From Daphnia pulex (Eukaryota; Arthropoda; Branchiopoda; Diplostraca; Daphniidae), in NCBI RefSeq assembly GCF_021134715.1, contig NC_060026.1, positions 14,871,001 to 14,935,000 on the forward strand: DNA of 64,000 bases. Direction: 5' to 3'. Below, piece after piece: positions 1-64,000 of the stretch; within the stretch, counting starts at the first letter, position 1; every line of letters starts with the position of its first letter. The translations under genes and the position numbers were made by a program. The notes below the pieces were generated by a model that was given only the letters and a program-made list of their open reading frames with translations, had not been told where the DNA came from and did no database searches.

Positions 1-234
1 TACGCCAATCCGGCATCCAGTTGTTCCATTACCTTTTACATGTGCTCCAATGAATATGCCTATCTCTTTGTAAGTTAACTAGACTCATTATTTTGAAGGC
101 CACTTAAATTAAAATGAATTAAATTTTTTTTTAAATCGTTCATTCAGGAATGCGCTCAAGCGGGAACATATTACCGAGCTGAAATCGGTAGATGCGACTG
201 GCCCGAAAATGTCGCCGGTTGCAACAGCATTTAA
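1..234 (+). CDS. chitin-binding (peritrophin-A/CBM14) protein, 3' end
   Basis: The last two exons of a gene entering from the left edge are 1-69 and 148-234, with a GT-AG intron at 70-147 (gtaagttaac donor, cattcag acceptor) and a TAA stop at 232-234. The joined frame gives about 51 residues with the chitin-binding type-2 pattern: FYMCSN, then ECAQAGTYY, then CDWPENVAGC, so the Cys spacing and the terminal CDWP..V.GC signature are present. Proteins of this family are secreted and bind chitin in cuticle or peritrophic matrix. The N-terminal part lies outside the window, so the number of domains and any signal peptide cannot be seen. Confidence 0.85.
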
Positions 235-1133
235 TATAATGGTGGTTTTAATGTTGGGAATCCAATTAGATTTCCAAACTTCTATGACAGCACTCTTCAT
301 TATAACTAAAATTTGAATAATTGATTCTACTTCGTTTAAGAGAATAAACAAACTGGGAATCAGGAATTTTGGAAATCAACGTCGGTTTTTCACTTGTTGC
401 GTCTACATTTTTACAGATAGAAACGTGAAAATTTGTTTGTGCATAATAAATGTTTAGTTGCATCTACTGTTTAATTTTCGTAAAGATATTCCCACTCCTT
501 CGCGAATGGGAGTCGAACGAATTTTCTCCCCATCCCTTATTTTTCTCATCCTGCGACCGTGAGAAGGAAATAATTAAAATTTATGAAAATCAAATTGAAA
601 TAGTAAAAACTTTATTAAAGATAAACGAGATGTGTAGACGCATCATTATCGTGTTAATTCAAGCGAAATTTAAAAATAACAAAATAAAACCAAATTTTAG
701 AACTGGCAATCAAATCGGGTTTTTCACGTCCCGTGCCCTTGATTTAAGAGATAGAAAAGCGATTTTTCCTGGACGATTGCACAACTGAAATGATAATTCA
801 CCAGTAAAAAAATTATTTGGAAATTCCGATCCGTAAACGAATTAGGGGCGAATGAATTTTCTCCCATTTCAAGGCCACCCGCATTTTGTAAATCTGGCAA
901 TCAAAATTGGTTTTTTGTTTGTGACGTCTAGAGTTTTGCAAATAGAATTTTGAAATTTGGTTTATGTATTCAGTAAGTGTAATAACATTCACAGTCAAAT
1001 TTTGGTAAATTAATTCCCATCCCTTAATGAATTAGAGTCGAATGAATTATCGTCCCTTCCCCCTTAAAATTCCCTTCCCCAAAATTTCGTGTCGTCGATG
1101 ATTTTGCGAATTTTGGATGTTGAACCGCAAACT
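235..1133. repeat. 3' flank of C1q gene with degenerate copies of a dispersed repeat
   Basis: No gene is seen. Read on the minus strand, three related blocks (about 350-460, 690-800 and 890-1010) carry the same degenerate text: a run like 'ctatctgtaaaaatg', then a 'gacgc.acaa' box, then a stretch ending near 'gccagatttacaaaatg'. The same blocks follow the second C1q gene (49370-49560) and recur near 12.8, 45.1 and 53.2 kb. Short open frames here are chance. Confidence 0.6.
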
Positions 1134-2450
1134 TCAAAGTGACGCGGCAATTTCCTCCTCCAACATGAAACCCGTGAAATGGGTGTAGTGGACATTGCTG
1201 AAGTCAACCAAATACGAGGATGAATCAGAAGAATAATAAATCGCCGCCCAGACTTGATCTCCTTTTTTCAAGTTCAGCGTCGACTGGAGGGTCAACGGAC
1301 TTGATTGAGCAACGGGGGCGTTATTCTCATGAACATAACTCGACCCGATTATTTCCCCGTTCAAATAAAGATGAGAATTAAACTGAACATCAGATGAAGA
1401 TTCAAGACGCGCCAGTCCCGTGAAAGATAACAAATAAATTCCCGGTCGCGGTGCCGTGAAGATCCCCGACGTCAAATCCATGGCGTTTCCCTCGTTTACC
1501 ACCTCCACATCGAACGGAATTCGAGTGTATGTTTTGTTAAATGGAGAACTTCTCTGGACGAAGAAATGGACGGGCGCCGATTTGACGTCGACGTATCCAA
1601 TCCATTTTTGGAAACCTTTTCAATCAATTAAAAAAAAAAAAAATAGATAATTGCAATTGATTAATTGGTGAGAATCTAAAACATTTACCCGCATCGTCAG
1701 GGAGTTTAGTGAAATCGCAGTAAACGGATTCCATCATCGCCGATCCCATGACGGAATAAAATCCGCTCCAGATGTGGCCAATGCTTTTGAGATCCGCGCA
1801 CGAAGACGGCAGTCCGTTAATGGAAACAACAGCCGATGGATTGTTGCTAATTGAAACAGAGTCGGTTGCTGCTGCTGTGCGTTCATTTTTTTCTCGTGAA
1901 AAACAAGTTTTAAAAAGCGAATCTTGTTGTTCAACTTTGGCCTCCAGTTTTCCTATTTTGACTTCCAATTGGACATTTTTGGCCTCTAATTGAATTACTT
2001 TCAATGCCAAATCTTGTCTTAGTTCATTCTATCATAGAAAACCAAAAGCGTTTACCCACATTGAATCATTAAATTAAACTAAACAGTAAGGACTTACATT
2101 TAGTTCGCCTTGCGACTCCAGTTGTGTCACTTTGGCCTGCAGTTCAATTGCTGTCGATTCCAAACTCTTCAGTTTTTCAACTTTGACCTCCAAACTTTTC
2201 ACGACTTGTGTCATTTGAATCTATTGGCAATAAATGGAATAACATTATTACAAAACATCAAAAATAACAAATTGAATCGAACTATTAACACAGAAGCATC
2301 ACGTGAAAATAAATTGTGATAATTAATTTCCTTTAATTGTAGGAATTCTTCCTCCAAGGAAAAGGCAGCGCCAGTCGAACTCGACGTCCAACAAATCAAA
2401 ACAAACAACAAAACAACTTGGGTGAGTGAAACTACAGAAAAATGCGCCAT
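1134..2450 (-). CDS. secreted C1q-domain protein, short paralogue
   Basis: Model: 2292-2450, 2098-2220, 1689-2028, 1134-1615 (367 aa). It has a signal peptide (MAHFSVVSLTQVVLLF...), then a heptad-rich coiled coil (LESTAIELQAKVTQLES, VIQLEAKNVQLEVKIGKLEAK), then a short fibrinogen-like stretch (LPSSCADLKSIGHIWSGFYS, ESVYCDF), then a C-terminal C1q/TNF-like jelly roll (IFTAPRPGIYLLSFTG, NLKKGD, HFTGFMLEEE). It is secreted, and the coiled coil probably drives trimerisation of the C1q head; C1q-like arthropod proteins often act as lectins. It is a close paralogue of the + strand gene at 47142-49218 but lacks that gene's central CNTNAP-like module. The exon 1 donor of the paralogue is destroyed here. 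I used a downstream GTGTTA donor at 2291 that keeps the frame and adds about ten residues. If that site is not used, the gene is damaged. Confidence 0.75.
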
Positions 2451-3215
2451 TCTTTTGTTATTCGGAATTGGTTATTATGAAACTGTGTTTTCCAACTGGA
2501 CGTGCGTTTCAATTTATAGGCTACAGTTTGACTGGTCAGTGGACCTGTTGTTGTTGCGTCCAACTTAAAGGTTAGTGATAAATTGAGAACAACAGGTCTT
2601 TGTGTTTATATAATCCATGTCGTCAACGAAAAAAGTATTCGATTTGAACTTTTGAATGTCAGTCAAATGTCATGCCGTCATGGTTGTTGTTGCGTCCAAC
2701 TTAAAGGTTACACTTGATAAATTTAGAGGGTCTTTGTGTCTGTAAATAAGAAGATAAGTTTTCGATTAGAATATTTGAATGTCAGTTTTATGTCATGGTA
2801 TTATTTGTTTGGCGTGGCTATATGTACAATCTTCCCTTTATTGAAGCGGGGATTAACCTGCGGACTGGTCAAACAGGGAAAGAAACAAAAAAGTAAAAAA
2901 ACCAATAGATATAAATTATTGACTCGAATGAACTGCAATTAGTTTTGGGTTTTTTATAAGAAAAATGATAGCTATTCGTTTTAATAAAAATTTCGGGTAG
3001 GCCTAATTAAAGCTTGATTTGAGAGAAAATAAACAAATTGTATTATCGAAACACAACTGCAATCCGATCAGCAGCTGATAGATACCCGTTAACAGTAGAA
3101 CTAGAAGTAAAAAAATAAATGAGATTGATTGAATAAGGCCAAAAGTTAATTTGTGCTGGAAAGAGTATTGCGCAAACTATAATATATCAAAATGATTCAA
3201 GGACAGAGGTTGTCA
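2451..3215. promoter_or_regulatory. C1q promoter region and intergenic spacer
   Basis: On the minus strand a TATA-like element (cctataaatt, 2511-2520) lies about 60 bp before the C1q start codon. The stretch ataaattgaaacgcacgtcc is identical in the promoter of the second C1q gene. The homology continues upstream for about 300 bp and is interrupted here by a tandem duplication (2547-2815). From about 2940 to the PHYH stop the DNA is AT-rich and I see no gene. Confidence 0.6.
2547..2815. repeat. tandem duplication, period 136 bp
   Basis: The stretch beginning gttgttgttgcgtccaactt starts at 2547 and again at 2683. Both are followed by a block containing 'tctttgtgt' and then 'tttgaatgtcagt..atgtcatg'. 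The second unit is imperfect. The paralogous promoter at about 46.9-47.1 kb carries only one such unit. Confidence 0.75.
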
Positions 3216-4798
3216 TCACAGGGAACTGAACCACTTTACTGGCTGTTGGCCTCGTACAAGTCGACTGCGGAATTTCCAAAAGTCCTAGCATAAAAACAAC
3301 AAAATTATTTAGTTTTTCACCAAAAGTAATTTACTTTAAAAAGTAGAACCTGAAAATTGAGTTCAAGTCCGCGACGTTTCGCTACCTCCACAACCTCTTT
3401 GGCGATATTCTCCTGCGACGTGCCTCGAATATCGATGAATTTCATTTCAGCGCAGCTTTATAGAGAAAAGAGGTATACTATCTTAGAATAAATCCCATCG
3501 AGTTCTAAATGCAATTCACTACGTGGTACCTGTAGTGAGTGGAAATAGCTTTGCGGAAGCCTCGAGTCCGATTAGGACCCGAACCGTGGATCAAAATGGG
3601 GTGAAAGAAAACCGTATCCCCTAAATCCAGACAAGCAACTCTATTTATGGCACTATGGTGACAAAAATAAAACACTATATTCAACAACCTTTTTTCATCG
3701 ACAATTCGACAATCGGGTGGTCGTCGTAACCCCGTACGCCGTGGTACATCTTGTTTACTCCGTTCTATTTCAGACATGCGATTAGCATAATATGCAAATA
3801 CTTGTCTGTTCAAACAAAACTCGCCTCCCATTGAGGATAGTCGTGCTGAAGCAATTCCCCTGTATGGGATCCAGGAAGGACAATCAAACATCCGTTCTCG
3901 GGTGTGATGTCTTCCATAGCCGTCCAAGAACAAACGATTCTATTAGCCGGGCGGAAAGGGAAATAATGAAGATCCTGTAGGCAAAAGGGAAGAGAAAAAA
4001 AATGGATAATTTAACTGCACTCAGAAATAATTCCAGTTTAATGGCGTTTATACCTGGTGTAAGGGATGACGGGAAGTAAGGCTTCCAGAATCAGGTGGTT
4101 TATTGATAAGCTGCCAGAAAATCATATGGCTCAAAAGTCTTAAAGGAATAACAGTGATGGATTTTAAGGATTTAAATTTACCATTGTGTGGATAGCCATA
4201 ATGTTGGGCCCAGTAAAACATTCAACATAATCCAGGATCTAGAGCAAGAAAAATAATCTCACATACTGATATGATAAAAAGAATAAAACATTTAGATATT
4301 TACAGTTGGGTGTCTGCAGTATTCAAACAGAACATCGTCATACACAAAATCCTGGACTTTGTAGAAGAGATTTTCTCCAACAGCACCCTTCTTCATCAAG
4401 GAGACGTCCTTCATCATGGTTAGTGAACCCCATGGTACTTTTTTATCGCACAAGTCCACAAATCTTTGCCTATAAAAGTGACATTAAATCAAATAATAGC
4501 AACAGACAATCCAATCAAAGGAGAAAACTAACTTGCAGTTATCCAAGAATTTTGCATCAACTAATTCCTTGACAACAAGAAAACCTTAACAGATTTCAAA
4601 ATCAATAAAAGATATTATTACGAAAAAAAGATCATATTTTAGTCACCATTTTTCTCATAGAATTCTCTTTGTTCAAGGGTCAGCTTTGAATTATCAAGGG
4701 TGTAGTTGAAAACTGGTTTCTAAATACAACTTAATGATTACAATGCATTGCACTATTGCAGCAGCTATATATATTTTGTTTAATACCATGGGTTCCAT
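3216..4798 (-). CDS. PHYH: phytanoyl-CoA 2-hydroxylase (PHYH)
   Basis: An eleven-exon model: 4787-4798, 4647-4719, 4533-4584, 4304-4469, 4182-4238, 4054-4110, 3825-3974, 3689-3764, 3530-3620, 3350-3455, 3216-3284 (302 aa). The enzyme is an Fe(II)/2-oxoglutarate dioxygenase that starts peroxisomal alpha-oxidation of phytanoyl-CoA. The match to animal PHYH runs the whole length: [57 protein letters not shown], then [11 protein letters not shown] and GFRKAIS. The iron triad is H138, D140, H226, and the 2-oxoglutarate arginine is R237. The start is a 12-bp coding exon (MEPM), so no long N-terminal PTS2 presequence is visible. The C-terminus is -SSL, a weak PTS1-like tripeptide. The intron at 3765-3824 appears to use a GC donor. 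The gene is divergent from KDM7, with about 580 bp between the start codons. Confidence 0.93.
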
Positions 4799-5376
4799 TG
4801 TGGATAAGCAGGCATACGGTTTAGTAATAAGCTACAATAGCGAGTAAAGTAATCCACCGTATTACAATTTACAACATAAAACTGTATCTAAAACTTGTAA
4901 ACTACGTTCTGAATTCTCGCACGTACGCAAAATTTTGCTCGAGGCTTTTGTAAATGTAAACAAACAGACTGACAGATAAAGGGCGACACGGCGACACCTG
5001 TTGAGATTTTCTTTTAATCGGTTTTGACTTTTCAAACAAATTTTTTATGTCAATAAATAAAACGTTTGCGATGACTAAAGAATTAAGAATGACCAAATTA
5101 ATATTATTGTCGGTCAATATGAATGCGTGTTGCGTCTCACAATTGGCGTTTAAAACTTTTCGCTTCACTAACTGAGTGACATTGAAATTACAGAATAAAT
5201 ATTTATACAGAATAATAATTAATGTATAGAATATAATCAGAGTATGAAATGTTATTGCTTATTCGAATTTGTAATTGGCGGAAATGCGGAATTACTGAAA
5301 TTTAAACGAATTGCGCGCGAGTTGTAAAAACCAATGTTTATAAATCTGGCAATGTTGCAAACGAAAAAAGGGAAAA
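4799..5376. promoter_or_regulatory. shared divergent promoter of PHYH and KDM7
   Basis: A 578-bp spacer between two start codons facing away from each other. No convincing TATA box is seen. A short minus-strand open frame here looks accidental. A bidirectional promoter is inferred from geometry only. Confidence 0.5.
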
Positions 5377-9224
<3,848 letters not shown>

Positions 9225-9499
9225 TTTCTTCGTTGATTTTGTTCAGTCCACCAATTCCTTGTACACAGTAAAAAAAATCACGGTAACAATTCAGTACATA
9301 GAAATAATTTTCAAAAATAATTTAAGACCATTTTAAGATGGGGGGGGGGATTGCCGCTATCGTCAGATTTGTTTCAGTCAATTGACGCTGCTGGAGTAAA
9401 AAGCCATTTCGAACTAATCCGCAATTTTTTTTTGTAAATTTCCTCCCGAATTTCCGCCCTACGGTTGTCTTGTTTTGCTATTCGTTTGGTGACACTATT

Positions 9500-10313
9500 T
9501 TATGGTTCTCGGTTGGCTAAAAGTTCAGCCTCGATGATGGCGACGCGAGACTCGAGTCTAGGAACTTTGTAGTTACGCAGCACAGCCAATTCAGTCGTCA
9601 TGTTAGCCAGCATTAATTTCATTTGCTCGAATATCGTCTGTTCCGGAGTTCGTCGCAAGTTGATTCGCTGCGGTTGTTCGCCACTTTCCGAGTTCCGCAG
9701 TTTCGCCATCTCCTCGGATTCATTGGTAGCGGATTTTAAATTTGTTCTCACCTTTTGTTTTTCGAAATAAAAATCGTCAAAGAAACATTTCAAGTCTTTT
9801 TAGACTAGACTAATCTTACGACATTGGCGATCGTGACATCAGATTCATCAATCCAAGTGTTTAGTTTCTCTGAAATGTTGCGGTACTTGGCCAATTCTTC
9901 TTCAATCTGCTCGGTTCGGATCTTCAGCACAGCAATGACATTTTCAATCCCTTCTAACTTTCCGTTGGTGTCTACAAATGAAGTAATTTTAAAATTTATT
10001 AACCCATTTATTTATTATTAATTAAATTTAATATTTTGTGGTTTTAAATTTTAATTATTTTAAAATTTTACACAACTAATTGTTTACCTGCACTGCGAAC
10101 GTCGTAGGGCGATGGGGCGAAATTCTTTTTCCATTCCAATAGCTTGTCGGTTTTCCTCTCGTATCCCACCAATTCGGACAAATGTTTGGTGTGGGCGTTG
10201 AGCATGTCGTTCAATCGTTCACAATCGCACCAGTGATTCTCACCGGTCGCCAAACATTGGATTGTTATGAGACTTAGGAGAAGCCCAACTATTTGACAAG
10301 ACTCGGACGGCAT
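9500..10313 (-). CDS. secreted coiled-coil protein, unknown function
   Basis: Three exons: 10088-10313, 9820-9971, 9500-9751 (209 aa); phases agree and all splice sites are GT-AG. A signal peptide (IVGLLLSLITIQCLA) is followed by a CDCERL motif with two Cys, then a long charged helix-forming region (LEGIENVIAVLKIRTEQIEE, then MKLMLANMTTELAVLRN, RVAIIEAELLAN). No known domain is recognised. The coding role is supported by three phase-compatible exons, an N-terminal signal and uninterrupted heptads. A secreted oligomeric structural or C1q-like scaffold role is possible but unproven. The gene shares strand with the next gene but is 667 bp from it. Confidence 0.7.
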
Positions 10314-10980
10314 TGTAAACTGAACTGTTGCACCCTCTCTGCCCTGCTACTCTTAGCGATATTGCTAGTGTTCTTGCGCATTGAGAGCGCTATTTTTAAA
10401 CTGGGCATGTGACGTCGCACACGCTGGTCGATCCAACCTAATTTATTTAGGGCCATCTTATTTTACGCGGACTACGCTTGAAACTCGGCTGTAAATATTT
10501 TATTAGACAGCTGGGGGGATGGGAGAGAGAAAAGTAGATTGGATTGCAATGATGGTGTTGTTTTTAATTTGAAAATGTGACGAGGCAAAATAAAAAGAGT
10601 CGTGGTTATTGTTCGTTGAACCCGAACTTGAATGATTTTTAGGAAACAAAGAGAATGGGTTGTTGATTGGGTTGGCCATTTGGTTATGACTTGAAGAAGT
10701 TGGATTTCTCTCATAATTTAAAATCGCCATTTATAGCCAACAAGATGACGAGGTATATGTAGAAATTTAATAGTGGAAGTGAATCATGTTGAAATTAAAA
10801 TAAAACTTGTTACGGAAGGTAAGCAAATGTATTTGAATTCTTTGTTAATTTATTTAGCCAATTTACCGAATAATTTAATCCTTTTCTAAGACAATTTCAA
10901 CAGCATGCCAATATTGAAGTTAAATTAAGTAAATATTAGAAATGAACTGTTTCGCCTTGTTTAAATATATCTTAATTTCT
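10314..10980. other. intergenic spacer
   Basis: Upstream region of the coiled-coil gene and downstream region of the Thr-rich gene. It is AT-rich with short chance frames. A CRE-like half site (gtgacgtc, about 10409) is present. I see no gene. Confidence 0.4.
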
Positions 10981-12040
10981 TCATCGTCCTTGAGTAGGGA
11001 TGGGAGCGGGAGTGGTACCAGAAGTGGTACCAGCAGTGGTAGTAGCAGTTGTAGTGGAAGCGGCAGTGGTAGCGGAAGTAGTAGTAGTAGCGGCAGTGGT
11101 AGTAGTGGTACTGGTAGTGGTAGATGGAGTGGTAGTAGTGGTACTGGTAGTGGTAGATGGAGTGGGAGCAGCGGGACATTGATTCAATCCGGCCGGAAGG
11201 CAAGCGGGTTGATTTAGAGTAAGGGTAACCGTTTCTGTAAAGAAAGTCATGGTCGATGTGGAAGGAAACAGAGTCGTTGTACTGTAAAACAAAATTAACA
11301 ATATTATAATCCAGTAATTAATTTGTCCAGTTTGTTGCGTCAGTAGTTACCTGGTGACGGTGACGACCGGAGTCAGAATATTTTTCAAGACGTTGGCATA
11401 AAGCAACGAAATGGCGGCAAACTTTTTAACACCGAAAAAGGGATCGGCAACACGGAAGTTGGCGACTGGTTGCTGGACCCTATCGAACGACGAGTGAATA
11501 TCGAACGGATGAGAATTGCTCAACGGTTGATGGTACGAATTAAACGGGCGGTCGAACGATGATGGGCGGTAACGGAACTCGGGCAAAACCGAAGGCTCAA
11601 CCCTTCAATAAAAAACAATTATCAAACAATTATAATTTAATTCTATTATTTATTTAAATTACCTTAGCACTTGAGTGGGGTTTAGCGAGTGCTGGAACTG
11701 CTGGACATCGTCCTGGCCGAGCGCAAAGAAGAGCGGAGCGTTCCAGTATTGTCTCTTGCGACGACAGGGCGTCGTGGAGACAGGTGCAACAAGCGAAGCG
11801 CAGACGGACCTTGTCCTATTCGACCAAATCCATTTGAAAACTTAATTGAAATTTTTGGATAAAATTTAAAACTTACAACAGGAGAGTCGTTGAGGCCGTG
11901 GTAGCTGTTGAAGTGACAACAGTAGTGACGGTATTGGTCTGCTGGCCTGGTAGAAATTGTTGCCGGCCAGCGGGGTGAATCTGATGGGCGGCTGAAGACG
12001 CAATAATCAGCATCAGTGACAAGCAGCGTGAAAGCTTCAT
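10981..12040 (-). CDS. secreted Thr-rich mucin-like protein
   Basis: Four exons: 11877-12040, 11663-11815, 11351-11602, 10981-11281 (289 aa), all GT-AG with compatible phases. A signal peptide (MKLSRCLSLMLIIASSAA) is followed by a short Thr-rich part. Next come a dibasic RRKR site (CRRKRQYWN), a putative furin-type cleavage point, and a hydrophilic Phe/Pro-rich stretch. The C-terminal third is built of TTTS/TTTT repeats preceded by a two-Cys motif (CLPAGLNQCPAAP). The Thr runs suggest dense O-glycosylation. I do not recognise a named family; lineage-specific matrix or mucin-like protein is the best guess. The opposite-strand Ser/Gly and Val frames over the repeat are shadows. Confidence 0.7.
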
Positions 12041-12789
12041 TTTTTCTGGGCGATTGGCTTATTATATTCGTCTAGCAGGTGCGACTGATGCTCGGTGTAA
12101 TAATGCCAACTGTTTCACTGGCTACAGCCTCCTTTTATATGCCACTCACGAGTGTGGAGTGGGTATAATCCTCAATTTGGTATAATGGTCAACACCCAGC
12201 ATGAGATGAGTAACGTGTTTTGTTTCTTTTTTAAGTAGGTACGATTATCATTATTTGGAGGAATTATAACTCCCGATATCCGTTTGTTTCTTTTTGGGTT
12301 CGAGGAAAGAATCGAGTTGGTTCATCTGCGCGTTTTACGTCGAGTCATTTCGCATTGCACGACCCACCAAACCCAAACCTTGAACTTGCAGAGGTCATTT
12401 TGTGTGGGGGAAATGGGCAGTTTTCAGGTGAGTCGGCAGAGTCATCATCAGTTGTTATAAAGCTAAGAAGATATAAAACGGCAATCAGTGAATGAATTAA
12501 ATTCTAGTAGACGCGCAGATATTCAAACTCTAATACTGTTCCTTAAATTAGCGTATTGGGAAATAAGATAAGTCTGTTCTAAGAAAATAAATGACGACCG
12601 TGTCGTGTCGCGTGTCGATAACCTCGACACGGAAATTCAAGTGCGACGTGTGTATAGTTTTTTTCAAAAATCCTTTTTAATATTCAAAAGTGTTGGTATT
12701 TTTCCAGCATAAAAACATGTTGCAAATGATACTCATGAGACTTTGATACTCTGGTTTATGCGGTGAACAGTCAATGTAACTAAACCTTG

Positions 12790-13380
12790 TTAATGCACAG
12801 ACAAATTTTCAATTTTCTATCTGTGAAAATGTGGACGCGACAAGAAGAAAACCAAATTGAATTGCCAAATTTACAATATTAGAGGGTGGGCTAGAAAAGT
12901 AGAAATGGGCGATAATTCATTTACGGTTCGGAATTTTTCGAAAACAATTTAAAAATTACACATAGCTGAACACGAATTTGTTTTTATATCTGTAAAAATA
13001 AAAGGCGGAGGACGTGAATCCTCCAAAAAATTCAAAAATTTCTCAATTTGTTTTCTTGGCGCAGCTCAAATTAAATTAAATCAACACGAGAACGAAACTC
13101 TCTTAGCGCCTAAGTATCTCGTTTTGCTTTGGTAATCGCACTTTTTCGGTTTCAATTTACAAAATTTGAATTTCTCCCGCCACAATCGCATGAAATGGCG
13201 CGCCATTTCATTTTCGTTCGCCGTGAAAGACGAAAAATCAACGGTCGTTCAATCAAAAAGAAATGAAAGACCAACATGTTCATTTCAATCATGCCAAATG
13301 GGCACGTCATCAATCAAAAAATGGCAATTGAAATTACGCGACAGGTAAAAATAGTTCTTACCTGCTGCCTCCATTTTCTA
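12790..13380 (+). repeat. dispersed C1q-linked repeat, copy A
   Basis: The first part (12790-12960) matches the sequence downstream of C1q copy 2: 'gtggacgcgaca', then 'atttaca', then 'gaaatggg..ataattcatt'. The second part (12960-13380) matches 45120-45450 and 53150-53560: 'aatttacaaaatttgaatttc', 'cgccacaa.cgcat', 'gaaagaccaaca', then a 'ttacctgctgcctcc' block, which on the minus strand reads as a splice donor (gtaagaac). Confidence 0.7.
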
Positions 13381-13437
13381 AAAATAGTAATATCAATTAT
13401 TTAATAATAATTATAACAGATTAATTAATAAAAAAAA

Positions 13438-13590
13438 CCATGTTGGAGGAGGAAATTGTGGCGTCCATTCATCAAAAAAACGCGTTCAACATTAAAAAAA
13501 TTAATGACGACACGATAAATTTCATTGAATAATGAGAGGGGGAAGGGAAGATACATTCGATTCTAATTTGTTAAGGGGTGGGCATTTTGT
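13438..13590 (+). pseudogene. relic of the 3' end of a third C1q gene
   Basis: The text atgttggaggaggaaattgt at 13440 encodes the start of the C-terminal motif MLEEEIVAS shared by both full C1q genes. Homology then continues into the 3' untranslated sequence (ttcaacat.., gggggaaggga, attcgattctaatt.gttaa). Nothing upstream resembles the rest of the C1q domain and the normal stop is lost, so this is a fragment left by duplication or deletion. Confidence 0.75.
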
Positions 13591-14127
13591 CCAGATAATT
13601 TCAGCATTTTCCACACTGTAAGTTCCGATTCCATTCAAACTTGCGCGAATCAATACCACTTTAATTTTCGCGAATTTTCGAGTGCAAATTGTCAAATTGA
13701 AGGGAAATTGTTTCCTCCCTTTGAATGTTTGAAACTTTGAATTTCGTGTTGAATTGTTCGCCCTAGTGTTTGCCAAGTTTAAAAGTAAATGTTTTTTATA
13801 GCACAAATTTTACGCTTATTTCACTTGTTTCTTTATTTTATAAATTTAATATTCAAACTGTTAACAAAAAGGCAAAAAGGTGACGATTAATGACTCAAAA
13901 GTTAACAGCACAAATCAGATTTGAAATGTAGAAAAAATTTGTTTTCTTAGCCGCTAGATGTCTCTGAACTCGTTCAATTTCTGACACAAGAGGAACGAAA
14001 TGGATCTGAAATGTTATCAATAACGAGTGATTTTTTATTTGTTTTTTTGTATTGATAACTGCTACTGAAGTGGTTCAGTGTATGTGTGTGCCTTTTCATC
14101 CAAATAGCAATTGTTTATAGCTACAAA

Positions 14128-16593
14128 ATGGAAGGTCGCAATCATAGCAACGACTCTTTGGCTTCCAACTCATCCAACTCCAAAATCGGACGAGATTCTG
14201 CCTCATCAAGCAGAGGTTTGTATTTTTATACGTTTTTATACGTTTTACAATCAGCAGTTACGTTTAATTTTTAATAAATAGGATCGGCTGTTAAAAGTCT
14301 GTCAAGCTCCACTTCAGCTTCTAACGAATACTTTCCTGATTTTGACTCCAAAGTCACCATCAAAGAGCCATCAATTGTTGACAGCCCGACTCCTTTGTTG
14401 ACGGGGGAAAAAATCCAAGGAGCTGCCAGAGATGTGACCTACTTGTGTCCTTTCATAGGACCAGTGAGGGGAGCGTTAACTGTCACAAACTACAAAATCT
14501 ACTTTCGCAGTTCAGATCGGGAACCCCCATTCATTCTTGATGTTCCTTTGGGTGTAGTCAGTCGGATTGAGAAGATGGGAGGGGCCAGCAGCCGTGGGGA
14601 AAACTCTTATGGAATCGAACTCATCTGCAAGGATCTAAGAAATTTGCGTTTCGCCCACAAACAGGAAAATCATTCACGAAGAAATGTATTCGAAAAACTG
14701 CAGCAGCACGCGTTCCCTCTCTCACACAGAATGGGTTTGTTTGCTTTTGAATTTAAAGAAGAATACCCTGAAAACGGTTGGACAATGTACGAGCCCGTTG
14801 CCGAGCTGAAACGTCAAGGTTTGCCCAACGAGAGCTGGCGGATCACCAAACTCAACGAAAACTACGAAATCTGTGACAGTTATCCAGCCGTTTGGGCCGT
14901 TCCCGCTGCAGCTACGGACGACGAACTCAGATATGTGGCCTCTTTCCGTAGCCGCGGCCGTTTGCCAGTTCTATCGTGGATCCATCCCGAGAGTCAAGCC
15001 ACCATTACGCGCTGCTCACAACCACTCGTGGGAGTGAGTGGCAAACGCAGCCGGGACGATGAGCGCTACGTCCAGCTCATACTGGACGCAAACGCTCAGT
15101 CCCACAAACTTTTCATTATGGACGCACGACCGAGCGTCAATGCGGTAGCCAATAAAGCCAAAGGAGGTATAGTGTCATTCATGAAACTGCAATTTAGATT
15201 AATTTTAATCAAATTTTTGGGTTCTAGGTGGTTACGAATCGGAGGATGCCTACCAAAACGCTGAACTTGTTTTCATGGACATCCAGTAATTTCTTTCAAT
15301 TGACATTAAACGCATATGGAAACTAAATCATATGCTTGATTTTCTCCCAATTTAGTAATATCCACGTCATGAGAGAATCTCTGCGGAAAATCAAAGGTTT
15401 GTCAACTTTTTGACCTTTACATTTGAATGTTGGTAATTTTTAACGTTTTCTTTTTCTATCATCGCACAGAAATTTGTTTCCCGACTGTAGATGACGTGCA
15501 CTGGTTGTCAGCGATTGAATCAACCCATTGGCTGGAACATATCAAGTGTATTCTTTCGGGTGCCGTTCGGATTGGTAAGATTTTTAAGTACTACCTCGTC
15601 AGTTGTACAGTTTATTTGACAAATTTGCAGTTGATAAGGTTGAAAATCACCGGACCTCAGTGATGGTCCACTGTTCTGATGGGTGGGACCGAACAGCCCA
15701 ATTGACGGCGATTGCCTTGCTCTTGCTTGATCCTTATTACCGCACCCTGCGGGGATTCCAAGTCATCATTGAGAAAGAATGGCTGAGCTTTGGGCACAAA
15801 TTCGCCCAAAGAATTGGCCATGGAGATGATAGGCATTCAGATGCTGATAGGTCTCCTGTATTCCTTCAATTTATCGACTGCGTTTGGCAGGTGAAATAAC
15901 TTTTTAAAATGTAGAAATATTGACACCAATCTAAAATTGATTTGTATAAATCACAGGTGACACGCCAATTTCCTAGTGCGTTCGAGTTCAACGAACATTT
16001 TCTCATTACGATTCTTGACCATTTATACTCGTGCTTGTTTGGTACATTCCTATTCAACACGTAAGTGCCCAACAACTTCCAAGATAACATTTAATCTTGA
16101 CTTAATTTACTTTTGCTGTTTCAATAGCGAACAACAAAGAGTGAAAGAAGATGTGAAACAGCAGACGGTTTCACTATGGTCCTTCATCAATAGCCACACT
16201 GATGAATTTATCAATCCTCTCTACTGTGCAGCCTATGTCGAACAACATGTTCTATTCCCAGTCGCAAGTCTGCGCCAGCTTCGACTGTGGACTAACTATT
16301 ACTGCCGTTGGAATCCCAGAGTTCGACCACAGGTGAACCATTCATTTCCCTTTTTTGTTTCTGAATAGCCAACATCAAATTAACATTTTTTGGAAAATTT
16401 ACTTCTCCATTTTTAGGAGCCTATTGCCGCTAGATCGCGAGTATTGGTTTCTCTACGCTCTCATCTCCAACGACGAGTCCAGGAACTGCAAAAGGAACTG
16501 GATGCCCGACTGGCTCGAGGCACTACAACAGTTACCCAAAGCAACGAGGGACGTTCCGCAGCAGCGAGAGTATCATCCCCCATCTATAGTTGA
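14128..16593 (+). CDS. MTMR2: myotubularin phosphoinositide 3-phosphatase, MTMR2/MTM1 type
   Basis: Nine exons: 14128-14215, 14282-15166, 15228-15285, 15356-15396, 15470-15574, 15631-15890, 15957-16060, 16128-16332, 16417-16593 (640 aa, close to vertebrate MTMR2). It removes the 3-phosphate of PI3P and PI(3,5)P2 on endosomes. A PH-GRAM domain ([18 protein letters not shown]..., [12 protein letters not shown]) is followed by the phosphatase domain with [37 protein letters not shown] and the active CX5R loop HCSDGWDRT (C407-R413), so it is an active-type member. A coiled coil ([19 protein letters not shown]) ends the protein, as in MTMR2 dimers. Downstream exon-like sequence suggests an alternative C-terminus. 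Confidence 0.95.
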
Positions 16594-18366
16594 AGAACTA
16601 GCTAATGCGCTACTCCTCCATAACCACGTATATACATTTTTCTCTCTCCTTTTCTCTGTTGAACACTGCAAGTTTATTGGCCGAACAAATATAAAGAATT
16701 CACGAAGCCAAATCAACCGCTAAAAATAATCTAAATCAACGTTAGTAGTAATGTTATTCGCGTTAAGTTTGTTGAATTTGGGAAATTTATTGGCACAGGT
16801 TCTCTGTATTTTGGTTAATACAGAATTTTAGCTGAGTGACTATGGTGAATGTCAAAAGGGAACCGTAAGAGAAAGGAAAAAGAGCAAGGAAGTAGCAACT
16901 GTTGCATTAACTTAATGAATCCCAAGCGAAATTGCTGCTTTTTCTTTGTCTTTTGTCCATTTCTTATGCTATCTCGGTTCCAGCTTGCGGGAAATTTTGA
17001 CTAGAATTTCGTAAAACACTTTTTGTTGCTGTTACGTAATAATATGTCGAGTAATTATGCAAACTTATGATCAATTTTGTAGTGTAGCCCTGTTCCATCG
17101 AGTCTGATTAGTCGACCTGAGAATCTGAGATATCAAGAAGCCGATGTGAAATTAACGTGTACCCAAGTCACTAGTCAGGTAGCCATTAATTTCTAGTGAT
17201 AAACATTTTGGTTTTTTGATCTAACAAAAACTGTACACAGTAATAAAAGAAAGACATCCATGCTGGTGTTCAACCATTCAACATTTGCTTTCAGTTGAAC
17301 TTTTTGAATCTCATGTTAATTAATTTTGGGATGCATTTCAGGATTCAGGACTTTCATAACTTTTTTTTAAAAATTGCAAGAAATATTCAAAAATAGTTTG
17401 GCTCTAAAATACGCAGCTGTCAATCAGTTGATGGACTTATCTCCCCCTAAGAACATTAATGATCACACCAACCAAACAAGGATATCAAAAATCTCCTACC
17501 CCTCTCCAGTTGCACAGCAATTGAATCTGTTAACCAGTTGGTTTGATCGCACGAATGATAAATTGATAAGGGTAATCCTTGCTGTTTTGCCTTTTATTTG
17601 CTTCCCTTCTTATCAACACTTATACTACGATTGGAGTTATAATATGAAAATGTCTAGGCGAAGGTGAACACTCGTACTCGCTTCACTATTCCGCATCTCT
17701 TTCCTACTATTCCTACAACACTGAGTTAAAATTTCAGCTTTGAAATGTATCGTTTTTAAAAACGCCAGAATTAAATTCCTTAAAGTTTGGCTTAAAACCA
17801 CAGGTAAATCTAGCAATTTTTATATTCAGGTAATAAATTAGTTATGCTAATTTTTAATTTAAGAAATTGTTTTTTTTTTAAATCAAGAAATTCCTGTTTT
17901 CGAATTTCGATCAAAATATTTTATTTAAACACATAAAAGCTACGTTGTCAAATTTTTTCCCGTGTTTCCGGCACATGTTTTCATTTTACGTAACTTGATC
18001 GCCCACCTGTTTATGTATGTAAAGAAAGGCGCCATATTCAAGTATTTACTGTGAGAAAAAATCTCGTTTTTGTTGGATCCCTTATTCGTTTATTAACAGC
18101 CTTTTCAAAAGTTCTTAAAAAATCAGAAATTGATGCAATTAAAACTTTGGATGGCAAGGTGGCATGGCAACTTGTGTTTTTTTAATCCCTCTCCCCTCAA
18201 TTTTCTTAGAAAAACGTTTTTGTCATCACCCTAATAAAGGAGCAGAGTTTGTCGTGGATATTTATATTTATTCATGACGTCTTTGATAAGAATCTGTATA
18301 TCATATTGTTTACAGTGTTTTTTTCATCAACCCACGCATTAAAACCGTTACTATCCTGATAAAAAA
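16594..18366 (+). other. spacer with possible alternative 3' exons of the myotubularin gene
   Basis: Two exon-like pieces lie on the + strand. One is about 17098-17193, open and flanked by 'ttttgtag' and 'cag|gtagcc', reading CSPVPSSLISRPENLRYQEA onward. The other is about 17374-17570, open, containing SYPSPVAQQLNLLTSWFDRT. I could not join them to the main gene with certainty. The rest is AT-rich, up to the TNF-ligand gene. Confidence 0.35.
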
Positions 18367-19872
18367 ATGGTAAAAATGCAAGGAGAAAACAGTAAAATTA
18401 TTGGTAATTATTCCCTTACTTTAATTTAATTCTAATTAATTTGAATATAGTTTTAAGTACCAGCATTTTTTCTTTGAATGAGCAGGAACAATTGGTGACT
18501 ATGAAATTGGTGCTAAATGGCAGTGGAAATTCAACACAGGCAAAATCTCCTCAACTTTATTGATAATTTCACTGTTTATGTCTTTACTGATGATGGCAGT
18601 CAGTGGCACACTTTGGGTACAGTTCTCCAGGTTGTCTGTCAAGCAAGCAGAGCTTACTGAAATCAGCTCAAACATCAGAGAAATGCAGTCCAAATTACAA
18701 ATGGAATTGAAAGAAATGAAAAAACTACGAGAGGAATTGAGTAGTTCTCTTTATGGCAACAAGGAAGGAAGCATTGAAGATGGTGACATTAATTATCGAG
18801 AGAAAAGAAGTGACTCTAGGGGAAGCTCAAACAACCAAATAAGTAAGAAACAATCCACCAAGGGAAAGATGAAGGACCATAACTCATCACTTGGCAAATC
18901 TTCTCTCAAGCACACCAACATTAAACATGCACCAAAGGGTATTTTCTGGTGTCTTTCCCCTTCACTTTCTTTTCAATAATCACACTGCTTTGATCTATCT
19001 ATGTGGTGATAGTAATTTTCACCCTTAGTTGAACATTCAACATTGTGGTTCATATGCTAATTTTTTTTCCACTTAATACTTGCACAAATTAACTCTTTCA
19101 TTCATGGTAATCTTTTAAAAAGCTCTTCTGCATTTTAAATTATTGTGTTGTCTGTTGACTCTGTACCTATTCATCTTCAATTGTTTTCACAATTATTAAT
19201 CCTTTTTTTTAATTACCTTAAGGTTACGATGATAGTATCATTTTTAGTGAACGACTGTCGGAGAGAAAGTTTTAATTTGTTTTCATTTTTTAGTTACTGC
19301 CGTCCATTTGGAGAGAAACGTAGATTTCGCAAACACAGGCTCAAATGGGGTCATCCAACGCTGGCACCCGCAACATTGGTCACCGACCAATAATTCACTC
19401 GTCGTAGAAAGCTTAAAACTTGAAGATCACAATTCTAGTTTGGTTATACCCAGTACTGGACTATACCTTATCTATGCCCAGGTGGTGAAATCCAACACAT
19501 GTTATTTTATTTTTCATGTGATCATAATCTGAATTTGTAATGGCTATTTCCAGCTATGCTACGCGGCGACCAGAGATAACAACAGTTACGAAGTTCGTGT
19601 AATTAATCAGGGAGCAACCAGCTCGCAATCCAAGATAATCGCTCAGTGCAGTGCTGGAACTACGATCCACGATAATGATATTACGTGCTACACATCAGTT
19701 GCTCAAGTAAATCAATTTTAGCTCTCATTTAAAAATGTGTCTTAATATTTCTACAAATCTCTTATAGATGCTTCAAGCTAATGACAGAGTTTACCTGCAA
19801 CAAATACAAAAAAATCGACACTTGTTAATGAGCATGGGTCGCAGCTTCTTGGGAATTGTGAAGCTAATGTAA
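18367..19872 (+). CDS. egr: TNF-superfamily ligand, Eiger/EDA-like
   Basis: Five exons: 18367-18403, 18486-18938, 19294-19481, 19554-19706, 19768-19872 (311 aa). It is a type II membrane protein: a short cytoplasmic N-terminus, one transmembrane helix (about residues 36-57, LLIISLFMSLLMMAVSG), a membrane-proximal coiled coil (about 62-98), and a furin site REKR at 117-120 for shedding. The C-terminal TNF homology domain has the family beta strands: SLVIPSTGLYLIYAQLCY, then a DITCYTSVAQMLQANDRVYL stretch with the paired Cys region seen in EDA and Eiger, then SFLGIVKL at the end. It is predicted to trimerise and signal through a TNFR to JNK-type pathways. A polyadenylation signal (aataaa) lies near 20195. 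The Eiger versus EDA assignment is by resemblance only. Confidence 0.88.
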
Positions 19873-20522
19873 ACCCGGAAACAGTAATATTGATTTCATT
19901 TTGAGTTTAACCATTATAACCTTTTTTTTTTTCACTGTGTTGACCCGGATCAAGTAATCGTACAAAGCCAATTTGTGATCACGTATTGCGTCGTTGTGAT
20001 AATGCTATTCGATTTTGTGTTGTTTGATAATCGAAGGAAAAAAAAGAAATACAATTACCTCCCAACTTTAAATCATTGATCGATCGAACTGTGACATCGG
20101 AACGTCGACAGTTTAAACTGTGTATTGCTCTTCGAGTTTAATGTAGTATTTTTTTTTTCTCTCCCTTATTTTTCGACCATTTAACGCATAGACAATAAAG
20201 CGTTGCACTGGATCGATAAAGTCTGACGATTCATATAAATTAACAATAAGAAAGGGGAAATCACTATCACGTTAATTCAAAAATTTAGAAAGCAGAGGGG
20301 GAGGAAAGCTCAGGAAATAAGAAAGGGATAGGATTACAATTGGGATATAGGTACTTCCATTCTGGGGGGGACAACACACAAGAACATCATGATTTCGCTG
20401 ATGGACTGTCGTATGTGTCTGTTAAAATCAATCGAGTGCTTCCGGCATTTTCTGCACGAGCGAGTAAATAAAATAGACAAAAATCAGACTCTCCATTGTC
20501 AATTTATTTATAAAATAAATAG
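19873..20522. other. convergent 3' untranslated regions of the TNF ligand and EMSY
   Basis: The two genes converge here. A + strand poly(A) signal aataaa lies near 20195, and an EMSY-strand signal (tttatt on the + strand) near 20503. I see no other gene. Confidence 0.5.
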
Positions 20523-23262
20523 TTAGAAGAAGTTAGAAAAATAATCACCATCGCTGCTGTACGCCGCCGCTTCCATATTTATATCGGCAGACGCAATAGC
20601 AGTGCTGAAAATGTCAACCGGGGAAGGCTCCAATGTGAGCTGAGGAGTTTGCTCGTCTGTTGAAAATAATTACTCGTTAATTAAAAACTAAACGAAATTG
20701 TTTATAATGGTTTACCTGTTATGGCATAAATCACTCCTGTGTGAGCATCAAGAATGTTGGTTCCCACATTAGCTGCATTGGTAACTATACCCCCGGTATC
20801 AGCCACCAGTTCAGAGGTCGTGTGGACGACCAAATGCTCGCCATTCTGTTCGGTATTTTCTCGCGTCGAAAAACTGAAATCATAACTCCGGTTGGAAATC
20901 GTTTCCGTAGTTATTACTTTTACTCCGTTGTCATTTACATCGCCTGCAAAATCAACGAAGAAAATACAGATGTGTGTTTAAGCAATTGGCTATAAATAAT
21001 ACTAACCACAATTTAGGAGTTCATTTCGAATCTCTTGATCAATTCTGGCATCGTTAGCCGCTTTAGCAATAGCAAGCATAGAAGGGGATGTCTTGGCTGC
21101 AGCTCCGTTGACTTCCGAGACCGTAGAGGTTTGCATAATATCACCAATGATGATTGGTTTACCCACGGCTTCATTACTTAGCTCGAGGACGTAAACATTT
21201 TTCTATTTAGAGCAGAACTGTTAAGAAATTGCTGGGACAGATTAGAAAACGTAGTCACCTGTGTGGTTGCTGCTCCCGTTACCGCCGTTGACATAATTTT
21301 GTGTGTGGTGTGATTGACCCCAGTAACTCCACTGCCACTGCTAACTACATTGGTCCCACTTGGAACCGATATGATGCGAACATTGCTAGGAAGCGTTACT
21401 TTAGTCCCCGTCGGTGAGCTTACTGATTTTGGCAGGAAGTTGTTCTTGTTCAGCGAACCGCTTCGATCCACTTCCTGCAACAACCATAAATTACGTTATA
21501 GACCATAAAATAGCATTTTTGTCGGTAATAAGAGGACAAGTGATTGTACACTACTCACTCTAGCCACCGTGGTTATGGTTTTAGCCATGGGCAAGTTTTT
21601 GTGTAACACAATCACATTCGCTTTCCCGGGGAGTTGCTTGCTAATGCTCGAGGCAACGGTCGGCACCGATTGTACGGTAACTGGTGGGTGAGTTTGAACA
21701 GAACGTGGGCTGCTCATTTCTTTTGATGTGCCTATCGTTTGGTGCTGATGATTCAAGGACGTTGCTCGAATTTGTACCACCTGCTTAACGCCTGCATTGT
21801 TTGTAGCGGGTCTCACTTGATTGAGCTGAACCTGCACGATGAATACTTGGTAATGCAACAGGAATTTCAGGAAAGCAAAAAAACAATTTACCTGAGCATA
21901 TTGAGATACTGGCGGTCGTACGGTGATGGGAGGTCGCTGAGCGTTGGCTTGAACCACAGGTGCTCTTACACGTATTTTCCCAGTGGGAGCTGGCAAAGAT
22001 GAAGGGCTTGGTAAATGCTGTTGCGGTCGAATTGGTGTGTTGATTTGACTTCTCGGCATTAGCTGGGGTGATGGCTGGGGCGTACTAATTATTTTATGCT
22101 GGGGCGATGACTGAGGTGTTGTCATTACTTTATGCGGCTGGGGTGATGGCTGAGGTGTTGTCATTACTTTATGCTGCTGCTGGGGTGATGGCTGAGGTGG
22201 AGTAATTTTATGCTGCGGCCTTACACAATTAGGCGACACAGCTCTCACTTTGGGTAACGGTGCTGAAAAATTCACAACCTACACAATAATAAGGAAATTG
22301 TTAAATCACAAACAAATGTGATATCCTTTGATAAATGGATTCAATACCTGGTTGGATGGGGATCTTGGCCTTTTGACCGAAGAAGGAGGAACAGGAATAA
22401 CAGTTTTTTTAGACAAGAACTCTGGTTTCTTCTCCACCTCAGCATTGTTACTGATTAGAACATGCTTTTCACTTGGTGTCTCCATGAAATCACACTCAAA
22501 ATTGTTGTTACTATGGCAGCTTGAATCAGGGCTTGCAATAGGAACCATCACTGGTGATAAGGTGTCTTCATCATCAGGGTCACGAACATATTTAGAAGTA
22601 GTTTCATCTGCAGAGTAAGTATGTCAATCTCGGGTTCTTGAAAAATAGAAGAAACACTAAACTTACCAGTGTTACTACTGATGGGAGTTTGATTAAGACA
22701 AATCCTTGGATTTTGAGCTACAGCTTTACTAACACTTGTAGCTAATGATGTAAAAAGGGTTGGCCTGACCAGTCGAGGCATGAGAGGAACAACTCTTCTA
22801 CCTTCCAGAGCCCAAGCCCATTCAGTATCAGCTCCACCACTTAGTCTGCAGATAAATTTAATGGAAAAACTTGGTATTATTTGTGCAGTGTTATAAAAAA
22901 TATGTCAGATTATGGAGAAAATACAACCTTGACATATTAACAGGGAGATGAAGCCTACTAACCTTTCAGCAATGCAACCAAGTTTCTCATCATTGACTGC
23001 CCGGCGTATTTCAGCTTTATGTCTCTCAGGTGAAATCTTCATCAGCACAGATAAATCTTCTAATAGTTTTCTTCTATCTTTGTTGAGCTCTCCTTGAGCG
23101 CGTAGTGTTGACACAACAGCCCCATAGGTTTCTAGCTCTACAATGACACAGACAAATTACATACAGATGTAGCTTAGCAAAGTAAAGGTATTTTAACTAA
23201 CCCATTCTCCTCAAAACTTTATGGCATTCTTCTTTAGTTGAGTCAGATAGTGTTGGACCCAT
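20523..23262 (-). CDS. EMSY: EMSY transcriptional regulator (ENT domain)
   Basis: Ten exons: 23202-23262, 22963-23137, 22667-22845, 22348-22607, 21892-22278, 21559-21831, 21259-21474, 21007-21202, 20716-20943, 20523-20656 (702 aa). The N-terminal ENT domain (about residues 8-95) is clear: ECHKVLRRMELETYGAVVST, LRAQGELNKDRRKLLEDLS, ERHKAEIRRAVNDEKL, then EWAWALEGRRVVPLMPRLV. EMSY is a nuclear repressor associated with Sin3/KDM5-type complexes, and with BRCA2 in vertebrates. The middle is Pro/Gln rich with a tandem repeat unit HKVMTTPQPSPQ (four imperfect copies). The remainder is low complexity with conserved islands (KANVIVLHKNLPMAKTITTV, PIIIGDI). It is shorter than the vertebrate protein. 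It lies directly downstream of MBD-R2/PHF20 on the same strand. Confidence 0.9.
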
Positions 23263-23795
23263 CACGAAAAACTCCGAGTCTTCCCCAGTGGGTAAGAAGT
23301 GGTACGGTTCAGATGCAAGGAATACCAACTTTCGTCTCTCTTTGCGCGTCGCATACAGACCCAAGAGGGTCTTACTTATACAGACGTATTAAACACCCAA
23401 TTAAGAAACAAGTGAAAACATTTAAAGATTGTAAAGTAGTATTTCTAAAAGGTAAAAACATTCAGATAAATTTCAAATCGCGTTGCAGAGCCACGGTATA
23501 TGTGCTATAACTCAGCGTACTATTTAGTATTTTTCCTTCAAAGCTATGTTGCAACGTTGCCAAGTTCGAACTCGATTGTTTATTAAACCAATCGTCCACT
23601 TTTTTTTTCATTAGCATACCCAGAGAAAAATTGAACTTCTCAGTTCATCCTTAGAATTTCATCAGTTTATCGATTGTCCGACGGTATTGCTGGGTGGAAT
23701 AAGACGATATATTTTTTTTTAGAATACCTTATAACATCGCAATGTATTCGCCATATAAATTGGTACAGGGAAAACAAGTCAATTTCCTATTGTAC
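23263..23795. other. spacer between MBD-R2/PHF20 and EMSY
   Basis: Holds the 5' region of EMSY and the 3' untranslated region of MBD-R2. A long run of open + strand frame (23238-23510) overlaps EMSY exon 1 and looks accidental. Confidence 0.4.
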
Positions 23796-26700
23796 TTAAG
23801 AACTCCACGAATTGAACGACGCCATCCTTTTCAAGGTGACAACATCCTTCAACAGAATTTGTAACATTTTAGCCACATGTGAAGTGTCCATCAAACCGTC
23901 GTCCATTTCACATTCTACGGAGTAAAAAAGTTATTAGCAAATAGTTAATAAAATTTCCCACAATAAAGAAAACTACCTTCAAATAATCCTTCCAGAGATT
24001 CTAATCTGGTATTAACTTCGTTTTGCATATCTCCAATGTGCAAAAGGAGATTTAATCGACAATCAGTTACATCGATAGGAGTTTCGGGAAGAGGAACATT
24101 CGGTACTAAAAGAAAAATTATAAGAAACAGCGGGAAAATCATTATTACGAAAACACCAACCCATCGATTTGGTCTCTTCTTTCTCCACGTTAGATGGAAC
24201 ATCCTGACTCGATGGTTCAGATTCAGTCTTTTTAATCCATGGTTGAGCCCACAAGTATAGCTTTGGATGATCTTTATTCCTGAAAAAAGCATAAAAGAAA
24301 TTAAAGATTGGGTAACTTAAAAATGTTTAAAGATGTTATATTACTTGGCAACATCTATTTTAACTTTTAAAGAGTGTAAAAGCTGTTTAAGGTCAGTAGC
24401 AGCAGCAGTTAAAGTATGGGCCACTCTCAATGTTCGATCTGCTGGAACAGAGCTCGAACCCGAAATGAATTTGAGACTAGGAAGATGTCCTTTCTTCAAC
24501 CAAGTTTGATCGTGCGTATACCGCCTAGAAAGCCGCTCTCTGAATGGATAACGACAAAAGTGGCAAACGTAGGGATCAGGAACGTTTTCTTCCGAGTCGA
24601 TCGCTAAACAAACACCGTGCTGCCAACAGAGACAGAGTTCGCACTGGATCATTAAGCCATCTTCTTCTGGAGAACCGCAGAAACAGTGGACCAGTTCTTT
24701 CTGTCCTGGAATATCATCAAGCGTAGATACTATTGGTTCTTCAATTTTTATCTGTTGCTGCAAATCTTCAAGTCCACAAGTCTTGGACTCAAAGTCAATA
24801 GGAGGAATTTCGGGTTCTGATTCAGGTAAATATAATGGGGTCTCTTCTACGGGATAATCAACGCGACGTTTGTCAGATTTCCGCCTCGTCGTTTTCGCAG
24901 GAGCGTTGGAACCAGGTTTCTGTTGAGACTCGCTTAAACTAAGTCTCTTCGAGAGCGGCAAATTCTGAATGTCGTCACTTGCTGGAGAATCGGCCGGTTT
25001 CTCTTTTTCTTTCTCCAACCTCCGCTCCAAGCTAGACCGGAGCCGTGGAGGTGGAGGGGAAGGAGATGTTTGGGGAGGAAGTGTTAGGATGGAAGCTAGG
25101 ATGGAATGCGAATGGGATACATGGATTGGTTTCGTCTCCTCTGTTTCGAACGCCGTTCGGGCCGCTGCTAAATCTTCCACCCGAAACGTTTTGCAGCCAA
25201 GTTTTTTCAACAGGGCAGGATGGTAATGCTTGATGTGCATCTGAATGGATAAAAAGACATTTAAATTTTTATGTGAATAACAGCGATCATTAAAAAAAAA
25301 AAACAATTTACCCCAAGAAGGTTATCACGACGGAACAGTTTACGGCAGTCTTCAACAGGGCAACGATAACCGTCTTCCTCTGGCACAAAAGTTGGAGTTT
25401 CTGTTTCAACACTGGGACCTGCTATCGATTCACTTTTGATGGGCAATTTATTGGTAGATGTTTTATCCGCCCCGTTTGAATCAACATGAGTAGGTGTTGC
25501 AGAAACTGGAACAGTAATAGATTCTGAGGGCGCGAGTGCTGTCGTAGTAGCAGGTGTCACTTCTGCTGTTTCTTGTTTCTTTACAGGGGCAGTGGGTGTT
25601 CTCACTGTTGGGATTGTGGATTTCCTAGCACGAACGGGGACTTCAAGACCTCGACTGGTGTAGAAATTCTCGCCCAAACGAAAATCGAATAATTCGAGAT
25701 CGTGATCCAATTGACGTATAAACAAATATTGTCTAATTTCTTGTTTACTTCGGAAAGTCCTCCCATCCGGCCTAAACAAATTATAAAAATAATTAGATTT
25801 GGATAGACAAATTAGAAAGGAAAAATTATCTTACCCAATGATGACAACATCCCATTTACCAGCTTTGGAAGCGGAAGGTTTAAATTTGGCCTTTTTCTCC
25901 CACCCTTCAGGCAACTTCTCATCTAAGAGCTTAATAATATCGCCTGTTTGAAAAATGTGTACGTGTTAAAGAAAAAAATATACAAGAATATAAAAATTCA
26001 GCTTACCATGATCTTTGATCAACGTCCTTTCTTTTTTTTCCTTCTTTTTCTTCTTCTTTTTCTCCACTGGTAGAGGTGTCGTTGGAGTGGGCGTAGGTGC
26101 AGCTTCGACAACGGAATCTTTTTCTTCCTCCTTTAGAATAAGCTCGTTTGGTGTACCTCCATCTCTTCCACCCTCGTTGGAGGGTCTTTTCTTGTAGCAC
26201 CGGAATAATTCACTTACTTCAATTTTTTTCTTGCGCTTTCTTCGTTCTTCCTTTGAACCGATTTCTTCCATATCGACATTTTTATCTTTTTCAGCTTCCA
26301 TTTGTTTGGGAAAAGGAATCTCCTTAAAAAATTATTTGATTACATTATTATTTGTGAATATTGTAAAATTAAATACCATTTTATCAGCCTGTTCTTTGGG
26401 CATCCTTGACATTTGTTTAGCTTTAACTTGCATGCTGAATCCATCATAAAAAATAACCTCAAAGTTTCCTTGAAATAAGAAATGACAAAATCTTGAATGG
26501 ATAAAATCTTATGCAAAGTGTAAAATTTTTTACCTGGTTCCAAAACCTTAGTTATTTGAGCTGGATACCTTTTGTTATTATGCCAAACTGCCATGACCTT
26601 CTCACCTACTTTAAAGTCTTTACCTCTGCTGGCCTTACCAGAACAAATTTTCCTGTTTGAAAGAAAATGAAATTTAATATAGATTAAATGATGTAATCAA

Positions 26701-26994
26701 AGCAATTTACTCAGACTGATTGGTGACTGGTCTTAATCGAGCGCTGTCCATACTAATCCATTCATCATAGCGACTTGACCAGTTTTGGAAATGAACAAGT
26801 ACTTCTCTTCCTTCATCATCAACTTCCACAACTTTTGAGGGGAACCAGTTATTGGCAAAATCCCTTGCTTCTAGGAGACTACCAGGAACAAAATCAATTT
26901 TTACCGCACTTGGGTTTCGGCCTCCCTTTCTACCCGAAGAAGTGCTTGGTTTGTTGTCTGTTCCAGCGTCACCGGGATCTCCTGAGCTTGCCAT
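23796..26994 (-). CDS. MBD-R2: MBD-R2/PHF20 chromatin reader (NSL complex)
   Basis: Ten exons: 26711-26994, 26534-26652, 26377-26468, 26007-26322, 25835-25943, 25312-25771, 24345-25240, 24161-24279, 23977-24105, 23796-23914 (880 aa). Domain order matches Drosophila MBD-R2 and vertebrate PHF20/PHF20L1. First come two Tudor/MBT-like folds (VLVHFQNWSSRYDEWISMDS, VMAVWHNNKRYPAQI, VIFYDGF). A Lys-rich linker follows, then an MBD-like domain (about 275-325: LPEGWEKKAKFKPS, GPDGRTFRSKQEIRQYL). Next is a C2H2 finger (YRCPVEDCRKLF...HIKHYH, about 437-466), a PHD finger (about 645-690: HCFCGSPEEDGLMIQCELC...), and a conserved C-terminal helix region. The family subunit recruits the MOF/NSL acetyltransferase to housekeeping promoters. 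Runs of Lys near 26050 are coded by A-rich tracts. Confidence 0.92.
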
Positions 26995-27965
26995 TCTAAT
27001 AAAGAATTAAGTAGAGCACTATTTGAAATATTCTTGACACATTGACACTTAACGTTTCTTGAGTTATTTTCAGCGAAAAATTGTTGCTTAAGAGCGCAGA
27101 ATTTTTTTATTTTCTTTCCAACCTAGCACAACATCGCCATTTTGAACATTGCCACTTCCTAGAAACAGAACGTTTTTCTTTTTCACAAAAATATTTCATA
27201 AGTTTTTTATTTTCACCAAACAATTGATTAAAACGTGCAGAATTTTATTAATAAATAAATTTGCATTATTTAAAAAATATTTGGTCCAGTAAAAATGAAC
27301 ATTTTTTGGATAGCAAGTTAAAAAAAATAATCAAGCAAAATGTAAAAATGCAAAACTAAATTATTACAAAATTTAGAAAATAAGTAATAAATAATGAACC
27401 ACAGTTAATTTACATTATCTATTATTTAAAAAAAAGAATTGTCCAATAAGAAAATGAAGCCGGTAGGGGATTTCGCCTTTCGGTCAGCTGGCAGCGCAGC
27501 AATTTCGAAAAGAAGTGACCGTTGGTTCGCTGCAGTCAGTTTACTTTCGCGCTTTTAACTTGTCTCTATTTCAGTTGAGTCGGTTGTAGATCTCAGGACA
27601 ACTCACAAGTCTATGTTCGTTGGGGAAAGAATTCGTGGAACAAGTAATGATTTTGTAAATCACACTTGAATAGTCAACATTATTTCTGCCCGTAAGTTTC
27701 TATTTCATTCTATTCTCGTTAATGTGGATGTCTGATTTTTTTAACTGATACGTGGCAAATGGTGATTTTTTGTGTGAACATTGTACGTTGAGTGCATGGC
27801 GCCAACGGTCGCTTTTCGTGCATCACAAAACTTATGTCCTTGTTCTTGTCTATTCTGCTTTACAGCTCAATTGGATTGAAAGGAATAGGGGTCAAAGCTT
27901 GTTCCTACTATTTTATTGCATTTTTGATTGAATAACCCATCTGGGAATTTGAATTCAAACACATC
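26995..27965. promoter_or_regulatory. divergent intergenic region of MBD-R2 and cyclin B3
   Basis: About 970 bp between opposite start codons. From 27230 to 27440 it is very AT-rich with no gene. Around 27470-27650 base composition rises, and the sequence looks like the cyclin B3 5' untranslated exon, with a possible intron before the ATG at 27966. Confidence 0.4.
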
Positions 27966-29596
27966 ATGGCACCCACCAAACCTTCAGGCATTACTCAGAT
28001 GGTAACAAGAATGAGGGCTGCTGCGAACCCCAGAGCTACTGCGAATCCATCTAAAGCTGTAGCTGAAAACAACAGCCTCGTCAACAAGAAGAGGAAAGCT
28101 GAGACGGTCTTGACTTCAGATAACAAGAAGCGTTCAGCTTTGGGAGACCTTACTAATGTAACAGCCATTTACCACTTGTTTGTTGCCAGTATCTCAATTG
28201 TTATTTTTCCTTTGATAGGCTAACAGCAAACTTCAAGATGCCAAGAAAGCTGCCAAGGCAGCAAAGGTCTCATCTCTTACTAATAGCACTAATCTTGCTA
28301 GGCCTCAATTGTCACGCCCTTCAACTAAAGCACTTACCTTGAATGTAGTCAAAGAGGATGTTAAAGTACCTGAGCAGGTAGTAATCTTATCTTGAACACC
28401 AACATGGGGTTGTTAATTAATTGTTCATTGTTCAATGAAGATTGATTCAGAGGCAACTATTTACTTCTCTCCTGAGAATGCCAAGCCAAAGAGGAAGCTT
28501 CCTCCCAATGTTGAAGATTTTGACAGTGAGTGTGGAACTGATCCTTTCCAGACACCTCAGTATGCCCAAGATATCTTCCTTTACTTTAAGCAACGCGAGG
28601 TAACAGTCTTCAACTTTGCGCCCAAAAAGAATGTTCCTAACACCTGTTGTTCATTTCGTTTTCAGTTGAAATTTATTCCTCGTCGTTACATGGACCAGCA
28701 GACAGAGCTAACTTGCGACATGCGAGCAGTTTTGGTCGACTGGCTGGTGGAAGTGCAAGAAAGTTTCGAACTCAATCACGAAACTCTTTATTCTGCTGTG
28801 CGTCTCGTTGATCTCTACCTCTCTCACACTACCGTCAATAAGGAAAATCTCCAGTTAGTCGGAACCACTGCCATGCTTATTAGCTCAAAATTTGAAGTAA
28901 GTTTCTTGTCCTCCGATCCTTTCCCGCCATTTTGCTAACTCTGTTGTTCTGTGCTAATAGGAACGTTGCCCACCATGTGTCGATGATTTCCTCTACATTT
29001 GTGATGATGCCTACACCCGTAGAGATCTTATCAAGATGGAGATGAGCATTCTCAAAGCAGTCGATTTCGATATTGGCCTCCCATTGTCCTACAGTTTCCT
29101 TCGTCGCTACGCTAGAGTAAGTCTTTTTGTTTCTGGTTTATCTTGTAATTCTTGTGATTCATGAATTTATTTGTAAAATCAGGTAAGCAAGGCTAGCATG
29201 GAGACTTTAACACTGGCACGTTTCATCCTCGAAACATCACTGATGGAGTATGACTTGATAAACGTCAAGGACTCCCTTATGGCCGCTTCCGCCCTTATGA
29301 TGGCCTTCCAGATGCAGAACTCTGGTGAATGGACGCCGACACTGGAGTACTATAGCAGTTTTACTAAGGCAGAACTTCGCGAAACAACCTGCCGCCTACA
29401 TGCTATGCTGATCAAGCTGCAGTCAAAAAATCTTAAGACCATCCGTAATAAGTACTCTCACAAGTAAGTTTCGTTTTCCATATTTAAACAATTTACTGTA
29501 AACTTGTGTCGTTACTTAAGTTGGAATCTGTTTCGATTTTCCAGAGTCTTTTATGAAGTTGCCAAGATTGCTCTTCCTGCTGAAATGGAATTTTAA
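27966..29596 (+). CDS. CycB3: cyclin B3
   Basis: Seven exons: 27966-28157, 28219-28377, 28441-28599, 28666-28896, 28961-29116, 29183-29463, 29545-29596 (409 aa). It is a mitotic/meiotic cyclin that activates Cdk1. A destruction box RSALGDLTN (56-64) marks it for APC/C degradation. The cyclin N box is complete (FIPRRYMDQQTELTCDMRAV, LVDWLVEVQESFELNHETLY), followed by the MALISSKFEE-like segment (ISSKFEERCPPCVDDFLYIC) and the second cyclin fold ending KVFYEVAKIALP. The B3 assignment rests on the box sequence and the DPFQTPQYAQDIFLYFK approach segment. Introns are 60-80 bp. Confidence 0.92.
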
Positions 29597-30134
29597 AATT
29601 CGTGACTTGCTCATATAAGAAACTGCCATCGCGCGACTCTTGGATTTCCTTGATTTTTTTTTTTTCGATTTGGCGTCATTGTTATTTCCTGAAATTTATT
29701 GATTCCTGTGCTTACATTCATTTGTCTTTCCTTTTCTGTTCTTCTTCTACCTTTTCTGTCTGTCATCTGTCAATCTAATTTTTTTACACGATTCCAACTA
29801 CCAACCAATGACGAGTAGCGTATTCCAAAAAACTTAAATAAGAAAAGGTAAAAAATAAGTTTTTTTTTTCCGTTTTTATCGATAACTAATTAACTATTAT
29901 TATAGATCTTGATTAAATTTCCTACTACTAGATAAGAAAATTGAATAGTCCCAACCGTACACATGCATATACACACACACCGTACACGAGCACACAGTCC
30001 TCTGTAATTCATCCCCCCTCCCTCCAAATACACTGGAACGTTGGAGAAAGAAGGCATGGCGGCTAGCTATTTTTAGTAAGTTCTAGCCTGGGACTATTGA
30101 AGATGTTAAAATCGTAGAAGACAGTTGAACAGCC
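29597..30134. other. cyclin B3 3' untranslated region and spacer
   Basis: T-rich 3' sequence. A short CA-type simple repeat lies around 29970-29995. I see no gene. Confidence 0.4.
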
Positions 30135-31975
<1,841 letters not shown>

Positions 31976-32187
31976 CTAATCAAATACCTTTTTTTGTGTA
32001 GGTTTTCGATTTTAGAATCCGTGTTAAAAGATCAACAATAATATCTGCGACTTACCAGTTAACGGGTTTATCTTTCAACAGTTTCATATACTGAAACGAG
32101 AAGTATTTTTTTTTTTTTTTTTTTTAATTATTATTCAGTCTTCTTTCAATGCTGGCCAGTTATTGTGTTACGCCACGATGCGAAAGT
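31976..32187. other. convergent spacer with T-tract
   Basis: Short spacer between convergent genes containing a T run of about 20 (32108-32126). I see nothing else. Confidence 0.4.
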
Positions 32188-33300
32188 TTATTCTTTCAGC
32201 AGCTTAAGATCATAGCCGTAGTCCGTTAGGGCTTTCTGAACGATTTCAATTTCCTTGTCGATGATGCCTCTCAACAATGAATCAAATGGATCCCTATTAA
32301 AGGACATCAAATTTTATCATTTTGAATCTTTATTTAAAATTCTTTAAATATTTTGCTATAATTGTAGTACCTTATTGTTTCATTCGTGGTAGAACGAGTT
32401 GAATTTCGTTTGAATGAAGAAAAATCATGTTTGATTACGCAATCCAACCGCCGTTCGTCCACTTCTAATCCAAGGTACCGCATGAGATTTCGGAATTGAT
32501 TCCGCTTATCTTTCTTCAAGTCCTCGTACAGTAAAATGCCTCCGTGTCCGATTTTGGGGATCCACTCCAGTGCCTTTGTTTTCCATCGGTCGATTTCTTT
32601 CGTTACAAACTTTTTCCAACTTATCCCAGTGAACTGAGTTGGCGAAGCGGATGCCGTGTGACTGTATCCGGTAGTCATAAAATTTCGGTAAGAGACGAGA
32701 GCGCCGTACGGATTGCGGATGATGAGGATGGCGCTTTTGTTAACGAATGGTTTGTAATCGTTTTTCTGAAAATCGTGCGTTTTCTGTACAATAGTACATC
32801 CACAATCGATGGGCACTACTTCACCGTAAAATCCTATCCGATAAGATTTAATTTGAACATTTTCTGTAGCGAATTTGACAGGGAATAATGCTACCTTTCA
32901 CGTAGAGGCTTTTATCTGCGTAGATACTTCCGGTAAAGTAACCACTCAGTCGTTCGATAATTCCACGTATCCAGGTATTTCCGCTTCCTGGATAGGACAT
33001 GAGAGCCATCATGGGACGAGATCCATTGCGGATGAATCCGACGGTGTATTCCCGACAATCAGGATCGTCTTCCCACGGTCGGTAAGCAATATCTAAAACG
33101 TTGGACACATATACTTGGTCGTGTGCTTCACTATTTTCTTGATGCTGTAGTGAAAAATATTTTAACAGCTGTTGTCTTGTAGGCTGCTCGAGCGACCAGT
33201 AAAAAATTATTGTTAAATTCACCAAAGACAACAGACCAGCAACAAAAATTGTGCAGCGACCGACACTTGGATTTCTAAAACTAAACTTTGATCTTCCCAT
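32188..33300 (-). CDS. WSCD-like type II membrane sulfotransferase
   Basis: Three exons: 32895-33300, 32371-32833, 32188-32293 (324 aa). A short cytoplasmic N-terminus and one transmembrane helix (about 17-35, TIFVAGLLSLVNLTIIFYW) are typical of Golgi enzymes. The PAPS 5'-phosphosulfate loop is MSYPGSGNTWIR (102-113) and the 3'-phosphate motif is ILIIRNPYGALVSYRN. The best resemblance is to the catalytic part of WSCD1/2 (GYFTGSIYADKSLYVKG followed by FYGE), but no Cys-rich WSC domain is encoded. The acceptor is unknown; glycan or glycoprotein is likely for a Golgi sulfotransferase. Two short introns, phases compatible. Confidence 0.85.
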
Positions 33301-33904
33301 AATGTCAGTGTGGTTAAACTGTCAGAATTTAGAGTTCGGTGTTAGCACTTAGCAGTGAACGAGGGCGGACTAAGGTTTTCCTTAACGTGGATTCGTTACA
33401 TTTTTATTTACCGATTGATTTTCTTATGTGAACTTTATCAGTATAGATACGGTAGACAAACTTTTCCTTTTAGATATCATCAGATGACGTTTAGAGAGAG
33501 GATCCAGCATTTGTCAATCACAAATAAGAAACACGATGGTTTTGCGTCTAACCTCCAGAAAAATAAAATAATTATTGATTTTGTTACAGGAAAATGGGCT
33601 GAGGTGCAACAGGATCGCAACCACAGTCACACCAACAGCAACCTCCTCCACAAGTTTGCGTTGCATTTGGTTGAACCTACAGTGGTTTAAAAGTTGTTGA
33701 ATCGATTAACTAAATAGTAATTAATCAGATTGATTTTTCTGTTTAAAAGTCGAAAAGCAAATGACTAATCAAAAACTTAACTTGCAACTCTTTCTCTCTT
33801 ATCAGCGTGACGTCCATTTTTTTATCAGGTTCATGTCTATATTTATGTCGATCACTGGCTTCTCTTATCTTCAAACGAGAGATTGTAAATCGACTTTTTA
33901 ACGG
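33301..33904. other. divergent intergenic region, sulfotransferase and fucosyltransferase
   Basis: About 600 bp between opposite start codons. AT-rich, with no clear TATA box. Only short chance frames are seen. Confidence 0.4.
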
Positions 33905-35155
33905 ATGAAAGCCAAATATTTTCAAAGACAATATTCCGTTTCTCTTTTCTCTGCTGAATGCTTTATCATCATGTGGCTGCTTCTCTTGATGATTTTACCG
34001 GAACACATCAGGAATAGACGATCCGTCAAAGTGGCCGCCTTCTTGGTCGTCGTGGGAACACTGGTGTTTTGGTGGTACAATTTCCCTTTCCAAAAAGTTC
34101 ACGATTACATTTTACAGAGCAAAAGAGGCAAATCCATTTTACTCTGGAACTCTAACGAAAATGAAAGATTCTTCAGTCAGCACAGCGGCAGTTGCGGTTC
34201 TATTCGATGCGAAATCATTTCCAATCGATCGGCACGTCCCATCGAATCTTACGACGCCATCGTCGTCATTTTCGACGACGAATTCTCTCCAGTCGACCCA
34301 ATGGAGTTGGCCGAATTTCAATCGGAGAGCAATAACACAAATCAAAAGTTCGTCTTCTACACCCGAAAATCACCGCAATCGCTAGCCTCTTATCACAGCG
34401 TGAGTGAATCCACAGGCGTTTTCAATTGGACCATGACCTACAGAAGGGATTCGGATATTCCTATGCTCTACGGACGGATCGCACCGGAAGAATTGAGTTT
34501 CCTCTCGCCGGAAGACGTACTCCGTCACATAGAAAGAGCTCGCAAAACCTTCCGGCCACGCCCAAAGTCGATTTCAAAACCCAACAAAGGTTCACCCATT
34601 GTTGCCTGGATGGCCTCCGATTGCAACACAACAAGTCAGCGGGAATCGTATGTCAAAGAATTAAAGAATTTCATCGAAGTTGATGTTTACGGTGAATGTG
34701 GTAACTTAACTTGTGATGGACCGCAGTGTTACGACATTCTGGTGCGCAACTACAAGTTCTACCTGTCATTTGAAAATTCACTTTGTCCTGATTACGTGAC
34801 GGAAACGTTTTTTACCATGATGGATCGAGACGTTGTTCCGGTTGTGTATGGTGGCGCCGACTACACTCGATATGCTCCGACCCATTCCTACATCGACGCT
34901 CGACAATTCAAGCCGGAAGAATTGGCCACTTACCTGAAATCCCTGGACGCCAACGATACGTTGTACGGCGAATATTTTTGGTGGAAGGATCACTACCGGG
35001 TAACATCCAGTGAGGAGAACATGTGGCGTAATTCATTTTGTAACTTGTGTCAGAAATTGCACAGAGATTTCGAATCGAAATCTTATCAGGATCTGATATC
35101 TTACTGGGGTGACAACAATCAGTGCGTTCCGTTTGATCCGAAATGGATCTTTTAA
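33905..35155 (+). CDS. alpha-1,3-fucosyltransferase (GT10)
   Basis: A single uninterrupted exon of 416 codons, unusual beside multi-exon neighbours. It is a type II Golgi protein: a hydrophobic segment around residues 43-60 (VKVAAFLVVVGTLVFWW) follows basic residues. The GT10 catalytic core is clear: FNWTMTYRRDSDIPMLYG, IVAWMASDCNT, YVKELKNFIEVDVYGECGNL, then the GDP-fucose signature KFYLSFENSLCPDYVTETFF and VVPVVYGGADY. The enzyme transfers fucose from GDP-Fuc to GlcNAc on N-glycans, probably core alpha-1,3 or Lewis type; the precise linkage cannot be read. A second Met at residue 23 is an alternative start with the same membrane anchor. The lack of introns suggests retroposition or intron loss. 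Confidence 0.9.
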   Translation: MKAKYFQRQYSVSLFSAECFIIMWLLLLMILPEHIRNRRSVKVAAFLVVVGTLVFWWYNFPFQKVHDYILQSKRGKSILLWNSNENERFFSQHSGSCGSIRCEIISNRSARPIESYDAIVVIFDDEFSPVDPMELAEFQSESNNTNQKFVFYTRKSPQSLASYHSVSESTGVFNWTMTYRRDSDIPMLYGRIAPEELSFLSPEDVLRHIERARKTFRPRPKSISKPNKGSPIVAWMASDCNTTSQRESYVKELKNFIEVDVYGECGNLTCDGPQCYDILVRNYKFYLSFENSLCPDYVTETFFTMMDRDVVPVVYGGADYTRYAPTHSYIDARQFKPEELATYLKSLDANDTLYGEYFWWKDHYRVTSSEENMWRNSFCNLCQKLHRDFESKSYQDLISYWGDNNQCVPFDPKWIF

Positions 35156-36409
35156 AAATATCGTGATTGAATTTGATAACATTGTAAAATTTTATTTGTT
35201 CCAATAGCATGGTTCTGTATGGAAGTCTAAAATCGATATAATTTTTAATTAATTTTGTTTGAGTGGAAAATTGAAAGTGTAAATAAAAAGCAAAGAACGT
35301 TAATGAAAAATTTTTCCGATAGCTTATTTTGTGCAATTTTCTCCGGAACTACACCGGAAGTTAGCGATAGTTCCTCAACTATTTATCTGTCATTAAAACC
35401 AATGAGGCCACGTATGCAATCGATCGTAAAATTTTAGAAGGATCACGACAGTGGAACATTCCAAAAAGTTGTGAATTTCACATTTTTAGCATAGAGTTGA
35501 ACAGTCCTAACTGAAACTATTTCAATTTTGATCCTAGAATCATCTTACTCCATAGCTACTCAAAATTCTATTTTTTTAAATTTTATCTTACAAGATTTTT
35601 TCCCCATCACAAAATAGCCCTTTATTTAAAGAAAATGGGCAAAACGATCATTTTGATTGTTGTTAGATGTCGCTAGAATCGCATTGTTTTCTTGTCACAT
35701 GTCGAAAGTTCTTGCTGTGCTTTCTTCCATGTGGACTCGTTATGTTTCTACTGGAAATTCTAGATCATTGTGTCTTACAAACACTTTCCCTTGATAGTGT
35801 TTACATAGTATGCAATTATACTGCAACTCCTCCCTATGGAATATATCAGCAGCGATCAGCAGACAACAGTCATCAACAAAGAGTTTGCCCAGCTAAGCAG
35901 TTTTTCAAGATCTAACTGTGATCAACAAATTTCAGTTTTCAACTAGTGCATCGGCAGACCCACAAACGGCACGTGAAAATCGAAGAGCACGAACTTCAAG
36001 CATCACCTATTTATGTAAGTCTATATTTTCAATTTACTCTATGAAACGGAAAGTTGAGAACAAAAGATTAGTTCTGCTACCTTGACTTGGTTCTTTGAGG
36101 AAGACGTGGAGATTTTTACCATGTATTTGAGGCTTTTGAACCGTTTTGTTGTGCAGCTTTTGAGGAGAGAGATTCTTATGATTAGGCCTCTATTCACATC
36201 CTTTTTCGCTTTGAATTTCTCAAAGTTCTTGTTGATCAGGATTTTAAAAGTGAAAACTAGTTCTGCTGTCCTGTTTATTTTTTTCAATTGAACACTATAC
36301 AGCAACCAGTGCAATAGTTTGAGTTAATCGATTCAATTTTAAGAAAAAAAATTGACGAGAAGGTTTTTGTTTTATTGAAGTAGACTGTTGCATTTTTATC
36401 TCTCTCTCT
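35156..36409. other. spacer with a duplicated segment and an exon-like fragment
   Basis: 35540-35935 is duplicated at 39415-39880. A short exon-like stretch at about 35935-36012 (acceptor 'tttcag', donor 'gtaagt') is open but unassigned. I see no gene. Confidence 0.4.
35540..35935 (+). repeat. duplicated intergenic segment, copy 1
   Basis: Shares long near-identical stretches with 39415-39880 in the same orientation: 'acgatca.tttgattgttgtt', 'agatgtcgctagaatcgcat', 'gcaactcctccct', 'gatctaact.gtgatcaa'. Each copy also has private insertions or deletions. No open frame is conserved between them. Confidence 0.8.
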
Positions 36410-38679
36410 TCAAAGAAAACAGTATCCTTCGTTTTGGTGGCACCACTCTGGCTGAAGACCATCAGCCTGAATTCCACGTTGAACCAATCGTTCACGATGG
36501 TGGTTCATGCGGTGCTCGGCAGTGCGCCAGTTCGTGTCCGGGTCGGTCCACAGTCTTTCAGCTAGAGCTGAACTACGAGGCCATAGTTTGCCTTCGATAG
36601 CTGCTCCGTCAACCTAGTTCATAATTGCAATGTTTAATCCATATCCCACTGAAATTATGGCCCTCGTTATGTATACGTACTTGTTCAGTCCAGATGGCGG
36701 CTTCCCCGCCTAATATTTGATGGCTGTTGAATGTCTCGTTAAAATTGGTGATAAGTTTTCGTGGGCTGTTTTCGTAAACTTTTTGCCAACCACTGTAGGG
36801 TGAGCACCAATTATTGGGACCCTTACCAACCCATTGTCCATACCCGCAATCAAAGTACCTGTTGAAAAGTTAGTAGTTATTTGGAATCGCTTGGAATTTC
36901 GTATCCATTTTTCTTTGCCCACGTTACCATGCGTCATAATTTGTCATAATTAACTTGAAGCCTTGGCGGTAAAGTTGAGCGATACTCTGGTCCGTACCCT
37001 TTGCCCAAATTTGAATGATGTATCTTTCCTTGTCCAGAAATTTTTCGGCATTGCCATCGTCTGTCAGGGGGCTGGTCCACAAAACGATGGGTTGTTTATT
37101 GCCGTAAGCTTTGTCTACTTCTTCTAGAGATCGGTTCTGAAAGTGGCTCCAGAGATATAGGAAATCCTCTTTGCTGTAGTCGTTCCGTCCACGAGCCCTC
37201 AGCCAATCGATAATTTCAGTGGTTTCGTTCCAGCATTTGAATTTCACTCCGTCGCCACCCATGTGGAAGATATCGCTCTGAAATAAATCATTCATATCCT
37301 GGTAGATATTACTCAATACGGAGTAGATATTATCGTTGATGGGGTTCAGGATTCCGCAAGGTGGCTCGGCGCAATAGTCGTGCCATGGTTCTATATTGAG
37401 GCAAAGAGCCAACTGGCCCATTCCGGCACGTTCGCCCCATTCCCATCCGCTGCCAACGTGACCTGGTGCGTCAAATTCCGGAACTATCTTGACTCCTCTA
37501 ACCGTGGCGTAGTGGACCAATTCTTTGATATCTTCAGGGTGGTAAACTTGATCGGAGGAATACGCTCCGTACAGCGCAAGTCTTGGCTCCCGAGTTGACA
37601 CGAACGGGAAGGATTGCGAATCAGTCAGATGCCAATGGAATACGTTGAGTTTATCGTAGGACATGGCGTCGATAATCTTCTTGATTACTGGAACGCTGAC
37701 GAAATTACGAGACGTGTCGATGATGAGTCCACGGTGAACAAAGGCTGGCGAGTCGGATATGTTGGCATCCGTCAACATAATCATCGATTCCAGAGTTTTA
37801 TCCCAGGCCATGATTTGCGACAAAGTTTCAATGGCGTGACGAGCTCCGAAAAAAGTCGTCGCCGTGATGGAAACGGATGTTATGCTGCGCGGACTAGCAG
37901 GTGTGGCCGCAGTGGCGAATATCGTTTTCACGTGCAAATTGTAAGACTCTTGCGTTTCCATCCCGAGCCTTACGTCACCCGACGTGATAGACACTTCGAT
38001 ATGAATTTGCGGCCGCTGTCCATCTTTTGCTGTTTGGTTGCGACGGCGGAATGCTTCCGGAATACTCTTGCGGAGGACGCCACGGAATATTGCAATCGCT
38101 TCATTCGTCAACGATTTAACCTTTAAAGAAAACAAAATAATTTGTTTTTAATGAAACTGATTTGCATTTGACAGGGGGTACCTCGGAACTTGGTGCATTG
38201 ATTCGATTGATGCGGATGTCGACCGGAAGGAAAGACACAAGGGTTTTTGATAGATAGATTGCGTCGCGTGGTTTTGGCCATAGCACCGACTCGTCATTGC
38301 AAGTCAATTTGCAACCTGCCAGTGTTGGGTTGTTCATGTTATCACCTTCTTCTACAGGCGAATCTTTTTCCACTTTAACACATCCCCTGCCAGTTCGGCA
38401 CGCCCAAGCCCAGGGTGACGCTTCCCTATACAAAGAAAGACGGGCATATTTTAGAAAGTAACCTAAATTGTCAACGGCTTGATTTAACATCTGCACAATT
38501 ATTTTTTCTTTTACTCTCCCATTAAGTTCACATAAAACTTGAAGCTTTTATCAAAGGGTTGAATTGGAATAATGACAATTGTACACGACAAATTGATTTT
38601 CTTACCCGGTTCGGCTTTGCCCAACGGCCATTTGAGCGATGGAAAACAATCCGATGAAGAAGAGAAATTTCGTGTCCAT
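36410..38679 (-). CDS. GH20 beta-N-acetylhexosaminidase-like protein lacking the catalytic Glu
   Basis: Five exons: 38606-38679, 38182-38425, 36928-38120, 36681-36858, 36410-36613 (630 aa). A signal peptide (FLFFIGLFSIAQMAVG) is followed by an N-terminal GH20b-like domain and the GH20 barrel: GLIIDTSRNFVSV, FHWHLTDSQSFPF, GVKIVPEFDAPGHVGSGWEW, then WLRARGR, WAKG, LGGEAAIWTEQVD, SSALAERLWT. Insect relatives cleave chitin oligosaccharides or trim N-glycans. The catalytic pair is normally Asp-Glu in HMGGDE. Here residues 393-398 read MGGDGV, so D396 is kept but the acid/base Glu is G397 (codon gga instead of gaa). The rest of the pocket looks intact, so this may be a binding pseudoenzyme, a recent loss, or an assembly error. 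Confidence 0.92.
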
Positions 38680-39414
38680 CTCTCCTATTCAGAGGTCTGA
38701 AGATTTGTGCTCGAAAGTGTAACACAAGTGGTAATAGCACTCTTGGCTTCAGTGTTGTCGCGCTCCTGAATAATTCCAATAACGGGAGAAGAGAAACTAA
38801 GCAACTCAAACTCGTCTGTCAAAAGAAAGCGAAGATTTCTTTACATTGTGGGTCATTGTATGCATAATGTGTGTTGATCGTACCTGTTTGGTGAGGGTTC
38901 TATAATGACGTACAAACAACTTGTTATTTTACTCGTAATGGCTTTTATGAAGAACGCTCGTTGACATATGTTACCAGCTTCTTACCATGTTACGTCTTGC
39001 TCTGTCGGCTTCAGCTCGGACTGCTCAGTCGAGATTCACTTACTTTGATGAAACGGTCTAGTCATTTATTGGTTCTTTGATGTTGTTGGTTTAGGTCTGG
39101 CCTTCAAACAAGTTCGTATTTCCTGGTTTGATGTTTTTCTTTTTCCTATTGGCCTCGCTGGGCCGATGATTTTTTTAATTGGGCACTCCGACAAGTTTTT
39201 ATTTTGCTTTCTCTTTGTTTGTACATGATCAAGGTAGGGCGAGTTGAAGGAATCTTTAGCTTCTCAACCGAAGGGCGTGAATCGCGTGATTTTGTTGAAG
39301 GTTATTTTGCAAAAACCAGTTCACATTTTGAATACGTCTGTGGCTTTGATTTCGTCTGAAATCACGATAAAGAATTTCCCGAACTATGCTACTGGTGCAT
39401 TGGTAGCATTAAAT

Positions 39415-39880
39415 TCAAATTTTTCAAATTTTATCATAAAGATTTTTTCGCCACCACAAGGTGGCCTATAAAAGTAAATGGACAAAACGATCACTTTGAT
39501 TGTTGTTAGATGTCGCTAGAATCGCATTGTTTTCTTGTCACATGTTGAAAGTTCCTACTTGTGTCTTCCATGTTTCTTCGTAATTTTCTTTGTGTTTCGT
39601 TTGGAATAATTTCAACGCCTTACTAAATGTAAGTTGCTTTTTGTACTCATAATGTTTCTACTGGAAATTCTAGAAAATTATGTCTTACAAACAAGTTCGA
39701 TAGTCATCACTTTCCCTTGATAGTTTTAACATAGTAATAATGCAAATTATACTGCAACTCCTCCCTGGGGAATAAATCAGCAGCTATCATCAACAAAGGG
39801 GTTGCGAATAAGATTGTCCAGCTTAGCAGTTTTTAAAGATCTAACTGGTGATCAACTAATTTGTGTAGCTATACCAAATC
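39415..39880 (+). repeat. duplicated intergenic segment, copy 2
   Basis: Partner of 35540-35935, same orientation, about 3.9 kb away, with the hexosaminidase gene between the two copies. It carries an extra stretch (about 39560-39650) that copy 1 lacks. Confidence 0.8.
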
Positions 39881-40418
39881 AGTCGAATATTCCTGTTATG
39901 TCTTACATATTGAGTAATCAAAGAAAAGTATTTAATTTTTATGAAATTATTTTTTCATTAAAGGTGGATGAGATGGAGTATTCAAGTACAGTCCTTACTA
40001 TTCCACTGCATTTAACGATGAGACAATCAGACAACACAAGTTCACACAAAGGAATCACAGTAAACTTCCTGGCGGATTACGAAGCTCACTTTTACGACGT
40101 TTTTTGCCTTGGTATATTTATGGGCCTCACCACAATGGTAAAATAAATTTTCGGTTCTTTGTTTAGGAACAACTTGAACTTGTTTTCTTCACATGTGTTT
40201 AGAGTGTTGAATCCTGAAAGAATTGCTGACTGCTACCTCCTCTCAACATTTCGTATTTTGGCGGATGAAATTTTTGCCATACTTTCTCGCCAGCAGCCGT
40301 TCTTTAGTGGACAATCGGAGGGAGTTAATCCAAAATCTTTAAGTAAGACGTAAAAATCTTATTTTTTGTTTAAGCTTCATTTTAATTCCCCATTCGTTTT
40401 TTTACAGCACCTACCTGA
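39802..40418 (+). CDS. hypothetical protein, weak three-exon model
   Basis: Open frame 39802-40111 ends at a GT donor (ccttg|gtatat). 40205-40342 follows a TTTAGAG acceptor, and 40408-40418 ends in TGA. The phases agree (152 aa). Parts look protein-like (VLNPERIADCYLLSTFRILA, FAILSRQQPFFSGQ), but no family is recognised and the first 70 bp overlap the duplicated segment. It may be an exon set of a decayed gene. Confidence 0.25.
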
Positions 40419-41006
40419 GATCGCGAGTCGGCCGCCGATGTCAATCTACAACATTATTCTACAACTCTTCTACAACCCTATTCTTTATTGGAATTGTGTG
40501 GTCCGGCACGGAGATCCTTGAGTCAATGGTGACTTGCAGCTGATCTTTGTCCAGGACAGAAGAGTGATTTCCACCAAAGTTCTGCTCCAAGGATGGAGAT
40601 CTTCGCGACGCACGCTCATCTAGCTTCACTGCTGCTGCTACACATATTGTCGTACATCACTGACGAGTAAGACCACTTCAGTGGTCCCTTCATCCGCACC
40701 TGTAGTCATTCTCAACGGGATTATGCTCAGGTACCGGACAATTGACTTGTTTTCGTATATTATCTACTAATTATCTACTTGCTTTAAACTCTAGTATGTG
40801 TAATAGTTTCAAAATCAGGCACTTCTTGTTCTTGCGCTCAAACGAAGTATTTCTTAGACGTTTCTTTTTTCTAACGCTAGATGGCTTTTCATAATTTTCA
40901 GCTGTCAAAACAGTCAGTTTCACTTACTTTGCAAATCTCTTTAAACATTTATCGGCAGCTGCTGTGTGGAAATTTTTTAGGGAAAACTGACGTTAACTAT
41001 TCCACC

Positions 41007-41394
41007 AACAAAGCTCACTTGTTAGATTTTTCATAATGTGTTTTTTTTCTACTTCCGGTTTTCGCATTTCAGTCAGTAGTTCAGTAAATTTTCATTCGAC
41101 GCATAAAAGAACCACATATTCGTGATCCTCGTAAAATTTGTAGTAAAGTTCATGTTTTTTTTTGTACGTACGCGAACTTCCGGTTTCATGAATTTTCCTG
41201 AACTATAGTTCAGGAAAATTCTCGATTTTGGCCAAATTTTGGATTTCGTTTGAATCACATCTAATCGACCCCAAATTTCATGGAGATCACGGATATGTGG
41301 TTTATTTTGACGGGAGCTCAATAGTTAAGTCGCTATCGCTTACTTCCGGTATAGTTCCGGAAAATTTGCATGAATCTAGTAAGTGAGCTTTGTT
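41007..41394. mobile_element. MITE-like element with 14-bp terminal inverted repeats
   Basis: The left end aacaaagctcactt (41007-41020) and the right end aagtgagctttgtt (41381-41394) are perfect inverted repeats. Similarity continues inward imperfectly (ttagattttt..cat against atgaatctagt). The 388-bp interior has no coding capacity and contains a perfect 32-bp palindrome. I cannot see a clear target-site duplication. Confidence 0.7.
41190..41221. repeat. perfect 32-bp palindrome
   Basis: Each half is 16 bp with no spacer: the left arm is gaattttcctgaacta and the right arm is its exact reverse complement. It sits near the middle of the MITE-like element and could form a cruciform or hairpin. 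Confidence 0.95.
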
Positions 41395-41648
41395 CTGCGT
41401 ACATTTCTCGATATTGCCAGCCATATTTTAATCAAATATTAGTGTGCTGTTTAAGTTTAGAGCAAAAAATCTGATCTTTTTACCAAGTGTAACTTTAATT
41501 GCCATGTCATTTAATAAGTATGGTTTTGTTTTTCAGGTTTATATGCAGAGAAGACGTTGAGAAGATGGACACCAAAAGGTCGCCGATTTTTCAAAAATGT
41601 CAGCGCGGATCATCATTTGTTGTTGGTAATATGTTTTGTGTTAGTTAA
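41395..41648. other. short spacer between two mobile elements
   Basis: Sequence between the 388-bp element and the piggyBac-like element. The TTAA at 41645-41648 is the left target site of the latter. I see nothing else. Confidence 0.4.
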
Positions 41649-41978
41649 CCCGTTGGCTGCCACGCCTTTGTTCCCCCATGTTAGCTCTGTAGCACGGGCC
41701 CGCGCTGTTCGGTCTCGTGGTTTATTTGCCGCGCGGTCGGACAGTTGCACCAGCCCCAGATTCGCCGAAAGGCCCTGTTAGGCAATGCACCATAGGGACT
41801 TCCCCCTTGTCGATACGGTGATGGATTCTAGAGGTTGTGCATTCCATCTTCTCCTGTCACCGTGTCAGCCCGGACTTGTCAGCAATGGCAAGTCCCACCT
41901 TGGTCATGGATCCTTCAGACGTGGCACGTAGAGAAGTAGAGAGCAACCTACGGGTTGTATGGCGTGGCAGCCAACGGG
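41649..41978. mobile_element. piggyBac-type MITE with TTAA flanks
   Basis: The left terminus cccgttggctgccacgc (41649-41665) and the right terminus gcgtggcagccaacggg (41962-41978) are perfect 17-bp inverted repeats. Each is bounded by TTAA (41645-41648 and 41979-41982), the invariant piggyBac target site, and termini beginning CCC are typical of that superfamily. At 330 bp it has no transposase and must depend on one elsewhere. Its GC content is much higher than the AT-rich surroundings, which marks its edges. Confidence 0.9.
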
Positions 41979-41982
41979 TTAA

Positions 41983-44034
41983 CTTAAGTGTATTGTATGT
42001 ATGTATGTATATTGTATGAAAAGTGGAGGAATTGTGGGCGGAGGTGGGAAAATAAATGCAATTCCAACTATTTATTTCTGTTTTTAATTTCACATTTCAA
42101 GAATCAATACTTTTAAACACACTACATATCGTAAACGAATATATACAGTTTATTTAGCAAGAGAAAGAGCTGGTTGATGTTCGCGAAATCCTTTTAGAAA
42201 TGTCTTGAAATAAAAGAACAAAATTTATCCAAATTTGTGTTAATTGTACGACTACGTGAAATCACCGATCAGTCAACTGTAAACATAGCCGTGATAAAAC
42301 TGCATCCAAGATATTCAGTCAGGAGAATATAGCGACAATTACTATTAGGAAGAAGTCGATACGGAAAATAGCAACTACTAGTCAGGAGCAACTAATCTCG
42401 GGGAGAAGTAAAGCCAAGCTAATAAAAAAACCTTATCTAATTGAGACCATTCATTACGAAATCGATTGACATGGCATAAAACGAGTCAATTTTCTTGGAA
42501 CAGGAACAAAAGAAATGTACAATACTCTAAAATACTGTCATCTCAAAATGACGTTGTCCTCCAACGCCACAGAACTTACAGTTAACTTTGAATCTTGCCA
42601 CCTCGCCCACCCTCAGAAATAAAATTAAAGAATCCAAAGTACCTCCTTCCCCCCCAAAAAAAAAACTTCTTGTCAAAAATGAATCCTAACATGTCGTCCT
42701 AACACAAAAAAGAAAACCTTTTAGAAAAATTGTGATGTCTCAACTTAGACAAAGGAATCAGATTTGGAATCTTTGTGTTCACTAAACATAGGTAAATTAC
42801 TACATGAAATAATTTGGTGATGAACAGTTGAACACGAGTCCTGGCCAATCTTGCAGATCTCTCTTAGCACCTCACCAACTTCTGAAGTCAGGAAATCTGA
42901 ATAAAATAGAAAGATTAACACAAATAATGTTGAGGTTCATTAACTATTCTTACTTAAATGAAACCAGAACAAAACTATTTTTGGAAAATTTCAATATGAA
43001 AGTTACTTTGAGCAATGAATCACAAACTGGGCTGGGCAACAACGAATATCGTTAGTTTGACTGTGAGGAATTTTTAATGAAAACGAAATGACTACAAAAA
43101 ATTTGAAACAATACTTAGTAGTTAGTAGCATAATTAGAAGAGAGATAACCAACTAGACAAGGAATTTCCAAAATGTAGGAAAATGGCGACCAGCGACCGT
43201 CTCCACTCCAAAACGTGACTAATGAAAAAGTTACGTAGCAGACGATGAATGGCAATGGCAGATAATCAGTAAAGAATTTCTCCGCTAGATGCTATACAAT
43301 CGCCTGTATCAGGCGGCAAATGCAATGCAATCAAATTCTTTATTTTCGTGTTGTAACAAAACTGAAAGTTATAAGAAAATTGCAAAAACAATCAATTTGA
43401 CAAATAATTTAAAGCCTAAGTTGTGAAATATCAACTCTGAGGACTCAAAATCTGGTAAATTTTATACCTGAAGGCTGAACTATCGGTATAATGGCCGTAG
43501 AACTCCAAAGACAGAAGAGTATAAGACTCCACCGACAATAGAACCCCAATATTTGTATAAATTTATTATAGTATAAAATGGCGTTATTACGTTCTTATGA
43601 AGAAAAAAAACCCAAGGACGGGGCAATATCCTGGCAACTGGCACCGCCCTATTGTAGTTAAAATGTGTTATTTAAAGGGAAAATGTGGTTGCTGCTTCAA
43701 CTGTCATGTATTCATCCGCAGCCGTCGTGAGGCGAGAGAAAGTACGAAACGGACTCGAGCGGACAAAACCGGCGACTGAAACCGGATCTGACGGCCCCCG
43801 AATGCACAAGGGAGCACGAAAACGAGAGCGAGATGGTAAATGATCTCTCGTCCGTCACATCCTTAATTCAAGTCGAACCGAATTTCAAACTTCTTCTCCA
43901 AATCGCCGCCATATTTCGGGCGGTTGAGATCTGGAGTGTCATTACGTCACGCGTGCCAATCTCGTTTTCTCCTCCTCACAACAACTGCTTCTACAAAAAA
44001 AAAAAACATCTACAAGCAAGTTAAAAAAAAAAGA
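41983..44034. other. gene-poor AT-rich region
   Basis: Begins with a short gtat microsatellite (about 41997-42010). No gene is recognised. A TATA-like element (gtataaaatgg, about 43571) is followed by a GC-richer stretch (43690-43850) ending in an apparent donor 'gagatg|gtaaat', so an unannotated non-coding first exon is possible. Confidence 0.35.
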
Positions 44035-44497
44035 TTACGATCCATAAACAAATTCTACAGAGGGGAAAACAAGGGATTCAATGTCAACGCGCATATCTGA
44101 GACCCGAGTACTGGCATCGTAACGTTTCACAGGTTTGCCCTTGCGGTCGATGAGAAACTTTTCAAAATTCCAGCGGACATCGTTGTTGCGCAATGGACTG
44201 TAAATGAGTCTGGCGATTGGTTCGAAGAAATCACGAGTCGTCGGGCAACTTTTCTGTTATTTCAGTGGGAAAAGATAATCAAGATCCGCCGCTCAGTATT
44301 ACGACGTCTATACGTATAGCAAAAATAAAAGCATCGCTTACTTTCAGATAAGAATATAAGGGATGGTCGTTAGCGCCGTTGACTTCAATCTTGCGGAAAA
44401 ACGTTATGTTCGTCTGGAAATTGTTTCCCGGCCGGACGTAACGAATCCCGTTCATAATCTCCTCATCTGTAGTTCCGGGTTCTTGCTGTGAACATTT
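44035..44497 (-). pseudogene. glutathione peroxidase, intact 3' exons only
   Basis: Two minus-strand exons, 44342-44497 and 44035-44253, join in frame (52 plus 73 codons including TAA). They read the C-terminal half of a GPx3-type glutathione peroxidase: QQEPGTTDEEIMNGIRYVRP, then NFQTNITFFRKIEVNG, YSYLK|KSCPTTRDFFEPIAR, and NNDVRWNFEKFLIDRKGKPV with the conserved Trp. The N-terminal half with the Sec/Cys active site should lie upstream (above 44500). Only a broken fragment is found there (44815-44880), so I call this a 5'-damaged copy. If the missing exons exist in a form I cannot see, it could still be a gene. Confidence 0.7.
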
Positions 44498-44814
44498 CTA
44501 TAACAAAATATCAGATTGAAAAAATCGGTTAATTACATACACCTAGGAGAGGTTAGTGGCATTTAAAAAATAATACCCTAGCAAATTGATTACAAGGAAA
44601 AGCTTAAACAACCAAATCATTGGCAAATTCCTCTTGTAGTGCATTCAATTCGTGGTACTGATAGTTGAACCTTCAATAAGTTGCCACGTTAACGAGGAGG
44701 ATTACCTTTTGTTTCATAAAAAGAAGAAGAAAACAAATAAAAACAGGTGTCAGAGGATACGGAATGCCGCATTGGCAACTTCCAGACTAATAATCAGAAA
44801 TGGATGTCACCTTC

Positions 44815-44880
44815 CCCAAGAATTCCGAAAGGAATAATGTCCTTGAGCTGTTGAGCTCCCTCTCTGCATAACCATAAACG
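44815..44880 (-). pseudogene. degenerate GPx active-site exon fragment
   Basis: Minus-strand reading gives YGYAERELNS and, one frame away, LKDIIPFGILG. These resemble the GPx segment that runs from the active-site loop (..GYT.QY.ELN.L) to the following ..PFG..ILG strand. A single-base frameshift separates the two halves and the Sec/Cys position is missing. Confidence 0.45.
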
Positions 44881-45059
44881 CCAATGTCAGTGGAAGAGTT
44901 GGACGAGACGCAATTCTGGCTCACTTTGGTCTCGTCTCCGCTTACCATGGGCCCCAAAAGGGTGGCAGCCGTGCTTCTCACGGACGCAGGATGAAGAGAA
45001 GAAAAAAATAGGGAAGGGGAGGAAATTAATGTGCATGCAAATAAATATTTCTGCACAGT

Positions 45060-45620
45060 TAAATTCTCAAGTTTCTAACTGTAAAATTTAGACGCTACAA
45101 ACAATAAACAAATTTTGATCAAATTCAAATCAACACGAGAATGAAACGCTTTTATTCCCTACGCTTCTCGTTTATCTTTACAGTAAATGCGTTTCACTTT
45201 TTCGGTTTTAATTTACAAAATTTGAATTTCACCCGCCACAACTGCATGGGCAGACGGGCCATCTATTCGTTCGGTATGAAAATGACGAAAAAGCAACGGC
45301 CGTTTGAAAATGAAAGACCAACATTTCAATTTAAATTAAATTGTGTCGTGTTAGCCAATTAAACGACTAAACTATTGCGAATTGGTCACGTGATCAGTCG
45401 ACAATTCGCAATTCAAATGAAAATTCGCGACGGAAACAAATAAGTTATTACCTGCTGCTCCCACTTTGAGCAATGTCGTGGTGTTGGCTCAGGTGAGAGA
45501 TTCCTTCATCTTTCCCCGCACCAGGATCGGTAATTCACGGACTCTTGAGAGATCAATGGTGATGATAACTTCCTCTGATTACGTCAACCTCAAATCTCTA
45601 CAATCTCCATCTCACTATCA
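45060..45620 (+). repeat. dispersed C1q-linked repeat, copy B
   Basis: Matches 12960-13380 and 53150-53710 over several hundred bp: 'caacacgagaa.gaaac', 'ttttattccctacg', 'aatttacaaaatttgaattt', 'gaaagaccaacat', 'gtggtgttggctcaggtgag', 'ccaggatcggta', 'agatcaatggtgatgataa'. Read on the minus strand it contains a conserved donor (cag|gtaataac). Confidence 0.8.
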
Positions 45621-47141
45621 TCATACAATTAATTGGTTAACACTTTGACACAACAACACTGTGAACTGAGTTGGTAGCCTCACCGTCTGTGGCCGAAATC
45701 TTTCCTAACTCAACACGATTTAACGCATTGTAACAAGCACGGGGTTTGTCTCTGCCATAATAAAGAAGAAAAGAAAACAAATTTAGAAAAAAGTAATAAA
45801 AAATATGTAGTGAAGCCTTAATTACGTAATTACTTCTTTAGTACGCAAGTGATAATACGTCAAGGTCCAGCTTTTAATCCGCATTCCCTAACATAAACAC
45901 GTCACGAAAGGTAAACTGCGGACCATTCACGCCAACTTCATTGAACGTAAAAATGGAATTCTTCTCTTTCGTGTTTCGAAATCTGCATTGAAAAATAAAA
46001 TACTCATTTAACTCTGGATAGTAATATAAATGTTCAATTATATAACCTGGTGCTTTAACTCCTTTGATATAATTGATGATATATAGTTATTGGGTCTCCT
46101 CATTAGTCCATTATCCTTTTTTCCTTCCTTGTCCACCTTCTTTCACCCTTCAAGTTCAAGTGTCTTTAAATTGTAATACACCTGAAATTGTTGAGAACAA
46201 GGATCATCAATTCATCAGATACAAACTGTGTAAAAATTGAAGTAGAATATAACATTAGCATTTAATTAACAAAGCAGCATTGTTAGAAAGATTCAGTTAA
46301 ATTTAGGATGTTATTATGTAGTTTAACTTGCCCTGTAATTTCCTGTAATGTCTACGCTAGGATTAGCGATCCATCAACAAATAATAAACAGATAATCATG
46401 TTGAAAAACATCACAGAGAAACCTAAAGATAATGAAGACAGCCACGAAGCATTTCAAAATGATTTTGATAAAGCTTAATAAAGTCAACTGTTACCTTGAA
46501 TCATAAAACGATTAGCAGAACAAGCCGTACTTTTGTACATGTCCTGTTCCTTTCGCGTAACTCTTTACGATATCGTGAAAAACTATTATCAAACAAGTAA
46601 GTGAAATAAAATTTACCGACGATAAGTTAAAAACAAAATCAATTTAATTTACAAATATTACGGTATCGGTAAATGTAAACGAAACGGCTTTACTTTATAA
46701 CTTTTTATGCAAACTACCATGACACCACACAACTTGTCATGATAAAATTTTTCGTCATCATGATTATGATCATTTTATTTAAAATATTATCATCATCATA
46801 ACAAATAAAATAAATTTGAGTCAGTAATTGATATCAGATTGTTGATTTTCATTTTTTTTTCTCCTTCCCTTGTTCGACCAGTCCGAAAGTTAATCCCGCT
46901 TCAATAAACGGTAGATTGTCCATAGCCACGTACAAAACAAATAATATTGGATGACATTCAAAACTCTAATCGAAAACTTTTTTCATTATATAAACATAAA
47001 GACTCGTTTTTTATCTCAATTTTTCACCAACCTTTAACGGGTCGAACTATATAAATTGAAACGCACGTCCAGTTTGAAAACACAGTCCACAGTCTCATTA
47101 TAACTCGTTCAAAAAAAAAACTAAAAACTAAAAACTAAAGA
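45621..47141. other. spacer and promoter of the second C1q gene
   Basis: Two short exon-like minus-strand fragments (about 45675-45755 and 45890-46000) are open, but I could not assign them. 46740-46820 is an AT-rich run with tca/atg repeats. From about 46870 the sequence is homologous to the promoter of C1q copy 1. A TATA box (tatataaat) lies at 47047-47055, about 90 bp before the start codon. Confidence 0.45.
47047..47055 (+). promoter_or_regulatory. TATA box of C1q copy 2
   Basis: tatataaat is followed by tgaaacgcacgtccag, a block that is identical at the other C1q promoter (about 2487-2515 on the minus strand). This identifies the core promoter of both paralogues. Confidence 0.7.
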
Positions 47142-49218
47142 ATGGCCCATTTTTCTGTAGCCTCACTCACCCAAGTTGTTCTGCTGTTGGTTTTCATCTG
47201 CTGGACGCCGAGTTTGACTGGCGCTGCATTTTCCTTGGAGGACGAATTCCTACAACTGAAGGAAAATTATGTGAGAATAAATTTAAATTTCCTTTTCACG
47301 TGATGCTTTTGTTGTCGACCGTCCAATTCAATTTGTTACTTTTGATGTCTTATTGTTATGTTATTCCATTTATTGCCATTATAGATTCAAATGAAACAAC
47401 TCTTTGAATCGACAGCGATTGAACAGCAGGGAAAAGTGACACTACTGGAGGCCAAAGTGACACAACTGGAGTCGCAAGGCGAACTAAATGTAAGTCCTAT
47501 ACTTTTAAGTTTAATTCAGAGTTTCACCGTGGGTAAAACACTTTTTGTTTTCTATGACAGAATGAACTAAGACAAGATTTGGCATTGAAAGTAATTCAAC
47601 TAGAGGCAAAAAATGTCCAAATGGAAGTAAAAATTCAGGACCAAGAAAGAATTTTAACTTCCGTATTGAAAGCGGCTGAGCTTCCATTTTCCACTGATTC
47701 AAAATTATTTCCAGTTAAAAAAGAAATTTCAATTCGATCAACTGAAAAGAGTGGAATCCCAAGGACATGCAGACAACTTCAAGCGACTGATCCTTCACTT
47801 CCATCCGGAATGAATTGGATCGATCCGGACGGACAAGGTGTCGGCGATGACCCAATTTACGTTTACTGCGATATGACATCAGGTCCAATAATTAAATTTT
47901 CAATTAAAGAAAAATATAATCTGATTCCTTATCTTTCCATAAAAACAGGATCGACCTCAATTGTACACGATAGTGAATCTTCTTTAAATGTGGGACACTG
48001 CGCTGATGCCGGGTGCTTTTCCCGTTCCATCAACTACAATTCGTCAATCGGACAAATCAAAGCTTTAATTGAATTATCTACTGAATGCCACCAGTCGATT
48101 AGAGTCAGTTTCAGTTGATCAGTTTAATTCTTAACGTTTTAATTTTTATATCTACTACTAGTACGACTGCAACTTTGCCCCATTCGAGTTAAATGGCGTC
48201 GCCTATTCCTGGTGGAACGACAGAGAAGGAAATGCGCAATACTTTTGGGCCGGAAGTAACACGGACGGAGTTCACACCTGCCAGTGCGGAATCGATGCAA
48301 ATTGCGTCGATCCTGCGACGAAATGCAATTGCGATTCTCTTGCACCACTTCAATTAGTCGACGACGGTGTGTTACGGTTCCCACGTTTGTACAGAATTAA
48401 AATGAATACAATTAATTTTGTTTGCAGGTGTCATTACCGACAAAAATGTTCTGCCCGTCACTCGATTGAATTTCGGACGAACTCAACTGGAAACTTCATC
48501 CGGCGTCCACACCCTTGGCCGACTCGTGTGCACCGGATTAGTGACTTTGACTGGACTGCCAAAGTCGTGCCAAGATTTGTGGTTAATTGGCCACACCCTG
48601 AACGGATTTTATTCCGTCATGGGATCGGTGAAAATGGAATCCGTTTACTGCGATTTCACTAAACTTCCTGACGATGCGGGTAAATACTTGAGATTTATTC
48701 AGTTGGAATTATCTATTTTTTAATTCTGTAATTAATGAAAAGGTTTCCAGAAATGGATCGGATACGCCGACGTCAAATCGGCGCCCGTCCATTTCGACGT
48801 CCAGAGAAACGATTCATTTAACACAACTGGAACTCCGATTCCGTTTAAGTTGGCGGTGGTAAACGAGGGAAATGCCATGAATTTGACATCTGGAATATTC
48901 ACGGCACCGCGACCGGGAATTTATTTTTTCTCTTTCACGGGACTGGCGTACATTAAAGATTCATATTCTGTTGAGTTTCTTTCTTATCTTTATTTGAACA
49001 ATAATGTAATCGGGAGGAGTTATATTCAAGAGAATGAAAACCCCCTTGATCAAGTTAGTCCGTTGACCCTCCAGTCGACGCTGAACTTGAAAAAAGGCGA
49101 TCGAGTCTGGGTGGAGATTTCTTTTTCTGGTTCATCCTCGTATTTGTTTGACGACAGTCACCGCCACACCCGTTTCACGGGTTTCATGTTGGAAGAGGAA
49201 ATTGTGGCGTCATTTTGA
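47142..49218 (+). CDS. secreted C1q-domain protein with CNTNAP-like module, long paralogue
   Basis: Seven exons: 47142-47270, 47385-47489, 47561-47882, 47949-48103, 48162-48366, 48428-48679, 48743-49218 (547 aa). The order is signal peptide (VVLLLVFICWTPSLTGA), coiled coil, and a central module like the fibrinogen-like part of CNTNAP/neurexin-IV (YVYCDMTSGSTSIVHDSES, ALIELSTECHQSIRYDCNF, WWNDREGNAQYFWAG, CQCGI..NC). Then come the GVITDKNVLPVTRLNFGRTQ segment, the short fibrinogen-like piece shared with copy 1 (LVNWP or LWLIGH region, ESVYCDFTKLPDDAG), and the C1q head (GIFTAPRPGIYFFSFTG ... FTGFMLEEEIVASF). It is secreted and probably a trimeric recognition protein. It is a paralogue of 1134-2450 with intact exon 1 splicing and about 180 more residues. 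Confidence 0.85.
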
Positions 49219-51902
49219 GGTTTCGGGTTCAACATCCAAAATGCTGGGAAATGTAAGGGGGAGGCCGGGAAGGGAAAATAATTCGTTCGATTTTTATTCA
49301 TTAAGGGCGTGGAGCATTTACTCCATTTAGTTACGATATTTTGCCATACGAATTGTCTATACGAAAATTTGTCAATGCATGCAACTAGACTTCTTGATTA
49401 CACGAAAAACTTTGAAATTTCTACCTGTAACAATGTGGACGCGACAAATAAAACCCCGTTTTTAATTTCCAGATTTACAGAATGTGAGGTGGATTAGAAA
49501 TGGGGAAAAAATTCATTCACGTTTAATTCACTTACAGATTGTAATTTTCAAATAATTTTTTTACTGAAGAATTTAATTTACAATTGTGCAATTGCCCAGA
49601 AAAATTCGCTTGTCCACATCTAAAAATAAGGACAGGGGACGATTGATAAGATTGTAGGAAAAGCAAGTAATACCTCAAAAGCTCTTGCAAGTGTTAAATT
49701 TGAACTAGGTAGCTCGTCACCAATAACCCCTTGTTGTCCACAAAGTAGATAGCAGCAAAAAATCTTACGGTGGCTTTCCCACTGGCAACTTTACGCCCGC
49801 CCTAAAAGAACTTGAAAGAACAAGAGAAAAACTTTGTGTCGCCTATAAACTATATGTAACACTTGCGTGCTGACTGTGCACTAGTTCTCCCAAGATGCCC
49901 AACCCCTAGTTTTAGTAGTTTACATTTGATTTCAGTTGACTTTGACAATCGTCACGCCGAATTTTTCTTCTTTTTTCGCATCAGCCCAAAAGTTAACAAA
50001 TAAAATCTTTTATTTCTGCTTAATTCTGTCTTTACGAACCACATGGGAACACTTCTTTACAAAGTAGAAAAAACGTGAAAAGCCTCTCAAAACAGGGAAA
50101 TATAATAAGTTGTGGATCCACTCATATCCATCAGTAGAAAGGATATGAGGAGGAGTGTATGTAAAAATCCCTGTCGACGTTAACACAAGCGCTCTGGAAA
50201 GGCCGCACAAAATGGGTACGATCGGCCAAATAAAAGAATGAACACAACTCGTCAGAATTTCAAAAACGGAATAAGAAATCCGTTACAAATATAAGCAAGG
50301 ACAGGAACGGTGCAATTTTCAATTTTACCTTATCTTATTTCTTCTAACTCTTTTTCATATACTTATCACACTTTACGATTAATGATAATTTCAATTAATG
50401 GCACCTTTCCATTCATCATGATCCCATTCTACTACATCAAATTGAAAAAAACGGCACAGGTGAAAACACAAAAGTAATCCATCATCAACAGGGTCAACAC
50501 AGAGAGGTGCAAAATAAGTAGCAACAGGAACTAAAGCAAATGAGAAAAAGAAAATGATTCTAACCTTTGAGTGAACTCCATTAAACATTTATCTATTGGA
50601 AGGAAGGACTGTGATGTCCGGTGGTGTCTTGAAGCTCCTGATGGCTGCTCCACACTACGGAAATAACAGACTTTAGTTAACCTCTAGCTATCTTTACTAC
50701 ACTTTGAAGTTTCATGCAAAACCGTAACGATAACTTTCATGAAAACTTGTCGAAGATGAAACCAAATGTTCTAGAAATAAACGTGAAATCTTTACAAGCA
50801 CAACTTTCCGATTATTTGGCTAATATTCATTACGAGTTCACGTTTTGGAGTTCTTTTGTCTTAAAGTTTTCGAGGGTTTTAGATCTCCTACCCACAAAAT
50901 TACTTTAAAATGCAAGCGATGCAAGTATGCGACAGCTTTTTAACTTTTTTTTCTCAATCTTGAGAATTTTGAGTTTTGACAATGACAGGACAGTAGCCAT
51001 TTTTGTTCGGAATGTGCAGCGTTGCCAAAATCACAATCGCGAAAATAGTCAAAGTGCGGGAGCGGGACGGATGCACGGGAAACGCTCATCAGTCTCGTAT
51101 TTTACCATCTAAATTCTGCATTCGCATTTTCCGTATTGTACCAACACTCGCCCAAACAAAAATAGCAAAAAATAAATATTAACAAGAAATATCATATTTA
51201 AGTTAAAAAGTTATACATCAATATGACCGAGACAGTGAGACTTGCACCCTATCAACCGGAGAAAACTCTACAAAAATATTAAAAAAGTTCTTCTTTCCGA
51301 ACAGTAAATTTGTCGGCTGATAAGCGAGATAGAAACAACGAACGAACGGACTAAGACATTAATTCAATTAAGAGGTAACCAATATAAAATAGAAGATAAC
51401 AAAAATAAAAAGTTCTTTACAAACTTCTCCCCAGCAGACTAAGGAAAAATCATCGCGCTTTAAAGATCCTTAAGAAAATAAAAGAAGTTCATAATTCTTG
51501 GGCAAATATTTGAACGGACAATTGGACACTTGCGTCCTAATAAATAAAATAAAAATTTCGCAACGCAAAACCGACACAACATCTAAATCAAATATGAACT
51601 TGACACTAAATGCGGTTCAAAAGAGAAAGTAGTGGATGATGTCAAGAGTTTTTAAAAAAAGGCCAACTGGTCCTTTGGCTTTCCGGCCACAATTTCCCAA
51701 AACGGATGCGTCTTTTACTGCAAATATTTAGAAAGAAGGACATCTTATGACTTTTTCACAACAGTGTCAAGGGCGTTTCACTTTTCTCGTCTTCCTTTTG
51801 TTAGGTTCGTTCTATAACTTTGACAACTGGGGCCAGTCTATAGACGTCAAAAGTCTTTGGGTAGTCGTCGCAAACGCAGCACATTTTTACGTAGTCAAAA
51901 AG
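49219..51902. other. long gene-poor region after C1q copy 2
   Basis: 49219-49560 is the C1q-linked 3' flank repeat. Minus-strand open fragments at 49700-49800 and 50400-50660 look exon-like (one has a tttgctttag acceptor) but could not be assembled or named. 51100-51700 is AT-rich with no gene. Confidence 0.4.
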
Positions 51903-52103
51903 ATGCGTCTCTTCAGTCTGTTCTTCACGTTGTTGATTCTTTTGGCGGCCTGCACTGGTTTGGAGATTAAGAAAACCATTTTGGACAAAATTCCAGGTGC
52001 TGGAACTGACGAAATGCGAATTGGAGTAGCACCGGATCGCAAGTGTCCTCGGCCAAAGCAATTGGATCTACAGGGAAACTGTCGCCAACCTTGGGGCCGC
52101 TGA
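51903..52103 (+). CDS. small secreted peptide, 66 aa
   Basis: A signal peptide (MRLFSLFFTLLILLAACTG) is followed by a 47-residue mature part ending CPRPKQLDLQGNCRQPWGR with exactly two Cys. The C-terminal pattern CP..QLD..GNCR recurs in short secreted arthropod peptides of unknown role. I chose the second Met because the signal peptide begins there; an upstream in-frame Met at 51747 would bury it. The frame is short, so it may be accidental. No polyadenylation signal was confirmed. Confidence 0.5.
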   Translation: MRLFSLFFTLLILLAACTGLEIKKTILDKIPGAGTDEMRIGVAPDRKCPRPKQLDLQGNCRQPWGR

Positions 52104-52346
52104 AAATGTTGAGGTACATAAATTCACATTTAAAACTAACCCTAAATTTCTCAAGTTTCAAATATTTCCAATAATTTAGTTTTGAATTTCAAAATGGCTT
52201 GGAGGAATATTGGAGTCGCTTCACCTACTACCCAGCAGTTATATTTACCCAGCACTGAATACTAGCCAATATTTTAACCTCATAATCTTACTCGTCGGAA
52301 TATTCGCTGAAATATAACGAAAGTGTGTTATTAATTTTTTTTTACT
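52104..52346. other. spacer
   Basis: Short AT-rich spacer between the peptide gene and the acetyl-CoA synthetase relic. I see nothing in it. Confidence 0.3.
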
Positions 52347-52790
52347 TTAAAAAGGTCGATTATAAGTTTCCATGAAGCGTCGGCTGTAGGTTCGATAAAT
52401 GGTGCGTGCCATTCCAGGCCAAGGATTTTTCAAGCACAATAAGGCACCTGTTACATCATTATTGTCTTTCAACTTCTCCCCCTTTGCAAAAAAGATTTCC
52501 ATCCAGGATGAATTTGGCAAACAAATAATTATTAGACATATATTTACCTTTTCTCCTTGAACAGCAGACCAGATTCCGTACATTAGCCTCATCGGCATGC
52601 CGGGACAAATTTCTGATCCAGGGGCTGAGAGTGTTGGACTGATGCAAATGCCTCCCGTTTCCGTTTGCCATCACCAAGTGTCCACAACAGCGCATTTCTC
52701 TTTGCCCACAATTTTGTTATAATACCAGTGCCAAGCTTCCACCTTGATGAGTTCACCCTGATAGCAAACTACCGTTGAAACGTGACTATG
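52347..52790 (-). pseudogene. acetyl-CoA synthetase fragment with in-frame stop
   Basis: Read on the minus strand this encodes a middle piece of an acetyl-CoA synthetase (ACSS family): [27 protein letters not shown], a TGA stop, then WQTETGGICISPTLSAPG. After a gap that may be an intron it continues NDVTGALLCLKNPWPGMART and IYRTYSRRFMETYNRPF. The family motif DTWWQTETGG is split by the extra TGA codon, and the conserved ..YF..F.GYY.TGDG segment and everything else are missing. It is therefore a truncated, decayed copy and not a functional gene. Confidence 0.85.
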
Positions 52791-53139
52791 TTTAATTAAT
52801 AATAAAAATAATTATTAATTAGCAGCCATACCACAGAACCCAGAGTGCGGAGAGAGATGAGAACATAACTTTCAACATGTTAGATCGCCGTATTTTTAAA
52901 ATAATCAAATGGCGGTAGAAGCTGAATGTAATTGGTTAATTTTTAGACGCTGGACAATCTCCCAATATCAACCTGTTGGGAAAACGAAAATTATGTAACG
53001 TCAGCATTTGAGATCAAATGAAAAATCAAATCGAGACCTGGATTGGGATATGTTGGCGTGCTCTGGAACACAAGGATCATTATTCCGTTGGCCAACGAAC
53101 ACGACTTAAGAATATATGGGCCGTGATCCATCCAATGTA

Positions 53140-53710
53140 CACACTGAACACAAATTCGCTTTTCTATCTGTAAAAATGAAAAGCGGGGGACATGAATCCA
53201 CCAAAAAAATTACAATTTCTCAATTTGTTTTCCTATCGCAGCTCGAAAATTAATAAAATCTACACGAATAAAACACTTTTATTCCCTACGTAACTCGTTC
53301 ATGTTGAGTTAATGAATCACTTTTTTCCCATTTTAATTTTCAAAATGTGAATTTCAGCCGCCACAACCGCATAAAATGGACAGTCGCGCCATCTATTCGC
53401 TCGGCGTGTAAATGACAACAAAAAACAAAGCTTCAAAAAATGAAAGACCAGCATCTCAATTTTAATTTAATCAGATCGTAAAAGCTAATTGATCAGTCGA
53501 CAATTCGCAATTGAAATTGACAACAGGTACAAAAAAGTTCTTACTTGCTGCCTCAGTGCCTCCACTTTGATGAATGTCGTAGGCCTATTGTCGTGGTGTT
53601 GGCTCAGGTGAGTGGAATTTTCTGCACCTTTCCAAAGTGCCAGGATCGGTAGTTCTTGGTCTCTTAAGGGATCAATGGTGATGATAATTTATTCCTCTGA
53701 CTATGTCGAA
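53140..53710 (+). repeat. dispersed C1q-linked repeat, copy C
   Basis: Best full-length copy. It shares with 12960-13380 and 45120-45620 the blocks 'ttctatctgtaaaaatgaaa', 'tctcaatttgttttc', 'ttttattccctacg', 'gccacaaccgcataaaatg', 'ttgtcgtggtgttggctcag', 'aagggatcaatggtgatgat'. Confidence 0.8.
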
Positions 53711-55072
53711 ACTCGAAAGCATTTAACGATCTCTCTGTAATCAACTCGATCGCGACATTGATTGAACAACAGACGAATATTCGCGAGAAATGGGAAGCAG
53801 TGATGCCAATTCATGAAGTTCGACTCTGCATAATAAATAAATGTTTTGACAAAATAGTCTTTGATAAATATTAATAACTGTTGTCAGAAATTCATTCCTA
53901 TTATCTAATATTGCTCAGAAAAAAATTCAGAATTAGATAAAGAAAAATTAGATTCTTCCATGGAAGTGGAAAACTGTGATGAGAACTCTGCATTTGATAA
54001 ATTCTCGATATAATTTGAACCAGAGTTATAAAAAGGGGTTTTTTACTAATTGAATCAAAAACTGAGTTGTGAACACCACCATTTAAATGCAGATTGAGCC
54101 ACAAACCATAACGTATATAACTTGCGGTTTTGCAACTCGGGAAAATTGTTTCTCTTAAAGTGAACACGGCGAAGTCAAGTTAAAGCTAACAAATACTTTC
54201 CCTTTATTTGTAAATAGATATAAAAATACAACAGGAAAAAGTAAAGACATAATTCTACACAAAAAGTGGAATTCAGGTGAAAGTCGTCCAAGAGAAACGA
54301 AAAATAAACAGTATTTAATTGCGAGCCATAAACCCTTTAAGCAAAACAGTCACATCTTGTGAGTTTTAGCTTACCTAAAATAAGAAACTAGCGTTTAACG
54401 ATTACGAAATCGCTCCAGTAAAACCCACATACGTCGCATTCGCGAAATGCAGAGAACTAAAATTAGGGCCCATACGACATGTCGTAAAACTTTACTCGCA
54501 ATAGGAATCAATAGGGCCCAATATTTCTTTACAATAATTGTCGATAACATCAATAAGGAAGAAAATGGCAGATTGCAATTTATCTCAGAACATCTGTCGT
54601 CTGCAATTTAATTGCGCTCCAATTCTGTTGCGGTTTTAACATTTTTTGACGTGTACTGCGCAATTCTATTAATCGAAATAGAGCTATTAAAGGAGGGTCA
54701 ACGAGAGCCAATTAAAAGGGAAAGTCGTTGAGAGAACAACGAAAAAATTCAGAGAGAAAAGTATCATAACACACTGTATAAGCATATATCAATAAAGATA
54801 AAATTGTAGAACGGAACGCTTTAAAAGAAGACGGTAGGCTTTTATCGGGTAATTTGGCGATGAGAAAGCAAATACACGAGGAGAAAGAAAATGAAAAACT
54901 TTCCACCACAAAATCATTCAGCCTCGGAAGTCCCGCCCGGAAATGTCTGGGCCGCTCTCATCTCCTCACCTGTAGTACAAACTATATACGCGGGCGGATA
55001 GATATATAAGGCAGTTGTGAATGGTTAACAAAGTATCAGTTTCACCAGTTCTATTCCCTTCTAAACAACAAC
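53711..55072. other. AT-rich spacer upstream of the cuticle gene
   Basis: No gene is seen. It ends in the cuticle-gene promoter. Confidence 0.4.
55003..55010 (+). promoter_or_regulatory. TATA box of the cuticle-protein gene
   Basis: tatataag lies about 70 bp before the start codon, at the right distance for a transcription start near 55035 and a short 5' leader. Confidence 0.75.
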
Positions 55073-55698
55073 ATGCATTACCAGGTAAATTCAATACAGC
55101 ATCCAAGTTAAATGTCCGTTTAACTTACATAACTGAATTTTTTCTAATAATTTCAACCTAAAATGTGCCTAAATAATAAAAGTGAATCACAATTATTTTT
55201 CGGATAATTTAATTTAGTTCGCCATCGTTCTTGTATTGGTCGGTGTTGGAGCTTTCGCTCAGCCGCAGTTACCTAAACCACCCGGTTACTCACCTGCTCC
55301 CCCGAAACCATACCCCACTCAAAGTTATGAGGTAACAAATCAGTTCAATCAGACCTTTTACCTGCAATGAAAATAATTATTCAAATTCAAATCAGCCGCT
55401 GATGCCGTACAGTTTCGGCTACGCTGTCAGCGACGGCCCTAGCTACAACAACTACGCCCATCAGGAGACGGCAGACACGAAAGCTGTAACCGGATCTTAC
55501 CGTGTTTCCTTGCCCGATGGCCGAACTCAGATCGTCACTTACAAGGCCGATGATAACGGATACGTCGCCAACGTCAAATACGAAGGACAGGCCAAGTATC
55601 CAGAGAATTACAGCAAACCGAAACCCGCCTACCAACCGGGCCCACCACCACCGCCGGCATACAAACCTGCAACTCCAATTAAACCTTACAAACCTTGA
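55073..55698 (+). CDS. Rebers-Riddiford cuticle protein
   Basis: Three exons: 55073-55084, 55218-55331, 55396-55698 (142 aa). The 12-bp first coding exon (MHYQ) splits the signal peptide with an intron, the usual arthropod cuticle-gene layout. The mature protein has a Pro-rich N-terminus (PKPPGYSPAPPKPYPTQ) and a chitin-binding R&R domain: YSFGYAVSDGPSYNNYAHQE, VTGSYRVSLPDGRTQIVTYK, ADDNGYVANVKYEG. A Pro/Lys tail (PPPPPAYKPATPIKPYKP) follows. It binds chitin in the exoskeleton. A TATA box lies upstream and aataaa at 55863. The RR subtype is not certain. Confidence 0.95.
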
Positions 55699-56000
55699 TC
55701 GGATCAATCTTGAAAGTTTCCGCCCTTTGCTCTAGATATAAATGATCTGGTTTTTGTTATTAGTTTAGGAATATTCGAGATGAAACTGAATTACGAGATT
55801 ATATTTTGCACATTGATTTGTCATGAACAAGAAACTGGTGTTCACCAAGCAGATTAGTCAAACAATAAAATTTAAAAAAATAGCTCATGGAAGTTATTCT
55901 TACATTTATAAGTCTGTAGGAAGCATAAGACTCCTTTAAAGCTCTCATAAAACAACATATTCCAAGATGTTGTTGTTTCTTTATACTTCAATCAACAATT
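55699..56000. other. convergent 3' spacer
   Basis: Contains the cuticle-gene poly(A) signal aataaa at 55863-55868 and the 3' region of the kinase-fusion gene. I see nothing else. Confidence 0.5.
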
Positions 56001-59000
56001 TCAAATAGAAAACCGGATGTAGGATTGTTTTCCATCTGGTGATTGGAGACGTTCCCAGTTGCTGATGTGGACATCAGTCCCATGTCGGATTTCGTCCCCT
56101 TCCGGCCAGTATATACGTTTACACTCGATTTCTTTTTCTGGATGATTGGCCACTGGATTGACAGCAACTGGTGGACTAGAGCAAACCACCTTCTTGGATG
56201 CGTTCGATTCCAAACCGAGTTCTTTATTTGCTGCATCCGCACAATGGTAGACGGAATAGAGAAAGAGCGAGGATTCGTTGAAAGACAATTCAATGCCGGC
56301 TATCATCTTTGGATCGTACAACATTCCCGATGGCAGGATTCTCTCAAAATCCAGGCTACGGTTAACGACAATCGCAGCAAAACCTTTGGTATTTTCTTGA
56401 TTATTTTCAGTTCGATTGTACACGAGCTCATAGTTTTCTGGTGCAAGCTTTTTCAAGCTGGAAACGTCATCTTGAATTATTCCTTGGATGAAAACGACTG
56501 CAGTGTTTCTGTTGTGAGGCTCCGACAACAAACCTCTTAAAGTATCGCGTAATCCTTCGTGGTTTATTTTCTTGAAATTAATCTGAATGCATTCGAGCTT
56601 CTGCCATGGACGATCCTGAATTTCTTTCCAAATATCTGTTGACGGTGGAGTAACTTGATGGCTTCTACTAATGATAATCACTTTCTTCTTCACAGCTGTG
56701 CCTTGGAGAATTTGGCGATAAACGAAACTATCGCCACTCTCGCAAACGATGATCAACAGTTTAGACGGTTTCAACTCCAGCGTCTTTTTCCATTGCTCCA
56801 TTTGATTCACATCGTTCATACGATTAGAAGAGACGACCAAATAACTGTCTTGTTGCTTGAAATCTCTCAGAGTCTCCAGTACCGAAAACACTTTGACTGC
56901 CGTACTTCCGGGCGAAGTTGAACTGACACCCAAGAAGCGCAGATTGTTTTTCTTAGTACGGCACAAGAATTGTTTTAGTTCATTAATCATTTGATTGTCC
57001 TTTAATTCGTGTTGGCAGTAAGCTTTGCGGAGGTGCTCCTGGTAATCGACAGAAAGTGTTGTTAAATTGATTGAGACCATAGTTTGTTCGGTATCTTCTA
57101 GTATCTTCATTCCATCTTCGGAGGAAAGAAACTTTTTGTAGGTTAAGTTCCACACCGATTGAAGCATGTGAAGGCCAAGTAACTTGAAATGTTGGCCCAC
57201 CTCTTTGATAAGAATTTGATCCAATTTCACTACGTTGGGCGTGTCAACAGCAAATAGAAGTTTATCGAAGAATTCATCAATGTCTTGGTATGTCACTCTT
57301 TGGGGTAGTAAATCAACTCGGGTGGCGGCGGTGGTTATTCCGCCAAACTTACTGCTCAGTTTGAATTTCCAATTTTTCAAGTCCGCCTCACCGCCCTTGA
57401 AGTTGCAGATAATTTGGCGCAGTTGCGTCGCTCCGGCTGATAAATTCACGGAATCTAAAAAATCTTCGTGAAATTTCTTCGTGTTCAAATCGACGACTCG
57501 TTCGTTGACTAAAGCGACGTGATAACGCTTGAAAACGTCTTGATTCAGCGGAATTACTTTGTTAAATTTACCGTGTTCACGTAACTTGTCGGCCAGCAAA
57601 TAAATATCCGACCAGTAATCACTGACCGTCACTTTCTGTCGCAAGTGCTCCGTAATTTTCAATTTGTAGCAAGCAGGTTTTTTACCTCTGGAGAAATTTT
57701 CGAAAGTCAAAATATCTTCGGGAGGGTTGACGGGCGCCAATCCAAGTCCATCCTTAATTAAACTGTTGACGTCTAAGCCAACGTTGGTACAAATAATGCA
57801 GTCCTTAATGTCTTCTCCCGTTCTCTTGATCTCCATGAACGATCGAAAATATTTCGCCAGACAGAAATCGCCTAAATTGCCGTTGAGCAGTTGAATTCCG
57901 GTAATTTTGAATGTCTCGTCTTGTTTATACTTGGCCTGTACAAACCGGTATCGCCACTTTGGTTTGTTATCCTTGGAAGTGTCGACTTGGTACTTGAAAA
58001 TCAAATCGTCAAATATGCCACCCAATTCAGACATTTGAGTTCCCAGTTCGAATTGGTATCCCTTGCGAATGCCACGAATCAAGAAAAGCATGAGCAATTT
58101 CGATTGGAATACATCACTGGCGTGCCTGATGGGTGTATGAACCAACGGACGTGAGTTCTGGCGCTTAACTGGACGAGGGTTGAGTTGCTTGACCTCTTTT
58201 GGGAAGTGCTCGGAAAGGATGTCTTTGACTTCCGGCCGTTTGTTGGGATCAACGGACAGCATTTTCAGTAGCAGTTGTTTCTAAGGGAAATTTAAATCGT
58301 GAATGTAAATTTGATTACATTTTAAAAGGTTCATTCTTACTATGTTGGCATCCTGCAATTTAGGTGGAAGCTGGAAGGACTTTAATCTGGAAATTAAATC
58401 TATGCGTTCAGAATCGGTTTTGAACGGACCCATTAGCAGTTCGAAGAGGATGATGGCCAAGGCATAGACGTCCACTTTGTGATTGTACGTATTGGATGAT
58501 TCCTGCTCCGGGGCCATGTAAGGTTTTGTGCCGATGTAGAGCGTTTGATTCAATCGATCAAATCCATCCCATTGTCTCCCTTCACTGCTTGTCGTCGGCG
58601 AACTTTCACCCGCTGTTATCCTTTTGCTCAATCCAAAATCTCCAACTTTGATCGACCAGTCGAAATTAAAGAAAATGTTACTTGGCTTTAGATCGCGGTG
58701 AACTAATTCCTGTATAGAATTTTAAAAATGGGCGTTAGTTATTATAAAATTATTACATAATGGATAGAATTACCAGACTATGTAGATACTTGACGGCTGA
58801 TAGAATTTCACGGTACATCTGGTGAACGTTTAATTCGACGGGCTTCCGGGTCTTCAACCACTTGGCTAGATTCTCTTCCCGACACAATTCCATCTGGATG
58901 TACAGGTAAATGTAGCTGCGACTTGTTTTCTTTGGCACCAGTTGCTCGGCAGCCATCGACACCAAACGGAATAATGAACTTCGCTGACGGGAACTCTGCT

Positions 59001-59710
59001 GATCAGTCGGCTCCGACGAGAACATTCCACTAGTTCTGCTCACACTTCTTTTTAAGTGCGATACAGATTGCTGTTCTTTCGGTTCTCTTGACCGAGATGG
59101 TGTAACGCTTGCATTTCCGTAGCGATCTTCCGCTTCTTTAATCCGTCTGGAATCGAAACTAGAAGCGTCGTCCGAATCAGCAGAGAAGTCCTCATCTGCG
59201 TATCCCTAAACACAAATAGTAGCTAGAAAGTAAATTCATATTATACTGGGAACTTTTTAATATATTCATGTATCCCTACCTCTGCTGCATCTTCCCATTC
59301 CGGCGGAGGATTATTCTCCCACCAGGCATTGTAGTAAAATACGATATTACGATGTTTTAATCCGGACAGCACCTATTTAGAAAACACATTTTAAAGGATG
59401 TAATTGAATTGTGGAATGAATTTTGATCTAAGTTTATTACTTCGACTTCTCTGGTGCTGAATTGTGCCATCTCTTCATCGTTGGCACTAAGTTTAATACA
59501 TTTGACGGCGAATTTCTTCTTCTCCATCTTCTTTTCAGCCACATAGACGTGACCGAAAGCCCCTTTGCTAAATAATTCGACATGATCGAACTCTTCCAGA
59601 AAACGGGACTCAGGTGACCTGTCCAGTGGTGGTCGGGAAAACAGCTGGTCTAGCGAAATCAGATCACTAAATGACAAAGAAGGTTTTTTGGTGATATTTG
59701 CGAAAGGCAT
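56001..59710 (-). CDS. eIF2alpha-kinase-like domain fused to nuclease-like and degenerate NACHT-like module
   Basis: Five exons: 59441-59710, 59280-59372, 58774-59205, 58341-58709, 56001-58280 (1147 aa). Residues about 40-410 are a PKR/PERK/HRI-type eIF2alpha kinase: Gly loop SKGAFGHVY, K70 in FAVK, GLKHRNIVFYYNAWWE, a Ser/acid-rich insert, YIQMELCREENLAKWLKTR, HRDLKPSN (H269-D271), DFG (289-291), YIGTKPYMAPEQ and DVYALAIILFELLMG. All catalytic residues are present. After a linker comes a block like Cap4/DUF4297 PD-(D/E)XK folds: RGIRKGYQFELG, GGIFDDLIFKYQ (D479/D480 region), RYRFVQAKYK (Q503-K505), DFCLAKYFRS. The rest (about 700-1147) resembles the NACHT region of arthropod STAND proteins but the P-loop is degenerate (LGVSSTSPGSTAVKV lacks GK[ST]); SKLLIIVCESGD and KKKVIIISRSH recall Walker B and sensor motifs. 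The C-terminal module is all in one 2.28-kb exon. I start at the first ATG in frame (59710). The kinase call is firm; the module calls are inference. Confidence 0.85.
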
Positions 59711-59936
59711 GGTTAATGGTTTTGAGCAAAGGAACACAATTTCACGGTACGTAGCACATGTTAACCGAAATTTTGTTTTTCATTATGGGTTGCATTCTGA
59801 CACTATACACTTGCAATGATATCGAATTGAAAGGACGAAACACTATACGAAATAATCTTTTCGATTTAAGCTGGTGCTTATCTACGGGCGGAAGTTCGTG
59901 ACGTCACCGGTCACCCGCCTTCATATCGTACGATTG
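59711..59936 (-). promoter_or_regulatory. kinase-fusion promoter with a consensus CRE
   Basis: A perfect CRE/ATF palindrome TGACGTCA lies at 59899-59906, about 190 bp upstream of the kinase ATG and about 30 bp from the LTR edge. CRE sites bind CREB/ATF factors, which act in stress-kinase feedback. No TATA box is obvious. Confidence 0.6.
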
Positions 59937-60429
59937 TGTTATCAGCATTGAAACAATAATACGGTGTAGGATCTATGTTTGTGCCGCGGAAGGAAAATCT
60001 TTTTAGTTTTTTTCGAGCAGACGTGTGCGTCCGGAATTACCAATCCAAGATTCCAAGGTTACTGTTTAGAGATAAGAAGGAAAGAAAGGCCTATGTTTCC
60101 CCAAGGTCTTTTTCGCTATATGGCTGAACTTGACAATCAAATTGTTGGAAATGGAACTCTTGTTGGCGGTGTCGACCGTTCAACTTCCAAGATTGAGATA
60201 AGAGATGACACCTTTGTTGTTGCTAGTTCGTCCTTATATTTCACACTGCCGTATAATACAGCATTTTGGTATTTCAATAGTTGGTTTAGGGTTGAGTAGG
60301 GTAGGGAACAATAGATTGAATGGGAAGAGAGGGTAAAATCGGGGCCCTCTGTTGAGGTCCCTACAAATTACACAGAATTAACAGTAGCAATAATGTCGAT
60401 CACTGTTGGGATGCAATAAATTCCCAACA
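59937..60429 (-). repeat. 3' LTR of a gag-only retroelement
   Basis: In element orientation (minus strand) it begins TGTTGGGAATTT at 60429 and ends ...GCTGATAACA at 59937, so it has TG...CA ends and is about 493 bp. It is preceded by a purine tract (tactggggagtg) that fits a polypurine tract. The matching 5' LTR would lie beyond the right edge, so identity of the two LTRs and the target-site duplication cannot be checked here. The + strand frame across it is a shadow. Confidence 0.6.
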
Positions 60430-60564
60430 CACTCCCCAGTAGAGCCCGTTCAATTGGCTCGACATCCTGATCGACTTGATATCCGTTGGATTAGAGATCT
60501 GAGAATGCGGTTGAAGAAGGATGGCCTGGATTAAGAGGAGCTGTTTCGTTGACTGGCTACGGAT

Positions 60565-62532
60565 TCAGTTAATTGTCCATTCCATTTGATTCCGATTGAG
60601 AGTTGGCTGACTCTTTGGAAGTTTGCCACCAGGATCCCATACCGATTGGTGTGTGTTGGAATCTTCTTCAATGTCCTTTAACACAAGAATATTTTTTAGT
60701 AGATGTGAAACGATTTTGTTTGGTACCTGGGTTAACGAATAAGAGAACAGCAACTGGTTGATGAGATGTTCTTCTATACTTGGTAACCTTGAGATGCGTT
60801 TAGGAGCTGGTTTTACTGGCTCCAAGCGCTTCCGTTTCATTGAGTTTTGTTGATTGGCCAATTCCGGAAGAATTGCTGCTTGACTGCACGGCGATCTGAA
60901 CTTCGGAATGATTTCTTGGTTGCTTTCTACGTTTGTTGAATTGACAAATGCAGCGGCTTCTTGAGGATTTTCTTTCGAAGCTTCCTGGATTTCTGGCGAC
61001 GATGATAAATTTCCAGAAGAAGAGAAGTTGGTTTGTTTAAGTTGACTCGGAAAAGAGTTAAGTGTTTCCAGCGATGCAGCTGGCCTTCCCGAGGGGAAAA
61101 AAAGAAAGGTAGGAATATCCTTTTCTTTGGAGCCGGCTGGCGGAATCCTAATAATTGAATCTTTAGTTTTTAGACAATTGAATGTGTCAGGAACTTCTGC
61201 TTGATAAGTAGGAGTTTCTTGATGACTAAGAGAGTGAGGAGCTTCTGCCGGATTGGCTGGAGCTTTTTGAAGATTGAGAGTACCAGGAGCTTCTGCCGGA
61301 GTAGCTGGAGCTTCTAGAATAATGAGAGGACGAGGAGCTTCTGCCGGAGTAGCTGGAGCTTCTTGAATATTGAGTGTGCAAGCAGTTTTTTCGTTGCTAG
61401 AGGAGCTCAAGAGATTTTTGGACTCCATTGCATCTACACCATCTAAGTTTGCAAATTTGAGGTTAGTTGCTTTCAGCTCGTCTTCAAACCTTTTTTCGTC
61501 TTTGTTTCCACTGGATTTGACCGGAATATCTGAGATTGATAGCCCTTTTTTTGGTCGTTGTTGGAGACTGGCTGTTCCAGGCTCCTTTTCCATCGGGACT
61601 TCTTTTGACTGGGCTGATTTGACGTTTTGGTCGCTGTAGCAACTTTTCGCGTTCGATGATGTGATTTTTTCTGCTCCATCCAGTTTTGCTGAGTTTTCTA
61701 ACTTTGAAACAAAGGAATTATTTTCTTTTATTTCGTTCCTTTCAAACCTTTTTTTGTCGGGATATCCGTCTGGCCCATCCGGAGAATCCGAGAGTGAGTC
61801 TCCTTTTTTCGGTGGGTGAGGGAGACTGGCCGTTCCAGTCTCTTTTTCTTCCGTCTGGATATTTTCTTTTGACTGGTATGAAGGGGTGTTTTGAAAACTA
61901 CAGCTTGTTGTCGTAAGCGACGACACTTCTAGTGGAGTTGGGTTTGGCACTAATACTGCTGCAAATTGAGATGTTGAGAGGGTTTTGAGAATTGACTCTA
62001 TTACTGGATTTGTTTGAGAAGCTGGCTCCTGAGAAGCTGTTGGTGATAAGTTGACATCTCCTGGAGCGACGGGCACTGAATAGGCTGTTGAGATGGCTGC
62101 GATCACCTGACTGATTATGTCCCGATTGAGTTGTGCTTGGGTTGCTGCCTGGTGTTGGAGAATTTGGAGCATTCTTTCTCTGTCCTTCTCCCATTCTTCG
62201 TCATCTGCTTCCTTTTCGAGTTTGTCTAACCATTCTCTTCGTTTTTTCTTTAAGATGTGAATTTTGGCGACAATAACATCGTCCATTGTTTGGTACATGG
62301 TGTCGATGTCTGCATTGATCTCTTCTTGGTCTTCGCCTTCTTTGTACATTTCAGCCTGGACCCTTTTTGAGAATATCTCATAAGTTTTGTAGAATCCATC
62401 TAGCTTTTTTTCTAATTTTTCGACTTCGATAAACGCTTCCAACGTCATTTCTGTTGATTTGTACGTTTCGACGAGGTTAATGATACGGGTGATATGCTTT
62501 TTAATTAAAGTTCTTGCGTAATTTGGAGCCAT
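60565..62532 (-). CDS. gag-like protein of LTR retroelement
   Basis: Uninterrupted ORF of 655 codons. Residues about 8-110 are a charged helical region (TLIKKHITRIINLVETY, EVEKLEKKLDGFYKTYEIF, LDKLEKEADDEEWEKDRERM) like the DUF1759 start of BEL/Pao Gag. The rest is Ser/Pro/Glu-rich and holds two internal duplications: a pair of SKE...ETGTASL...PPKKG...KKRFE blocks (about 220-270 and 300-350), and three EAPATPAEAP-type repeats (about 390-440). There is no zinc knuckle or protease motif. The long open frame with no stop means it is young or still selected. It could be a domesticated gag; the adjacent LTR favours a mobile element. Confidence 0.65.
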   Translation of the reverse strand: MAPNYARTLIKKHITRIINLVETYKSTEMTLEAFIEVEKLEKKLDGFYKTYEIFSKRVQAEMYKEGEDQEEINADIDTMYQTMDDVIVAKIHILKKKRREWLDKLEKEADDEEWEKDRERMLQILQHQAATQAQLNRDIISQVIAAISTAYSVPVAPGDVNLSPTASQEPASQTNPVIESILKTLSTSQFAAVLVPNPTPLEVSSLTTTSCSFQNTPSYQSKENIQTEEKETGTASLPHPPKKGDSLSDSPDGPDGYPDKKRFERNEIKENNSFVSKLENSAKLDGAEKITSSNAKSCYSDQNVKSAQSKEVPMEKEPGTASLQQRPKKGLSISDIPVKSSGNKDEKRFEDELKATNLKFANLDGVDAMESKNLLSSSSNEKTACTLNIQEAPATPAEAPRPLIILEAPATPAEAPGTLNLQKAPANPAEAPHSLSHQETPTYQAEVPDTFNCLKTKDSIIRIPPAGSKEKDIPTFLFFPSGRPAASLETLNSFPSQLKQTNFSSSGNLSSSPEIQEASKENPQEAAAFVNSTNVESNQEIIPKFRSPCSQAAILPELANQQNSMKRKRLEPVKPAPKRISRLPSIEEHLINQLLFSYSLTQVPNKIVSHLLKNILVLKDIEEDSNTHQSVWDPGGKLPKSQPTLNRNQMEWTIN

Positions 62533-64000
62533 TGTGAGTTGGAGGTGGCTCCTAAGGAGCTGCTGAGAGTACGAAAAGAAGATAATTAGTTTAAATTAAT
62601 GTTTTGATTAAGTTGATTAGCCTTTTTGTTTGTTGTTCTGCTCGGTCTTCGGAGATTCGTGGTGCCGAATTAAATTCTGCTGTCTTTTCCACTTTCTTTG
62701 AATTCCTTTATGTGAAGATATCTGCAAAAACTGAATGATTTTGGAGCTAGGGTAATTTTCTAGCTCCTTACAATCCCACAAACGGCATAATAACAATTTT
62801 TTAGGAAAGAGAATTTAAAGAGTTTTTGCCGCAAGACGGCGGTTTCTAATTCCCAATTTTGTGCTCAGAGGGCGCTTTGTGCCTTCTCAGAAAAAGAGAA
62901 AGATTTCCCTTTAAGCAAACAAAAAATGCGAGAGCGTAAGAGCGCGAGATTTGTTTCGAAATGGCGGAAGGCCTTTGTAAATAGAGAGAGAGAAAAAAAA
63001 TTCAAGTTTTAATCACCCTAAGGCGCACACGAGGCGAACGCGTTGAAAGGGTAGAGAATTTTCCCGCGTTTTTTCCAGTTTAAAGGGGAAACCGGCCTAG
63101 CCCCCCAAAAAAGAGAATATTTTTCTGTCGTATTTAGAGAGATCGTTGTGCCTTCTGAGACAGAGAGAGATTTACCCAAATGATTGAATAACAAACAATG
63201 CAAATTAATTCAAAAAATGAGAGAGATTTGTTTTCGGGAAATGGTCTAAGGCCATAGCAAAGAGAGCGATAATTTATTTAAGTCTTTTCACCCTGGGGCT
63301 CACACGAGGCGAACTCATTGAAGGGTTAGAGAAGTTCCCGCGTTTTCCCAATCTAAGAGGTAGGGAAGCAAGCCCCCCCAAAAAAAAATTCTTGAAAGGA
63401 AAGAGATTCCCGCGTTATCCCATTTTTAAAGAACGGGCAGTGAACCCAATCAGCTGAGATTCGTTTTTACAATGCCGGGAGGCGTATCAAGAGATAGAGA
63501 GGGAATTTAACCTAAGGCTCACACGAGGTGAACACGTTAAAGAGGTAGGGAAGTTCCCAAGTTTGCCCAATCTTAGATATTGGAAAGCAATATCCCCCCA
63601 AAAAAAAAAAATTTGTTGAAAGGGAAGAGAGAATAATCAACTTAGGCGATGATAATTTACGTGACAAAAAAAGAAATCCCCCTTCAAAAATGATTTAGGA
63701 ATCCTATTTTAATTTTAAGAAACTTTGAGGAAATATTTTAGCTTTAATTCAAGAGAGAGAAGAAAAATAATTTACTGTTTAGAGGGATCTATTTGCTTAC
63801 TAGACCCCTGAGAACAAGTTAAACTCAGAGAGAGAGAAAAAGATTCTAATAAATGACTGACCTGCCATAATTAAACACAATTTTCTTTGATAAATGGCGG
63901 CAATGATTAAGCAAAAGGAGATAACGAGAGAAAGATTTGAGTGTGATAGAGCGAAACTAACTTAACACTGGTTGGAGAAAACTCCGGTTCGAAGGACCAT
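62533..64000 (-). repeat. retroelement leader with three tandem-like repeat units
   Basis: On the + strand a unit recurs at about 63020, 63297 and 63517: 'c.cacgaggcgaac', 'gttgaaa.gg.tagagaa', 'ttcccgcgtttt', then a C run followed by an A run. It is rich in gagagaga tracts. No gene is seen. It is the leader upstream of the gag-like ORF. Confidence 0.6.

Follow-up and report, generated by a model that had tools for sequence, protein, structure and literature searches.

An eIF2-alpha kinase gene of Daphnia pulex that continues in frame into the nuclease-like front end of a NACHT gene family

The window analyzed here, a 64,000-nucleotide stretch of Daphnia pulex DNA (contig NC_060026.1, positions 14,871,001 to 14,935,000), carries on its minus strand, at 59710-56001, a kinase-REase fusion gene of five exons and 1,147 amino acids according to predicted splicing. 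A preliminary description of the locus had given its limits as 56001..59710, and these coincide exactly with an ATG and a stop codon. All four introns are GT-AG and in phase 0 at the predicted splice sites. What follows the kinase, all of it in exon 5, is referred to below as the module. The exons and domains are as follows.

59441..59710, minus strand: exon 1, residues 1-90; N terminus and kinase N-lobe, with the Gly loop (48-55) and K70
59280..59372, minus strand: exon 2, residues 91-121; kinase, with NAWWE
58774..59205, minus strand: exon 3, residues 122-265; acidic/serine-rich kinase insert and LYIQMELC
58341..58709, minus strand: exon 4, residues 266-388; HRD, DFG, activation loop, APEQ, and the alpha-G motif FKTDSER
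58280-56001, minus strand: exon 5, 2,280 bp; end of the C-lobe and the entire module
58206..58280, minus strand: final segment of the kinase C-lobe, residues 389-413, joined to the module within exon 5
57723..58118, minus strand: predicted PD-(D/E)XK (Tox-REase-8/Cap4-like) domain, residues 443-574, with Q447, D479-D480, and Q503-x-K505
56958..57290, minus strand: helical domain common to the paralogs, residues 719-829
56523..56957, minus strand: alpha/beta middle domain without a P-loop, putatively STAND/AAA-like, residues 830-974
56001..56522, minus strand: C-terminal tail and stop, residues 975-1147, where family homology fades

The motif positions in the preliminary description were accurate (SKGAFGHV at 48-55, K70, NAWWE from 105, HRD from 269, DFG from 289, APEQ ending at 334, FDD at 478-480, and QAK at 503-505). 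Its proposal that kinase and module form one polypeptide holds at the DNA level, with the end of the C-lobe and the module lying in one exon. The junction was misplaced, however: the intron at 58281-58340 cuts within the kinase. Because residues 389-413 run in frame and unbroken into the module in exon 5, the fusion is independent of any splice call at a junction. A stop-free run of 760 codons from a given start would arise by chance with a probability of ~1e-22 under a single-base model with the local base composition. Three of the four introns match places in the nearest related kinase of the genome (the sister kinase, described below; predicted splice sites), and at least two have counterparts in the PERK of this genome, a third counterpart there resting on an alignment read by eye. 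The stretch from the upstream in-frame stop to the ATG is free of AG dinucleotides, which makes a longer, spliced N terminus unlikely. No second copy of the module was found within the window. On this sequence evidence, the fusion is confirmed as real and is firmer than the preliminary description had it.

The kinase half is, by sequence, an intact eIF2-alpha kinase, as had been proposed. Its best PDB sequence match is PERK (3.6e-54), and among the best 19 of the 2,439 PDB sequences matched (E 0.001), 17 are named PERK, GCN2, HRI, or PKR; the remaining two (9bf3 and 1zxe) bear generic kinase names and rank among GCN2 entries. It retains intact catalytic residues (K, HRD, and DFG), the GT of the activation loop, and the alpha-G signature. 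The protein resembles PERK, GCN2, HRI, and PKR throughout the kinase domain, including the insert, HRDLKPSN, GTxxYMxPEQ, and the alpha-G signature, but differs from them in that the candidate regulatory part is C-terminal and in that a lumenal sensor or dsRNA-binding part is lacking. The kinase starts after just 34 residues, and with no upstream acceptor AG available there is no space for either part. On this ground of length, a PERK-type lumenal sensor with its transmembrane segment is judged absent ahead of the kinase; Pfam called no dsRNA-binding domain in exons 3 to 5, the part of the gene scanned for one. The kinase is 33% identical (119/360) to the genome's own PERK. Orthology to PERK, PKR, or GCN2 was rejected.

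In a study of this kinase family (PMC2291453), dimerization is described as essential for eIF2-alpha kinases, and the Arg262/Asp266 salt bridge of the PKR dimer is described as mattering in GCN2 and PERK as well, although it is missing in 11 of 31 PKR/PKZ sequences. By inspection, the corresponding places here are R36 and E40. Since the Asp is a Glu in this protein and the bridge is missing in 11 of the 31 sequences reported there, it is weak evidence either way.

For the nuclease-like (REase) domain, residues 443-574, an AlphaFold (AF2) model of the protein was built on a 14-row alignment (mean pLDDT, 66.6; pTM, 0.56); a model from the single sequence was uninformative (pLDDT, 36.8). The modeled domain runs helix, three strands, helix, strand, with block means of 71 to 90 pLDDT save for one loop at 46. 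Foldseek returned 744 PDB matches at E of ≤10, and only 2 of them, both Cap4, were below 0.001 (7.1e-4 and 9.4e-4). The Cap4 matches (6wan, 7.1e-4; 7yib, 1.3e-3) have TM scores of about 0.15 to 0.3 and an rmsd of 23 to 25 over the aligned stretch; with an rmsd of about 24 and a TM score of about 0.2, Cap4 fits in part only. MspJI came next, with four chains aligned over 121 to 126 columns (rmsd, 4.9 to 7.0; probability, 0.99 to 1.00; E, 2.9e-3 to 5.1e-3). The Foldseek output carries no ranges, and we place the Cap4 and MspJI matches on the REase part from their lengths and order. A fold search of BFVD gave nothing below 1e-3. The modeled core, whose best fold matches include Cap4 and MspJI, agrees in kind with the alpha/beta PD-(D/E)XK core that had been anticipated. 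Of the Cap4/DUF4297 assignment made at the same time, the Cap4-like fold stands as a prediction and DUF4297 does not: a Pfam scan of 12 domain sequences gave no match to that family, and we rejected it as a sequence assignment. Cap4 is a CBASS effector that combines an REase domain with a SAVED domain; the likeness here is that Cap4 entries are the top PDB fold matches of the modeled protein, and the difference is that there is no sequence match and no evidence of a SAVED domain.

The nearest named family that fits the sequence is Tox-REase-8 rather than DUF4297. A 2012 paper (PMC3482391) gives the Tox-REase-8 motifs as GxxxQ, DD, and QxK and records the family in Wolbachia, Amoebophilus, Daphnia, mosquitoes, ants, beetles, and Trichoplax; it is the single paper in which we found the term among open-access full texts. 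By that definition, the motif is present here as Q447, D479-D480, and Q503-x-K505, with Ser at the leading Gly. The domain would share with Tox-REase-8 these motifs and the modeled REase fold; compared with the family as described there, this protein has a fused kinase and Ser at position 443, and no ankyrin array was found in it. The link is a comparison of motifs; a sequence relation to symbiont copies of the family may be indicated by the phrog_9049 match and the identity to bacterial proteins given below.

Q447, D479-D480, Q503, and K505 are kept, and D480, Q503, and K505 are identical in all 14 rows. The kinase-REase protein departs from the other 13 rows at two positions that are fixed in them (G443S and E470Q); a third, 506, is Tyr here but His in 11 of the 13 and Ser in 2. 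With the core intact but three fixed or nearly fixed residues changed, cleavage is possible.

A search of the genome (133,188,837 bases in 13 contigs) with exon 5 gave at least 20 matches at E of 0.001, and one with the nuclease domain of a paralog gave at least 21 at E of 0.01. These matches amount to 12 intact copies, including the kinase-REase gene, plus fragments. Ten of the other 11 lie at 0.9 to 3.3 Mb on contig C10, where the kinase-REase gene lies at 14.9 Mb, and one lies on C2. Of the 12, one carries a fused kinase: kinase residues 1 to 402 had no match in 12 paralog loci (9.9 kb each, including the fragment L038), and the kinase match present at one of them (L030) starts at residue 403. 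L038, which has a stop within its REase part, was dropped from all alignments, and L044 (masked letters) and L045 (partial) were omitted from A3 and from the tree. The paralogs have open frames of more than 1,900 residues in 9 of 11 cases and about 1,290 in the other two, and they run from the nuclease domain through a helical domain and an alpha/beta middle domain without a P-loop to a NACHT domain. Pfam, run on 4 of the 11, called the NACHT as PF05729 in all 4 (1.3e-9 to 2.9e-12) and gave weak ankyrin matches after it in 3, all under the cutoff. Walker A and B (DGFDE) are intact in all 11.

These paralogs change the interpretation of the long region downstream of the REase domain, which had been described as STAND-like with a broken P-loop. 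The supposed broken loop, GVSSTSPGST (residues 839-848), aligns to the middle domain, which is without a P-loop in all 13 relatives aligned. A STAND/AAA-like fold is still suggested, but the region is not the NACHT of the family. The modeled order of strands and helices in the middle domain suggests a STAND/AAA-like fold without a nucleotide-binding motif, as do its Foldseek matches to the NB-ARC domain of NRC1 (123 columns; E, 4.1e-3; probability, 1.00) and, at lower strength, to ORC and NSF; we infer this assignment from the model. Walker A and B motifs of a NACHT/STAND NTPase are absent from the kinase-REase protein, and the NACHT and ankyrin parts of the paralogs had no match anywhere in the window at E of 0.01. 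By sequence comparison with its paralogs, the gene is missing its true NACHT rather than carrying a degenerate one. We rejected decay of the NACHT by point change. Residues 994 to 1049 have a weak match (E, 0.008; 34% over 59 columns) in the paralog L029, immediately beyond its NACHT, so the NACHT may have been lost by internal deletion rather than by a simple cut.

The REase domain is 45 to 58% identical to those of the paralogs. Averaged over the 11 paralogs, its identity is 50.0%, compared to 53.6% among the paralogs themselves; the values are 31.4% and 41.5% for the helical domain and 27.7% and 38.8% for the middle domain. The REase part seems, from these identities, to be what selection keeps, since it is near the level seen between paralogs while the helical and middle domains have fallen further. 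The drift pattern is not unique: the NACHT-bearing paralog L031 has 28.2% in the middle domain and 33.4% in the helical domain, and helical identity is also low in L027 (34.5%) and L032 (31.1%). In a tree of 14 sequences, no terminal branch is longer than that of the kinase-REase gene (0.871), and none of the other sequences is well supported as its sister.

Outside animals, a profile of the 12 domains matched 4 of 16 genomes from the order of Rickettsiella massiliensis (2.7e-33, 6.0e-31, 2.2e-12, and 1.4e-5); R. massiliensis itself had no REase match at E of 0.001. None of 398 genomes drawn across the same phylum matched, and the bacterial link therefore rests on one order. Two of the bacterial proteins from that order, L042 and L043, are 42% identical to the REase domain and are encoded by giant open frames (2,752 and 1,829 amino acids) in which ankyrin repeats (Ank_5 or Ank) are followed by the nuclease, the middle domain, and a motif resembling a P-loop, which in L043 is altered. 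Their order from REase to P-loop is that of the REase-to-NACHT part of the animal paralogs, which argues that the front end, beyond the nuclease alone, is common to bacteria and animal; Pfam called no NACHT in the cut fragments of the two. The REase domain also matches phrog_9049 (1.5e-9), as do three giant proteins of phage WO (WOVitA1), which match another part of the profile, so that the region matched by the domain is not covered by their best stretches. Homologues of the phage WO NACHT region are recorded in arthropods and crustaceans, including Daphnia, in an earlier report (PMC5062602). The present gene resembles such NACHT genes in that its REase domain and the giant phage WO proteins both match phrog_9049, and differs in that it has lost the NACHT and gained a kinase. 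As a separate observation, R. massiliensis L005 10001-14259 is 39% identical (best segment) to the first 1,000 residues of ADW80187, a phage WO giant protein that corresponds to gwv_1093 in KX522565.

Other searches gave no further relatives. Pfam searches of 12 family members matched five families in one member each (best, Phage_TAC_4, 4.2e-4). Neither Pfam nor PADLOC gave a useful match to the module itself, and the single matches in NCBIfam (0.03), PDB sequences (0.91), and phages are attributable to chance, as are two E. coli plasmid matches (E, 0.4), which were dismissed after that region was read. No useful match was obtained in viral contigs with the module or a symbiont query, in genome contigs with a single REase domain, or in phages and plasmids with L042; viral contigs had no match to a phage WO protein. 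BLASTP of the module against two WOVitA1 giant proteins was negative, as was a search of the whole WOVitA1 record.

The sister kinase, the nearest kinase in the genome, lies at C10:16132213-16134420 (L039:4214-6421), 1.2 Mb from the kinase-REase gene. The two kinases are 46% identical (186/404); three introns, all in phase 0, are common to both, as is the N-terminal motif PSLxFSxL. In the sister kinase, DFG is DLG, and the frame continues into a Ras/Rab domain (PF00071, 1.1e-28) by predicted splicing from a weak GTTCAA donor; the GTPase frame has no ATG ahead of its P-loop, which favors a true Rab-like fusion. The genome's PERK is 49% identical to the sister kinase. On these comparisons, both cytosolic kinases look like PERK-related duplicates that acquired different C-terminal domains.

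PERK, PKR, GCN2, and HRI each have known regulatory parts, and those parts are absent here; the front end of an REase-helical-middle-NACHT gene would take their place. Since nothing else in the protein would serve as an input, the module at the C-terminal end is the obvious candidate for the switch. We hypothesize that the gene encodes a cytosolic eIF2-alpha kinase in which the REase front end is a regulatory input leading to dimerization and translation arrest, and we put this reading at slightly short of an even chance. The nuclease-like domain would be engaged by its ligand, which could be foreign nucleic acid, a same-family protein from a symbiont, or an oligomer formed by the NACHT paralogs with which the gene has this front end in common, and binding would draw the kinase domains together; these would dimerize and autophosphorylate, and the activated kinase would phosphorylate eIF2-alpha and so arrest translation. 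The ligand, the dimerization, the substrate, and a role in defense are the conjectural parts of this scheme. Its starting points, namely, the DNA-level fusion, the intact kinase residues, the intact core motif within the modeled REase fold, and the loss of the NACHT, are described above. That the sister kinase apparently also has a swapped C-terminal domain supports the reading of the module as a regulatory input.

The module could instead be a second effector arm, with kinase and nuclease both catalytically active in a protein that arrests translation and also cuts nucleic acid. The invariance of D480, Q503, and K505, the retention of Q447, and the modeled REase-type core with its Cap4 and MspJI matches all favor such an effector, but the G443S, E470Q, and H506Y changes do not, nor does the loss of a NACHT that presumably gates the nuclease in the paralogs, and we consider two active arms unlikely. 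The same three changes and the same loss would suit a dead REase kept as a bait or homotypic interface, with the kinase as the sole output. Such a decoy or adaptor would mimic symbiont-type proteins or join oligomers of the NACHT paralogs, and the occurrence of the domain in 4 of the 16 Rickettsiella-order genomes, with the same layout in two, is in keeping with this. A dead bait would have no need of the D-QxK core, however, which is fully kept, and R. massiliensis itself lacks a match; we judge this reading unlikely. If the module were a mere passenger from a recent chance fusion, already in decay beside a kinase that works alone, the longest terminal branch in the tree, the missing NACHT, and an end of the model mostly at pLDDT of <50 would be accounted for. 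A 2,280-bp exon without a stop or frameshift and an REase identity near the level between paralogs are not what decay would leave, and we regard it as improbable. That two adjacent genes have been joined by an error of assembly or annotation is highly improbable, given the single open exon that holds the C-lobe end and the module and the recurrence of three intron places in the sister kinase.

One gene here combines a kinase with a nuclease-like domain that the genome otherwise has in immune-receptor-like genes, a type shared with bacteria associated with arthropods, and this suggests an unusual translation-stopping sensor. To our knowledge, the eIF2-alpha kinases of animals fall into four types, and we know of no PKR or interferon in the Daphnia lineage. 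Four such kinases are counted in vertebrates in a published account (PMC5025754). A bolder interpretation, which we consider doubtful, is that this is a fifth, immune type, in which the front end of a nuclease-NACHT gene that intracellular symbionts also have was captured by an arthropod and wired to translation arrest, alongside a Rab-switched sister; the REase domain would bind, and perhaps cut, nucleic acid or effectors of symbionts and thereby switch the kinase on directly. Were this so, the integrated stress response would have a new input in a lineage without PKR or interferon, a cytosolic PERK-like kinase would have as its regulatory part a nuclease module drawn from the repertoire of bacteria-animal conflict, and one gene, open to experiment in a tractable animal, would link anti-phage-type nucleases to translation arrest. 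No paper on a kinase-REase fusion was found among the best-ranked matches in open-access full texts, a collection that leaves out most subscription papers, so that this is weak evidence of absence.

Several other features lie in the window. An open frame at 55336-55698 (plus strand), which we take to be cuticle-protein-like, converges on the kinase-REase gene and ends ~300 bases from its stop. An open frame of 676 codons at 60565-62595, on the minus strand, contains a tandem repeat with a 48-base unit (61237-61374); Pfam gave it no family above the cutoff. Finally, two similar gene regions with NELRQDLALKVIQLEAKNVQ, each with what is presumably a C1q-like end, lie ~46 kb apart on opposite strands, at 1134-2028 (minus) and 47558-49218 (plus).
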